This document shows positions 1 to 64,000 of a DNA stretch of 64,000 nucleotides, in pieces. The DNA lies in assembly GCA_963971285.1 (NCBI GenBank), contig OZ020244.1, positions 3,906,001 through 3,970,000 on the forward strand, read 5' to 3'. Numbering within the stretch: the stretch's first letter is position 1; every line of letters begins with the position of its first letter. This DNA comes from Astropecten irregularis (lineage: Eukaryota > Echinodermata > Asteroidea > Paxillosida > Astropectinidae). The notes under the pieces are model-generated. The model was given only the letters and a program-made list of their open reading frames with translations, made no database searches and was not told where the DNA came from. Both the position numbers and the translations under genes were made by a program.

Positions 1-60
1 GACTTGGCGAGATAAATTATGTGTTTATCTGGATATTAAGTGAAATGGCACTCGTGTATA
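1..60 (-). mobile_element. MITE family D, end fragment at window edge
   Basis: GACTTGGCGAGATAAATTAT, then TATCTGGAT and AATGGCACTCGTG, matches the terminal ~60 bases of the D elements at 1811-2256 and 30037-30465. The rest is outside the window. Confidence 0.7.
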
Positions 61-335
61 TAGCACATGCATGTTGTCAGAGGTGTCTCAACTCTAATTG
101 TACTGGCGAAACCTCAACCAGTCACCTGCCCAAGCTCTCAATGTGGCAATCTCCATCTTAGAACAACCTTCAAGTTGTCTCCATTATTAAAACAGGAACA
201 CCAACCGAGAACCCCGTCCAAGGCTGTCGAATAATTAAATCACAAGCACATCTCTTGAATAGGGCTAATGAAAACACGTCACATGATGAGTCGGTGCTTG
301 GACCCCTGTGAAGATCCCCTTGTCCCGATATTTAA

Positions 336-693
336 AGGCACTATCATACTTTGGTAGCATACCAAAACAGAAATGTTCACAGATTTACGTAGAGCTTACA
401 GGGTATAAAGATGGTGGTGGTAGAAACATACCGTTAACATTTTTCTGCATGAAATGCTGTTTTTATATCCAGAAAAGAGTAAAACCAAAATTATTTTTGA
501 TCTTTTAATTAAAGATAAAAAATAAAAGGGTGAAAAGACTTAAGAAATATTGTGGCCGTTTTTCATTGTTTTCTCAAAAATTGGGCACCGTATGGGACTG
601 AATTTTTCACAGATGACTGTTACTGTATCTTCCTTGATATTTTTGCCCATGAATCTGTATTTCTTTGACAAAAACCATAGTATGATACTACCT
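336..693 (+). mobile_element. MITE family A, full length
   Basis: This is a reference copy of the A layout: left end like AGGTAGTATCATACTTTGGT, then the shared half (CACAGATTTACGTA, GGTAGAAACATACCGTTAA), a central TTTTGATCT...AGAT hairpin, then the A-specific half (GGCACCGTATGGGACTGA, GATGACTGTTACTGTATC) and the inverted end. The left flank is TTAA (332-335). It directly abuts a B-family element. There is no coding capacity. Confidence 0.85.
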
Positions 694-695
694 AT

Positions 696-1041
696 ATAGG
701 TAATAAGACATGATTGGTAAAGATCACAGAACAGCACTCACACTTTGTCTGATTATACATAAAATGATGAACCTGTGAAGATTTGAGCTCAATCGCACAT
801 TTTGAGTCACGAGGAACTAGCGAAAATCCGACTCAAATTGTTGTATAAGACACTGAAAGAAAGGTTTCGATCTTACCCCGAGCTTAAAACTGTTTGGTCT
901 TTGTTTGACTAATTTCTGGATAAATACACCATTTCAGGCGGACATATTTTAACGGTATGCTTCTACCAGCACCATCTTCATACCCTGAAGGTTATACGTA
1001 AATCTGTGAACATTTCTGTTTGGGTATGCTACCAATCCTGT
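696..1041 (-). mobile_element. MITE family B, abutting A and F copies
   Basis: The B-specific half (GATTGGTAAAGATCACAGAA, TTGAGCTCAATCGCACATTT, GAGTCACGAG) is joined to the shared half in reverse (TTTCTGGATAAATACACC, TTCTACCAGCACCATCTTC). It ends ACCAATCCTGT, immediately followed by an F element. Confidence 0.8.
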
Positions 1042-1186
1042 GGTCGATTTCACCAAACTCCTCGTATCTTACCATTAATCGTAGGACTTTTTATGCATTG
1101 AAGCCCTACGTGGGATAGGTCCCGTACGATGGGTTATCCATCGTAACTCGAGTTACGATCGATCGCAGGGCTTCGTGAAATCGACC
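1042..1186. mobile_element. MITE family F
   Basis: GGTCGATTTCACCAAACTCC and CTTCGTGAAATCGACC are inverted ends, with internal CGTAACTCGAGTTACGATCG. About 145 bp, no coding content. Confidence 0.8.
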
Positions 1187-1407
1187 CTGCACTGTACCTT
1201 TAACAAGTTCAATGGATTCTTGGTCGCATGCATCTCGGTCAATCGGTCATCCACAACAAGCTTCATAAAGATGAAAGTTGAAACACTGCCATGAGGTGTA
1301 ATTGATTAAGACATGTCCAACAATTGATAAAGGGCATCCATAGAACGTAGACAGGTGTATGGACATTTCCCCGAGTCTCACTCGCTCGTGTAGATGTAGT
1401 ACCATGT

Positions 1408-1739
1408 AGGTACTATCATACTTTGGTAGAGACAGAAATCTTCACAGATTTAATTACCTATTGTATAGTGATGGTAGAAACATACCGTTAAAATTGTTCT
1501 GCCTGAAAATGCTGTATTTCTCCAGAAATTAGTAAAACAACGACCGAAAATCTTTTTGATCTTTTAAAAGATCAAGAATAAAAGAGAAAAGACTTAGGAC
1601 TAAGAAATACTAGTGTGGCGGTTTTCACTGTTTCTTTCACTGAAACTTTCACAAATGACTGTTACTGTATCTTCCGCCTAGGTATTTTTGCCCAAGAATC
1701 TGCATTTCTTTGACAAAAACCAAAGTATGATATTACCTT
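1408..1739 (+). mobile_element. MITE family A
   Basis: It starts AGGTACTATCATACTTTGGT and ends AAAGTATGATATTACCTT, with both the shared and A-specific halves. The A-specific half has a short internal deletion, losing GTGGGCACCGTATGGGA. Confidence 0.8.
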
Positions 1740-1810
1740 CAATGTAGCTAAACAGTTAAGAACCATTTCAGCCATAAACGGGCAAAGTAGCTTCCAGAAT
1801 ATGGTTCTTA

Positions 1811-2256
1811 TACGGAGCTCCACGAGTGCCATTCCACTTGTCCAGATAACCACATAATTTATCTCGCCAAGACAACTTTTGGAGTGGTAAAAGTCGTCTT
1901 GTCTCAATAATCATCTCAACAAGATGACTTTTAGCGAAAACGATAAGTCGACTTGTCCCGATGATTGTATCTGGCCAAGTTAACGAAGTGGATTTAAAAA
2001 GTCGTTTTATCCTGATAAGTAACTTCAGTTCTAGTAAGTCGTTTTGCAAGATCATCTATCAGGGCAAGTCGACTTCCTTCTTTCAGTTAGTCGTGTTGGT
2101 GATAAAAATTATTACTTCTTAGTTTTCACTTAAAGTCATCTTGCACGGATTAATCATCCTGATTGATAAGTCGACTTTTAGGGCTTAATAAGTCGACTTG
2201 GCGAGATAAATTATATGGTTATCTGGATAAGTGGAATGGCATTCATGGAGCACCGT
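1811..2256. mobile_element. MITE family D (GTCGAC-rich palindrome element)
   Basis: Ends CGGAGCTCCACGAGTGCC and its inverted copy are flanked by TA, and subterminal GATAACCACATAATTTATC is also inverted. The interior is many short blocks built on AAGTCGACTT joined by DNA like GATAAATTAT. No coding sequence. The TA flanks would fit a Tc1/mariner-type origin, but this is unproven. Confidence 0.75.
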
Positions 2257-3308
2257 AGATTCTGGCTCGCGATGCCAACCTGAAAATATTCGCTAAGATT
2301 TAATCAGTGACAAGACAAGTGTGAAGCATCGTGCTCAGCCGACGCAAAATTCTCTTAAGTTTGGCTCTCATCCAAGGTGATTCTGCTCTTCTAATCCTTC
2401 TAATCTGTTCAATCATGCTAAGCCCACATTTCCCACGCAACGATTTTCTCCGAATTCGCCGAAACTGCTTGAATTATCACCGGGAATTGAGACCCTGTCC
2501 CTGAAATTGTACATCCGCAAGGAGCCGAGGCAAAGAACAAACCTAGATCGATCAATACTATAGAGTCCAAGGAAGGACCGCATAATATGCCGAGCATTTA
2601 GGTCACGTTAATCGAGTAAACGGGGTTGGAGATTGCGCTACTGTGCGTCCCAGCTGGCCAGGCAGCCGGGGGAGCAGCAAGGGGCATGAACCCACTAGGA
2701 GACGGTCAGAGGCGCCCTTCCCCCGCACGGTGTAAATCACCGACGACCACACTCCGGCCAACTCAAAAAACCAAACAACTTAAAGAGTGGTGATTTATTC
2801 CCGTGGTGTAAGTCAATAATTCCACTGAGATGCTCGCTCGAATTGAATAAGGCAAACTCAAACCAAAGAGGTGGAGATTGTTTAAGTTATTGGTGCCATC
2901 ATTTGATTTTCCAGAAATGGCTGGCATTTTAAGTGATGACCTACGTAAATTGTGACACCATTTTAAAATTTGAACAATTTGGATGTAGCATGATGTATAC
3001 GATTAGGTTTCGAGTTTATGGATATTGGGTTGTCAATGCTAGTCATTGGAAAGGGTCGTCACATTGGTGGGCCAGGGGGAATCAGGGAAGGGTTCATGGT
3101 GAAAACTGAAAATACAAGGCTTATGGAATGGATAATGGAAGTCGCCTCGTCCAAAGTTTCACCCCTACACCTGTTTTATCAGTACATTGGCATCTATAGC
3201 ATCAACATACACGTATTCACTTACTCATCACAGAACAGGCTGCTCAATAAAAATTATTGTAAGGGAGATTGGTGAGTGGGTTGGTCGGCCCAGATAAGCT
3301 TGCATGCT
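2257..3308. other. No gene seen; apparently low-copy DNA
   Basis: Moderately GC-rich 2640-2760. An open frame at 3018-3275 has no recognisable features. No repeat seen elsewhere in the window. Confidence 0.5.
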
Positions 3309-3546
3309 GGGGCCTATTTCACAACCCTGCTTAGCATAAAAAAATCGGCTAACCATGAAATCTCTGTCAAAAAACAGGATTAACAATTAAATGTTGTGTT
3401 GGGTATGAGTTGTAATTGTTTTTTTGGCTGTTGTTCGCTGACCACGAACATCAGATGGAATTTGTAAGGGTGGTTTGTTTTATTGGGCAAGACGGTTTTG
3501 TGCTAAGCAATTATTTTGTGCTAAGCAGCTCCATGAAATTTACCCC
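3309..3546 (+). mobile_element. MITE family G
   Basis: Ends GGGGCCTATTTCACAACCCT and CATGAAATTTACCCC, subterminal TGCTTAGCA repeats, and a core with TTTGGCTGTTGTTCGCTGAC and GGTTTGTTTTATTGGGC. No coding capacity. Confidence 0.8.
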
Positions 3547-3657
3547 TTGTCAGGATCTGTTGCTTGACTCCGATTGTTTCGACCGTCAGTTGGTTGGTTT
3601 CTCTCTCTGTTTGTTTTTTTGTTGATAATTATGGTTGTCGTCCAAATGCAATTCACA

Positions 3658-3885
3658 GGCCTATTTCACGGCCCTGCTTAGCTCAAAAATCTGCTAACCA
3701 TGACATTTCTGTCTTAATAATAAAAACAGGATTAACAACCACATTTCCATGTGTTGTGTATCACTTGTGATTGATCTTTGGCTGTTGTTCCCTGACCAAA
3801 AATATAATTTTTAATGGTGGTTTGTTTTATTGGACACTTTTGTGCTAAGCAATTGTTTTGTGCTTAGCAGCTTCATGAAATTGAC
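3658..3885 (+). mobile_element. MITE family G
   Basis: GGCCTATTTCACGGCCCTGC to CTTCATGAAATTGACTC with the typical core. It is the second of three G copies in a row, separated by Gly/Thr-rich unstructured DNA that is itself duplicated (TCAGGATC...GTTTGTTTG at ~3551, 3892 and 4240). Confidence 0.75.
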
Positions 3886-3985
3886 TCATGGTCAGGATCG
3901 GTCGCTTGATTTCGATTGTTTTGACTTAGTTAGTTTCTCTGCCTGTTTGTTTGTTTGTTTGTTTGTTGATGGTTGTCATCCAGAC

Positions 3986-4237
3986 AGGCATATTTCACGG
4001 TCCTGCTTAGCACAAAAATCTGCTAACCATGAAATACCTGTCTGGTATTTAAAACAGGATTAACAACCTAAGCAATTATTTTGTGAAAGATTTGAGGCTT
4101 GGTCTCCTGATGATGACTAGCCAGGCTAGTAGAAACGTTTACGAGAAGTGCGAACGATTCTTACATGGCGTTTAGCTGCAAACCGATCCACATACCAATT
4201 ATTTTGTGCTTAGCAGCTCAATGAAATCAATGACGCC
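3986..4237 (+). mobile_element. MITE family G interrupted by the 111-bp repeat K
   Basis: GGCATATTTCACGGTCCTGC to GCTCAATGAAATCAATG. The core is replaced by the 4086-4196 insertion with its 12-bp duplication. Confidence 0.7.
4086..4196 (+). mobile_element. 111-bp insertion with degenerate hammerhead-like motif and 12-bp target duplication
   Basis: This 111-bp block interrupts a G-family MITE and is flanked by identical 12-base copies of AATTATTTTGTG (4074-4085 and 4197-4208). It matches the reverse complement of the 48 kb repeat from GTCTCCTGATGATGACTAG to the end CAAACCGATCC. At 4102-4139 it holds GTCTC, CTGATGA, T, GACTAG, a 5-base loop, CTAGT, A, GAAAC, GTT. The 3' strand of stem I is lost, so it is probably dead. 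A 12-bp duplication fits insertion by reverse transcription better than a cut-and-paste MITE. Confidence 0.6.
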
Positions 4238-4239
4238 TG

Positions 4240-5487
4240 GTCAGGATCTTTTGCTTGATTCAAATTATTTCGACTGTCACTTGGTCGGTTCCTCTTTCTG
4301 TTTGTTTGTTTGTTTGTTGGTCGGCTTGGATGGTTGTCACCCAGATGCAATTCACAGACATCTCCACATTATGTGAATCTCTGTCATCCCATGTCTTGTT
4401 AGATAATCACTTTAACCTTGACGCACGAGTATTGCAGCAATCACCATGATGGACCGGCTCGACTTGACTTCTAATAAGTGATGCATTTCCCGGGTGTCAT
4501 ATTCGGTTAGTACTCCACGGCCACACACCGGGTAGACATTAAATATCCATGCAGGGAGTCTGGCCTACACTATATCAGGAGGTGTCATATGTGCCGAGGT
4601 GCTTATGTACTTGGTGAGGCTAAAATGGTCTACTTGTGCATTGAACACTATTTCTGTGTAGGCTTCTAAAACGTATAATCAGGGTATCATTTTCCAATGT
4701 TATGTACTGAAATAAAAAGCGTTTTAGGGGGAAATGTTTGGTTATTTTGTATCAATTTACAACGATCGGCCGCATCGTTGTTTGATCTCTATATCTGCCA
4801 TATCTGTAAGAAGCTCTTACTTAATTACATTTATTGTACATTTTGTATGATAGGAAACAGCCCATCGCTGCGCATAATGCAACGAAATGCACATACCTGA
4901 ATTTGCATCCTTGTGGAAACATGGTTTTGTCTCTCGTGTACGGGAAATCGCTCCCATTTGAACCAGAATCACTTTTCTGGGTTGAAATTTCTAGTGAACG
5001 TCCCTTATATGAACTACTTCCCTTTACAACTTAAAAGTGTACCATGCAAATTCTTCCAATTCTTCTAATTCTTGAGTTAATTCCAAATCATCAGTTTCGT
5101 GAAAACCTTGTGGAGACCTATACACCTTTAGAATTTCCCTGTAGAGACATATTCAACCTATTGTGATCAGTCTGCACAAGGCATAAGATGCGTTCAAATA
5201 AATCCACATTATACTGATACATGTACATGCATTTGATATCCAAAAATACAGGAGATGTGCAGCATTCTGGCATTTGGTTAACATTTCATGTATTAAATGT
5301 TGAAGAACGTGTCTTTACAGACAGAGTTCAAGTTGGAGTTACCAGTATAGGCCTGCTCTGATGTAGATTATTGGAGTGTCTGACAGCTTGGTTATGTAGA
5401 GGTTTCTTGATATATGCACGCAGCATGTATTAATTTTGAATGTAATATTATAGGCAATGCTGTGTCCCAGTTCACCAGCGTAATCAT
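4240..5487. other. No gene seen
   Basis: AT-rich DNA with short open frames lacking motifs. TTTGTTTGTTTGTTTG stretches near 4300 echo those at 3620 and 3940. Confidence 0.5.
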
Positions 5488-5869
5488 TGGTACTCGCCAT
5501 TTAAGATACAGTAAAGGATTGGTAACATACCCATACAGAAATGGTAACAGATTTACCTGTAACTCTCAGGATATGAAGATGGTGCTGGTAGAAACATACT
5601 GTTAAAACATTTCCGCCTGAATTGCTGTATTTGTCCAGAAATAAGTAAATCAAAGACCGAAAACAGTTTTGATCTCGGGGTAAGATCAAAACCATTCTTT
5701 ATGTTTTACAAGAAAAATTAAGTCGGGTTTTCGCTATTTTCTCGTGACTCAGATGTCCGATTGAGCTCAAATTTTCACAGGTTTATTATTTCATGTACAT
5801 GTTTGATCAGACAAAGTGTGAGTGCTGTTCTGTGACCTTTACCAATCATGTACCTTTAACAGTGTCTGA
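5488..5869 (+). mobile_element. MITE family B
   Basis: AGTAAAGGATTGGTAACATA, the shared half with GGTGCTGGTAGAAACATAC, central TTTTGATCTCGGGGTAAGAT, then the B half (GTGACTCAGATGTCCGATTG, GACAAAGTGTGAGTGCTG) ending CAATCATGTACCTTTAA. Confidence 0.85.
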
Positions 5870-6246
5870 TTGAAACCTATTTCCAAATTGTGGACTGTAT
5901 ACATAATGTATTTCAAATTATCCAGCATATCTGTTTGTTGAGTATATACTGTTTCTCTCTGCATTGTTTTGTGCACATGACTTGATGGTTAGTGTGCACA
6001 GACAATCAATTTGTGTAATGCCGTACCTTGACACCATTGTGAATAATTTACACGTGCGGAGTATATGCATGCTGCACTGCAGCACTGGAGGTCTTGCAAA
6101 TTATGTGCCGTAACGATTTGACAGTCTTGGGAACACACGTAGCGACATCATTATAATAGCCTCGTTTCACCGTGCGATTGTTGTCATGGCAATTTTGTAG
6201 GCTGGCGTCTTGAAGCGACGTTTTCCCATCTCACTCCACTCCGGCC

Positions 6247-6860
6247 AAGGGCCTTTCTCAAACCTCGGCTCTGGCTCAGGCTTCGTCTCTGCCATCCATA
6301 TGCTGAAAATAAAGGTTGTGGTTTTTCATTGAAGCTGAAGCTCTGTTTTCCTATTCAAACCAGAGAATCTACATCTGAACTGCAGCCAAAAGCCTCTGTT
6401 TTGATACCCGTTATTTTAGAATGGATTCACGAAATGGTATATGAGCCTGAACACATGAGCCTGAGCAGTGAGCCTGAGCAGTGAGCCTGAGCATATGAGC
6501 CTGAGCAGTGAGCCTGAGCATATGAGCCTGAGCATATGAGCCTGAGCAGTGAGCCTGAGCAGTGAGCCTGAGCATATGAGCCTGAGCATATGAGCCTGAG
6601 CAGTGAGCCTGAGCAGTGAGCCTGAGCATATGAGCCTGAGCATATGAGCCTGAGCATTGGCCTGAGCATATGAGCCTAAACCTAAGCATGAGCCTGAGCC
6701 TGAACCTGAGCCTGAGCCTGAGCCTAACCCTGAGCCTTAGCCTGAGTATATGAGCCTGAGCCTGAGCATATGAGCCTGAGCATATGAGCCTGGGCCTGAG
6801 TCTGAGCTTGAGCCTGAGCCTGAGCCTGAGCCTGAACCTGAACCTGATCCTGAGCCTGAA

Positions 6861-6899
<39 letters not shown>

Positions 6900-7010
6900 A
6901 AGCCTAAGCCTGAGTATATGAGCCTAACATATGAGCATGAGCCTGAGCATATGAGCCTGAGCCTAAGCCTGAGCACATTTGCCTGAGCCTGAGCCCGAGC
7001 CTGAGTCTGG
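6247..7010. mobile_element. Element H with expanded GAGCCT hexamer array
   Basis: Left end AAGGGCCTTTCTCAAACCTC plus two or three hexamers, core from CCATCCATATGCTGAAAATA to GAATGGATTCACGAAATGG, then ~580 bases of GAGCCT variants, some with GAGCATATGAGCCTGAGC insert units (6430-6800). The usual right end (TTTGAAAAAGGGCC) is not visible. Open frames of Gly-Ser or Pro-Glu type here are repeat artefacts. Confidence 0.7.
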
Positions 7011-7014
7011 CTCC

Positions 7015-8907
7015 TCGTTCACCCTGACTGGCTCTCACGTCTCACCATAGATACCCTCTCAATTAGCACGATAAGTAACCAAATAACAGCACAGTAACAC
7101 AGGACACCAATCTCATTCTGACCATTGGAAAGATGCAGTCCATCATCTGCCATCCAATGCGTACTGATTTCTGTCCACACTTCCAGAGTAAATAATAACC
7201 GGACATAGCTGTCCCATTAGGGAAACAACTCGTTCAGAAATTAGGTGCAATATTCAGTCCATTCCAAAGCAATCTGACCCCGTTGTGCACAAACATCGCA
7301 TAACCATCTCCATAGCGTGTGTATAAAGTGAAGGTTATGTATTATATTTAGACTGTAGCACTTGCATTTGTGGTAGACACTAGTGTATATCTTGCTGTGC
7401 GTATATAGGTCACCCGCCTCGTTGGGCTAATTGGGTCACAATTCACATACCGATGCATTAGAAATAAAGATTATCACTGACATTAAAATATACATATATA
7501 TCCAAGGATGGCTCTGTATACATGAAATGACAGACATCGTTAATGATACATTTCATTACCATTCCTATACTAGAGCTGAGGGCATTACTCGATAAGTACC
7601 ATACTTAAAGGTACATTCAGTATCATACTTTGGTGGGAAACTCAGAAATGCCTGAAATGCTGTATTTATCCAGAAATGAGTAAAACAAAATACCGAAAAT
7701 AGTAATTTTGATCTTCGAGATCGAAACCTCACAATAACAGTTACCTTACAATTTCACGTGACAATTACAACGGTTTTTCGCTGTTTTTTTTTTTTTTTTT
7801 ACTGTTTCCAATAATTAATTGAGCTGAAAATTGCACAGGTTTGTTTTTATTTCATGACAAATCAAATTATGAACATACCCTAGCTGTTCTATCAACTTTA
7901 CCAAAGTAAGATTAAGACACAACCTTTAATAAAGGTCAGTCAATTAAGTCAATTGATTACCAGAGGAAGTACATTTTGTTTCAAGTTTACCATTTGTGGA
8001 CTTGAAACCAAGAATCGTATACATTATCATTTCACTTTTTGAAAATCCAAATGGGTTGCCATTTTAACGGTTATGTTGCTGGACGTGCAGTTTAAATATA
8101 AGCCGGATCTTATTTTCTGATTGTACTTTTGAATTTAAAGATTTTATGGACGTAGTTCTGCTTTGATTTTTAACAACAATGGTAGAGCCTATAGGATCAT
8201 TGGATACATGTATCAAATAGCATAACCATGTTCATATCACAGTTGCATATTCACTTCGAGATGGGTCTGCATATTAAAAATGTGTCACCCCATTAAACTA
8301 CTGCACATTTTGCAGGTGCTTTTATGCGTACAGGTATAGTGTTTCATTGTCCACAGTTCAGGTAAAATGCAAAATCGATGACTCGCCTACAAGGCAAGGT
8401 CTCCCCGGGTGAAAAGTTCAATTGTAACGGTACAAGAACATGCACTAGGCACGGTCGCCATTCTCGTATCATTGGTTGTGATTAGTATCCGAACACACTG
8501 CGTATTGGGTTGCAAACACTCAGACTTCACACCGTATGAAATTGAAACAAGAACCGAGTCCTTGGTCACCAGCGAACTCTGTCCGACCTAGTACGGTGAC
8601 CAGTCGATCTTGTGTCCTAAGAGTAGTCCTTGATCCTAACCGTTCCTTCATTTCAAATTCATGATATTCGGGTATCGGTTTCTGTGGTGGATTCAGGCCT
8701 CCGTACTTGTATGTGTGAACGTCTAGCGAGTTCACGTGCCAAGTTTGCACCCGTGATGAGTTTGTTTCAGATTGGTGAGGCTGTGAAGCCGTACGCATCA
8801 ATTGGCGTTTCGCACGTGCATCGCATGACGTTCTGTTTGTGAAACGCTCCACATACATCGACCGTGCTTTGCATGTAATGCTGCTTCAGGCGCGTAGCTA
8901 TAATATG
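7015..8907. other. No gene seen apart from one C-type MITE
   Basis: 8410-8860 is slightly GC-richer and open on both strands (up to 112 codons), but I see no domain, repeat or splice logic supporting coding. Confidence 0.45.
7608..7933 (-). mobile_element. MITE family C, degraded
   Basis: AAAGGTACATTCAGTATCAT start, shortened shared half (TGCCTGAAATGCTGTATTTA), then the C half (CAATTCACGTGACAATTACA-like, TTGAGCTGAAAATTGCACAG, TTCATGACAAATCAAATTAT) and ACAACCTTTAA end. Confidence 0.65.
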
Positions 8908-9146
8908 AGGCCAATTTCACCAGAGCTGCTTAGCACAAAAAAATTGCTTAGCACATACATAGCTTGCCCAATAAAACAAACCACCATTGAGAATTCCATT
9001 TGATATTCGTAGTCAGAGAACAGCTGCCAAAGAATAACCACAAGTGATACACAACACAATGAAATTGGTTTTAATCCTGTTTTTACAAAGACAGAAATAT
9101 TATGCTTAGCGAATTTTTGTGCTAAGCAGCTCTATGAAATTGGTCC
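8908..9146 (-). mobile_element. MITE family G
   Basis: GGCCAATTTCACCAGAGCTG to GCAGCTCTATGAAATTGGTC with the core reversed relative to the 3.3 kb copy (GCCCAATAAAACAAACCACC). Confidence 0.8.
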
Positions 9147-9448
9147 ATGGTCGCGCTTGAACACAAATTCGTTACGGTATAGCGAGAGCTGCCCACATTC
9201 CATATGAGTGTCAATGAACGGTGAACGCTCAACCCTACCCACTCAAACCGTCTGCTTCAAATTAAATCCGTATTATTTATGAGATTCCGTTGGAAAACTT
9301 TACATGTTTTAATCCATTCCAACTGCTCAGATAACGCGATCCGTCCAGTTCAATTGCTGTGCTCTCATCCGAATACACACCATATCATACCCCGTGTACC
9401 TCTCCCTGTGTGTTCACTTACCTTCAACCTTTCGAAGCTTTCACATTA

Positions 9449-10143
9449 AAGGTAGTATCACACTTTGGTGTTTGCCAAAGAAATGCAGATTCGTGGGCAA
9501 AAATATCAATAAAGATACAGTAACAGTCATCTGTGAAATTTTCAGTCCCATACGGTGCCGACTTTTTGAGAAAACATTGAAAAACGGCCACGGTATTTCT
9601 TAAAGGTAGTATCATACTTTGCTTTTAATCAAATGAATACAGATTTATGGGCAAAAATATCAAGACAGATACAGTAACAGTCAGTCATCTGTGAAAATTT
9701 CAGTCCCATACGGTGCCACAGTATTTCTTAAGTCTTTTTTCTTTTATTGTTGATCTTTTAAAAGATCAAACAGATTTTCGGTCGTTGTTTCTGGATAATT
9801 TCTGGATAAATACACCATTTCAGGCAGAAACATTTTAACGGTATGTTTCTACCACCACCATCTTCATACCCTGTAAGTTATACGCAAATCTGTGAACATG
9901 TCTGTTTTGGTTTCTTACCAAAGTATGATACTACCTACCTACTAGTCTTTTCACCTATATTTTTAAAAGATCAAAATTGTTTTTGGTCATTGGTTTTACT
10001 CTTTACTAGATAAATACAGCATTTCAGGCGGAAACATTTTAACGGTATGTTTCTACCATCACCATCTTCATAACCTGTAAGTTATAGGTAAATCTGTGAA
10101 GATTTCTATTTCGGTATGCTACCAAAGTAAGATACGACATTTA
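9449..10143. mobile_element. Cluster of three A-family MITEs
   Basis: 9449-9603 is the A-specific half only (TTAAAGGTAGTATCACACTT to CACGGTATTTC). 9604-9937 is a nearly complete A element in reverse, ending AAGTATGATACTACC. 9945-10143 is the shared half of a third copy, ending AAAGTAAGATACGAC. The copies follow each other with almost no spacer. Confidence 0.75.
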
Positions 10144-10488
10144 ACCTGAAATGCATACTGATATCTTGGGGTTCTATTGTAAACAATGGTAGAATACATC
10201 TTGGCACAGGGTTATCTTGATACTACACTACCAGGTATTTATTTTCTTATATCTGTATGGAATGTGTGTACTATTCTTGGCAATTTAAATGATTAATCAA
10301 ACAAGACGGAATGCGGCTTAGAAATAAGACTATTATTTCTAGCTTTTTATTATGCGCAAGTAATAATCTGCTGCAAACTGCTCATCAGCCAAAATGATGA
10401 CCTGAAATTGATAATCCCCCTTATCCTGATCCTCTCATCCATTTATTTGTACCTTCACTTGCATGTTCTTGTCCTCTTGTCATTTATC

Positions 10489-10781
10489 CTTTGAGAAAGA
10501 TCCTGCTAGGATCGAAACGTCAGGCCCTCCTAACTCTGACCATTTAGCCTTTGAGACAGATCCTGCTAGGATCGAAACATTAGGCCCTCCTAACTCTGAC
10601 CATTTAGCCTTTGAGAAAGATCCTGCAAGGATCGAAACGTCAGGCCCTCCCAACTCTGACCATCTAACCTTTGAGAAAGATCCTGCTAGGATTGAAACAT
10701 CAGGCCCTCCTAACTCTGGCCAGCCTTTGAGAAAGATCCTGCTAGGATCGAAACGCGTCAGGCCCTCATAACTGCAAGCAT
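10489..10781 (+). repeat. 60-bp minisatellite array, ~5 units, + orientation
   Basis: The exact 60-base period has a unit reading GCCTTTGAGAAAGATCCTGC, then TAGGATCGAAACGTCAGG, then CCCTCCTAACTCTGACCATT. The period is a multiple of three, so it leaves an open frame (KDPARIETSGPPNSDHLAFE) that should not be taken as a gene. Each unit holds the inverted repeat GATCCT/AGGATC and a weaker GTCAG/CTGAC pair. The leader at 10425-10488 recurs before the 24 kb array (24312-24371). The array ends in a unit with CTGCAAGC instead of CTCTGACC. Confidence 0.9.
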
Positions 10782-11069
10782 TATTATGGGACTAGTTTCT
10801 ATCATTCGAATATCTTCTTTATGTACCTTTCGTGTACATAGTCATTAATAATATCAAAAATTGATAAGGAAATTTGACATAAATCTCGTGGCAATGATGC
10901 CTATCATTTTAAGGTCTGCAAGATTCCGTGACATGGTTAGGAATAAATATTCAAAGATTATATTCTTGAACAATCTTGGAATTTGTGGTATGTGACATTT
11001 AACCCACTCCTTTTATCAGTCCGCTGTTACCGAGAACTTCACTGCGATACCATAACATTTTTTTGAAAA

Positions 11070-11897
11070 ACAACTGTTTAAAGGAACTAGGCTCTTATCT
11101 GTCTAAAAGGCTAAATGGACAGAGTTAGGAGGGCCTGGCGTTTCGATCCTAGCAGGATGCTCAAAGGCTAAATGGTCAGAGCTATGGGTGGATGACGTTT
11201 GAATCCTAGCAAGATCTTTCTTAAAGGCTATATGGTCAGAGTTAGGAGGGCCTGACGTTTCGATCCTAGCAGGATATTTCTCAAAGGATACATGGATAGA
11301 GTTAGGAGGGCCTGACGTTTTGATCTTAGCAGAATCTTTCTCAAAGGCTAAATGGTCAGAGTTAAGAGGGCCTGACGTTTTGATCCTATAGCAAGGATTT
11401 TTCTCACAGGATAGTGGTCAGAGTTAGGAGGGCCTAATGTTTCGAACCTAGCAGGATCTTTCTCAAAGGCTAAACGGTCAGAGTTAGGAGGGCCTGTTAT
11501 TTGGATCCTAGCAGGATCTTTCTCAAAGACTTAATGGTCAGAGATATCGGGGCCTGATGTTTCCATCCTAGCAGGATCTTTCTCAAAGCCTTTGAGAAAG
11601 ATCCTCTTAACTCTGACCATTTAGGTCAGAGTTAAGAGGGCCTGACGTTTGGATCTGAGCAGGATCTTTCTCAAAGGCTAAATGGTCAGAGCTAGGAGGG
11701 CCTGACGTTTCGATCCTAGCAGGATATTTCTCAAAGGCTAGTGGTCAGAGTTAGGAGGTTCTGGCGTTTTGATCCTAGCAAGATCTTTCTCAAAAATGCT
11801 CATAGTTAAAAGGGCCTGACGTTTCAGGACATTGAAGGAAATAGCCTCTGAGAAAGATGCTGCTAGGATCGAAACGTCAGGCCCTCCTAACTCCAAC
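11070..11897 (-). repeat. 60-bp minisatellite array, ~13 units, mostly - orientation with inversions
   Basis: The units are the reverse complement of the 10.5 kb array until ~11588. Then a truncated + unit meets a - unit head to head at 11588-11640, forming a perfect hairpin. Then - units continue to ~11825, and one + unit at ~11850-11896 ends CTCCAACC. Unit sequences vary by 5-15%. Confidence 0.9.
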
Positions 11898-11929
11898 CTA
11901 TTGCTGTTTGCAGCAGTCTATTACTTGTA

Positions 11930-12600
11930 TAATTAATACTAAACGCTGGACCATCATATTTTTGTCAGACTCGTGTACTAAGCTAATAAAACTCCTATCT
12001 TCTCTTGAAAGTATACTCGCGAATACCACGCATTGAATGCAACATCATATTGTTTGACTGCGTCAGCGTGTGACGTGATTCAGCGCGCTCGCCAGGAAAT
12101 ATTCGGCGGTGTTGACGGAACGGCCGTCCGTCAAAACTAAGGAACGCGACTCCGGTACCATCCAAGACATTCACCGCATTGATCCCTTAGTCTGTCCTCG
12201 GTCCATCACTCTGTAGCCAAGTCGAGTGTCTAACCTATACGGTGACCGGGACCCTTGTCTCTCACCGCGCCCAGCATATCATCTGGCATGACCTTGCTAA
12301 GAATTCAAGGGAGCTCCTTGTCAAGGAGATGCCTCAACTTTGACAGAGGAGGGCTGTGATGATGTCTGGCAGAGCCTGGGCCGTGGCTTCCTTCCAATGC
12401 TTTGAATATTTTTTCAAATTCAAATTTTTCTCATTGGGCAAGTTTTTTCATGTTGTCTGCGATGACCAGCCCGTTCTGATTCTATCCGCGCTTTTGTAAT
12501 TGTACAAGGGTAAAATAATTAGCAATGCCAGCCCAATCTCACGTAAAGGTACTGTCATGTTCTGAAAGCATAGCCGTACCATCTTGGCAACAGTTTACAT
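11930..12600. other. No gene seen; CpG-containing low-copy DNA
   Basis: 12058-12310 is CpG-richer than its surroundings and holds TGACGTGA at 12070. Could be a distal regulatory element; nothing decisive. Confidence 0.35.
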
Positions 12601-12603
12601 TAA

Positions 12604-12907
12604 AGGTAGTATCATACTTTGGTAGCATACCGAAACAGAAATCTTCACAGATTCACCTGTAACTTACAGGGTATAAAGAAGGTGATGGTAGAAACATACC
12701 GTTAACATTTCTCTGCCCTAAAATGCTGTATTTATCCAGAAAAGAGCGTAAAAAATACCGTGGGCGTTTTTCATTGTTTTCTTAAAAAGAGGGCACTGCA
12801 TGGGACTGGGAATTTGACAGATGACTGTTACTGTATCTTTCTTGATATATTTGCCAATTGCCCATGAATCTGCATTTCTTTGACAAAAACCAAAGTATGA
12901 TATTTCC
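12604..12907 (+). mobile_element. MITE family A with TTAA duplication
   Basis: TTAA at 12600-12603 and 12908-12911. The central hairpin region is deleted (CCAGAAAAGAGCGTAAAAAA joins directly to the A-specific half). The ~50 bases before it also precede the A copy at 30696. Confidence 0.85.
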
Positions 12908-13654
12908 TTAAATGCCCCATGTACTGAATACTGCATATCTGTATAATACACAGGTATTAATATAACCTTGGATGGGACCTTAGGGAGACTTTCCCATAGG
13001 GTCGTGCACAAACTTTACTTACCTATTTCTAAACATCCCCCAACCCAATGAACTTGAAATTGACATATGTTCATATTGAGAGCATTCTCTGTCTTCTATT
13101 AAAATATGGACAGCAAAATACGTCTTTAACAGGTAGCTGGTACCTTAATAGGGAGACATTGAAATGTCTCCCTAAGTCCCGATGTCTCCCTAATGTACAC
13201 TTTTAGATGCTTACGTGTCTCACTTATACCTCATTTGTAATTATTGATGCACTGTTACTATACAAAATGAGCACGAAGCGGCTATGATGATCCATTTATC
13301 ATGTACACTTATATCAAGCGAACTATATCTCAGGTTCTCAACAGACATTAAGCTATAGCCTTCCATGTCTTCACAATTGGAAACCACCCTTTCCAATCCA
13401 TTTAATAATTAGTAGTAATGTATTAATTTTGGATTTGTGTAACCAGACTTTCACCTCGGCTCACGGCGCCTGTGTACCGACGCAGTTCGCAATCAGTGTG
13501 GAAGAAAATGACCTGACTTGCCAGACAAAATAGGCAAAAAGAAAATCCGCACAAATGTAATATTTACCACTTGGACCAAGCGGTTAAGAGCTTTCAAATG
13601 GCGAATAACTCTAAGTGTCTTGTCATCCTCTGCCTGTATATAGAATAAACCTGA

Positions 13655-14348
13655 CATATTTTGGAGATGCTTGGAGTTAGGAGGGCCTGACGTTTCGATC
13701 CGAGCAGGATCTTTCGTAAATGCTTTTAGAAAGTTTCTGCTAGGATCGAAACGTCAGCATTTAGTCTTTGAGAAAGATCATGGAAGGATCGAAACCTCCG
13801 GCCCTCTGACCATTAGGTCTTTGAGAGAGATCCTGCTATAGGATCGAAACATCAGGCCCTTCTTACTCTGACCATTAAGTCTTTATGAAAAATCCTGCTA
13901 GGATTGAAACATCAGGCCCTCCTTTTTACTCTGACATTTAGCCTTTGAGAAAGATCCTGCTAGGATCGAAACATCAGGCCCTCCTTACTCTGACCATTTA
14001 CTTTAAGAAAGATCCTGCTAGGATTGAAACGTCAGCCCCTCCTAACTCTGACCATAGCCTTTGAGAAAGATCCTGCTAGGGTTGAAACGTCAGACCCTCC
14101 TAATTCTCTGACCATTTAGCCTTTGAGAAATATCCTGCTATTATCGAAACGTCAGGCCTCCTTACTCTGACCAGCTTTTGAGAAAGATCCTGCTAGGTTC
14201 GAAACGTCAGGCCCTCCTAAGTCTGACAATTTCCTTTGAGAAAGATCCTGCTAGGATTGAAACATCAGGCACTCCTAACTCTGACCATGTAGCCTTTGAG
14301 AAAGATCCTGCTAGGATCGAAACGTCAGGCCCTCCTAACTCCAAGCAT
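13655..14348 (+). repeat. 60-bp minisatellite array, ~12 units
   Basis: It opens with one - unit whose first bases are GCTTGGAGTTAGGAGGGCC (the inverted form of the usual array end) and continues with + units to CTCCTAACTCCAAGC. Both array edges are thus the CTCCAAGC-type end, facing outward. The sequence after it resembles the inverted end described for 10357-11928. Confidence 0.9.
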
Positions 14349-14749
14349 CCAGGTCAATATTTTGGTTGATGAGCAGTTTGCAATATTAAATATCGCGACC
14401 AGGTTAGTGACACCTGGCAATTCCTTCCACGAATCTTACGTTGTCGGGTCACCATGTTGCGCTAAGACGTGTAATCCCGTGGACTTAGCGTCAGTGTGCG
14501 CGGACATCCAGACTCAGGAATGAAGTGACTTGGCGATGGATGTCCCAAACGCGAGGAATCCCCGGCCTGAAAACCGGCTCTCATCACTCACAGTCCTGAC
14601 CGCGGCAATTTCTGGACCAAGCGAGTCTTGGCATATGAGAGCGCAGGCGTCGTGGCATTGACGTGCATTCCATGATTATAGTTCCCTCATACCTTGCTTC
14701 CCGCTTCCTCCATTGTCTATTTGTATGTTTATGTTTATACTGAATAGAA

Positions 14750-15080
14750 GTAATAAATAATAATAATAATTTGGAAGGCTAATCATCCTTACTGGCAACT
14801 GGGGTGCTTTATTGCGAAGGATGCGGCTTCAACGTGATCGAGTTGACAGCGGCGCCTTTGGCTGCCAGCCACATCAACCCATATATGATCACGGAGAACA
14901 GCCTGAGATCGAAAGTGTTTGATTTGTGTGGAAGGGGGAAAACCGAATAACCCGGAGAAAAACCCTCGTAGCATAGGAGAGAACCAACGCACAACTCTAC
15001 TCATTATGACCCAGGCCGGGATCGAACCCGGGCCACATTGGTGAGAGGCGAGTGCCTAACGCACTTGCCACCTATGCCCC
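14750..15080 (-). mobile_element. tRNA-derived SINE with ATT-repeat tail
   Basis: Read on the - strand: a tRNA-like head (GGGGCATAGGTGGCAAGTGC ... GGTTCGATCCCGGCC, A- and B-box-like), then a body with GTTGGTTCTCTCC and GAGGGTTTTTCTCCGGGTTA, ending in (ATT)n at 14750-14770. The CTCCGGGTT-type central block is familiar from SINEs of several marine invertebrates. The head has a B box but does not fold into a clean tRNA, so it is not a tRNA gene. Confidence 0.75.
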
Positions 15081-15182
15081 AAATCAGTGTTGGAGTCGAG
15101 TCCTTGCATCTAAGTACAGAATACTCTGAGTACTTCATGGGCTGAGTAATGGGTCGAGTCCGAGTACATTGCTGACGATTCC

Positions 15183-15382
15183 AAGGCCCTATCCAATCCA
15201 TATGCTGAAAATATAGGTAGTGTTTTTTCATTGAAGCTGAATCTCTGTTTTCTTGTTCAAGATTGAGTATCTACTTTCGAGCCGTAGCCAAAAGCCTCTA
15301 TTTTGATACCCGCTATTCTTTAATGGATTCACGAAATGGAGCCAGAGCCTGAGCTGGAGCCAAAGTTTGGAAAAGGGCCTAA
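15183..15382. mobile_element. Element H, compact copy without hexamer expansion
   Basis: AAGGCCCTATCCAATCCATA, the same core (CATTGAAGCTGAATCTCTG, TTGATACCCGCTATTC, GGATTCACGAAATGG), two or three GAGCC units, and right end GTTTGGAAAAGGGCCT. At ~200 bp it shows the ground state of the element. Confidence 0.75.
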
Positions 15383-15646
15383 GTCCAAAGTATTTGAGTA
15401 CGAGTACATTCAAGGCCGAGTACAGGGCCGAGTCCGAGTACCAAAGTCAAAGTTCTGCCCGAATACATGCACAGACCCAACTCGAGTATGAGTACGAGTA
15501 CGAGAACTAATAGTCCTCCAACACTGGAAGTATCTAATATCCCTACTTCATATCATAACCGTAGCTATGATTTGTCAACTGTAAAGTAAATCCCTTACTC
15601 ACGACTGTAATGTAATGTATAGTAGGCTACACTCGCGCAAACGTCT

Positions 15647-16291
15647 GGGGTGAATTTCATAGAGCTGCTCAAGCAAAAAAATTGAAAATTCTTCTTTGAT
15701 CTTAAAGGATTTCCAATCATAATCATCAAATAACCACAAGGGAAACTGACTGATTTTTTTTTTTTTTAGGATTTCCAACAAAATGTTCATGTGATGTTTA
15801 CTGTTTTTGACTTGTATTCAGCCATTGTTTGCTGAGCATAACATTCACAATGAGTTTTGGTAGGCATGCTGATTTATTTACCAAGGTTGTTGGTGCTAAA
15901 GGTAATATCATACTTTGGTTTTTGTTAAGGAAATACAGATTCATGGGCAAAAATATCAAGGAAGATACAGTAACAGTCATGTGTGCAAATGTCGGTCCCA
16001 TACGGTGCCCACTTTTTGAGAAAAACAGTGAAAAACGGCCACAGTATTTCTTAAAGTCTTTTCTCTTTTATTTTTGATCTTTAAAAGATCCATAAAAAAA
16101 ATTTAGTCACTGGTTTTACTCTTTTCTGGATAAATACAGCATTTCAGGGAGAAAAATGATAACGGTATCTTTCTACTATAACCATCTTTATACCCTGGAC
16201 GTTATAGGTATATCTGTGAAGATTTTTAGTTTGGTGTGCTACTAAAGTATGATAGTACCTTTTTGGTGCTTAAGCAGCTCTATGATATTGG
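15647..16291 (+). mobile_element. MITE family G split by a nested A-family MITE
   Basis: GGGGTGAATTTCATAGAGCT starts at 15647 and GCTTAAGCAGCTCTATGATA ends it at ~16291. The TTGGTGCT sequence flanks the inserted A element (15898-16263) on both sides. Confidence 0.8.
15898..16263 (-). mobile_element. MITE family A nested in G
   Basis: AAAGGTAATATCATACTTTG, A-specific half first, central TTGATCTTTAAAAGATC, shared half, and GTATGATAGTACCTTT end. Essentially complete. Confidence 0.85.
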
Positions 16292-16734
16292 TAAACATGC
16301 TCGTCGACCGATAGTTATACATGTACATGGAATTTCTACAATTGCAGTTAGCGCATATTGTACTTTCCCTAGTAATAATATAACTAGGATCTTAAGCTTG
16401 TGGCTTCAGGCAATGTCAAACAGAACTTTGGAAACAGCCATCGCAATGGCTGAACGAGACTGATAAGACCCTTATTCCATGACATGTGTAAGTCAAGTGT
16501 GACACGAGGCCTGACAACGTTGAAAAGCCCTCATCCCCTTTGCAGATAGAAAACGGCGATCAAGCTTCACGATTTAAAGTCGGTCAAGTGGACGGGCTTG
16601 CCTGCACTTTAGCCGCATTAGGGAACAAGTGTATGGTTGGGCCTCAACTTAAGCTGATGGTAAAAAAGTAGTTTGTGTGGAGTATGACCTTTGGTACATT
16701 TAATACAAGGAGGTCACTTCTTTTTCTTCTGCAG

Positions 16735-17575
16735 CCACAGGTATCTGTAACGGAGGTGCCTGTATTTGTAACAGGGGTGCCTCTTTTGTAGCAGAGATGG
16801 CTCTGTTGTGACTGATATGCCTCTATTTGTAACATAGGTTTCTCTATTTTGTAACAGAGGTTTCTCTATTTGTAACTGGGATGCTTCTATTTGTTAATGT
16901 TATATGCCTCGGTTTGATACAGATGTGCCTCTATTTGTAACAGAGGTTCCTCTGTTTGTTACAGTGGTGCCTCTGTTTGTTACCGAGGTTCCTCTATTTT
17001 TAACAGAGGTGCCTCTTTTTGTTACAGCGGTGCCTCTGTTTGTTACAGCGGTGCCTCAGTTTGTTACAGAGGTGCCTCTGTTTGTTACAATGGTGACTCT
17101 ATTTGTTACAGCGGTGCCTCAGTTTGTTACAGAGGTGCCTCTGTTTGTTACAGCGGTGCCTCTGTTTGTTACAGCGGTGCCTCAGTTTGTTACAGAGGTG
17201 CCTCCGTTTGTTACAATGGTGACTTTATTTGTAACAGAAGTGACTCCATTACTTTGTAAAATTTGGTCACAAATGCATCTTTTTGTAATACAGAGGTGCC
17301 TCTATTTGTTTCAGAGCCTGCCTCTGTGACAGAGGTGCCTCTATATGTAACTGGGATGCCTCTATTTGCAACAGTGGTGCCTTGATTTGTTACAGAACCT
17401 GCCTTTAAGACAGAGGTGCCTCTATATGTAACTGGGATGCCTCTATTTGCAACAGAGGTGCCTCGATTTGTTACAGAGTCTGCCTTTAAGACAGGGGTGC
17501 CTCTATCTGTGACTGGAATGCCTCTACATGTATTTGCAACAGATGTGCCTCGTTACAGGGGTACCTCTAATTGTA
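16735..17575 (+). repeat. 21-bp minisatellite array (GTGCCTCTGTTTGTTACAGAG type)
   Basis: About 38 units of ~21 bases, best ordered at 16900-17240. A 141-codon open frame (VPLFVTE heptads, 16904-17329) exists only because 21 is a multiple of three; units outside it break the frame. Higher-order repeats of ~105 bases (five units) are visible around 17020-17220. Confidence 0.9.
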
Positions 17576-17579
17576 ATTC

Positions 17580-18920
17580 CTGACAAAATCTTATGAATTT
17601 CTGGTATATTTCCAATATGTGGATTAAGCCAATACTGCCACTTAACTGCCAATAAGTTTCCCTGCTGATAAAAGATAATAGGCATGGAGCCTCCAGGTCT
17701 GAAGACAAGTTCGCCAGGTCAGCGTGCAGTCCCTGGATTTAAATCAACTTTTGCAGACATTACTGCATCCAGAAATCGACTCATTCCCTCCATTTCTGCA
17801 CGATTTCGCTCCATTATTTCAATTGCGGCTGCATTATTGTTTTACTTCCGGGGAAAATAATTCAATTGTTATGCACTTGAGATAGCAAAATGGGAACAGA
17901 AAAAAAGAGCATTGGAATCTCACACTATAGTGTACATTGTGATGATATTCAACATTGTACTGTGGTCATTTCACTTAAATGTCTCGTGTGCCTTTCTTGT
18001 GAAAGTGGGGATATAACTAGATTTCCAGGATCTTGATAGGGGTAGGGGTACTTCACACATCCAGAACAGAAATAGAAGCAATTTCGAAGACATGATTTCA
18101 ATCAAATGGATGGATGTCCTCAATTTAGCGAGAGATAATTCCCTGATTATACAAAACGAATGCCTGAAATAGAATAGCCCAGTCCCCTTTATAGCGTTCG
18201 GAGTCCTGTTTGCATAGGGCAATTGAATTTGCTGGGGCAACACTACCGGGAAATTGAAGTTCCTGGTGCAGAGTCTACCGCTGGGTCGAAGAAAATCGGC
18301 GAAATGGGTGGGAAAGCTTTTATTTTGTTGAGGAAGAGCTCTACTAGAGCATTGATAGAACCCTCTAGAGCTCCCAGGGTGGTGGCTTCTTCCCAGGGAC
18401 GTCCTCTCCAGACAACTCGGCTATCGAATCTGCATTCGTTAGCAACCCCCTCCCTCAAGCCTCTTCATCGCCTTTCAATGACGTGATGTCACTTGTGCAA
18501 CCCGAAAGAAGAAAAAAAAGGCTTTTAAGTGAGATGGGATGACTGAAGATACTTGTCGTTGACTGATCACCGACTTAATATACCGTCCCGGAGTACGAGT
18601 GCCTTGTGTTTGGCCAGCCACACCCCGGGCGTTTTGCTCGATTGCCCGGGCTTGAGGATGACAATAAATGCCAGTGTGTACGACAGGTGTCGTGCGCGCT
18701 GCTTCACATAAAAAGACAAGACGTATCAAAGAGATGCATGTATTTCAAAGCAGGTTCTTTTTTTCCTATCTCTGTCCTTTTTTAAGCAAAGTACGTTGAA
18801 ATGTTGGGTGAAGACATAGGTTCATTTATCAAAGGAATGCACTTTTTGAAAAGAATGCTGCCTCCAGGATTATGCAGTATATGAAAATGAGATTGCTGTG
18901 ATACGCTGAGGAGCCAGGGT
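17580..18920. other. No gene seen
   Basis: Low-copy DNA with overlapping open frames on both strands at 18223-18486 and 18475-18729, none with recognisable motifs. Confidence 0.45.
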
Positions 18921-19054
18921 TGATGTCACGAAGCCCTACGATCGATCGTAACTCGGGTTACGAAGGATAACCCATCGTATCCTACGTAGGGCTGCAATGC
19001 ATCACATCCTACGATTGATAGTAAGCTACGAAGGGTTTGGTGAAATCGACCTCA
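18921..19054. mobile_element. MITE family F
   Basis: It runs from TTGATGTCACGAAGCCC through GATCGATCGTAACTCGGGTT and GGATAACCCATCGTATCC to GGTTTGGTGAAATCGACC. It has the same layout as the other F copies, with the left terminal bases mutated. Confidence 0.8.
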
Positions 19055-19480
19055 GTTCACTTAGCCCTTGAAGAGTCCATCGGGAAGAAGTTCACAACAT
19101 GAAGGGTTCCACGGACTATTTTTGGACTGGAGTCTCGTTAAGAGTTTCCCAGGAATACTTGAAGAGATATACTGAGATATAAGAATGAGGGTCCGGAAGG
19201 GGAAATCACGATGATAATAAAACGTGTGAGTTATGACTGGTTGGACACGAGGTTTGGAAAGGTATCCTCCGTCGTATCCAAGAGAATGCAGGATGCGTCT
19301 CATTGATGCTGCTGCTCAAGTAGGGAAATCACCCACTATCAGAATACATCCAGAAGATGTTCATATCCTGCACCTAAAATAGACGTTTTTTATGGACACT
19401 CAAGTTTGTGTGTGGCTCGTTGTCCCAACGATCCCCAAGTGCGTGGTTAAGATTAATCCATAAAGGAACCGGAGGTGATA

Positions 19481-19615
19481 AGTCGATTTCACGAAGCTCT
19501 ACGATCGATCGTAACTCGAGTTACGAAGGATAACCCATCTTATTCTACACAGAGCTGCAATGCATCATAATTCCTACGATTTCTAGTAAGTTACGATGTG
19601 TTTGGTGAAATTGAT
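19481..19615. mobile_element. MITE family F
   Basis: AGTCGATTTCACGAAGCTCT to TTTGGTGAAATTGATTCC with the same internal palindromes. Directly after it at 19622 a further GGTCGATTTCACAAAAC end begins and leads into the GCGTA-rich tract. Confidence 0.75.
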
Positions 19616-19649
19616 TCCTTCGGGTCGATTTCACAAAACTCTTCGTCAA

Positions 19650-19950
19650 AAAGCCCTACGTAGAGTTGCGTAGTGTTGCGTATCGTGTACGCCGAAATAA
19701 GGCTGCGTACTCTAGGTGAGCCTGCGTAGATGTGCATAGTGCCATGGCGTATGGTTGCGTACCCCGTGCAGAGGCACCGCGTAGCTACCAGCATAATATA
19801 ATTGGCGTACAAGCGCGTAGTATTGCGTATAACAGACGTAGGGTAGCGTACTATTGCGTAGGCATGCCGTACAGTAGCGTAGTGTTGCGTAGACTTGCGT
19901 ACAAACTGCGTACTTCTGGTGTCCAGTGCTCTACGCCAAGAGTACGCGAA
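19650..19950 (+). repeat. GCGTA-dense irregular tract
   Basis: Sixteen GCGTA pentamers on the + strand within ~260 bases, typically as TTGCGTAG or GTAGCGTA, with irregular spacing of 9-30 bases. Preceded by an F-type MITE end at 19622. No period strict enough for a simple satellite. Confidence 0.7.
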
Positions 19951-20729
19951 AAAAAATCATTTTGATTTTTTTTATGAAACACATACTTTGAGAAAGGAAG
20001 AATTGGAGAACATTGCAAACAGTGAAAAATTGAAGGAAAAAGAGCTAGAGGAAGGCAGAGACTCACTTTCATCTCAAGTCTCAGCCGCTGGATGAAGATC
20101 AGTGAAATTGAAATAATAAGAACAGCAAAGGATAGGAGATTATGGAAATCCATGGTCGCCAACGTTCTGGAAGAACAAGGCACTTACCAAAATTCCAAAT
20201 GGAATAGGTATACCTTTGATAAAACACAACCTAGAGTTCGTTAGGGTGATGGTGGCGCGAACCTGCATACACCCATACATCGCATGCATAGGGATAATAT
20301 AACTTTCGCCCCAACTCATTAATTACACCACAGCAACTGCATCGCACCGGTCAATTCAAGTCAATGACTTGACCGGATTCCTTTCATTTTATTTTCGACG
20401 GCACTGTTTACGGTTACACAGATTTATACAGCAAAAAATAACTCCTCGCCGCAATTTCTATATCAAGTGTTCTTAGGATTGTTTCTAAGAAGTTATAGAG
20501 AGGATCGTAACCCGAAGAATGAGGAATTTGTCTAATGCCTTGACAGTATTTACAAGTGGGCGTTCGTGATGATGAATGTCCTACGATTATGCCATGTTGA
20601 TGTGAATGGCCACGTCAAACACTATGATTTGTTTCCATTCTGGCGTCGTGCGTCTTATATGATATCTCTATCCCTGATATAAATACGCCTTCTCACAATC
20701 AGAAGCCCCGCCCCATGTACAAGTATTAA

Positions 20730-21285
20730 AGGGTTCATACAGTGCTTTTTTCAGTCAGGTTATTTTATTGCCTTCATACAGAGAATATACTGACTGATAA
20801 TGAATGGCAAGTCTTATTTTGGTTTTAAACTAGAATTTGGTTTTCTATTGAATGGCTTTACAAAATGGGGGATTTTCATGCATACTCATGTAGGGAACCA
20901 ACAGCAAAAATATAATGTAAAAACATAAAACTTGAAAAGGCAAACTTGACCCACAGAAATGGTTTGGCAAAACAAATTACACCACCAGTTGAATAAAAGG
21001 AACATATTTGGCAAAACAAAACTTATCGAGGAGGATTAGGTCTGTCAGAAAATTTATAAAACAACCCCAACTTTTTGTGCACAATTTAATTGGGTTAATG
21101 CTCTCAGTTACCGAGATGACATCACAGTTTTGCTCATGAATATGGAAATTCTAATTAGCATACAAACCACAAAACCTGTTGTTAACCCTGAAACAGTGTG
21201 AGGAAGTGGGTAAAATCACAGGCCCCGTAAAACAGTTGCTTTTTGGCACACGTTCAAGCCAAAATATTCCTATTGCATAGACCCT
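20730..21285 (+). mobile_element. 556-bp TTAA-flanked element, copy 1
   Basis: TTAA at 20726-20729 and 21286-21289, ends AGGGTTCATACAGTGC and GCATAGACCCT. Interior includes TTCAGTCAGGTTATTTTATT and GATGACATCACAGTTTTGCT. About 90% identical by eye to 25338-25883. No long open frame. Confidence 0.8.
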
Positions 21286-21710
21286 TTAAGATTCTCAGAA
21301 TAGCTTGTCACAGATAGCACAAACATGGGCCGTTCACGTCTTTAAACTTAGGGTTACTGACTCCTAGAAGCTGTGTCTAATACAGGATCTTCGTTTGCAG
21401 CCAGGAGCGTGTTCAGAATTCTAGTTTCAGATTATGAAAGTCACGAAATCTAGGTAGACAAATTGTCTTGATTGAGATTCGAGAAGGGGATTGAGAGGAA
21501 ATTCACAACGTAAAACCGCAGGAAAGTACAGCACCAATCACATACAATAGTCATTGGGCCGTATGCATAAAAAGTAGCTTGTGCTAGCCTTTTACTTGAA
21601 ACCGTATGCATAAAAATAAGCCATTGTTTGCAAGCTAAAGCTTTTGCTAGCAAGCACAAGCAATAACTTGCGGGCAGCAAGCAATTTCTTAAAGATAAGC
21701 GATGTGAGAC

Positions 21711-21835
21711 TTTTAAGAACCGGTCTTTAAGTCAACAGCGCACGCGCACGCAATTGTGAGCATGCGCGCGTTGTTTTGCGCCTGCGCTGTTATGCGTGCG
21801 CATGCGCTGTTGACTTGAAGACCGGTTCTCAAAAG
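21711..21835. mobile_element. CpG-rich long palindrome element
   Basis: GAGACTTTTAAGAACCGGTC and GACCGGTTCTCAAAAGTCTC are inverted, and the stem continues through AAGTCAACAGCGCACGCGCA. Arms are ~45 bases around a short CG-rich centre. It interrupts another repeat containing CCGTATGCATAAAAA (21560-21890). Confidence 0.7.
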
Positions 21836-21948
21836 TCTCCCATTGCTTAAAAAAAACATGCATAAAATGAAACTTTTGCTTGCTCTTATAAGCAATTCCT
21901 TATGTGTTTTAAAGCCCCGTCATACCAGCTTGAGCTCTTGCTTAACAG

Positions 21949-22290
21949 TAATGTCATACTTTGGTTTTTATCAAAGTAATATACAGTTTCGTGGGCAAAA
22001 ATATCAAGACAGATCCAATAACAGTCATCTGTTAAAATTTCAGTCCCATACAGTGCCCACTTTTTGAGAAAACAGTGAAAAACAGCCACAGTATTTCTTG
22101 TTCTCTTTTTTAATCTTTTAAAAGATCAAACAGATTTTCGGTCGTTGTTTTACTAATCATAAATACACCATTTCAGGCGGAAAAATGTTAACGGTATGTT
22201 TCTACCACCACCATCTTCATACCCTATAAGTTATACGTAAATCTGTGAACATTTCTGGGTTTTTTTCTGGTTTTAGTAAGATACTATACC
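21949..22290 (-). mobile_element. MITE family A
   Basis: ATGTCATACTTTGGTTTTTA, A-specific half, central CTTTTAAAAGATCAAA, shared half (GAAAAATGTTAACGGTATG), ending TACTATACCTTTAA. Confidence 0.8.
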
Positions 22291-22313
22291 TTTAAAATGA
22301 AGCTCTTTAAAGC

Positions 22314-22382
22314 TAGTATCATACTTTGGTCAAGTTAAGAACATGTCTCTGTTTTGGTTTCATACCAAAGTATGATAGTACC
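22314..22382 (-). mobile_element. Minimal A-family MITE (~70 bp)
   Basis: AGCTAGTATCATACTTTGGT joined almost directly to CATACCAAAGTATGATAGTA and CCTTTAA. Both ends are kept and nearly all the interior is lost. Confidence 0.8.
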
Positions 22383-22679
22383 TTTAAGCAAAGGACATTA
22401 ATTTGTAATCAAAGTCAATTGCACAGTCATGAGCGCGGCTAAAGTTCTTCGTTAGACATAGAACATGTTCTGCCTATGTTCGTAGTTAGGGATTGGAGAG
22501 GATTTGTAGAGGTCTATGTGAGATGAGTTGGATGGCGGTTACTTTGATTACAGTGTGTACTGATCATCTGTATGATGCAGACGGGCTGAGCCAAAGGGAC
22601 CTGATCAATTTCGACGTTTCATGTGGCGTTGTTTAAATTATTAACAGCACATTATACATGGGGACCTGGGAAGTCACGA

Positions 22680-22790
22680 AGGGCGCAATGGTCTGTACTG
22701 TTTCTCAGGTTGCAGCATTGCTAATGCTGCGTGTATCTTGAACGATCCTTAGGATATGGCGGTATGTGAGTGGTTTCATGACTTCTGACT
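22680..22790 (+). mobile_element. SINE-associated repeat fragment
   Basis: CTCAGGTTGCAGCATTGCTA, GATCCTTAGGATATGGCGG and GTGGTTTCATGACTTCTGAC match 23930-24018 and, inverted, 49670-49760. An A-family fragment follows immediately. Confidence 0.6.
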
Positions 22791-22794
22791 GTCT

Positions 22795-22945
22795 TTAAAA
22801 GATCAAAAATAATTTTGGTGACTGGTTTTTACTCTTTTCTGGATAAATTCAGCATTTCAGGCAGAAGCATTTTAACGGTATGTTTCTACCATCACCATCG
22901 TTATACCCTGTAAGTTATAGGTAAATCTGTGAACATTTCTGAGGT
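22795..22945 (-). mobile_element. A-family MITE fragment (shared half)
   Basis: TTTAAAAGATCAAAAATAAT through TTTCTACCATCACCATCG to AAATCTGTGAACATTTCTG. It lacks both terminal repeats. Confidence 0.7.
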
Positions 22946-23489
22946 CTGTTCCATCAATTTCTTAAGTCAGACCTTAGATGTAGTCAGAGTTGATAACTCT
23001 AATTGTTTTCATGGTTCATGCTCCTCGTTTAACAATTTCATTGTGCGCTGGAGTGCGCTTGTATGTTTCACTAGATGACATTAACACTCAAAACAGCACA
23101 GTTAGTAAACTGAAGAATTGAATGACTGGATAAAGGAAATACATGTGATATTTCGTATATTGTGACTGTGTTGGTTTAGTCAATGATAAGTGATGATAAG
23201 TGATGGAGTATTGCGTGTAAAGACCTAATCCTACGTGCTTACTCTACCTATCAGCAAATCACTTCAGTATTGACACACGGTCACACCTGTCGTGTGGTCG
23301 TTTGTCCACTGTCATCCATCTTCAAGTGTTGACATTGTCTATGTACATGATATCGGTGTTGGTTCGTTCACCGCTGGTCAACTGGCCTGGATCGCCTCCC
23401 TCGGTTGGGACGTTGAGCTGAATACAGAAGAAGCATTTTATTTCTGACTCGTTTGTATCGTGAATGTTTAATACTGTCCTCGTACATAA

Positions 23490-23690
23490 TAAGAGCCGGT
23501 CTTTAAGTATCAGCTGCGGTCTGTTCATAATTTGATTTGTCATGGATTAAAAACAAACCTGTGAAATTTTGAGCTCAATTGATCATTGGAAACAGTAGAA
23601 AACAGCAAAAAACCCATTGCAATTGTTAACCGAAATTGTGAGATTTAAAAACTGTTTTCGGTCTTAGGTTTGACTCATTTCTTTAAAAAA
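23490..23690 (+). mobile_element. C-family MITE fragment
   Basis: CAGCTGCGGTCTGTTCATAA, GAGCTCAATTGATCATTGG and TTTTCGGTCTTAGGTTTGAC are C-type; the shared half is missing. Confidence 0.65.
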
Positions 23691-23924
23691 AATGTGAATG
23701 CGTGTTCACATCATGGGACCGGGCCATAAACCACGTATTACCACACAAACCACACTGTGGTGTATTGTAGTATTCATGATACCACACTTACCACAGACAG
23801 GAAAAGCCAAGAGTGGTAAACTGTGGTATGCAAGTGGGTTAGGTAACATACACTGACAATCCAGTATATCTGTTTATCAAGCTGAAGTCATAAAGTACGG
23901 GTCCTCTAAAATGTTGACTATAAA

Positions 23925-24195
23925 ATTGCCGTTCCCAGGTTGCAGCATTGTTGCGTGTATCATTGAAACGATCCCTGGGGTGTGGCGGTGTGTGCGTGGT
24001 TTCATGGCTTCTGACTGCCAAACGAACAAGGATAGTTGACTATTGGGGTCACCACCAACGTAGGGCTGGATGGCTCAGTTGGTAGAGCGCCTGTACGGTA
24101 TTCAGGAGGTCGCCGGTTCGAATCCCGCTCCAGTCAATTTTTCTTTTTTCACTTGACTTAAAAATACTCAGTCAGTTTTTCCTTGTGGTTATTTC
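23925..24195 (+). mobile_element. tRNA-like SINE copy (GGCTGGATGGCTCAG head)
   Basis: The tRNA-like part 24064-24136 has a D-arm (GGCTCAGTTGGTAGAGC), CCTG/CAGG anticodon stem and B box (GGTTCGAATCCCGC). Loop ACGGTAT would put GGT (Thr) as anticodon, but position 33 is C not T and the acceptor stem is poor, so this is a SINE head rather than a tRNA gene. The 5' extension and tail recur at 49.5-49.9 kb. Confidence 0.65.
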
Positions 24196-24311
24196 ACGAC
24201 TATAAAATTTCACAGCTTTTCTTATTGTGAATTTACCGTGTGAATTTACCCGTTTACCGTAAATTCTACGGTAAACGGGCAACAACTCACTGCACAATCA
24301 CCTACCATACT

Positions 24312-25088
24312 CCCGATGATCCTCTCATCCATTTATGTGCATCTTTACTTGCATGTTATGGTCCTCTTGTCATTTAACCTTTGAGAAAGATCCTGCTAGG
24401 ATCGACACGTGCCAGGGCCTTTTAACTCTGACCATTTAGACTTGAGAAAGATCCTGCTAGGATCAAAACATCAGGCCCTCCTAACTCTGACCAGGCTTGA
24501 GAAAGATCCTGCTAGGATTGAAACATCAGGCCCTCCTAACTCTGACCATTTAGCCTTTGAGAAAAATCATGTTAGGGTCGAAACATCAGGCCCTTCTAAC
24601 TCTGACCATCTAGCCCTTTAGAAAGATCCTGCTAGGATCAAAACATCAGGCCCTCCTAACTCTGACCATTTAGCCTTTGAGAAAAATCCTGCTAGGATCA
24701 AAACATCAGGCCCTCCTTACTCTGACCATTTAGCCTTTGAGAAAAATCATGTTAGGGTCGAAACATCAGACCCTCCTAACTCTGACAATTTAGCCTTTGA
24801 GAAATATCCTGCTAGGATCGAAACGTCATGCCCTTCTAACTCTGACCATCTAGCCCTTGAGAAAGATCCTGCTAGGATAAAAACATCAGACCTTCCTAAC
24901 TCTGACCATTTAGCCTTTGAGAAAGAACCTGCTAGGATCGAAACGTCAGGCCCTCCTAACTCTGATCATCTAGCCTTTGAGAAAGATCCTGCTAGGATCC
25001 AAACATCTGACCCTCCTACCTTTGACCATTTAGACTTCGATAAAGATCCTGCTCGGACCGGAACGCGTCAGGCCCTCCTAACTCCAAC
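24312..25088 (+). repeat. 60-bp minisatellite array, ~12 units, with leader
   Basis: Leader 24312-24371 (CTCTCATCCATTTATGTGC...) matches 10425-10488. Units follow at strict 60-base spacing to ~25088, ending CTCCAACC. Many units have GAAACATC in place of GAAACGTC, consistent with CpG decay. Confidence 0.9.
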
Positions 25089-25337
25089 CATATACTCAAT
25101 TAGAATCTCTTTTATTATCATCAAATAATTTATACAGTGAGAGTTGGCCAAACATTTCCTCCCTACCTTTGTATACGTCCAATATATCACTCTTTCAATA
25201 TTGACAGAATGGCCAAATTTAAGAGGATCTATTCCCAATGGTGCAATTAGCTTTTAGACTGTGATATCTCTCATCTGAGTGATCTCAGATAGCGCTATCT
25301 GCATGCATATATACATCAACATGTCCATCCTTCTTAA

Positions 25338-25883
25338 AGGGTTCCTGCAGTGGGTTTTTTTCAGTCAGGTTATTTTATTGCCTTCAGACAGAGAATAAAC
25401 TGACAAAAATGAATGGCAAGTCTTATTTTGGTTTCAAGCCAGCATTTGGTTTTCATTTTAATGGCTTTACAAAAAGGGAGATTACTCATGTGGGGAACCA
25501 ACAGCAAAAATGTAATGAAAAAACGTAAAAAATGAAGAGACAAACTTGACCCACAGAAATGTTTTGGCATAAATATTACACCGCGTGTTGAGTGAAAGGA
25601 ACATATTCGGCACACAAAACCTATTGAGGAGGAAAAGGTCTGTCAGAAAACCTATAGACAACCGCAACTTTTTGTGCACAAATCAATTGGGTTACTGCTC
25701 TCAAATACCCAGATGACATCACAGTTTTGCTCATGAATATGGAAATTCTAATAAGCATACAAAAAAAAAACCCTGTTCTAACCCTGAAACAGTGTGAGGA
25801 AGTGGGTATAAAATCACATGCCCCATAAAACAGTTGCTTTTTGGCACATGTTCAAGCCATAATATTCCTATTGCAGAGCCACT
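25338..25883 (+). mobile_element. 546-bp TTAA-flanked element, copy 2
   Basis: TTAA at 25334-25337 and 25884-25887. Same interior as copy 1 with small indels. Confidence 0.8.
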
Positions 25884-25889
25884 TTAAAG

Positions 25890-26590
25890 GACTCGATTGG
25901 TGTCCTCATACAGTTCAATGGTAGACCACATATCGGGTATACTCCATAGCAATATCACTATGTGTATAAGATGAGGTTACTGACTGCTAGGGCATTATTA
26001 GAGATAACCACAAGCCCAGGACAAACTAATCATACCTCTGGGCTCTTTGGGTAGATATATTATGATTTTCATTTGGTAGTCCAGGAATAAACTCTACTCC
26101 CCTGCGAAGAATCCTCGTGGATAATTACTGCTATGCTCTCAGGCTATAAGGAACCTTAACGGTGCGTGCTGTAGCATTGCAAATGAACCACAGTGCGATG
26201 TATACGGCTAGGATTCTAGAAAGACTGATGAATTTCTCTTCTCTCTGTAAGAAGGATATAGGTCTAAGATGGTGAACTCTTTTTGCTATCGGTATTTGAG
26301 CTTCCCAGTGGTACCCCTGGTTGTCTCAAATACTCGATATTCCCGATATTGCAATATAATAAATCTGCATTGAAGGACTTTGTAATTTACAACAACATAT
26401 TGTAAAGTGTAACCGTGATTATAGTCAGGGGCGTGGCCTAGATAGCGCGGGGGCGGTATGCACTCCGCAGAATTTTAGGTGGGGGTAGTGTGTGCAATAT
26501 AAATCCCCTAGCTTTCTATCGGGAAAAAGCGAAATTATAGCAATTATGCCGTAAAATAAATGACAGTTGAAACAAATCCGTAAAATGTTA
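25890..26590. other. No gene seen
   Basis: No repeat or coding feature recognised. Confidence 0.5.
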
Positions 26591-26911
26591 AGTTAAGTAA
26601 GCATATCCAGGACGATACAGTAACAGTAATCTGTGAAATTTTCAGTCCCATACGGTGCCCATGTTTTAAGAAAACACTGAAAATCGCCCACAGTATTTCT
26701 TAAATCTTTTCACCGTTATTTTGATCTTTAAAAGATCAAAATTGTTTGTGGTCATTGGTTTTACTCTTTTCTGGATAAATACAGCATTTCACGCAGAAAA
26801 ATGTTAACGGTATGTTTCTACCATCACCATCTTTATAGCGTGTAAGTTATAGGTAAATCTGTGAAGATTTCTATTCTGTTTCGGTACTACATGCTATAGT
26901 ATGATGCTACC
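26590..26911 (-). mobile_element. MITE family A, 5' truncated
   Basis: Starts within the A-specific half (GATACAGTAACAGTAATCTG), central TTGATCTTTAAAAGATC, shared half, and TATGATGCTACCTTTAA end. The left terminal repeat is missing. Confidence 0.75.
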
Positions 26912-27298
26912 TTTAAGCTTAAGATATTTAAAGAACAAATCTTTCTATGGTGTACTATGAATTGAATAACGCGCTATACTCCATGCAGCGCAGGTGATAT
27001 TTCCAGTCGCACATTTTCTTCATAGAAAGGCCAGCGGTCGTGAACGGTTAGTACGACACGACTTCTATTACATTAATATCCACGGGACGAGTCCTTGCCA
27101 AGGTTATTTATAGAGCAGCCCGATGAATGAAGACTAGCATTCTGTGATAATGTTTTGAGATGTTCATCCCTGTAGCTAGGTCCCATCTGTCTCTGTGAGA
27201 TCAATGTAACACGATATGGATGGATACTGTACTAGGGATAATGCACATCACGAGTAGGATACATTGAATCATGACAACTGGAAGGCCGTCCAACCCGT

Positions 27299-27422
27299 TT
27301 GGCCTTTCTCAAAACTTGGTTCAGGCTTAATCTCAGGCTCAGGCTCAGGCTCGGGCTCAGGCTCGGGCTCAGGCTCAGGCTCAGGTTCAGGTTCAGGCTC
27401 AGGCTCAGGCTCAGGCTCAGGT

Positions 27423-27500
<78 letters not shown>

Positions 27501-27643
27501 CCAGGGTCAGACACAGGCACAGGCTGCTCTGGCTCAGGCTCAGACTCAGCCTCGGGCTTAGGTTCAGGCTCAGGCTCAGGCTTGGGCTCGATGACAGAAA
27601 CGAAGCCGTAGCCTGAGCCGTAGCCGAGCTTTGAGAAAGGCCT
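27299..27643. mobile_element. Element H, core replaced by CAGGCT hexamers
   Basis: Left TTGGCCTTTCTCAAAACTTG and right GCTTTGAGAAAGGCCT are the H ends, but everything between is ~280 bases of CAGGCT variants. Frames encode poly-(Gly-Ser), poly-(Pro-Glu) or Leu-Ser, all artefacts. Confidence 0.75.
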
Positions 27644-27954
27644 CTTGTCTCTGAACTCCATATTAATGCGCCTGTATACATACGGCTCGGTGCTAGCTGT
27701 CACTTTCCCAGGCAAAGTGGCTATAGACACGTAGGGCCTATTGTAATGTTTATAACAGGATTAGCTTTATCTTAATTAAATCCCTTTTATACAAGACTAT
27801 AGGATCATCCCAATGTGCAGTGTAATAATCCATATACCCACCATGAAGATATCATATTCAAGTACAGCTGTATTGTAGATCAACATTAGTACACTATATT
27901 TTGCCAGGCCCTATACTTGACAAGATCAACAGTGATAGAGTAAGGGAATGTGTA

Positions 27955-28216
27955 TTATTCCTCCATTTACGAATAATTTAGTATTCGGACATCACACTTT
28001 GACCGAATATTCGAATACTTGATATATTCGAGAGTAAGGCTGCACATTTACGAATAATTTAGTATTCGAATACTAAAACCAAATTGGACCGAATATTCGA
28101 ATATTTTATGTATTTGAGACAGCCCTAACTAGGGCTGTACATTTACGAATAATTTAGTATTCGAATATCAAAAACACATTTGACCGAATATTCGATATAA
28201 TTCCAGACAGCCCTAA
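27955..28216. mobile_element. Three tandem hAT-like short elements
   Basis: Each unit has GGGCTGTACATTTACGAATA-type left and ACAGCCCTA right ends with TATTCGAATA-type inner palindromes. Units at ~27955-28030 (degraded), ~28036-28130 and ~28131-28216. AGGGCTG/CAGCCCT ends are typical of some hAT MITEs (inference). Confidence 0.65.
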
Positions 28217-28243
28217 TTCATCCATGGACAAACTGAAAAACCA

Positions 28244-28475
28244 GGGTCCAATTTCATAGAGCTGCTTAAGCACAAAAGCTTAAGCATGAAGTCTTCCTTG
28301 ATCAAACAGGATTACCAACCAAATTCTGATGTTTACTGCTTTTGACTTGTATTCGGCCATTGTTTGTTGAGCTCACCATTGGCAAGGAGTTTTGCCTGGC
28401 ATACCGATTTTATTTACCAAGGTTTTTTATGCTTTAGCAAATATTGGTGCTTAAGCAGCTTTCGGAATTTTGTCC
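28244..28475 (+). mobile_element. MITE family G (CTTAAGCAC subfamily)
   Basis: GGGTCCAATTTCATAGAGCT to GCTTAAGCAGCTTTCGGAAT, with TTTGACTTGTATTCGGCCAT core. This subfamily has GCTTAAGCA instead of GCTTAGCA in its ends. Confidence 0.75.
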
Positions 28476-28797
28476 TACATTTGGCGAACATTATGCTGAG
28501 ATGCAGCTATGCCACTGTAGCATCCCATTGCTTAACTAAAGCAGAGCACATCCTATATTTCAATGCAATAAGGTTTGCCTGCGTGATTTGCACGCACAGC
28601 TGCAAACATAGCCCGTTATTGCAGAGCTGCAATGAAATTAAACGCCTGGACCACGTTTCTTCCTATTTATACGCCGTGGGCTGTAGGTTAGCATGCATGC
28701 ACCAAGACTGCAAGAACAGAACCTGTCCACTCGTTTAAAAAAAAAAGCGAACCTGTCCACTCGTTTAAAAAAAAAAGCGAAACTAGCGAAAAATTGT

Positions 28798-29155
28798 AAA
28801 GGTATAATAAATGATTGGTAAAGGTCACAGAACATCACCCACACTTTGTCTGATCAAATATGTACATGACATGATAAACCTGTGAAGATTTGAGCTCAAT
28901 CGGACATCTGAGTCACGAGAAAATAGCGAAAACCCTACTCAATTTTTCTTATAAAACATAAAGAATGGTCTTAACCCGACATCAAAACTCTTTTCGGTCT
29001 TTGTTTGACTCATTTCTGGATAAATACAGCATTTCAGGCGTAAATAATTTAACGGTATAGTTCTACCATCACCATCTTCATGCCCTCAAAGTTATACTTA
29101 AATCTGTGAACATAATTCTGTTTGGGTATGTTACCAATCCTGCACTGTGTACCTT
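28798..29155 (-). mobile_element. MITE family B
   Basis: AAAGGTATAATAAATGATTG, B half (TTGAGCTCAATCGGACATCT), central region, shared half, and CCAATCCTGCACTGTGTACC end. Confidence 0.8.
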
Positions 29156-29348
29156 AAAGTTATACGTAAATCTGTGAACATTTCTGTTTGGGTATGTTAC
29201 CAATCCTGTACTGACCTTTAAGTGATACGTATAAATCTGTGCACATTTCTGTTTGGGTATGTTACCAATCCTGTACTGTACGTTTAGGTTCTACGTAAAT
29301 CTGTGCACATTTCTGTTTGGATATGTTACCAATCCTGTAGTGTACCTT
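29150..29348 (-). repeat. Tandem repeats of the B-family terminal segment
   Basis: About three extra copies of the last ~63 bases of family B (TACGTAAATCTGTGAACATT, TCTGTTTGGGTATGTTACC, AATCCTGTACTG) follow the B element head to tail, and the last abuts an A element at a shared TTAA (29348-29351). Confidence 0.8.
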
Positions 29349-29351
29349 TAA

Positions 29352-29695
29352 AGGTAATATCATACTTTGGTTTTTGTCAAAGAAATGCAGATTCATGGGC
29401 AAAAATATCAAGACAGATACAGCAACAGTCATCTGTGAAAATTTCAGTCCCATACAGTGCCCACTTTATGAGAAAACAGTGAAAAACGGCCACAGTATTT
29501 CTTAAATTTTTGATCTTTTATTTTTGATCTTTTATTAAAAGATCAAGATTTTACTAATTTCTGGATAAATACACCATTTCAGGCAGAAAAATGTTAACGG
29601 CATGTTTCTACCACCACCATCTTCATACCCTGTAAGTTATAGGTAAATCTGTGAACATTTCTGTTTTGGTTTCTTACCAAAGTATGATACTACCT
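29352..29695 (-). mobile_element. MITE family A with TTAA duplication
   Basis: TTAA at 29348-29351 and 29696-29699. AGGTAATATCATACTTTGGT to AAAGTATGATACTACCT, both halves present. Confidence 0.85.
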
Positions 29696-30036
29696 TTAAG
29701 TCCAGTCACCTCTCAGATGTAGGGTATAGTCTTCATGCATTAGAAATGAAAGGGCGATTACAACAAGCCTATTGAGGACCAGCACTTTTGATTTTTTGCG
29801 TGGGAGAGCGCGTCACTAATGAAGCATGGGAACAATGATAAGTCATTCTTTCGCCATCTCAAGAATGTTATTTAAACAAGACAGAGAATAGGCCTAGCTG
29901 AAAGGTCGTAGAGATTATATTCATTACATCTGAGGGTATAATGTCATTGCAGACCTCCCATACACAATCATCATTACACGTAATTAAATCCATTACTCAC
30001 ATTTGAGATATCTGAAGTAGGCCCCTATAGCTTAGA

Positions 30037-30465
30037 TACGGAGCTCCATGAGTGCCATCTCACTTATCCAGATAACCACATAATTTATCTCACCAAGTCG
30101 ACTTATTAAGCTCTAAAAGTCGACTTATCGCGATAATTTTTCCGTACAAGATGACTTAGTGAAAACTAAGAAGTCCGACATACATGATATTTTATCTCGC
30201 CAAGACGACTTACTGAAAGAAGGAAGTCGACTTGTCGACTTGGTAAAACTGAGGTTATTTATCTGGATAAGACGACTTTTTCGATGCACTTCGTTGACTT
30301 GGCCAGATAAATTATCAGAATAAGTCGACTTGTCGTTTTCCCTAAAAGTCATCTTGTTGAGATAATTATTGAGACAAGACGACTTTTACCACTCCAAAAG
30401 TTGACTTGGCGAGATAAATTATGTGGTTATCTGGATAAGTGGAATGGCACTCGTGGAGCTCCGTA
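30037..30465. mobile_element. MITE family D, second copy
   Basis: TACGGAGCTCCATGAGTGCC at the left and GGCACTCGTGGAGCTCCGTA at the right are nearly perfect inverted ends. The same AAGTCGACTT blocks fill the interior. Length is 429 bp against 446 bp for the first copy. Confidence 0.75.
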
Positions 30466-30695
30466 CATAGAATATCGCCACACCCTGTATGAAATATTGT
30501 ATTGTTGTAAAAGATGCTGGGCTGTTTTCCATTTCTTGGATTTAATGAATATTCAACATACTAAATATATGCCAACCTTCAAGTAAATGAGGGTACAGTT
30601 ATTACAATGCTTTAATAGCATTACATAAATTGAACCGTTAGACTGTGCATGATTTGAAAGCCTAGCCATACCATCTTGGCAACAGTTTATATTAA

Positions 30696-31129
30696 AGGTA
30701 GTATCACACTTTGGTTATACCGAAACAGAAATCTTCACAGATTTACCTATAACTTACAGGGTATAAAGATGGTGATGGTAGAAACATACCGTGAAAATAT
30801 TTCTGCCTGAAATGCTGTATTTATCAGGAAAAGAGTAAAACCAATGACTGTAAATAATTTTGATCTTGAAAAGATAAAAAATAACGGTGAAAAGATTTTT
30901 TTTAATAGTACCGTGGGCGTTTTTCACTGTTATATCAAAAAGTGGGCACCGTATGGGACTGGGAATTTCACAAATGACTGTTACTGTATCTTTCTTTAGC
31001 CTCTGAGAAAGATCCTGCTAGGATCGAAAGGCGTCGGCCCTCCTAACTCCAAGCTGCATCTTCCTTGATATTTTTGCTCATGAATCTGCATTTCTTTGAC
31101 AAAAACCAAAGTACTGTATGATGTTACTT
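30696..31129 (+). mobile_element. MITE family A hosting a solo 60-bp unit
   Basis: TTAA at 30692-30695 and 31130-31133. Complete A element interrupted at 30997-31057. The flank 30640-30691 matches the flank before 12604. Confidence 0.85.
30997..31057 (+). mobile_element. Solo 60-bp unit inserted in an A-family MITE
   Basis: One complete unit (TAGCCTCTGAGAAAG ... CTCCTAACTCCAAGCTGC) interrupts the MITE at its otherwise conserved GTATCTTCCTTGATATTT stretch. ATCTTTCTT (30988-30996) before and ATCTTCCTT (31058-31066) after it look like a 9-base target duplication with one mismatch. It carries the CTCCAAGC end seen at array edges. Confidence 0.75.
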
Positions 31130-31820
31130 TTAATAGCAGTATAAGTATTGAACCGTTAGATTGTGCATGTTCTGAAAGCATAGCACTATACCTGCAACCG
31201 CTTGCTAGTACTAGTATGCCTAAGATAAATGGCAGCAGTGAAAAACACGTCAAATATTTCAGCGGTCATTTGGTCAACTCAAGAGCAGCCATATTTCATC
31301 ACCGCATACACTAAAAGAAAGGTAGAAATAAAATACATTGAGAAATTGCAGACAGAGCATTCTTTATGATACGGCTGTGTGTGCACGGCCAACGGTACCG
31401 CCTTTCCCATTATTGATATGTACCTCCAGCCTTCGCTCTTGCAGTATAGTGTTCATAGTTTTTTCTGAGAGCTATTTTTAGCTATGGCAATAAATTCGCC
31501 TCATTAGAGATGCGTGGTTTCCAGTGCTCCCAGCGCGTACGAGGTATCTCACCATGACAGCGCGTGTATATCAAGGCACTTCCTCGAGAGTAGCTTTTTT
31601 TCGCTCACTAACTCCGCATTGCAAGTGATCTGAGTTGTCAGTTTGAATCCCGCCCACCGCGTAAGGCATCAGCCAATCAGGCGCGAGCCTGCAAGTCGGG
31701 GCGAGCGAGCGAGCCAATAGGAAGCACCGCAGTGGATTGGTCCGTGCATACAGTGGATGGATAGATGAGGCCCAGAACATACATAGCTCCGTCTCACCCC
31801 GAAGGTTTTTTTATTCCCAG

Positions 31821-31966
31821 GATGTGAGCTCGTCCCCGGTGGACGCTCGAATAGCGAGAGCACCGGCGTGTAAAAAAGAATCGACATGCTAGAAACATGG
31901 CACTTGCCGTGTCTGCACTCAGCGACTTTACCTATAAATTGACAGTCATCTTGGGTGAGGATAGTC
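31821..31966 (+). promoter_or_regulatory. Probable GPCR 5' leader with possible 3' splice site and uORFs
   Basis: A pyrimidine-rich tract ending in AG at 31819-31820 (TTTTTTTATTCCCAG) looks like a 3' splice acceptor, so the coding exon may start at 31821 with an upstream non-coding exon. The leader has two upstream ATGs. One at 31886 gives an 18-codon peptide ending at 31942. One at 31897, in strong context (A at -3, G at +4), gives 29 codons ending at 31986, overlapping the first in-frame ATG and stopping 10 bases before the ATG at 31997. No clear TATA box was recognised. All of this is inference without transcripts. Confidence 0.4.
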
Positions 31967-34519
31967 ATGCCTGTTACGCGGTCTGATACATGGACTATGG
32001 CACGAGAAATCATCTTAAACAACTCAGTACCTTCGTATTTCGAGATAACGACTGGAGGAGGACTAGCTGGTATGGATAGTGAAAACCTGACTGTTGGCGT
32101 AGCGGGGATGACGCCGATGCCGTTACCTTGCAGTAATAATGGCTGGGCCAGTAACGGCATCAACGCGCTTCAAATCGACCCCGATAGGGAGGGATACACA
32201 CCGGTCGTCGTCCTGCTGTCCTTTCTGGTGGCTTTACTCGGATTCGGCACGGTGCTGACCAATGCACTGGTCATCCATGTCATACGGGCCGACCGATCCT
32301 TACACACGGTCAGTAACTGTTTCGCTATGAGCCTAGCGACGGCCGATCTCTTGGTGGGTCTGCTGGTTGTACCCTTCTACGCGCTTGATGTACATGTATC
32401 CGAGCAATGGCATGAGCACATTCCGGCTCATAGTGTATGGGTAACGCTTGACTTTTTAATGACATCGTCCAGTATACTGAACCTCGTACTCCTCAACTTA
32501 GACCGGTTCTGGTCCATCACTTCGCCCATGAAGTACATGCGGCAGCGGACTAAGCGGCGGGCTTTGATCCTCATAGCCCTCGTCTGGGGACTGTCTTTTG
32601 TCCTGACCATAGTACCTGCATCCATCTGGCCCTACGCCTTCAAAGACGTCTTCGTGCCCACGAAAACCCGTTTTGTGTGTTTCGGTTCGAGCGCGTGGCT
32701 GATGACCGCCAGCGCTATCTGCATTTACTTCATTCCGCTCACGCTACTCTGTGCAATATATTCGCGTATATTCAGGGCGATACACCGGCGACACAAGATG
32801 GACTTGGGTAGGTCCAGCATCGCCAGCAACATGTCCAACCGCTTTGGTGGATCCAAGCGCGGTAGCGACATGAACCACCAAGGATTCATCAGCGAGCAGG
32901 AGCTCCAGCGGCTGAGGAACATCTACGAGAAGGCCATCTGTCGAGAAAGAGGTGAGAGACACTTGACCGCCATGGTGCGTAAGAAGAAGGGATACAGCCC
33001 AGGCGCGCATATAAAACGCTACGAAAGCATCGACGAGGAGAAGGAAGGAGTGAACGAGTCGTGTGAGAATGATCCATTCAGTTCAGAGGCCACCGAGGAG
33101 CCGGACACATTCAGCAGTCGAGCTCACGAAAGCCAGGTAGGGGTCAACAACATTGTGAATAAGTTGCACGTCACTCGGTCCGTAGACGATATCTTTCACG
33201 GAACGATCACCAAGAACCCCGTTAACACGTTCGAGGGCCTCAGCGTGCTGCCTAAGATCAAAGTGCCGCGGATTCTGGCTGGGATGGAAGTCAGCATGGA
33301 CGTGATTCGCGAACGAGATGGGAGCTGGTGCAGCTCCAAGTCCAATAAGTCACTGGGGAGTGATGGCAAAAGGGGTGGGGACAACGTCTCATCCCACTCC
33401 CAGTCCCACTCCCAGGAGATGATCGGTCGCATCTCACCAGGAAGGAAGAACAGTTCCCCCTGCATCAGTGTCAGCGTCATGAACTCCTCCCCGAAGGAGC
33501 GCAGTCCCGCGGGATCCAGCAACCGTCTGAGTGTCGGCGGCATGCCCGAGTCCATCAACCCCAACTTCTTGCAAGTTCTTTCACCGGATGTGCCGCTGGA
33601 CTTACAGAAGAGGTGGAGCTCTCCTCCCATCTGCGTGGACGAGCCGGCATCCGAGCATGAGGACACTGACCAGACCCCGGAGGACGCCATAGCAGCAGAG
33701 GAGAACGAGGAGGTCGAAGACAACGACGACTCTGATCCAATTGCAGACATGGCCATGGCCGTCAAGCGAAAGCGAGCGGACTCCGGTGAGGGCGCCCTGG
33801 CACGCCTACGGGCCAACTCCACCGAGATGATACGTCGTGCATCTCCGCGCCTCGCACGCAAGGAGGAAGGTGATACTGAGAGCCTCCTTAACGTGGAACG
33901 GAAAGCATCCGGCGGAAGCGGGTCTTACTACCGGGAAAGCTTCCAGAGCAACCGTCTCCTGAACCAGAAGAGGCAGAACACACGAACATCTTACTCCCTG
34001 GATCTGATCACGGCACCTCGTAGCGACAGTGGCTATGCCAGTGACTGTGGCTTCCGCCGGCCCGGTAGCTTAGGCGTGTCTGCCACCAAGAAGGAACGCA
34101 GGGCGTCCCTTTCCTTCCCCATAGACAGCGCCTCCATGGGGGCACTCACGTCCCGAGTACGGACTTCCGTCAGCAACTCCTTTAGTGCAATCAGTGGACG
34201 CGGCACCAAAGCCCTATCGCTGCTGAAGAAGCAGGACAAAGCCGCTAAGCAGCTTGGCTTCATCCTAGCTTGTCTGCTAGCTTGCTGGACCCCTTACTTC
34301 CTCCAGGTCCTCATCTATGCCTTCTGCTCGGACTGCGGTGATGTCACCGCCATGACCATTGCCGTCTTTCTAGGGTACACCCATTCTCTTTGTAACCCCA
34401 TCCTGTTCACCTTGTTCAACCCCCGGTTCCAGCGGGCCTGTAAACGGACTCTCTTCCCGTGTCGTGCGCGGGAGGAGAACCACCGTGGATGCCCAGTTGT
34501 TCCACCATCCATGATATAA
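31967..34519 (+). CDS. Histamine H1-like class A amine GPCR, single exon
   Basis: Seven-TM receptor of 850 codons (from the ATG at 31967) in one uninterrupted exon. TM1 ~79-107 (N99), TM2 ~113-139 (LATADLLVG, D127), TM3 ~156-178 with the amine-anchoring Asp D162 (position 3.32) and DRF at 179-181, TM4 with W207, TM5 with P257, TM6 with CWTPYF (W774, P776), TM7 with NPILF (810-814). KAAKQLGFI just before TM6, the CSDC loop after it (C787, C790) and LGY in TM7 resemble histamine H1 receptors; muscarinic receptors are the next best fit. The third intracellular loop (~268-758) is very long, Ser-rich, with an acidic run near 572-590. Oddities: the TM3 disulfide Cys (3.25) is His155, H1 Asn5.46 is Ile253, and the DRY and NPxxY tyrosines are both Phe. 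Two N-glycosylation sequons (N18, N40) lie in the extracellular N-terminus. ATGs at 31997 (A at -3, G at +4) and 32072 are alternative starts. Ligand and G protein cannot be read from sequence. Confidence 0.9.
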   Translation: MPVTRSDTWTMAREIILNNSVPSYFEITTGGGLAGMDSENLTVGVAGMTPMPLPCSNNGWASNGINALQIDPDREGYTPVVVLLSFLVALLGFGTVLTNALVIHVIRADRSLHTVSNCFAMSLATADLLVGLLVVPFYALDVHVSEQWHEHIPAHSVWVTLDFLMTSSSILNLVLLNLDRFWSITSPMKYMRQRTKRRALILIALVWGLSFVLTIVPASIWPYAFKDVFVPTKTRFVCFGSSAWLMTASAICIYFIPLTLLCAIYSRIFRAIHRRHKMDLGRSSIASNMSNRFGGSKRGSDMNHQGFISEQELQRLRNIYEKAICRERGERHLTAMVRKKKGYSPGAHIKRYESIDEEKEGVNESCENDPFSSEATEEPDTFSSRAHESQVGVNNIVNKLHVTRSVDDIFHGTITKNPVNTFEGLSVLPKIKVPRILAGMEVSMDVIRERDGSWCSSKSNKSLGSDGKRGGDNVSSHSQSHSQEMIGRISPGRKNSSPCISVSVMNSSPKERSPAGSSNRLSVGGMPESINPNFLQVLSPDVPLDLQKRWSSPPICVDEPASEHEDTDQTPEDAIAAEENEEVEDNDDSDPIADMAMAVKRKRADSGEGALARLRANSTEMIRRASPRLARKEEGDTESLLNVERKASGGSGSYYRESFQSNRLLNQKRQNTRTSYSLDLITAPRSDSGYASDCGFRRPGSLGVSATKKERRASLSFPIDSASMGALTSRVRTSVSNSFSAISGRGTKALSLLKKQDKAAKQLGFILACLLACWTPYFLQVLIYAFCSDCGDVTAMTIAVFLGYTHSLCNPILFTLFNPRFQRACKRTLFPCRAREENHRGCPVVPPSMI

Positions 34520-34628
34520 TCAAAATGAGAAGCTTAGATTTTATAAATTGGTATTTTTACTTTGATACAATTTACATGTGATCAGTCCTTATTTTGAAGC
34601 AGTATTCTAAGCATTGCACCTTTGTTAA

Positions 34629-34971
34629 AGGTAATAGCATACTTTGGTCAAAGAAACACAAATTCATGGGCAAAAATATCGGGGAAGATACAGTAACAGT
34701 TATCTGTACAATTTTCAGTCCCATACGGTGCCATCGTTTTGAGAAAACAGTGAAAAAAGGACACAGTATATCTTAAGTCTTTTCTATTTTATTTTTGATC
34801 TTTAACAGATCAAAAATAATTTTGGTCACTGGTTTTACTCTTTTCTGGATAAATACAGCATTTCAGGCAGACAAATTGTAACGGTATGTTTCTACCATTC
34901 ATACCCTGTAAGTTATAGGTAAATCTGTGAATATTTCTGTTTCGGTATGCTACCAAAGTATGATACTACCT
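34629..34971 (-). mobile_element. MITE family A just downstream of the GPCR
   Basis: TTAA at 34625-34628 and 34972-34975. It starts 109 bases past the GPCR stop, so it may lie in the 3' UTR. Confidence 0.85.
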
Positions 34972-35138
34972 TTAAATTGTTAACCTTCCCTCAAATTGTA
35001 ACGAGTGTATCCAAAATTGATGGCCATAAACCTAAGAACAACCTCATTTTTTTAAACGAGCCAGAAGGACCAAAATTGTGTTCCTACTTTTTACTACGAA
35101 AATACTTGAGAAGCTCAGAGAAATTTGACAGAAATATG

Positions 35139-35144
35139 AATAAA
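35139..35144 (+). terminator. Candidate poly(A) signal AATAAA downstream of the GPCR
   Basis: The hexamer AATAAA occurs about 620 bases after the GPCR stop, beyond an inserted A-family MITE (34629-34971). It is the first canonical signal I noticed downstream. The surrounding DNA is AT-rich, so a chance match is quite possible. Confidence 0.25.
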
Positions 35145-35887
35145 TTCTCGTCAATAATATTGGAATTAAATTTAGGTTAGCCGTGATTTCATAGATTGAA
35201 ACTGTAGCACAAGATAATACAATTTCTATGAAGCTTTATAAATATAACTGCAAACCAACATGATATAAATTGATGGATAATTTTGCCCTCTAAATCATTA
35301 TAAGTTCGTTTCCTCTTTTGATAAAAATTTGCTTGGCTTTTTTATACACAAACCTGTCGACGGGTTTTATAAATTCATTTATTTCATGGACATGTCTCCC
35401 CTTGTGTCTGAAAATAGTACCTCGGAGTACCACGTGATACTTAGCTACTGTACTGATAAGGACCAAGTTGTGATTTATGTCGGACTACTTCAGCCGTAAA
35501 AATATACGAGTCGCCCCGCGGCGCTGACTGAGTCAGTACCGGCATATTTTATTCTGCAACTATTTATGGAATTTCATAAGCGCATACGTAAAAGACAAAA
35601 TCGTAAATCTATAATGTGTTGGGTGTGTTTAGGCTTGTTGAAACTCTGTTGATCTCGGGGTTTGTAGGATTAATTGTTTGTGATATTAATAATTAGCATA
35701 TTTGTAACATCTATTGTCATGCAGCGCATGATTATGTAGGCCTATATTATAAACCCAATGCACATTCGTATGTATTTGATATCGTCTTTCCTATAAGGTA
35801 ATACCTTATGTCAAATTACAGAATGTGTGTACATCGAAACGACAAGCTGACATGGACTTAGACATGACTAAATCAACAACATACAAG

Positions 35888-36284
35888 GGCCAAATTTCAT
35901 GGAATCCATTTTGGCTTATTTTTGTGCTTACGAGCTATTTAATAGAATCCGTAAGCAAGACTATCGGTGCTTAATCAGTTAGCGAAGAATTTCTAGGCTA
36001 ACCTTAACGCGCTGTCATAATGCATACTGCAAAATGTCCTTGCTTAGCTTAGCAAGAAAGACAACTCTCCCGTGAAATACGCTAACTGTAAGCAAACAGA
36101 GCCTGCTATCGGAAGCGAAGAATTTTTGCTTACGGTAACGGATTTTTCTAACGCGCTGTCCTTGCTTAGCATAGCAAGTAATACAACTCTCCCGTAAAAT
36201 ACTCTAACCGTAAGCAACAAAGTTTGCTATCGTAAGCGAAGAATGTTTGCTTACGGTAATGGATAGCGTGAAATTTGGCTAAGA
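35888..36284. mobile_element. Inverted-repeat element with CGTAAGCAA motifs
   Basis: GGGCCAAATTTCATGGAATC and AGCGTGAAATTTGGC are inverted ends. The interior has repeated CGTAAGCAA/TTGCTTACGG and a duplicated stretch TCCTTGCTTAGCATAGCAAG-like. It is distantly similar to family G in the ends only. Confidence 0.6.
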
Positions 36285-36594
36285 AGACACGATGACGTGT
36301 ACAACTGACCGACTCTCCATTTCAAAAGACTTGACATGGACCTAGACAATATTTGTGGAAAATGTGTTGTCTTCTTAGGATTTATGATAAAAACGTTAAA
36401 AGCTGTGCCGGCATTGAACGATTACTGATACAGGCAGAGTTTTATAGGCTTTACATGCAGCAACGTTACGATGCTCTATCCTTAAATTAATATTTGGAAG
36501 ATACAGGCATGAGTTATTTTTCATTACCTATTGCCAATCGAACAAAGACACCGCCTTCATTTTGTGTTTCAATATTGCTCACTTGCCTTTAAAG

Positions 36595-36935
36595 GTAATA
36601 TCAAACTCTGGTTTTTGACAAAGAAATACAGATTCATGGGCAAAAAGGAAGATACAGTAGCAGTCATTTGTGAAATTCCCAGTGCCATGCCGTACTCACG
36701 TTTTGCGAAAACACAGAAAAACGGTATTTTTATAAACTTTTCACAGAATTTTTGATCTTACGAAGATCAAGATTGTTTTTGGTCAATTGGTTTTACTCTT
36801 ATCTGGATAAATACAGCATTTCAGGCAGAACGATTTCAACGGTGTGTTTCTACCATCACCATCTTTATACCCTGTAAGTTATAGGTAAATCCGTGAAGAT
36901 TTCTGAGTTGGTATGCTAAGTATGATATAGAGAAT
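36595..36935 (-). mobile_element. MITE family A
   Basis: TTAAAGGTAATATCAAACTC, A half (deleted at the ATATCAAG site), central TTGATCTTACGAAGATCAAG, shared half; the right end is degraded (GCTAAGTATGATATAG). Confidence 0.75.
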
Positions 36936-37276
36936 GGTCCTTTCCAAAGTTCCAATCAAATTGTTCAAAATATGAGCTTAATGAGCTCTTAAGTGCACGG
37001 AAAAAAAAGTCAATTACTTGCTTTTAATGGTACGAAAGAATCATTCAGCATTCAGCAATTTCACACTTTATTATCAAGCGACAATGAATACTATTTGCGT
37101 TATTGGTGCTCCATCTGTTTTGTATCTCATTCACACATTGTCAATCCGTTATTTTAACATTGGTAGACGTTAAATTGGAAGCTAAAACAACGAATGGTGC
37201 ATTTGTGTACGTGTACATGTACGGTGTGCATGTTTGGCTGGCTGGCACAGTATGGTCGCATTTTTGTACGCTCAGC

Positions 37277-37412
37277 AGTCGATTTCACCAATCACATCGT
37301 AACTTACGATCAATCGTAGGACTTATGATGTATTGCTGTCCTATGCCCCTACGATGGGTTATCCTTCGTAACTCAAGTTACGATCGATCGTAAGGCTTCG
37401 TGAAATCGACCC
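37277..37412. mobile_element. MITE family F
   Basis: AGTCGATTTCACCAATCACA to GCTTCGTGAAATCGACCCC, with CAAGTTACGATCGATCGTAA inside. Confidence 0.8.
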
Positions 37413-37794
37413 CAGACTTCGTTCTCGTGTTACTGACTTGACTAAACTCACACTTCCGATTGTAGAAATCGAGCTGTGTAACAGTACACGATCTAAGATC
37501 GGAATGCCTGACTCAATGTACGGAGACATACACACTAGACAGACGGTACGACGGACGGACAGACGGGCATTGAATGACTGTTATAATAGAATGAGGATGC
37601 CTTGCATGCATTCAATTATAGGGCCAGGGTCGGCCCTGCTTTGGAATTTGAAACAACGGTACATGCCGAATCATTAACTAGATGGGGTCTCAATGTAAAA
37701 GCGTATACCAATGCGATATTGCACACTAAAAATCAACAGAATTGTGAGCAATTGCAAATATCGTCTGCTGTCAAACTAAACTTGCCTTTTAAAC

Positions 37795-38032
37795 CTTTGA
37801 GAAAGATCCTGCTAGGATCGAAACATCAGCCCCTCCTAACTCTGACCATTTAGCCTTTGAGAAAGATCCTGCTAGGATGGAAACATCAGGCCCTCCTAAC
37901 TCTGACCATTTAGCCTTTGAGAAAGATCATCCTGCTAGGATCGAAACGTCAGGCCCTCCTAATTCCAAGCATTTTGTAAATTTCAGGTCATTTTTGGGTT
38001 GATGAGAAGTTTGTAGCAGTTTATTACTTGTA
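37795..38032 (+). repeat. 60-bp minisatellite, 3 units plus element right end
   Basis: Three units (37795-37970) end CTAATTCCAAGC, followed by TTTCAGGTCATTTTTGGGTT and GCAGTTTATTACTTG, the inverted copy of the left end at 10357-10409. This small copy shows that array and end travel together. Confidence 0.85.
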
Positions 38033-38538
38033 AAAGCAAAGCTAGTTTAACTAGCCTATTGCTGTGCTGCAACCCCATCTGACAATCAATTTATTGTAAC
38101 TTTTGGAATCCAACGAAACCTATACTTTTGTTGCATTATCAAATTTGAGATAATGGCCTGAATTTGTATGAATGACTGTTCGTTGCAAAGACAAAAATGT
38201 TAGGGCAAGACGTTTAAAAACAGGGACATTTATTTTGACGGACGATTTTGTTTTGACCGACTTGTGACCCCAAAAACGGACAAATACGATTTAACCAAAC
38301 CGTTTCTATCGAGTTGTTTTTATTGTAATACCCGTTGAACATTAAGACTGCAGTAAAATAAACACTTGTGTAATTACTAGGCAGTACATAAACTACCACG
38401 TTTAAATATACATGGACCTTAAAAATATTTTAAAACCAACACGATAGTGTCGTGTGTGAAAGTAATCTGTTTGTAATTTGAAGCACATCGGACTTTGTAA
38501 TAGTGTGATATCTTGGCCATTTTGTATACAAATATTAA

Positions 38539-38889
38539 AGGCACATTACAGGATTGGTAAAGGTGACAGAACAGCTGCGGTCTGTTTATAATTTGATTTA
38601 GGAATAAAAACAAACCTGTAAAATTTTCAGCTCAAATCATCATCGGAAACTGTAGAAACAGTGGAAAATGCTCACGGTATTTTCAAATCTATTCACAGGA
38701 GTTTTGATCTCACCCCGAGATCAAAACTGTTTTCGGTCGTTGTTTGGCTAATTTCTGGATAAATACCGCATTTCAGCCGAATATATTTTAAAGGTATGTT
38801 TCTACCAGCACCATCTTCATACCCTGAAAGTTGTACGTAGATCTATGGAGATTTCTGTTTGGGTATGTTACCAATCCTGTACTGTACCT
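38539..38889 (-). mobile_element. MITE family C with TTAA duplication
   Basis: TTAA at 38535-38538 and 38890-38893. C half (CAGCTGCGGTCTGTTTATAA), central TTTTGATCTCACCCCGAGAT, shared half with ACCAGCACCATCTTCATACC, end AATCCTGTACTGTACCT. Confidence 0.85.
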
Positions 38890-39127
38890 TTAATCAGATT
38901 GTTAGAAGCAAAAAAGAATCCGAATAGTATGAGAGTGTTATTCATGAGACGTGAGTCACGTATGTCCCGTATGTATCATGTATCGTTGCCTTATTGACTA
39001 TTGCACTGTATGCGCATAATGCCCCAATTGAACAGAGAAACAGCTCAGAAACATGACACGCACAGAATAGAATACTTGATGTCCAAGTTTTTATGTATGA
39101 GCTTAAGCTATTCTCTTGCGAGGTTTA

Positions 39128-39600
39128 AAGGTATAATACATGATTGGTAAAGGTCTAGAACAGCACACATTTCGTCTGATCCAGCATGTACATGAAATGA
39201 TAAATCTGTGAAAATGTGAACTCAATCGGACATCTGAGTCACGAGAATAGCGAAAACCCACTAAATTTTTCCTTTAAAACATAAAGAAAGGTTTTGTTCT
39301 TAGGCCGTGTCCCAATTCTCTGGCTGCGACTGCAAGTAACACAGAAGTCTGTGGAAATGGCTGCATTCACTGGCTATTGGCTGCCATAGTGCGTAATTTG
39401 CAGCCGCAGCCAGAGAATTGGGACACGGCCTTACCCCGAAATTAAAGGTTTTCGGTCTTTGTTTTACGAATTCTGGATAAACACACCATTTCAGGCTGAA
39501 ATATTTTAACGGTATGTTTCTACCAGCACTATCTTCATATCCTGAAAGTTTTACGTCAATCTGTGAACGTTTCTGTTTGGGTATGTTACCAATCCTGTAT
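39128..39600 (-). mobile_element. MITE family B with a nested Harbinger-like MITE
   Basis: AAAGGTATAATACATGATTG to ACCAATCCTGT. Interrupted at 39303-39430 between GTTTTGTTC and CCCCGAAATT, where other B copies read GATCTTACCCCGAGAT. A G element begins immediately after at 39601. Confidence 0.8.
39303..39430. mobile_element. PIF/Harbinger-like MITE, 128 bp, TTA duplication
   Basis: GGCCGTGTCCCAATTCTCTG and its inverted copy CAGAGAATTGGGACACGGCC bound a 128-bp element; the inverted repeat extends to ~32 bases with one mismatch. TTA at 39300-39302 and 39431-39433. A 3-bp TTA/TWA duplication with GGCC-type ends is the PIF/Harbinger pattern. Confidence 0.8.
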
Positions 39601-39800
39601 GGGGTCAATTTCACGGCGCTGCTTAGCACAAAATTTGGTAAGCATGACATTTCAGTTTTAATAGAAACAGGGTCAAATTTCCATGTTTTCTAATTGGCTG
39701 TTGTTGACTGAGCATGAACATCAAATAAAATTTGTAACTGTGGTTTGTTTTATTGGGCGAGGCATTTTTGTGCTTAGCAGCGAAATGAAATTGGACCCTG
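39601..39800 (+). mobile_element. MITE family G
   Basis: GGGGTCAATTTCACGGCGCT to GCGAAATGAAATTGGACCC, with AATTGGCTGTTGTTGACTGA core. Confidence 0.8.
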
Positions 39801-40195
39801 TACCTTTAACAGTAGTCCAAGTTTCCCTCAATCAGAATTCGTCTCCCGCGGTATCCTTCACGAGTGAAATAATTTCCCCTGCAGCTAAACTCGCCACGTG
39901 TACAATTATCCCTAAGGACAACACAACTTCAATGGTGTGCACTGGATGCCTAATATGCCTATAACACATACCTGTGTGCAGTCTCCATTATAATGTACTT
40001 ATAAGGTAATGGCTCTGACTTGATGTAAATTATTTATGTAATTTGATGATATATTTATTACACGGCGAAGCACAGTATTAAATGATTAACGTAAATAACC
40101 AAAGAATGGACTGATGCTGGTATAATGGCGGTGATGTATTTTTTATCAGTGGTGTCCAATAAGGTGACGATCAAAATATCTTTGTCCTTGGCTTA

Positions 40196-40556
40196 AAGGT
40201 ACTATCATACTTTGGTAAAGTTGATAGAACAGCTGCGGTCTGTTCATAATTTATTTGTCATGGAATTTAAACAAGCCTGTGAAATTTACAGCTCAATTGA
40301 TCATTGGAAACAGTAGAAAACAGGGGAAAACTGTTGAAATTGTTACGCGAAATTGTATTGTAATTGTAAGGTTTTGATCTCGGAGATCAAAACTGTTTTC
40401 GGTCTTTTGTTTTACTCATTTCTGGATAAATACAGCATTTCAGGCGGTAATATTTTAACGGTATATTTGTACCAGGTCTATCTTTATACCCTGTAAGTTA
40501 CACATAATCTGTGAAGATGTCTGTTTTTGTTTCCTACCAAATATGATAGTACCTTT
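40196..40556 (-). mobile_element. Chimeric MITE: A-type ends, C-type half
   Basis: Outer ends are A-like (AAAGGTACTATCATACTTTG; AATATGATAGTACCTTTAA), but the left half is C (GAACAGCTGCGGTCTGTTCA, GAGCTCAATTGATCATTGG), followed by the usual shared half. Confidence 0.8.
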
Positions 40557-41039
40557 AAGTGCACATTTCTAATAATTCACTTCTCCATGACAACACTTGG
40601 TATCCGCCCAGCCAGTCGCCCATGCATTGAGTACTGCTTTTAGCTGGTGCCCGATCCTGCCAAGTTTAAATTGGCAGAATATAGACACCACACTAAAATG
40701 TATCACCGAAATTCAAGCAAATTAAAGTGAAATTGAGAAGTGATGATAAATACTTGTTAAATTAATATTAAAAAAATGTTGTAATTTGTTTTCCCCGAAA
40801 TATGTGTGTCACTGACTATGGATGGCGTTGGAATTCTTCTGCAGTTTTATGTTATATCGAGAGTTTTAAATGTCACGATGTATAAGCATTTGTAATTCGG
40901 TTGAGAAAATTATGTTTTGTTGGTCATGATCCATGTATAACACCTAATACGTGAGTTTGATGAAGTTGTATTGTTCAAAATATTTACAAAACAAAAACTC
41001 AGTCACACACACACATACATACATATGATACATGTAGTG

Positions 41040-41240
41040 AAAGGCTTTTTCACACAATGCTAAAAAAGGCTTGCGAGCTTTTCTCATGCTTGAAAAAAAT
41101 TCTCAAGGGCTCACCAGGACGTCGGTCACTCTCAGGCATTGGTGTCCTTTCACACGATAACACTTCGTAAGATTTCTCAAGCATGAGGAAAAAGTCTCAA
41201 GCCTTGAGAGTTTTTTTTGCATTGTATGAGAAGGCTAAAG
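41040..41240. mobile_element. Imperfect ~200-bp palindromic element
   Basis: AAGGCTTTTTCACACAATGC at the left and GCATTGTATGAGAAGGC at the right are inverted, with CTTGAGAATTT-type repeats inside. One copy only in this window, so family status is unproven. Confidence 0.5.
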
Positions 41241-41732
41241 TCCACAGCACTGTTGAAACAGTTAAGTAGACCGTCCGTTTTTACGTTGTGTGATGAGATC
41301 AAATGAATCTTACTTAAATACAAATTAAAGAAGCATATTGATATTTAAAGATGCAAACTAAGAACCACAGTCTACGCATAAATGTGCAACCGAAATCTCG
41401 ACATGTGAATAAAATTATAATTCTAACTATGTGTCCTATCAAATCGTTTGTGATTTACCCAACAGTCATTTGAGTTAAGGTCTGGTGTTTTTGTAAGAAT
41501 AATTATAGGCCTATATGATGTGTTTTATTTTCACCATAACTTTGTGTGTTTTACTATGCCGAGGTCGTGTACAATAAAGGAAACAGTACATGTGTAAATG
41601 TGTATAGCACTATCTAACACTGCAACATCTTATGTTTCATTTGAATGTCCATGTGATAATTGTTCTCTTTCGTATCTCCGTGTTTATTATGTTCAATGCA
41701 TTCAAGTTAAGGATAACTTAACATCTGCACTA

Positions 41733-41775
41733 GTAAGCAGGAGGTCGTGTGTTCGAATCCCACCTGAGCAAGCAT
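41733..41775 (+). repeat. Isolated tRNA B-box-like remnant
   Basis: GCAGGAGGTCGTGTGTTCGA followed by ATCCCACCTGAGC resembles the 3' half of a tRNA-like head. No matching 5' half is seen. The nearby hairpin CATGTGATTTTTTCTCACATG follows. Confidence 0.4.
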
Positions 41776-41857
41776 GTGATTTTTTCTCACATGCTCTCAC
41801 AAGCACTGAGTATACAGTGCTCATCCACGTCGGTGAAGGGCAAGCCTAATTTGCAAG

Positions 41858-42212
41858 TTAAGGACAGTTGGGATACTTTGGGTTTTGCCAAAGAAATGCA
41901 GATTCATGGGCGGAAATATCAAGGAAGATACAGTATCAGTCATCTGTGAAATTCCCAGTCCCATACGGTGCCCACTTTTTGAGAAAACAGTGAAAAACGC
42001 TCACAGTATTTTTTTTCAAAACTTTTCACAGGAGTTTTGATCTTTCTTAGATCAGAACTGTTTTTGGTCTTTGGTTGTATACTGGATAAATACTTTAAAA
42101 GATAAAAATGTTAACAGTATGTTTCTACCAGCACCATCTTCATATCCTGGAAGTTATACGTAAATCTGTGAACATTTCTGTTTTGGTTTCTTACCAAAGT
42201 ATGATACTACCT
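41858..42212 (-). mobile_element. MITE family A
   Basis: Left end degraded (AAGGACAGTTGGGATACTTT), A half with CCATACGGTGCCCACTTTTT, central GATCTTTCTTAGATC, shared half, AGTATGATACTACCTTTAA end. Confidence 0.8.
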
Positions 42213-42537
42213 TTAATGTCTGTTGCTTTAAGTTAGGGAATGCATGGACTTTAGTCTAGATGTTCTTCGTTGGCGCGCGGTCTTTTCCGGTCTTGTGCAG
42301 CAGTGAATGTGTCGCATCAATTCTGTATGCATGCTGCTGGCAAAATGTACATTTATGTCCTGTCTCAGCGGCTGTTTCGTGTTTTTGTTTCTTTTGTGAC
42401 TTCCCACTTATTATGGTGGCATGTAACATTCGTTGTCTAACATCAGATTGCAAATTTGTCCAATAGTCGATATGTGTGGCCTACCTGATTATGCATACGG
42501 TTTTAGCACCACAACCCAGTCATGTTATCTTACAACT

Positions 42538-42985
42538 TAAAGGTATAATACATGATTGATAAAGGTCACAGAACTGCATTCACACTTTGTTTACTCAAAC
42601 ATGTACATGAAATAATAAACCTGTGAAAATTTGAGCTCAATCGAACATCTGAGTCACGAGAAAATAGCGAAAAACCGACGCAATTTCAATACAAAACATA
42701 AAGAATGGTTTTGATCTTACCCCGAAATCAAAACTGTCTTCGGTCTTTGTTTTATTAATTTCTGGATAAATACGCCATTTCAGGCTGAAATGTTTTAATG
42801 GTATGTTTCTACCAGCACCATCTTCATATCCTGAAAGTTATACGTAAATCTGTGAAAAATTCTGTTTGGGTATGGTACCAATTCCTGTACTGTACGTTTA
42901 ATAATTTGTTTCTACCAGCACCATCTTCATATCCTGAAAGTTATACGTAAATCTATGTATAAATCATGTATACTGTACCTTTAAG
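42538..42985 (-). mobile_element. MITE family B with partially repeated end
   Basis: TTAAAGGTATAATACATGAT, B half, shared half to CCTGTACTGTACGTTTAA at ~42900, then a second partial copy of the terminal ~80 bases (TTTCTACCAGCACCATCTTC to TACTGTACCTTTAA). Confidence 0.8.
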
Positions 42986-42989
42986 GAAT

Positions 42990-44570
42990 GCTATGAAATT
43001 CACTTTATAAGCATTAGGGCCTAAGCACACAAATTCCTCACGTGCACTTGAAATTAATTAAATCTGCCTGTACAGTTTGAGACGAACATGTAGACCTACG
43101 GTGTACCACAGAATTAAACAAAGTGCGTTTGCATTAATATTGTACAGGCTTTATGCATAATGTTTGTTATATCCATAACAAACAGTACGTATTAAGCACT
43201 CTGAGTGCCTCGGGTTAATACTGTCTAAACATTGGTTGTAATCAACACAAAAATAATTGATTTCACTTTGTGGCTCCCTAATCGACTACAATACTTTAAT
43301 TATAAAACTGCTCATGTAGCCCTAAGGTTTTCCTGTTAATATTATTGCAATCAATGGCGAAGCAAGTATGCTTGTGGCGAAAAAAAAAAACCTGCGTCTT
43401 TTTTTGGTCTTAGCTTAAAGGTTTACTGCAATCAAATTTGGGAAAGGGTGAAAGTGCTCTAAAACTATTGCTTAATATTTAATTCATGACTATATAAGTT
43501 TATATTTCTATGTAAGTGCCTAATTTTGACCAAAACGTTACAAAAGCAGTACATGTATGCCCCGCCCCCAAAAAAGTTCCCCTTGGAACCGATCCACGCA
43601 ACAATAACGTGTGCCGTCACCCACAGAACTAGCATAGGCTCGCAGCATAGTATACTGCGTGGCGTTCTGCATGTGACGTAAGCAAGGCTTTTCGTCGCGA
43701 AAAATGGGGTGTTAAATATTATGGGTCTAAAGTACCTCCTATATACAATATTTTTTAGCACAAACAATGATAGACAGGTTGAGTTTTATAACAATACGGA
43801 TGTATTAAACTTCATATGAGTTTTGATTACAGTTAACCTTTTAATATGTCTGGAACTGCTGAATATTCAGTGATACCCAAAAATAAGCAACTAAATTTCG
43901 TCTTATTTTTCTGTGTGGAAAGTCATATACAGTACCAGACAATACCCGCTGTGAGAGAATGTTTGAGGTATGTACGAATAATAATAAAAAATGTATTCAT
44001 AACAACAGTATTACGTTGATGCTCTGCGGTAAATGACGGTATAAGACTTCACGCCGCGCTTTATTTTAGCGAATTGGGAGCAAGCTGGACCCACGTGGTT
44101 ATATCTGACGGTTTCTTTTCGCCCAACTCTCGCAAAAGCGCGCTGTAAGTCTAGCAATGTTACAAGCACCTGCTTTGCAACAGCTGCGTCTCTCTATTGG
44201 ACAAGGCGCGTTCAAAACCGTCCAATTAGATTAGGCTATTTTTGATGGACAGATAGTCAGACTAAATAGGCCGACAAAACAAACAGATGGTGCACTTTTG
44301 AATTGGTAAAGTGGATGGGCAATTTATATGTCATTAGATTGCAACTTTCAATGTATAGTGGTAATGACCCCATATACAAGGAACCAAGCAAAAGAAATCT
44401 ATAAAGAACAAATTTTGTTTACAAACTTCTCGACGTAAACGCTAGAGCTTGTGAACAGTTATTTTGTATACACAAGCATTTAATAGGAATGATGTTGCAA
44501 ATTCTCTATCTCAAGTCTGTGGTTGTATCATGCACAACTTTCTATCATTATAGGTTAGGAGAACTTAAAG
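42990..44570. other. No gene seen; low-copy DNA
   Basis: AT-rich with a slightly GC-richer stretch 44040-44230. No motif-bearing open frame. Confidence 0.5.
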
Positions 44571-44578
44571 GTAGAATA

Positions 44579-44926
44579 CATGATTGGTAAAGGTGACAGA
44601 ACAGCACTCACACTTTATCAGATCCAGCATGTACATGAAATAATAAGCATGTGAACATTTGAGCTCAATCGGACATCTGAATCACGAGAAAATAGCGAAA
44701 ACCCGACTCAGTTTTTCTTCTAAAGCATAAAGAATGGTTTTGATCTTACCCCGAGATCAAAACTGTTTTCGGTCTTTGCTTTACTGATTTCTGGATAAAT
44801 ACAGCATTTCAGCCGGAAATGTTTTAACGGTATGTTTCTACCAGCATCATATACACTGAAAGTTATAGGCCTACGTAAATCTGTGAACATTCTGTTTGGT
44901 TATGTTACCAATCCTGTACTGTACCT
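44579..44926 (-). mobile_element. MITE family B with TTAA duplication
   Basis: TTAA at 44575-44578 and 44927-44930. AGGTAGAATACATGATTGGT to AATCCTGTACTGTACCT; complete. Confidence 0.85.
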
Positions 44927-45347
44927 TTAATGCAAAACTGATCTTGTTCGAAATTGCTCATTTTGACCCGATTCGTGACTTAAGATTTAACCTAAATGAT
45001 ATTAGATTTTAAAAATGAAATGTCTAGCATAAGGCCTAACTGACATATTTCTATGCTCGTTTTAATATCTGGGTGCACATTATGAAAATTCATTTCTGCT
45101 GCAAAGTCATTGAGCGTCCCAGTGATATAGAATGGTGGTTTAACTTGACGTTTCAGACGGCATGGCCTTGACATCTTCCGATAATAAGAATATTATCGAA
45201 CCCTTTTTGTACCGGGGGCTGTGGCCTTCTAAAGTGTTAACATATTGCGCACTTAGTATCACTGCATACTTTATGGGGCGTTGAGTATGAATATTTCAAC
45301 GTAATATAACGCCATTCGGTTACATGTATAGATGCAATTGGAAAACC

Positions 45348-45418
45348 AAGGCCCTTTTCCAAACCTCGGTTCAGGCTCAGGCTCAGGCTCAGGCTCAGGT
45401 TCAGGCTCAGGCTCCGGT

Positions 45419-45480
<62 letters not shown>

Positions 45481-45497
45481 ATGCTCAGGCTCAGGCC

Positions 45498-45529
<32 letters not shown>

Positions 45530-45741
45530 AGCTCGGGCTCAAGCTCAAGCTCCACTTCGTGAATCCATTCTAAGATAACGGGTATCAAAATAGAGGCTTG
45601 CGGTTCGGAAGTAGATTCTCTGGTGAAAAAGAAAAGTCACAACCTATATTTTCAGCACATGGATGACAGAGCCTGAACCTGAGCCTGAGCCTGAGCCTGG
45701 GCCTGAGTCTGAGTCTGAGCTGAGGTTTGAAAAAGGGCCTT
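45348..45741. mobile_element. Element H with hexamers inside both ends
   Basis: AAGGCCCTTTTCCAAACCTC, ~190 bases of CAGGCT/CGGGCT hexamers, inverted core (GAATCCATTCTAAGATAACG ... TTTTCAGCACATGGATG), ~60 bases of GAGCCT, and right end GAGGTTTGAAAAAGGGCCTT. Ends and hexamers together form the inverted repeat. Confidence 0.8.
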
Positions 45742-45744
45742 AGA

Positions 45745-46465
45745 TGTGTCACTAACTGATAACAACTCACTAAATATAAATAAATCGTCATTATAATTTT
45801 GCAGAAAACATTCAAGGCAAAATAGAACGGCTTGGTGTTTGTTATTTTTCGTATGCCTCAAACTCGGACCAACTTTGGTTTGCTTGTGTTGATTCCCTTG
45901 AAAAACATCAAATTCATGGAATATTTCTGGCTGGTCTGTGCACCGCACTCACTGGGTGTCATTTGTGTTCTCGTCAAATCTCTTAATCTCTCGCATTACA
46001 CGAGGGTTTATAATAACCGTGGGCGAAGTGTAGGCAGACATGATGCCTGCAGCGGAGGCTGGCAGATTATTAAGTCAACATTTTCGACCTTAATGTCAGG
46101 GAATTGTAATTGTGGAAACAAGTGCGAGTCATTTAAGCCGTCCAGATCCAAGTCGCAGCTGTTGGTGGAGCTCACCGCGTGCCGGTCGTCACGCGGCCGG
46201 GGCCCGGGCCTACTTTACACGGCGCGGCCGCTGAAAAATGCCCGGTCCCAGCTGCATCCAGCTCTCCCTCAACACAATCACTATAACGGTCATCATAAGT
46301 TAATGAGCACCAGGATAGCACTGCACTGGCGTTTAATATCTTACACTCATCTGGCGAGACTCGCTGGCCACACTCGAGCCGGTATCGCCGTAGAGGGCGC
46401 TTGATACATGACGTCACGAAAGCCATTTTAGAATTGAAAACATAGAGCTGTTTGCCCTGTCTGAA
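45745..46465. other. No supported gene; GC-rich patch
   Basis: 46130-46270 is strikingly GC/CpG-rich (GCGGCCGGGGCCCGGGCC). A 190-codon open frame spans it but shows no family. It could be a CpG-rich promoter or exon of an unseen gene. Confidence 0.35.
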
Positions 46466-46469
46466 AGTA

Positions 46470-46741
46470 ACAGTCATTGTATGAAATTGTCAGTTCCATA
46501 CGGTGCCCACTTTAAAAAACAGTGAAAACGCCCACAGCATTTTTAAAATCTTGTCACCGTTATATCTTTAACATTGTTTTTGGTCATTGGTTTTACTCTT
46601 TTCTGGATGAACACATAATTTCAGGCAGAACAATTTCTACCATCACCATCTTTATACCCTGTAGGCCTACGTTATAGGCCTATTAAGTAAATCTGTGGAG
46701 ATTTCTGTTTCGGTATGCTACCAAAGTATGATACTACCTTT
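46470..46741 (-). mobile_element. MITE family A, 5' truncated
   Basis: Starts CAGTCATTGTATGAAATTGT in the A half and ends AAGTATGATACTACCTTTAA. The central hairpin is reduced. Confidence 0.7.
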
Positions 46742-46890
46742 AAATTTTCTTGCATATGTAGCTTGTTGAAGGGGACACCTTTCCTCGCTTCCTTTGTAGC
46801 ATGTTGTATCTCTCAAGATGACATGGTAGTTTGTTGAGGCAGAAATTGGACATTTTGTTGGCATTAATATTAACAGTCATCTGTGTTTAA

Positions 46891-47228
46891 AGGTAGTTAT
46901 CATACTTTGGTTTCTATCAGTGAAATACAGATTCATGGGCAAAAATATCAAGACAGATACAGTAACAGTCATCTGTGAAAATTTCAGTCCCATACGTTGC
47001 CCACTTTTTGAGAAAACAGTGAAAAACAGCCACAGTATTTCTTAATTTGTTTCTCTTTTATTTTTAATCGTTGTTTTACTCATTTCTGGATAAATTTAAA
47101 TACACCATTTCAGGCGGAAACATTTTAATGGTATGTTTCTACCACCACCATCTACATACTCTGTAATAATTATACGTAAATCTGTGAACATTTCTGTTTT
47201 GGTTTCTTACCAAAGTACGATACTACCT
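46891..47228 (-). mobile_element. MITE family A with TTAA duplication
   Basis: TTAA at 46887-46890 and 47229-47232. The central hairpin is nearly absent (TTTTTAATCGTTGTTTTACT). Confidence 0.85.
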
Positions 47229-47754
47229 TTAATATATGGGTGTCACAGAATAGGAAATGACATATTTCTTTTACCGTTTTTACCATCGGAACGTATATAA
47301 CACTAGATCTGATAAGTAATAGAGTTCACTTACTGCTTTGATATTATTTAGACAGATATTAATGCACAGACCATGCATCTCCCAACCTTTTTGTAAAACA
47401 TATGTAACGCAGTGCTAGAATTGACAGTTGATGGCCCAACTCTGACAGAAGCCTATACTTATAGGCCTACTGCAATAGGAAAAGAGAATCCCAGGGTATT
47501 TGATGCTCGTTCTGCTACAATTCTCTATCCGTTGAAATCCGAGACATCGCCTCGGTTTTAATGTCAATAAAATGTTGCATTTCAATACCTGTCGTGACAA
47601 ATATAGCACACTGCGACTTTCTACTTATATTCTGCCATGCCAGGCTATATTACACTATCCGTCTTTTCTTGCCCGTTTATAGCCCTAAACGGTTAACCGA
47701 TCCATTTGAATTCCATTTGAATACAGGGTATTTTTATTAGAGTGCGAGTGACCT

Positions 47755-47900
47755 GGGTTGATTTAACCGAGCTCATCGTAACTTACGATCAATCGTAGGA
47801 CTTATGATGCATTGCAGTCAAACGTAGGATAGGCCCCCTACGATGGGTTATCCTTCGTAACTCGGGTTACGATCGATAGTAGGGCTTCGTGAAATCGAAG
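47755..47900. mobile_element. MITE family F
   Basis: GGGTTGATTTAACCGAGC to GGGCTTCGTGAAATCGA. It is followed at once by a small hairpin (GTTAAAAACCCCACG ... CGTGGCTTTAAC, ~47901-47938). Confidence 0.75.
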
Positions 47901-47959
47901 TTAAAAACCCCACGGTGAAAGACGTGGCTTTAACTCCATACGTGGCAATTAATACATGC

Positions 47960-48130
47960 TCAGTTTAAGGAAGATTTGAGGCTTTGCATGGTGACAATTG
48001 GTATGGGGATCGGTTTGCGGAAAACCACGTAAGAATCGTTCGTACCGTTGCGCACTTCTATTTCATTCGCATTTCTCGTTAAGTCTCAACGTTTCGACTA
48101 GCCTACTCTAGTCATCATCAGGAGACGATT
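47960..48130 (-). repeat. Repeat K, longer copy carrying the hammerhead-like motif
   Basis: The sequence shared with 4086-4196 runs from about 48000 (GGTATGGGGATCGGTTTGCG) to 48126. An extra ~30 bases beside GAAACGTT are kept here and deleted in the 4 kb copy. GATTTGAGGCTT, next to the 4 kb copy's 5' end, also occurs here at ~47971 but on the other side of the block, so the two copies differ by a rearrangement. No protein-coding part of a retroelement is present. Confidence 0.55.
48083..48126 (-). ncRNA. Hammerhead-ribozyme-like motif with minimal helix III
   Basis: Read on the - strand: GTCTC, CTGATGA, one extra T, GACTAG, a 6-base loop, CTAGTC, GAAAC, GTT, GAGAC. GTCTC/GAGAC gives a 5-bp stem I, GACTAG/CTAGTC a 6-bp stem II, and CTGATGA plus GAAA are the exact catalytic words. 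GTT fits the NUH cleavage rule, with predicted cleavage between 48088 and 48087. Helix III would be only the two pairs possible within ACGU, as reported for Penelope-like element hammerheads. The one deviation is the extra T between A9 and stem II. It lies in a repeat shared with 4086-4196. Confidence 0.6.
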
Positions 48131-48547
48131 GAAATGAGGGATGTGAGATCCTTATAATGACATGCTCAGTTTGCAAATAAAAACCCGCCACCGAAAAAAA
48201 GGCCAGCCTGTGTAGCAATTGTTTCAATAGTTGCGTTCGTTTAGCGACCATGGGGCAATCCTGACCTGGGAATGGTCGTGTGTACTGCACAAAACAAGCG
48301 AGAGGGCGAGGGCGAGGTTGACTTGTGTCGACCCGTGTAAGCTAAACGAACGCACCTAATGTACCAGCTCATTTCAAATGTTCGCATGATACTGTACAAA
48401 TACTGCATTCAATGATCGGCCAAACTATAGCCATCCCCTATGCAGCAATCTTCAGTCAAACCGAAAACTGAATGCATACTAAAATATCAATATTTTTAGC
48501 TCGATACATATCAATATTATATGCATTATCTGGAATTGATGTTAATG

Positions 48548-48903
48548 GACATGTACAACATTGGTAAAGGTGACAGAGCAGCTGCAGGCTGCTCATAATT
48601 CGATTTGTCATGGAATAAAAACAAACCTGTGAATTTTTCGGCTCAATTGATCATTAGAAACAGTAGAAAATAGCGAAAAAAATTGTAATTGTTACTCGAA
48701 ATTGTAGGGTAGTTGTAATTATAAGGTTTTGATCTCGAATATCAAAACTGTTTAAAGTCTTTGTTTTACTCATTTCTTGATAAATACAGCGTTTCACACG
48801 AAACAATTTTGAGGGTATGTTTCTACCAGGTCCATCTTTATACCTTGAAAGTTATGTGTTAATCTGTGAACATTTCTGTTTGGATATGTTACCAATCCTG
48901 TCC
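48548..48903 (-). mobile_element. MITE family C, abutting G
   Basis: AACATTGGTAAAGGTGACAG, C half, central TTTTGATCTCGAATATCAAA, shared half, ACCAATCCTGTCCTG end, then GGGGTCAATTTCATAGAGCT of a G element. Confidence 0.75.
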
Positions 48904-48904
48904 T

Positions 48905-49143
48905 GGGGTCAATTTCATAGAGCTGCTTAGCACACCAAAAAAATGCTTAGCACAAAAATAGCTTGCCCAATAAAACAAATCACCATTGAAAATTCCATTT
49001 GATATTCATGGTCAGCGAACAACTCAGCCAAAGAACAATTGCAAAAAACACATGGAAATTTGGTTGTTAATCCTGTTTTTTCTAAGACAGAAATGTCATG
49101 CTTAGCGAATTTTTGTGCTAAGCAGCTCTATAAAATTGGCCCC
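48905..49143 (-). mobile_element. MITE family G
   Basis: GGGGTCAATTTCATAGAGCT to GCAGCTCTATAAAATTGGCC, with reversed core (GCCCAATAAAACAAATCACC). Confidence 0.85.
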
Positions 49144-49519
49144 AGAACCTTTAAGTACACGTCACAATGGTCATTACAATCCTTACTGGAAGGGCCACCA
49201 TAAATTCCCAATGCTCTCTGACTATAGTTCTCAACATTATCTGTACTCCTTTGTTCTAACCTAATTTTCCCAGACCCTGCTACTGATATGCCTTTACCCA
49301 AAACACCTTTCGATAGTCTGGGGATATTTTGTAAGCAGTCCTGCTTAATGGATTTTAAGGTCATTTCTCATTAAGAAATAATCATCAGTTGTTGGTGACA
49401 AAGTGCAGTCACCCCGTGCTGCTCTCAACTCGATTTATTTCGTGGGTATTTTTTTTCTGGCAAAATAGAATAAGTATAGGACATTTTCGGACGTTGAGGG
49501 CGCCCTGTCAGTTCTGTGC

Positions 49520-49770
49520 TGCCCAAGCTGTTGCGCTGTATAGCAAGGGAAACTGACTGAAGCGGGATTCGAACCTCCTGAATACCGTACAGGCGCTCTA
49601 CCAACTGGGCCATCCAGCCCTACGTTGGTGGTGACCCCAATAGTCAATTATCTTTTGTTCGTTTGGCAGTCAAAAGCCGTGAAACCACGCACTCACCGCC
49701 ATACCCCAAGGATCATTTCACCGATACGCGCAGCAATGCTGCAACCTAGGAACGGTACATGGGGGATCAC
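49520..49770 (-). mobile_element. tRNA-like SINE copy, inverted
   Basis: GGCTGGATGGCCCAGTTGGT on the - strand (49600-49620), with six bases (GCCGGT region) missing in the B box. The 5' extension to ~49770 matches 23925-24060. Confidence 0.65.
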
Positions 49771-49789
49771 TCAAAGAGGATACGGCTTT

Positions 49790-49927
49790 TCAATTAATAT
49801 AATCATCAAACAACCACAAGAGAAACTGACTGAATTTAAATTAAAGTCATTGACAAGTGAACAAAGAAAAAATTACTGGACTGGAGCGGTATTCCGGAGG
49901 TTGCCGGTTCGAATCCTGCTCTAGTTA
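49790..49927 (+). mobile_element. tRNA-like SINE, 3' part
   Basis: CAAACAACCACAAGAGAAAC, then GGACTGGAGCGGTATTCC and GGTTGCCGGTTCGAATCC. The order tail-then-B-box shows a rearranged or head-to-head pair with the inverted copy just upstream. Confidence 0.5.
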
Positions 49928-50429
49928 AAGATACTTTGGTAAAGATCAGGCGCAGTTGTAGAGCCAATGTTGGGGGGGGGGCTAGAAGAGCCACCGTGGT
50001 GGGCTAGACTAGACCCTTCTTTTAACATTCGCTTCTGTTATGTCTTATTAGGAGTAGAAAAGCATGCATAACCTACACAACACATTGTTCATGTAATCTG
50101 CGCGTAATAACTGAAAAGATCCAGTATTATACAGCTTTTTCCCAGTTGGGGGGCTGCACACAATCATGGGGAAGCCCCACCCCCATAGAACCGCCACTGG
50201 TAAAAATGATGTTCTTATGTTCATAAGATTTGGTTTCTTTATACAACCAAAGTATGATAGTATATACTTTACAATTAGCGAATCATCATGTACACGTGTT
50301 TTGGTCGCACGTGCCAAAACGAGCGCGATCTTGTCAATAGAAATTTAATCACGAGCCAAATATAGAATCCCACCCGCACAGTGCGACTAATTATATCACG
50401 CATTATGATTTAATGAGGATAGGCAGCCT

Positions 50430-50764
50430 TGATGCACAAATATCAAGGGAGATACAGTAACAGACACCTGTGAAATTTGCAGTCCCATACGGTGCCCACT
50501 TTTTGAGAAAACAGTGAAAAATAGCCACAGTATTTCTTAAGAGAAAACAGTGACAAACGCCCTTTTTACCGTTATTTTTGATCATCAAAAAAATCTTAAT
50601 TGTTTTTGGTCATTGGTTTGACTCTATTCTCGATAAATACAGCATTTCAGGCAGAAATCATCAGGCAGAAAACAAACCATCACCATTTTTATACCCTGTA
50701 AGTTATAGGTAAATCTGTGGAGATTTCTGTTTCGGTATACTACCAAGGTATATAGTACCTTAAT
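50430..50764 (-). mobile_element. MITE family A, degraded
   Basis: Begins near AAATATCAAGGGAGATACAG, has a duplicated AGAAAACAGTGA stretch in the A half and a duplicated TCAGGCAGAAA in the shared half, and ends AAGGTATATAGTACCTTAA. Confidence 0.7.
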
Positions 50765-50984
50765 GAAGAACGTGAGAAATTCATATTATGATCATAATTA
50801 TTGATTAAAAGGAGTGAATCATATTTTCAATATGAACGTTTACCCTTCAACACAAGAGTTTTAATGTGTGCATATAATCACTTATCACAGTATGTGATAT
50901 TCACTCCAGTATTACATGTCAATTGTATTACCCGTATCTTGAAAAGACATAACCGCCGACTGGGGGCGCTATACAGGGCCTCCA

Positions 50985-51960
50985 TGAGTAGTCTTAGGGT
51001 GCACCACACTATAAAATAAACTCCCATTGGCCTTAGTGTAAAATCCCTCAACTTCACAGTTCAAAAAACCCCATCCAGAAGTTTCTCAGTTGTTGGTGCA
51101 ATAGTGTAAATGATAGTGTGAACTCTCATCTACCCAATTCTTTTCAATTTTTGGTTGGGTAACCGATTGGATTTTTTGCTAATTGCCCCAAGAAAAAAAC
51201 ACCCCCGAAATGTCCTTTTTCCGTAACCGACTTGCTACGAGTTTTCATGAAGCAACCCTCCAAGTTCAAGACAATTAGGACCGGATTTTAAACCAAAATT
51301 TCTCAAGTCTCCTCAACAGGCTGAAGCACTGAACCCCCAGGTTGTCATAACCCGTCATAATAACACAATATATTAATTGCACGACCCCCCAAATTGCGGG
51401 GTACATACATTATGATAATCAGCTCGGCGTATTGATTTTTGAGCTATTTAGTGAAGGGTGCACCCAAGTAAATAGTGCCAAAATCCGTCCGCCGAGCTCA
51501 TGAATAAAAGTTAAGCACTCAATATATTTTAAATAAGACAGTTGTGAGAGCTATGGAAATGAAGGATTGAAGAAATATGGCACTGGACCTCCTGCCTGGA
51601 CTGTGGGCTTCCATTTGTGACCTTTTTTGATGCAATTGGGTGAGAAAGTGGGTCTATTTCAGCCGCTTTGCAGAGGGTTGTTTTTTTTTTTAATGGCTTC
51701 TTTGACTGGAGTGATCCATACCTTGTTTTAGAGGTGGTCAGCTGAGAATGAGTAAATCTCAAAAATTCAATGGTCACCCTACCATGAAATGAAAAGAAAA
51801 TGAAAGGTGACGTGTTCATCATCATTTTTCTGTGCAACTTGAACAGCTGTGAGAGTTCTGTTTATTTTTAAATGATTTTTGAAGTTTGAGGATTTATCAC
51901 TGTTGTCTATGGGAGTTTTATTTACTAGGGTGCAACCTGAAGGTGCACCCATAAAAGTTA
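50985..51960. mobile_element. ~970-bp element with inverted ends, unknown type
   Basis: CTTAGGGTGCACCACACTAT and AAAATAAACTCCCATTGGCC at the left are an imperfect inverted copy of TATGGGAGTTTTATTTACTA and GGTGCAACCTGAAGGTGCAC at the right. The interior shows no recognisable protein. Confidence 0.5.
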
Positions 51961-52147
51961 TATACTGCCACCAAGCGTCGTCGAAGCTCCATTGTTTTAG
52001 CGAGTTGGCTCTGGCTTTGAAAGGTCCACATGTACGTATTATAATACATGTAATTACTTAAATTTCTACATTTCTGCAAAACAATTTAGCTTTTTAATGG
52101 TGCCACTAATTTCAATTCAAATTCAAATTTGTGTATCCACGTGTTAA

Positions 52148-52493
52148 AGATAATATCATACTTTGGTTTTTGTCAAAGAAACACAGAATCATGGGCAAAA
52201 ATATTAAGGAAGATACAGTAAAAGTCATCTGTGAAAATTTCAGTCCCATACGGTGCCCACTTTTTGAGAAAACAGTGAAAAAGAGCCACGGTATTTCTTG
52301 AGTCTTTTCTCTTTTATTTTTGATCTTTAAAAGATCAAAAAAAAATTTGGTCACTGTTTTTTCCCTTTTCTGGATAAATACAGCATTTCAGGGCGAAAAC
52401 GTTTAATGGTATGTTTCTACCACCATCTTTATATACCCTGTAAGTTATAGGTAAATTTCTGTTTCGGTATGCTACCAAAGTATGATACTACCT
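52148..52493 (-). mobile_element. MITE family A
   Basis: TTAA at 52144-52147, AGATAATATCATACTTTGGT to AAAGTATGATACTACCTCT, both halves present; directly followed by a B element. Confidence 0.85.
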
Positions 52494-52494
52494 C

Positions 52495-52853
52495 TAAAGG
52501 TATATATACGGTATACAGGATTGGTAACATACCCAAACAGAAATCTTTACAGATTTACCTATAACTTTCCGAGTGTATGAAGGTGATGCTGGTAGAAACA
52601 TACACGTACCCTTAAAATATTGCCGCCTATAATTATAGAATGATGTATTTATCCAGAAATTAGTCAAACAAAGATCGAAAACAGTTTTGATCTCGGGTTA
52701 AGATCAAAACCATTCTTTATGTTTTATAAGAAAAATTGAGTCGGGTTTTCGCTATCTTCTCGTGACTCAGATGTCCGATTGAGCTCAAATGTTCACAGGT
52801 TTATTATTTTGTGAGTGCTGTTCTGTGACCTTTACCAATCATATATTATACCT
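52495..52853 (+). mobile_element. MITE family B
   Basis: AAAGGTATATATACGGTATA, CAGGATTGGTAACATACCC, shared half, central TTTTGATCTCGGGTTAAGAT, B half, ends CATATATTATACCTTTAA (TTAA 52854-52857). Confidence 0.85.
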
Positions 52854-53750
52854 TTAAGAGGCTTTTACGCTAATGGCTTATAGCCTATAATGAACACAAT
52901 AAACTGAATATGACAAATATGACACCAATTACAACAATTAATTCAAGCTTTGTTTATTTGCAATATTGTTATTAGTAAATAAATAATTATTATAAATACG
53001 GTATATATTTCTCAGCCATGCATATAGATAACAGCATGATTATTGAGTGCGTGCGCAGCTCAAAGTGTATACACCTTATTCATGGTGCATCCATCTTATC
53101 ACCTTCCTTGTATACCCGTTGGAAAAGACACCACCAATTCTAAAAAGAAAACGGGTACCAGACTATTTTGAATCCAAGCCTCGGTTTGATTGCACTGCTT
53201 CGAATGTAGGATAGATACACCGTGAATAAGGTCTATATTATAATAGAGTCGAAATACTTTAGGTAAATCGATTTAAAATTAAATAAGCCAACTTGTATTG
53301 CTGAATACAATTTACTTAGTCTTTGATCAAATCAGCTTAATAAATAAAAACTATACACTTCGTATCCTTCTTCATTAAATAACATTTAGGTGACAACAAT
53401 GGTTAATGTACAAACAGCGACAATGCATAGAAAGGGTATATTACGCCATAGACATTGCACAACGTGATTACAAATTTCAGGTTAATATATCAAAGGACAA
53501 TGTCTACATGTACACGTACGTTTATAAATGGAAGGATAGATCACACAGGCAATACAAATGTTCATACCACGAAAATATAACCCATGGAAGTACAACACTC
53601 ATTTTACTGAGTATAAACATTTAATCATTCTTAAACCCACATTGCTCAATTTAGTGGATATGTATGCATGAAGATTACTCATTAAAAATCAGCTAGGATA
53701 AATTTACATTCATTTCTTGTTTCTTAAAATCTAGAAATTTACTAAGTTGG

Positions 53751-53897
53751 GGGCCGATTTTGAACGCTTTACGATCATCGCTAAAGCCTCAATTTATTGC
53801 TTAACGGAAAATAGCTACGCAAAGTAGCGATCGATTTTCCGTTTAGCGATTGATTTGGGCTTTAGCGATGATCGTAAGCATTAGTAAAATCGGCCAC
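53751..53897. mobile_element. Near-perfect palindrome MITE
   Basis: GGCCGATTTT ... GATCATCGCTAAAGCC at the left and GGCTTTAGCGATGATCGTAA ... AAAATCGGCC at the right. Arms of ~65-70 bases meet at a centre near GCTACGCAAAGTAGC. Confidence 0.75.
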
Positions 53898-54466
53898 TTA
53901 TAAGAGGATCGTTGGTCCGTTGTTATTGTACATAGGAGACTACGGAAGAAGCCGTAGCCATGATTACCGTCGACTCTTCCGTAACTCCAAGCCGTAGCCA
54001 CAGATTAATGCCTCATAAAGAAGCAATACAAACAGATAAACGACCGTGATAAATAAACAAACTATAGTTTCTAGCGTATAAGCCGCGGCTTATCTGACAT
54101 CAACGCGGATATTGGTTATTTCAATTAACGTGATACTTGCATTTCACATTGTTTTGTGATCTCTATTTCTTGCATCCAATTTAAGTAACAGGTAACTGAA
54201 TTGATCTTGTACAAGTAGGCTAAATTGCATTGTGGGGCCTACTCTTTAATAAAGAAAGTCATAGTCGTTCATTTAAGACAGACTTCGTGAATTCTACCTC
54301 ATTTTGTTTTAGTTTTACACTGTATATTTCCGACTTAACAAGAAAAAAGACATGCTGTTAATTTAGTTAATGACTATAAAAACAAAGTAGGGCAAGGTAA
54401 ATGACACGTTAATAGGTCTGTACGTCGTCCTGATATTACATCCTTGTATAAATTGCCATAATTCAC

Positions 54467-54547
54467 CGTGAATTGCACAAATTTCGTGAAATCCGTGAAT
54501 TGCTCTAATTCCGTGAAATCCGTGAATTGCACAAATTCCGTGATTCT
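54467..54547. repeat. 27-bp tandem repeat, 3 units
   Basis: CGTGAATTGCACAAATT plus CCGTGAAATC, three times, each itself built of 9-base CCGTGAATT-like pieces. No coding claim. Confidence 0.75.
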
Positions 54548-54711
54548 CAAAATATAACCGTTGCTATCAGGCATGATAGGAAGGATTCAGTAATTGATTT
54601 AACCCGGAAATAATGTTGTTGTGAAATAATGCCGGTTTTCGAGCAAATGGTATGAAAATACAAGGATTAACTTGTAGGCCTATTTCATACAAGCAAGGTA
54701 CCCTGGAGTTG

Positions 54712-54833
54712 ATTTCATGATGCCCTACGATCGATCGTAACTGGAGTTACGAATGATAACCCATCGTATCCAACGTTGGGCTACAATGCATCATAAGTCC
54801 TACGATTTATAGTAAGTTACGATGAGTTTGGCA
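54712..54833. mobile_element. MITE family F in the MARCH 3' region
   Basis: GTTGATTTCATGATGCCC to AAGTTACGATGAGTTTGG. The last ~10 bases of the usual end are missing, and the MARCH stop codon lies only a few bases away (54837-54839). The insertion is therefore in, or truncates, the 3' end of the transcript. Confidence 0.75.
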
Positions 54834-54836
54834 TGT

Positions 54837-55115
54837 TCATATGTGCAGTTCAATGGGTCGTTGGAAGCGCGTTACTTGGGAGTGCCCACTATGGTGTCTA
54901 CTGGTTCGGATGCAGAAAAGCACAAGCCAGGGCAGGAAAACTGACAAACCCAGTAGGCCAACGAGCAACAAGCTGATAGGCACCCATATACTAACACCAA
55001 TATGGCCATGGATGTACGATACGTGATCCACCATAAGGTAGACTCCCACTGCAGTCACTCCCAGAAGAAGTAGCAGCACCACTATGGACGAGGCGATGGT
55101 GTTCTCTTCTGACGG
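54837..55115 (-). CDS. MARCH-type E3 ubiquitin ligase, terminal coding exon with two TM helices
   Basis: This last coding exon (92 codons plus TGA at 54837-54839) follows the acceptor TTTGGTCTCTTTTCCAG in phase 0. It starts PSEENTIASS, then has a first TM helix (IVVLLLLLGVTAVGVYLMV), a short loop (DHVSYIHGHIG) and a second TM helix (WVPISLLLVGLLGLSVFLPW), ending in a short tail with RTSRHHSGH. RING-CH followed by two closely spaced helices is the MARCH 1/2/3/4/8/9/11 layout; I cannot assign a subfamily. The preceding intron (55116-56816) is largely four or five MITEs. An F-family MITE starts a few bases past the stop, so the 3' UTR or even the original C-terminus may have been altered. Confidence 0.85.
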   Translation of the reverse strand, partial: PSEENTIASSIVVLLLLLGVTAVGVYLMVDHVSYIHGHIGVSIWVPISLLLVGLLGLSVFLPWLVLFCIRTSRHHSGHSQVTRFQRPIELHI

Positions 55116-55246
55116 CTGGAAAAGAGACCAAAACGCAAGATAATCTTGAATTATGCATTAACCTTCAAGACTGATGCTAAAGATATACTCTCCGTCCTTT
55201 GTGAATACTGAATAGGTACATGCATTGATAAACATCAACACGACTT

Positions 55247-55603
55247 AAAGGTACAGGACAGGATTTGTAACATACCCAAACAGAAATGTTCACAGATTTA
55301 CGCCTAACATTCAGGGTATGAAGATGTTGCTTGAAGAAACATAACGTTAAAATATTTCCGCCTGAAATGGTGTATTTATCCAGAAATTAGTCAAACAAAG
55401 ACCGAAAGCAGTTTCAATCTCGGGTAAGATCAAAACCATTCTTTATGTTTGGTAAGAAACATTGAGTAGGGTTTTCGCTATTTTCTTTTGACTATGTCCG
55501 AATGAGTGCAAATTTTCACAGGTTTATTATTTCATGTACATACTGGATCAGACAAAGTGTGAGTGCTGTTCTGTGACCTTCACCAATCATGTATTATACC
55601 TTT
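55247..55603 (+). mobile_element. MITE family B beside the last MARCH exon
   Basis: AAAGGTACAGGACAGGATTT, shared half (with ATTCAGGGTATGAAGATG), central CAATCTCGGGTAAGATC, B half, GTATTATACCTTTA end. In intron 55116-56816. Confidence 0.85.
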
Positions 55604-55884
55604 ATTATAATATTAGCTCCACAGAATCAGCACTTTGATTGGATGCATTATACAACAGACTTTATTTCTGTCTGATCCAGGGCTACTGCCTTTACTTTTA
55701 ATGATGTAATTGTAAAAATTTAGGTAGAATAATTAAAATCACTTGAAAATTCTCCAAATAAATGCATTATTATGGTAATTGTGACATTTCGGTGCGTGGA
55801 GTATTTTATGTATGACTTGTGCACTCGCAGCAGGCAAGTGTCCTTATATTACATGGATTCTATTTGGAGTCATAAGAGTGCACC

Positions 55885-55972
55885 CCTTAGGCCCAAATCG
55901 CGTTCACACTGGATCCTCTTTTGATCCTCTTATTCAATGGGAGGAATCCATGTGAACGCAGCATTTCACTAC
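55885..55972. mobile_element. Short inverted-repeat element in a MARCH intron
   Basis: CGCGTTCACACTGGATCCTC and GAGGAATCCATGTGAACGC are imperfect inverted copies ~75 bases apart end to end. Confidence 0.5.
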
Positions 55973-55975
55973 CAC

Positions 55976-56200
55976 ATGGACCCGATTTACAGTATTAAGC
56001 ACCAAAAACCTTGGTAAATATAATCAGCCAAATCAGCCAGCCAAAACTCCTTGTGAATGTTATGCTCAGCAAACAATGGCAAAATACAAGTCAAAAGCAG
56101 TAACATCACATGCACATTTGGTTGGTGATCCGATTTGATCAAGGGAGACTTTTCAAGCTTAAGCAAATTTGTGCTTAAGCAGGTTTATGAAATTGGCCCC
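55976..56200 (-). mobile_element. MITE family G (CTTAAGCAC subfamily) in a MARCH intron
   Basis: AAACCTTGGTAAATATAATC core in reverse, end GCAGGTTTATGAAATTGGCC. Left end degraded. Confidence 0.7.
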
Positions 56201-56201
56201 T

Positions 56202-56286
56202 GGGGTCGATTTCACGAAGCCCTACGATCGTAACTAAGTTTTAAGATTGGTAGTAAGTTACGATGAGTTTGGTAAAATCGACCCCA
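56202..56286. mobile_element. MITE family F, internally deleted, in a MARCH intron
   Basis: GGGGTCGATTTCACGAAGCC and TTTGGTAAAATCGACCCC are kept at full length but the middle is reduced to ~35 bases. It is sandwiched without spacer between two G-family elements. Confidence 0.8.
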
Positions 56287-56540
56287 GGGGCCAATTTCAT
56301 AGAGCTGCTTAAGCACACAATTTTGCTTAAGCATGAAAAGTCTTCCTTAACCAAACATTGTTAGATTTGTTACAAACCAAATTCCCATGTGATGTTTACT
56401 GCTTTTGACTTGTATTCGGCCATTTCTTGCTGAGCATAACAATCACAAGAAGTTTTGGCTGCCATACTGATTTTATTTACCAAGGTTTTTTAGTGCTTAA
56501 GCAAATTGTGGTGCTGAAGCAGCTCTGTGAAATTGGCCCC
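56287..56540 (+). mobile_element. MITE family G (CTTAAGCAC subfamily) in a MARCH intron
   Basis: GGGGCCAATTTCATAGAGCT to GCAGCTCTGTGAAATTGGCC; well preserved. Confidence 0.85.
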
Positions 56541-56541
56541 T

Positions 56542-56782
56542 GGGGCCAATTTCATAAAACTGTTAAGCACACAAATTTGCTTAGCACAAACATGTCTCGC
56601 CCAATAAAACAGACCACCATTGAACATTCCATTTGATATTCATGGTCAGCGAACAACAGCCAAAGAACAATCACCAGTGATACAGAACACGTGGAAATTT
56701 GGTTGTTAACCCTGTTTTTATTAAGACAGAAATGTCATGCTTAGCAAATATTTGTGCTTAACAGTTTTATGAAATTGACCCC
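56542..56782 (-). mobile_element. MITE family G (CTTAGCAC subfamily) in a MARCH intron
   Basis: GGGGCCAATTTCATAAAACT to CAGTTTTATGAAATTGACCC, ending 35 bases from exon 56817-56974. Confidence 0.85.
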
Positions 56783-56816
56783 TGGTCTCACTTACTCTTC
56801 GTTGTTTTATACTCAC

Positions 56817-56974
56817 AGTGAAGAAAGAGCCTTGCGTAACCTTCTTATCGTAAGGTTTCTGGCATATCTCGCAAGCATCTGCTCCTTTGAGCATGATCCA
56901 TTTGAGAAGACATCGTCTGTGCACGAACTTCGAGGATCCCAAACACCCACACGGCGACACCAACCTGTCTGAAG
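56817..56974 (-). CDS. MARCH-type E3 ubiquitin ligase, RING-CH core exon
   Basis: This exon of 158 bases encodes ASDRLVSPCGC, then LGSSKFVHRRC, LLKWIMLKGADACEIC and QKPY. Joined to the previous exon it completes the C4HC3 pattern: CxxC, 12 residues, CxC, 7 residues, HxxC, then CxxC. The His in the fourth ligand position and the Trp (KWI) before the last Cys pair are typical of MARCH proteins. The acceptor is TTGTCTTTTTCAG and the donor CACT/GTGAGT. The exon enters in phase 1 and leaves in phase 0. The preceding intron (56975-57715) holds a three-unit 60-bp array and a B-family MITE. Confidence 0.9.
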
Positions 56975-57000
56975 CTGAAAAAGACAAGATACATACATAT

Positions 57001-57182
57001 TTAGCCTTTGAGAAAGATCCTGCAGGATCGAAACGCGTCAGGCCCCCCTAACTATAACCATTTAGCCTTTGAGAAAAATCCTGCTAGAATCGAAACGCGT
57101 CAGGCCCTCCTAACTCTCATCATCTAGCCTTTGAGAAAGATCCTGCTAGGATCCGAACGCGCCAGGCCCTCCTAACCCCAAG
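57001..57182 (+). repeat. 60-bp minisatellite, 3 units, inside a MARCH intron
   Basis: Three units with GAAACGCGTCAGG (two extra bases) end CTAACCCCAAGC. They lie in intron 56975-57715, antisense to the gene, 27 bases from the exon 56817-56974 acceptor. Confidence 0.85.
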
Positions 57183-57329
57183 CAATATACATACACCATA
57201 GAAAATCCCATTAAAAATTACAACATGTTTTTTGGCATACCGATGCTAACAATTTCAGTATGAAAGCATCGTGCTGCTGCCGCAGTAATAAATCTGCCCA
57301 TCTCACGACCCCAGGCTCTGCCTTTAAGG

Positions 57330-57695
57330 TAAAGTACAGGATTGGTAACATGCCCAAACAGAAATGTTCATAGATTTACCTATAACTTTCAGATTATGAA
57401 GATGGTTCTGGTAGAAACATTCTGATAAAATATTTCCGCCAGAAATGGTGTATTTATCCAGAAATTAGTCAAGCAAAGACAGAAAACAGTTTTGATCTTT
57501 GGGTAAGATCAAAACCATTCTTTATGTTTTACAAGAAAAATTTAGTCAGATTTTTGCTATTTTCTTGTGACTCAGATGTCCGATTGAGCTCCAATTTTCA
57601 CAGATTTATTATTTCATGTACAGTGTACATGTTTGATCAGATAAAGTGTAAGTGCTGTTCTGTGACCTTTACCAATCATGTATTATACCTCTATG
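57330..57695 (+). mobile_element. MITE family B in a MARCH intron
   Basis: AAGGTAAAGTACAGGATTGG, shared half, central TTTTGATCTTTGGGTAAGAT, B half, CATGTATTATACCTC end, 20 bases from the donor of exon 57716-57920. Confidence 0.85.
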
Positions 57696-57715
57696 AAATT
57701 GCCCCCTGAACATAC

Positions 57716-57920
57716 CTTTATTGTCTTGGCATATCCTACAGGTGGGCGTGTCCAGGGACAGCACAGACATCTGTGTTTTGCAGCTGAATGTTGGCGAAGA
57801 TGGAGGTTTGGGAGGTGGGTCCGTCTCGTTGATAACCACGGCCACTAACGGGCAAGGATCCCTGGAACTCACCGATGGGAGGATGGAGCAACTTGGCTCG
57901 CTGTCGGTGTAGCCTTCGTT
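57716..57920 (-). CDS. MARCH-type E3 ubiquitin ligase, internal exon with start of RING-CH (partial gene)
   Basis: This exon of 205 bases reads NEGYTDSEPSCS..., a Pro/Ser-rich linker, then ends in TPTCRICQDNK, the first Cys pair of a RING-CH zinc finger. It is bounded on the - strand by a strong acceptor (TATCCTGTTCTTCAG) and a donor (AAAG/GTATGT at 57716/57715). It starts in phase 0 and ends in phase 1, and the next exon restores the frame exactly (K-A-S). No start codon lies in frame before the acceptor, so at least one upstream exon is missing. It should lie above 57920 or beyond the window and was not found. RING-CH ligases ubiquitinate membrane proteins and steer endosomal trafficking. 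Confidence 0.85.
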
Positions 57921-58024
57921 CTGAAGAACAGGATACAAACAAGGTATTGTTGCGTTTAATTTATTTCGAGAATATTGTCATTGTTTTCATATTAAACACT
58001 GAAGGTTTAAGGCCTTCACAGAGA

Positions 58025-59155
58025 CAACACCAGCAATTGCCTCGCTGGTGCCCCTGGTCTTTGCCTGGGTGCCCTTGTTCATTTCCGTGGTGCCCCTGGT
58101 CATTAATTTCATTGGTATCCCTTGTCATTGCATTGAGTGCCTTTTGTCTTTGCCTGGGTGCCCTTGTTCATTTCCGTGGTGCCCCTGGTCATTAATTTCA
58201 TTGGTATCCCTTGTCATTGCATTGAGTGCCTTTTGTCTTTGCCTGGGTGCCCTTGTTCATTTCCGTGGTGCCCCTGGTCATTAATTTCATTGGTATCCCT
58301 TGTCATTGCATTGAGTGCCTTTTGTCTTTGCCTGGGTGCCCTTGTTCGTTTCCTTGGTGCCCCTGGTCATTAATTTCATTGGTGTCCCTTGTCATTGCAT
58401 TGAGTGCCTTTTGTCTTTGCCTTGGTGCCCTTGTTCATTTCCTTGGTGCCCCTGGTCATTAATTTCATTGGTATCCCTTGTCATTGCATTGAGTGCCTTT
58501 TGTCTTTGCCTGGGTGCCCTTGTTCATTTCCTTGGTGCCCCTGGTCATTAATTTCATTGGTGTCCCTTGTCATTGCATTGAGTGCCTTTTGTCTTTGCCT
58601 TGGTGCCCTTGTTCATTTCCTTGGTGCCCCTGGTCATTAATTTCATTGGTGTCCCTTGTCATTGCATTGAGTGCCTTTGGTCTTTGCCTGGGTGCCCTTG
58701 TTCATTTCCTTGGTGCCCCTGGTCATTAATTTCATTGGTGTCCCTCGTCATTGCATTTGTGTCTTAGTGGTCCTTGCCTGGGTGCCCTTGTTCATTTCCG
58801 TGGTGCCCCTGGTCATTAATTTCCGTACTGTGCCCCTTGCCATTGCCTTGGTGCCCTGGTCATTTCCTTGTGCCCTGGTCACTAGTTTCATTGGTGTCCC
58901 TTGTCATTGCATTGGTGCCTTTGGTCATTTCCTTGGTGCCCCTGGTCATTAATTTTCTCGGTGTCCCTCGTCATTGCCTAAGTGCCTTTGGTCTTTGCCT
59001 CGGTGCCCTTGTTCATTTCCTTGGTGCCCCTAGCTGATCATTAATATCCTTAGTGTCTTTTGTCTTTCCCTTGGTACCCTTGTTCATTTCCTTTGTGCCC
59101 CTGGTCATGTCCTTGGTACCCTGGTCATTTCCTTGGTGCCCCTAGTCATTGCCTT
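58025..59155 (+). repeat. 89-bp satellite array with ~22-base subunits
   Basis: Eight near-identical 89-base units (58048 to ~58760) of type GTGCCCTTGTTCATTTCC, GTGGTGCCCCTGGTCATTAA, TTTCATTGGTATCCCTTG, TCATTGCATTGAGTGCC, then degenerate units to 59155. Because 89 is not a multiple of three, each unit shifts frame and yields staggered 78-codon open frames that are not genes. It lies just upstream of the first MARCH exon found. Confidence 0.9.
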
Positions 59156-59578
59156 AGGCCACCCTTCAAATTGAAACAGTAGACAAACAATTACAAGGTG
59201 TTTTTCGACTATACCTCCCACACAAGATTATGAAAGCGAAAACTCACTTGCAAACATGCAATTATACAAAACAAGCATCATTCGTGACAAATAAATAATG
59301 TAGCACGACACAAACTTTAATAGCTATCTAGCTTTTATCTCACGATTTGCAATATTCTGTTCAAAAGTAAATTCCCTTTTATAAACGGTCGTTGCACAAT
59401 GCAATCTCGCTAGGATTATATCACGAAAATGGTTTCTATAGTCAATTAGCGTTATTCAATGACTGTTCTATATCCTGTTCTCGTTTGGGTATTTACATGT
59501 ACCGTATATACAAAATGAGTTCAACTGTAAGATGTTGTTTTAAATGCACATGCGCAAGATGAAATAAGGACGGACGTG

Positions 59579-59819
59579 GGGCCAATTTCATAGAGCTGCT
59601 TAGCACAAAAATTCGCTAAGCATGACATTTCTGTCTTCATAAAAACATGGTTAACAACAAAATTCCCATGTGTTGTGTATCGCTTGTGATTGTTCTTTGG
59701 CTGTTTTTTGCTGACCATGAATATCAAATAAAATATCATTTTGACGGTGGTTGTTTTATTGGGCAAGACATTTTTTGCTAAGCAAATTTGTTTGTGCTTA
59801 GCAGCGCCATGAAAATGTT
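59579..59819 (+). mobile_element. MITE family G
   Basis: GGGGCCAATTTCATAGAGCT to GCAGCGCCATGAAAATG, with GATTGTTCTTTGGCTGTTTT core. Immediately followed by the 10-bp-duplication MITE. Confidence 0.8.
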
Positions 59820-59829
59820 CTCATTACGA

Positions 59830-59936
59830 AGTCTGGTTCCCTGCCCAAAGATTCCCTGACGACTCTTATAAAAATCCTTGAATTAACAGACAATAGTCGG
59901 AGAATCCTGGTCTGGGAACCAGACTACTCATTACGA
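59830..59936. mobile_element. 107-bp MITE with 10-bp target duplication
   Basis: AGTCTGGTTCCCTGCCCAAA and CTGGTCTGGGAACCAGACT are inverted ends; CTCATTACGA is repeated exactly at 59820-59829 and 59937-59946. A 9-11 bp duplication suggests a Mutator-like origin (inference). Confidence 0.8.
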
Positions 59937-60329
59937 TCCCATTGTGAGTTTCATTTCATGGAATCGAAAATCAAAGGCAATCAAGACAAGAAAAAAGTAC
60001 GTGTGAGTGTCCTCGTTCTCAACACGTTCGCTGTCGTTGACGTGTCTGCACTGATTATAACACGATATGGGTTCTTATATCATTATAGTTTTTCAGTTCA
60101 TTATTCGCTCATACACAGAAGCCCAACAGGCAAGTTTGGCACTAATTGCTTCACAGGTCTTTCCAAACCCTATTTTAGTCATCAGGGCCTTTTAAGACGT
60201 CATGATGTTGTTGTGATCTTAGTTCCTTAAAAAACATTTGCTAACTCTTATAATTCCTCCGGCAAAACTCTTTTGTACCGTGTTTCAAATTTGTTTGACT
60301 ATGGAAGAAACATGGCTTGACTATACATG

Positions 60330-60676
60330 AAGTTGCATACTTTGGTTTATGTCAAAGAAATGCAGATTCATGAGCAAATAAATCAAGGAAGATTCAGTAA
60401 CAGTCATCTGTGACATTCCCAGTCCCATACATTTTTAGAAAATACATGTAGTGAAAAACGTGCACGGTATTTTAAAATATTTTCACAGGATTTTTGATCT
60501 TTCGAAGATCAAAAGTGTTTTTGGTCATTGGTTTAACTCTTTAACTCTGATAAATACAACATTTCAGGCAGAAAAGAAATTAACGGGTATATGTTTCTAC
60601 CATAACCTTCGTTATACCCTAGAGTTATAAATCTGTGAAGATTTCTGTTTCGGTATATGCTACCAAAGTATGATAG
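60330..60676 (-). mobile_element. MITE family A
   Basis: GCATACTTTGGTTTATGTCA, A half, central TTTGATCTTTCGAAGATC, shared half, ACCAAAGTATGATAGG end. Confidence 0.75.
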
Positions 60677-60820
60677 GCTTAGCACAAGATTACAATTAAC
60701 TACATTAATTGGTTTTCACCCACTTTTGCCTTTAAATTGTGCAGCTCATTTTTAGATACATGTATTTTCATTATACAAGTACAACGGCACCGTAGTTTGT
60801 GTTTTCACACTCAACCAAAT

Positions 60821-60965
60821 CAGGGGTCGATTTCACGAAGCCCTACGATCGGTCGTAACTCGATTTACGATGGATAACCCATCGTATCCCACGTATAGGG
60901 CTGCATTACATTATAAGTCCTACGATTGATAGTAAGTTACGATGAGTTTAGTGAAATCGACCCCT
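60821..60965. mobile_element. MITE family F, well preserved
   Basis: GGGGTCGATTTCACGAAGCC to TTTAGTGAAATCGACCCC: the intact ends give the best consensus in the window. Confidence 0.85.
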
Positions 60966-61157
60966 GTGCGTAGTAAACATTTGGAGTATGGCAGGATTGG
61001 GCCCAAGAAGGTTATGACTCTAAAAGGCTCCCCTATGTAAAATTAACATCCAGATTTAAAGAGCGTAAAATAGTGCCCTGGGTTTAACCATGGAGCTATA
61101 GGAATGTTTACCATTCAGTATTGTTCACGAAGGTGTTACCATATTCTTTCATAGTAT

Positions 61158-61803
61158 AGTACTCCACTAGTGCCATTATATCCAGATAACTACATAATTT
61201 ATCTTGCAAAGTCGAGTTAGTCGACATTTGCAGTGGTTAAAGTCGTCTTGTCTCAATAATTGTCTCAACAAGATGACTTTGAAAGAAAACAAGAAGTCGA
61301 CTTATCCCGATAATTTATCTGGCCAAGTCGACGAAGTGCAAAGTCGCCTTATCTTGATAAGTCGTCTTTCAGGACAAGTCGACTTCCTTCTTTCAGTTAG
61401 TCGTCTTTACAAGGTAAACCATCAGGACAAGTCGACTTTCGTCTTTCAGTAAGTCGACTTGGCGAGATAAATTATCAGGATATGTCGACTGCTTAGTTTT
61501 CACTTTAAGTCAGCTAGCACGGATAAATTATCTCGATAAGTCGACTTTTACTAGGGCTTAAAAAGTCGACACGGCTAGATAATTTAAGTGGTTATCTAGA
61601 TAAGTCGAATATGGCACTCATGAAGCACCGTATTAAAACTATCAGGACAAGTCGACTTCCTTCTTTCAGTAAGCCATCTTGCACGGATAAAATACTTCGA
61701 TAAGTCGACCTTTATAATAAGGGCTAAAAAATAAGTCGACTTGGCGAGATAATTAATGTGGCTATTTAGATATAAAATGGAATGGCACTTATAGAGATCC
61801 GTA
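61158..61803. mobile_element. MITE family D, duplicated or extended copy
   Basis: Left end ACTCCACTAGTGCCAT. One right end lies at ~61631 (GAAGCACCGTA) and a second after more AAGTCGACTT blocks at ~61803 (AGATCCGTA). The second part repeats the last ~170 bases, so the copy has a tandem duplication or two overlapping insertions. Confidence 0.65.
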
Positions 61804-62123
61804 GTATCACCATGCACCTGTATTCCCTATAATACTATAATCAATGCACATATTCTATACAGAACCGTGTTAGCACTGTATAATCAATGTACGGAGTCCC
61901 GTAATTACATCTTGCAGCAAGCACCTGCTTCTGGTCAAATTCTTTTTGTTTCAGTGCGCACAGTGTACTATCAATGTCCAATAAAATTTGCTGGAGCGAG
62001 AACGTCGTAAAATTTATTTCGTCTGGATTATTATACGTGTACAATCGCTGTACACAATACTAATATATGTATATATCTTCATTGTGAAGGCCGGTTTCAG
62101 ATGATAAAATTGAATGAGAAGTT

Positions 62124-62503
62124 AAAGGTATAAAACATGATTGGTAAAGGTCACAGAACAGCACTCACATTTTGTCTGATCCAGCATGAACCTGAAATAA
62201 TAAACCTGTGAAAATTTGAGCTCAATCGGACATCTGAGTCACGCGAAAATAGAAAAAAAAAAAAACACCTACATTTTTCTTATAAAACATGAAGAATGGT
62301 TTTGATCTTACCCCGAGATCAAAATTACTGTTTTCGGTCTTTGTTTGACTAATTTCTGGATAAATACAGCATTTCAGGCGGAAATATTTTAACAGTATGT
62401 TTCTACCAGCACCATCTTCATACCCTAAATGTTATGTTATATGTAAATATATGTGAACATTTCTGTTTGGGTATGTTACCAATCCTATACTGTACCTTAA
62501 ACG
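62124..62503 (-). mobile_element. MITE family B
   Basis: TTAAAGGTATAAAACATGAT, B half, central TTTTGATCTTACCCCGAGAT, shared half, ACCAATCCTATACTGTACC end. Confidence 0.85.
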
Positions 62504-62661
62504 GTTTTATTGCGAATTTTTTTTTTCACAATCATGTTGCACTGTGCTCAATTTGCAAACATTGGTGAGTATCCATACGCGTTCACCTTTGTGTTTTAGA
62601 TATCCATCCGCCGTCAGTGACATGTGTTGTTCTAGCGGTAACTTCAGATTGGCCAGCCTAA

Positions 62662-62865
62662 GGGGACATTTTCATAGAGCTGCTTAGCACAAAAATTGCT
62701 TATAAGCATGAAAAGTCTTCCTTGATCACACAGGATTACCAACCAAATTTTCACGTGATGTTTACTGCTTTTGACTTGTATTCGGCCATTGTTTGCTCAT
62801 CATAACATCATTCACAAGGAGTTTTGGCTGTCATACTGATTTTATTTTACCAAGGTTTTTGGGGC
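62662..62865 (+). mobile_element. MITE family G, left part of a nest
   Basis: GGGGACATTTTCATAGAGCT to CCAAGGTTTTTGGGGC, where an A element enters at TTAA. Confidence 0.75.
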
Positions 62866-62869
62866 TTAA

Positions 62870-63215
62870 AGGTAGTATCATACCTTAGTAGGAAACCAAA
62901 AAAGAAATCTTCACAGATTTACGTATAACTTACAGGGTATAAAGATGGTGATGGTAAAAACATACCGTTACAATTTTCTGCCTGGAATGCTGTATTTATC
63001 AAGAAAAGAGTACAACCAGTGACCCAAATTATTTTTGATCTTTTAAAGATCAAAAATAAAAGAGAAAAGACTTCAGAAATACTGTGGCCGTTTTTCACTA
63101 TTTTCTCAAAGTTGGCACCGTATGGGACTGAAATTTTCACAGATGACTGTTACTGTTGATATTTTTGCCCATGAATCTGTATTTCGTTGACAAAAACCAA
63201 AGTATATTATTACGT
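62870..63215 (+). mobile_element. MITE family A nested in G with TTAA duplication
   Basis: TTAA at 62866-62869 and 63216-63219, in a GCTTAAGCA context of the host G elements. Both halves present. Confidence 0.85.
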
Positions 63216-63219
63216 TTAA

Positions 63220-63368
63220 GCATAAAATGTCTTCCTTGATCAAACAGGATTACCAACCAAATATTTTTGTATTTGGCCATTGCTGGTTAGCATAACATTC
63301 ACAAAGAGTTCTGAGGCTGGCATACTGATTCTATTTACCAATTATTTTGGTGCTTAAGCAAATAACTA
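63220..63368 (+). mobile_element. MITE family G, second copy of the nest
   Basis: GCATAAAATGTCTTCCTTGA onward repeats the start of G rather than continuing the left copy, and ends GTGCTTAAGCAAATA at another A insertion. Confidence 0.7.
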
Positions 63369-63606
63369 TCATTCTTTGGTATTATACAGAAATGACCAAT
63401 GACCAAAAAACACAATTTTGATCTTTAAAAGATCAAAATAACGGTGAAAAGATTTTACCGTGAGCGTTTTCACTGTTTAAAAAAAAACAAAAGTGGCCAC
63501 CGTATGATACTGGAGATTTTACAGATAACTGTTGCTGTATCTTACTTTATATCTTTGCTCATGAATCTGTATTTCTTTGACAAAAACTAAAATATGATAT
63601 TACCTT
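63369..63606 (+). mobile_element. MITE family A, partial
   Basis: The shared half is mostly deleted; central TTTTGATCTTTAAAAGATC, A half, and AATATGATATTACCTTTAA end. Confidence 0.75.
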
Positions 63607-63611
63607 TAAGC

Positions 63612-63990
63612 ACATGGGTGTCGATCCCAGGGGATATATCCCCCCCCCCCCCACAATATTTGAGGTGGGGAGGATGGCGTGTATTATCATCCCCCCAATA
63701 TTTCGAGGTTGAATGTCATTCAAGTTTATTGTATAGAAATATTACATGTTCCTTTTGGTTTTTTTAGTCTTTGCCTGTGAATTTATACTATGTTCAATTA
63801 TTCTGAATATCGTTTTAAATGCTCAAAAATGCGACTTTTCGACTCTGTTTTTAATAAAAAGTCCCTGGTTTGGTAGGGAGGTATCCCACCTCCCACAGCA
63901 TCCCCCGCTCGGTCACTTCGCTCCCTCGCATAGGACAACAAATCACCAATGATCCCCCCCCCCCATCATGAAAAGAAATCGACACCAGTG
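63612..63990. mobile_element. Inverted-repeat element with poly-C blocks
   Basis: GGTGTCGATCCC and AAATCGACACC are inverted ends with runs of C (63641-63653 and 63955-63963) just inside. The DNA after it (GTTTAAGCAGC) is the end of a G element, so it is nested in G. Confidence 0.65.
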
Positions 63991-64000
63991 TTTAAGCAGC

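Follow-up and report, generated by a model that had tools for sequence, protein, structure and literature searches.

A 64,000-nucleotide stretch of DNA from the sea star Astropecten irregularis (hereafter the window) carries 48 units of a 60-bp repeat, arranged as six array loci and one solo unit, and the layout of this repeat resembles a hammerhead ribozyme to an extent that is real and beyond chance. The same architecture is present in a second family of insertions in the window, termed hhB, whose core is canonical, and we infer that the array family and the hhB family share a common descent. Our preferred explanation, which we regard as probable, is that the arrays descend from Penelope-type minimal type I hammerheads and travel as a small non-autonomous retroposon. 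An earlier note on this DNA had read the unit as a type I hammerhead of exact order and spacing. That reading is right in kind, wrong in the word 'exact' and putative with regard to function.

Array loci and their termini

A 60-bp minisatellite had been placed at 10489..10781, and six arrays of its unit had been claimed. An array of five units is indeed present at 10482-10779, and six array loci were counted in addition to the solo unit S1. The components are listed below by their positions in the window.

10427..10481 (+): head of array A1, 55 bp directly 5′ of the first unit, 89% identical to 24317-24371 (blastn of unit-masked flanks)
10482..10779 (+): array A1, 5 units of ~60 bp, the last of the terminal type (helix III ACGCGT, ending in CTGCAAGC)
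11117..11802 (-): inverted part of array A2, 11 units, with a left end that breaks off within a further unit
11839..11898 (+): single terminal unit of array A2, head to head with the inverted part
13669..13728 (-): inverted terminal unit, left end of array A3
13716..14346 (+): main part of array A3, 11 units, terminal unit last
24317..24371 (+): head of array A4, 55 bp (blastn of unit-masked flanks)
24372..25089 (+): array A4, 12 units, the final one of the terminal type
30997..31054 (+): S1, a single-unit insertion that ends in CTCCAAGC and has no counterpart in the 12 extracted copies of its host repeat
37788..37970 (+): array A5, 3 units, headless, terminal unit last, no target duplication found
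56998..57183 (+): array A6, 3 units, headless, terminal unit last

A distinct 3′ end of the CTCCAAGC type is carried by 8 units, one for each of the 8 outward 3′ ends, and by none of the other 40 units. The left end of A2 does not have this terminus. In A3 it occurs at both outer edges, and because the inverted terminal unit lies on the left and the main part ends with a terminal unit on the right, the 3′ termini of this array point outwards at both ends. The 55-bp head is common to A1 and A4, and S1, A5 and A6 are headless. The headless copies start at 30997, 37788 and 56998, all within ~4 bases of one unit position, and this clustering makes their 5′ ends look unlike the products of random truncation, although the A5 start is uncertain because no duplication is found there.

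Sequences adjoining three of the array loci are similar by BLAST, with the form ..CAGGTCA..TTTTGG.TGATGAGCAGTTTGCAGCAG..TATTACTTG.. at 10331-10427 (reverse complement), 14347-14440 and 37971-38070, and a partial, weaker copy lies next to A2 at 11899-11975. This flanking sequence is a target that the element prefers, or else it belongs to the element itself.

The window holds other repeats as well. A dispersed repeat of a few hundred base pairs has about thirty partial copies in the 64 kb (e.g. 29358-29699, 34629-34975 and 9946-10144), and hexamer arrays of TGAGCC, TCAGGC and GAGCCT, with ~9 to 88 copies, are located at 6442-7009, 27321-27582, 45371-45552 and 45669-45724. An 89-bp tandem repeat at 58057-58823 (8.6 copies, 97% matches) is far more uniform than the 60-bp arrays. 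A tRNA-Thr (GGT) gene at 24064-24136 sits within the interval 23929-24140, which may be tRNA-derived mobile DNA, as suggested by an 89% copy at 49755-49550.

Layout of the unit

The consensus unit contains GCCT, TTGAGAA, A, GATCCT-GCT-AGGATC, GAA, ACGT, C and AGGC, all in the order that had been proposed. Using the hammerhead position numbers that we take to apply, stem I corresponds to unit columns 6-9 paired with 41-44, position 3 to column 10, position 8 to column 15 and A9 to column 16. An extra A occupies column 17, stem II is formed by columns 18-23 with 27-32, GAA fills columns 33-35, A15.1-C15.2-G16.2-U16.1 fill columns 36-39, and column 40 holds the base that precedes the cleavage site. 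We searched for this architecture with a relaxed descriptor that accepts C-G or U-A as the 3-8 pair and 0-1 extra base, and calls for a palindromic helix III and at least 4 bp in each of stems I and II. One example illustrates the fit.

10607..10645 (+): example unit fitting the whole relaxed descriptor, one of the 5 units that the descriptor found
10607-10610 with 10642-10645 (+): stem I of this unit, followed by the core at 10611-10617 and the extra A at 10618
10619-10624 with 10628-10633 (+): stem II of this unit, followed by GAA at 10634-10636, helix III ACGT at 10637-10640 and C17 at 10641

The spacing departs from that of a type I hammerhead by one base, since 47 of the 48 units have an additional A next to A9 and stem II therefore does not begin directly after A9. 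Neither does TTGAGAA provide the canonical CUGANGA core that had been assigned to it, as evident by the fact that C3 is replaced by U and G8 by A in the consensus. C3 survives in 2/48 units and G8 in 0/48, so that no unit has both. Under the relaxed definition of the core, the 3-8 pair is Watson-Crick in 44/48 units and is U-A in each of these, given the loss of G8. Such an exchange is known in natural hammerheads, and ribozymes covarying at positions 3 and 8 are active in vitro according to passages of PMC3088659. By this analogy, the U3-A8 changes need not be fatal. The remaining core features are all present in the consensus and are retained to differing extents among the 48 units (GAA in 34, A15.1-U16.1 in 43 and H17 in 48).

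Helix III had been described as a two-pair helix AC-GT. The ACGT palindrome is present in the consensus, but it has no loop and cannot form a hairpin, and this helix can therefore form only between two copies. A palindromic helix III of this dimer-only kind is what a Penelope-type minimal hammerhead carries, and the consensus ACGT has it. Among the 48 units, 23 have ACGT or ACGCGT and 18 have the non-palindromic ACAT. The change from ACGT to ACGCGT, a two-base insertion found in 4 units, preserves the palindrome.

The layout had also been said to exist within each unit, which overstates its occurrence. A full relaxed core is present in 16/48 units, and core plus stems in 14/48. When the core is combined with all 4 stem I pairs, a palindromic helix III and no more than one broken pair among the 6 of stem II, 7/48 units qualify. 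On the best reading, many array copies have decayed.

Folding, covariation and constraint

For the consensus monomer, the minimum-energy fold is predicted to consist of exactly stem I and stem II. In the best predicted fold of the dimer (-29.6 kcal/mol, versus -20.1 kcal/mol for the double hammerhead), the stem II palindrome of one unit pairs with that of the other, and the stability of this dimer fold is ordinary (z -0.69 vs shuffled units).

Covariation across diverged units, which had been put forward as a check of the ribozyme reading, is absent from an alignment of 32 of the 48 units, from which 14 units with indels and 2 chimaeric units were omitted. Cells were paired at 87.2% versus 87.4% in shuffles, and double-change pairs numbered 1 versus 1.5 in shuffles, leaving no sign of compensatory change in these 32 units. 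The hammerhead module is also no better conserved than the spacer among 35 internal units (p 0.57, or 0.19 without CpG columns). An excess was seen over all 48 units (p 0.036, or 0.0005 without CpG columns), but it was gone after 13 units were dropped (8 terminal units together with u13, u16, u18, u19, u20 and u25, with u18 in both sets), and selection on the module was rejected on this ground. The absence of both covariation and module constraint fits neutral decay after insertion and has little bearing on the founding sequence.

These data also bear on a possibility that we consider credible, if short of favoured, namely that the arrays have the same ancestry and are catalytically dead relics. 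Under this scenario, C3 and G8 were lost, and the units spread because a reverse transcriptase recognizes the hairpin and 3′ end rather than by self-cutting. It accords with the lack of any unit that keeps both C3 and G8, with the lack of over-conservation of the module in internal units and with S1, which runs uncut across the cleavage site. It also accords with the portions of PMC11167929 describing a Penelope element whose hammerhead catalytic mutants left insertion unchanged in vitro. However, the two core changes jointly rebuild a Watson-Crick 3-8 pair that is kept in 44/48 units, and such pairs are active by the account in PMC3088659. Likewise, the insertion that yields ACGCGT in 4 units keeps the palindrome. 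Loss of catalysis in this manner refines the best explanation and does not exclude it.

Rarity of the architecture and database searches

In the window, the relaxed descriptor matches 5 array units and one other place (48083-48126, minus strand). Random sequence with the dinucleotide make-up of the window gave 14 matches in 2.32 Gb on both strands, or 0.00039 per 64 kb. It had been suggested that the hammerhead reading would suffer if shuffled units scored equally well, and they do not, with 0 of 4,343,640 consensus shuffles fitting the descriptor. When one core mismatch is allowed, the window yields 8 matches (7 units and hhB copy 1) versus 4 in 130 random windows. The random-sequence and shuffle figures for the relaxed descriptor are somewhat generous, because the descriptor was relaxed after the units had been seen. 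The U3-A8 option nonetheless has an outside precedent in PMC3088659, and hhB likewise carries an extra base.

A search with Rfam models, also advised previously, returned no hammerhead at the gathering threshold in the whole window. For the arrays this silence is uninformative, because the canonical-core hhB copy 1 is missed too, up to E 10; hhB copy 2 likewise gives no Rfam hammerhead at the gathering threshold. Over 10400-14500 no hammerhead is listed up to E 10, where 25 sub-threshold matches are to other families, and a Hatchet ribozyme match at E 7.5 in that interval lies outside the arrays. One unit dimer gave no hammerhead up to E 10 and two CRISPR-repeat matches. Searches by exact pattern gave 0 matches in viral contigs for the array and for hhB, and 0 in prokaryotic genome contigs for the array; these collections, being viral and prokaryotic, are silent on animals.

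A canonical-core family in the same window

The one descriptor match outside the arrays belongs to hhB, of which there are two copies.

47967..48159 (-): hhB copy 1, a 193-bp insertion with its hammerhead at 48083-48126 (-), flanked by duplications at 47954-47966 and 48160-48172 (13/13 match)
4086..4195 (+): hhB copy 2, a 110-bp insertion with its hammerhead at 4102-4144 and a decayed stem I, flanked by duplications at 4073-4085 and 4196-4208 (13/13 match)

Copy 1 reads GTCTC-CTGATGA-T-GACTAG-AGTAGG-CTAGTC-GAA-ACGT-T-GAGAC. It therefore combines the textbook CTGATGA core with one extra T after A9 and a loop-free ACGT helix III, as in the architecture of the array units. An empty version of the copy 2 host site exists at 3508-3520. 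The 3′ ends of the two copies are ~30 nt apart (28-34, depending on the assignment of five shared bases), and at the left end of copy 2, positions 4087-4100 repeat a portion of the copy 1 3′ end (47971-47984) in inverted orientation. On the strength of this spacing and of the inverted 3′-end piece with which copy 2 opens, the hhB insertions look like products of Penelope-like retroposition.

The relation between the two families was examined by using covariance models. A model for which only the two hhB copies were used was run on the window without filtering. Its top foreign match (E 0.023) is an array unit, and array units account for 13 of the 30 foreign matches that it gives up to E 10; these, being copies of one repeat, are not independent. 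Its second foreign match is a non-unit sequence with a nearly equal score (E 0.058). In the opposite direction, hhB is absent from the 76 matches that a model from 29 units (the 32-unit set minus three more) gives up to E 10, and sequence homology between the arrays and hhB is for this reason not established. When the consensus unit is compared with hhB copy 1, both bases are changed in 8 of the 11 pairs and 0 pairs are broken, although these double changes are not independent evidence because hhB was found by requiring pairing. The suggestion that the arrays are ribozyme-derived is supported with regard to ancestry, as the same architecture occurs with a canonical core inside a Penelope-like insertion, but catalysis receives no support here.

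We consider it unlikely that there is no ribozyme ancestry, such that the repeat is a palindromic DNA or RNA hairpin element (e.g. a protein-binding site) that spread as a mobile minisatellite and resembles a hammerhead by coincidence. An origin of this kind would agree with the two of six fixed CUGANGA positions that differ, with arrays that show no covariation and yield no Rfam hammerhead, and with the failure of the unit-built model to find hhB. However, the chance of encountering the architecture is ~4 in 10,000 per window, albeit with a descriptor relaxed after the units were seen, and a canonical-core version of it resides in the same window. The silence of Rfam also extends to that canonical copy.

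Insertion sites of the array units

Evidence for mobility is provided by S1. Its host is a dispersed repeat, and each of the 12 copies of that repeat that were extracted is without the insertion, with 11 of the 12 aligning cleanly. Target-site duplications were identified at the two loci below.

30985..30996 and 31055-31066 (+): left (TGTATCTTTCTT) and right (TGCATCTTCCTT) target-site duplication of S1, 10/12 match
56986..56997 and 57184-57195 (+): left (AAGATACATACA) and right (AATATACATACA) target-site duplication of A6, 11/12 match

At the empty sites, the BLAST alignments overlap by 7-9 bp in most cases, and the length of the S1 insertion is accordingly given as 58-62 nt. A duplication of 12 bp with 2 mismatches leaves 58 nt for the insertion, and one of 8 bp leaves 62 nt.

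Duplication scores were compared with a null distribution from random positions, for which the 95% point is 5 and the 99% point is 7. The scores are 10 for A6, 7 for S1, 6 for A4, 4 for A5, 3 for A1, 0 for A2 and -1 for A3, and each hhB copy scores 13. Only 2 of the 7 array loci reach the 99% point, S1 exactly so. The A4 duplication (6 bp) falls between the 95% and 99% points, and any target duplications at A1, A2, A3 and A5 are below the 95% point. The duplications at A6 are probable. A mobile tandem repeat with target duplications, as expected of a retrozyme, is therefore represented by S1 and A6, with A4 a weak case.

Cleavage as the process that sets the insertion ends was ruled out, as evident by the fact that S1, A5 and A6 begin near columns 0-4 and end at column 60 rather than at 40/41. 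Because the insertion ends miss the cleavage position, the insertion template is not simply a cleaved monomer. Instead of being reverse transcribed, the units might move in the manner of a DNA transposon or a foldback element whose inverted ends are the repeats. This mode is suggested by the inverted termini at both ends of A3 and the head-to-head arrangement of A2, but is improbable given that S1, A5 and A6 have no terminal inverted repeat, starting near TTTAGCC and ending in CCAAGC.

Comparison with known systems

Minimal type I hammerheads are reportedly a feature of Penelope-like elements and Terminons, a finding said to come from Cervera and de la Pena (2014) and Lunse et al. (2017). According to PMC7761336, minimal type I hammerheads without the variable part of helix III number in the thousands in animal genomes, either dispersed or in tandem in Penelope elements, where their role is described as unknown. 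The array unit and these Penelope/Terminon hammerheads have in common the type I order, a reduced helix III, a proposed dimeric action and a tandem arrangement, again going by PMC7761336. They differ in that the known examples are C3-G8, whereas the array unit is U3-A8, measures only 60 bp and is repeated up to 12 times. A further difference is that no Penelope gene or ORF was found in the window among the 5 of 8 ORFs of at least 120 aa that were searched in Pfam. As to placement in the pLTR of a Penelope element, hhB has ends of Penelope-like character, and the arrays show this to a lesser degree. A long GPCR ORF at 31955-34519 is closest to sequences of Patiria miniata (90% identity), Acanthaster (88%) and Asterias (87%), in keeping with a sea-star source.

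A second point of comparison is the metazoan non-LTR retrozymes, which sections of PMC7229834 portray as tandem repeats of 150-450 bp with canonical type I hammerheads. These are likewise small, non-coding, mobile tandem repeats, and their duplications, when present, exceed 4 bp. The array units, by contrast, are 60 bp, minimal and altered in the core, and with a loop II of 3 nt they do not match a 150-450-bp repeat bearing a canonical type I hammerhead with loop-loop contacts. The Penelope enzyme has been suggested as the mover of retrozymes, as mentioned in part of PMC7761336.

In the Penelope-type element PAc (Poseidon, Anolis), reverse transcription has two start sites separated by an optional tail of 30-40 bp, cutting and extension affect both strands of the target, and the hammerhead is protein-assisted (PMC11167929). 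The hhB family, with 3′ ends ~30 nt apart, an inverted 3′-end piece in copy 2 and a hammerhead upstream of the 3′ insertion end, resembles PAc. PAc differs in being a full element with an ORF and, by subtraction from values in the same source, in having start sites ~85-92 nt past the cut, versus a distance of 20 nt from the cleavage position to the end of the array family. Natural U3-A8 hammerheads exhibit the same covarying core change as the array units, although section 8 of PMC3088659 gives neither organism nor helix III type for its examples and does not mention an extra base after A9. The array unit is a variant of the minimal type I hammerhead, with a retrozyme-like organisation, a length of 60 bp and a U3-A8 core. 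No published description of such a 60-bp U3-A8 unit was found in a search of open-access papers.

Discussion

We infer Penelope-type descent, a priming mechanism and any cleavage in the account that follows. The founding unit would have run from stem I through a core of seven bases, one inserted base, stem II and GAA to an ACGT helix III without a loop, followed by C as the base at the cleavage position. From 1 to 12 such units would travel together as a non-autonomous retroposon with the fixed 3′ end CTCCAAGC and, in some copies, the 55-bp head. A reverse transcriptase, most likely of the Penelope type, may begin synthesis on a transcript of several units at its CTCCAAGC end and copy a single whole unit or more into a target that has been nicked, leaving duplications of ~12 bp. 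Priming on both target strands could give rise to head-to-head copies and to an array such as A3 with 3′ ends at both outer edges. Neighbouring units in the transcript would be able to pair crosswise via ACGT/ACGT and GCCT/AGGC to form a double hammerhead, which might cut after C17 to release 60-nt pieces.

Whether on its own or with the help of the element's protein, the consensus dimer may cleave, a prospect that we hold to be plausible yet somewhat doubtful. A bolder proposal, which we consider speculative and rather unlikely, is that the 58-62-nt unit is the smallest self-cleaving retroposon. Such an element, with its U3-A8 core, would cut only when neighbours are paired, would move as whole units, perhaps from 60-nt circles, and would be little more than the ribozyme itself.

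Most of the mobile unit in these arrays consists of the hammerhead, the core of which is altered in a manner that preserves pairing in many copies, and a family with a canonical core is present in the same genome. A 60-bp unit would be an unusually small mobile element. With the arrays and hhB residing in one genome, a natural test is available of whether catalysis, or the fold alone, is needed for spread.
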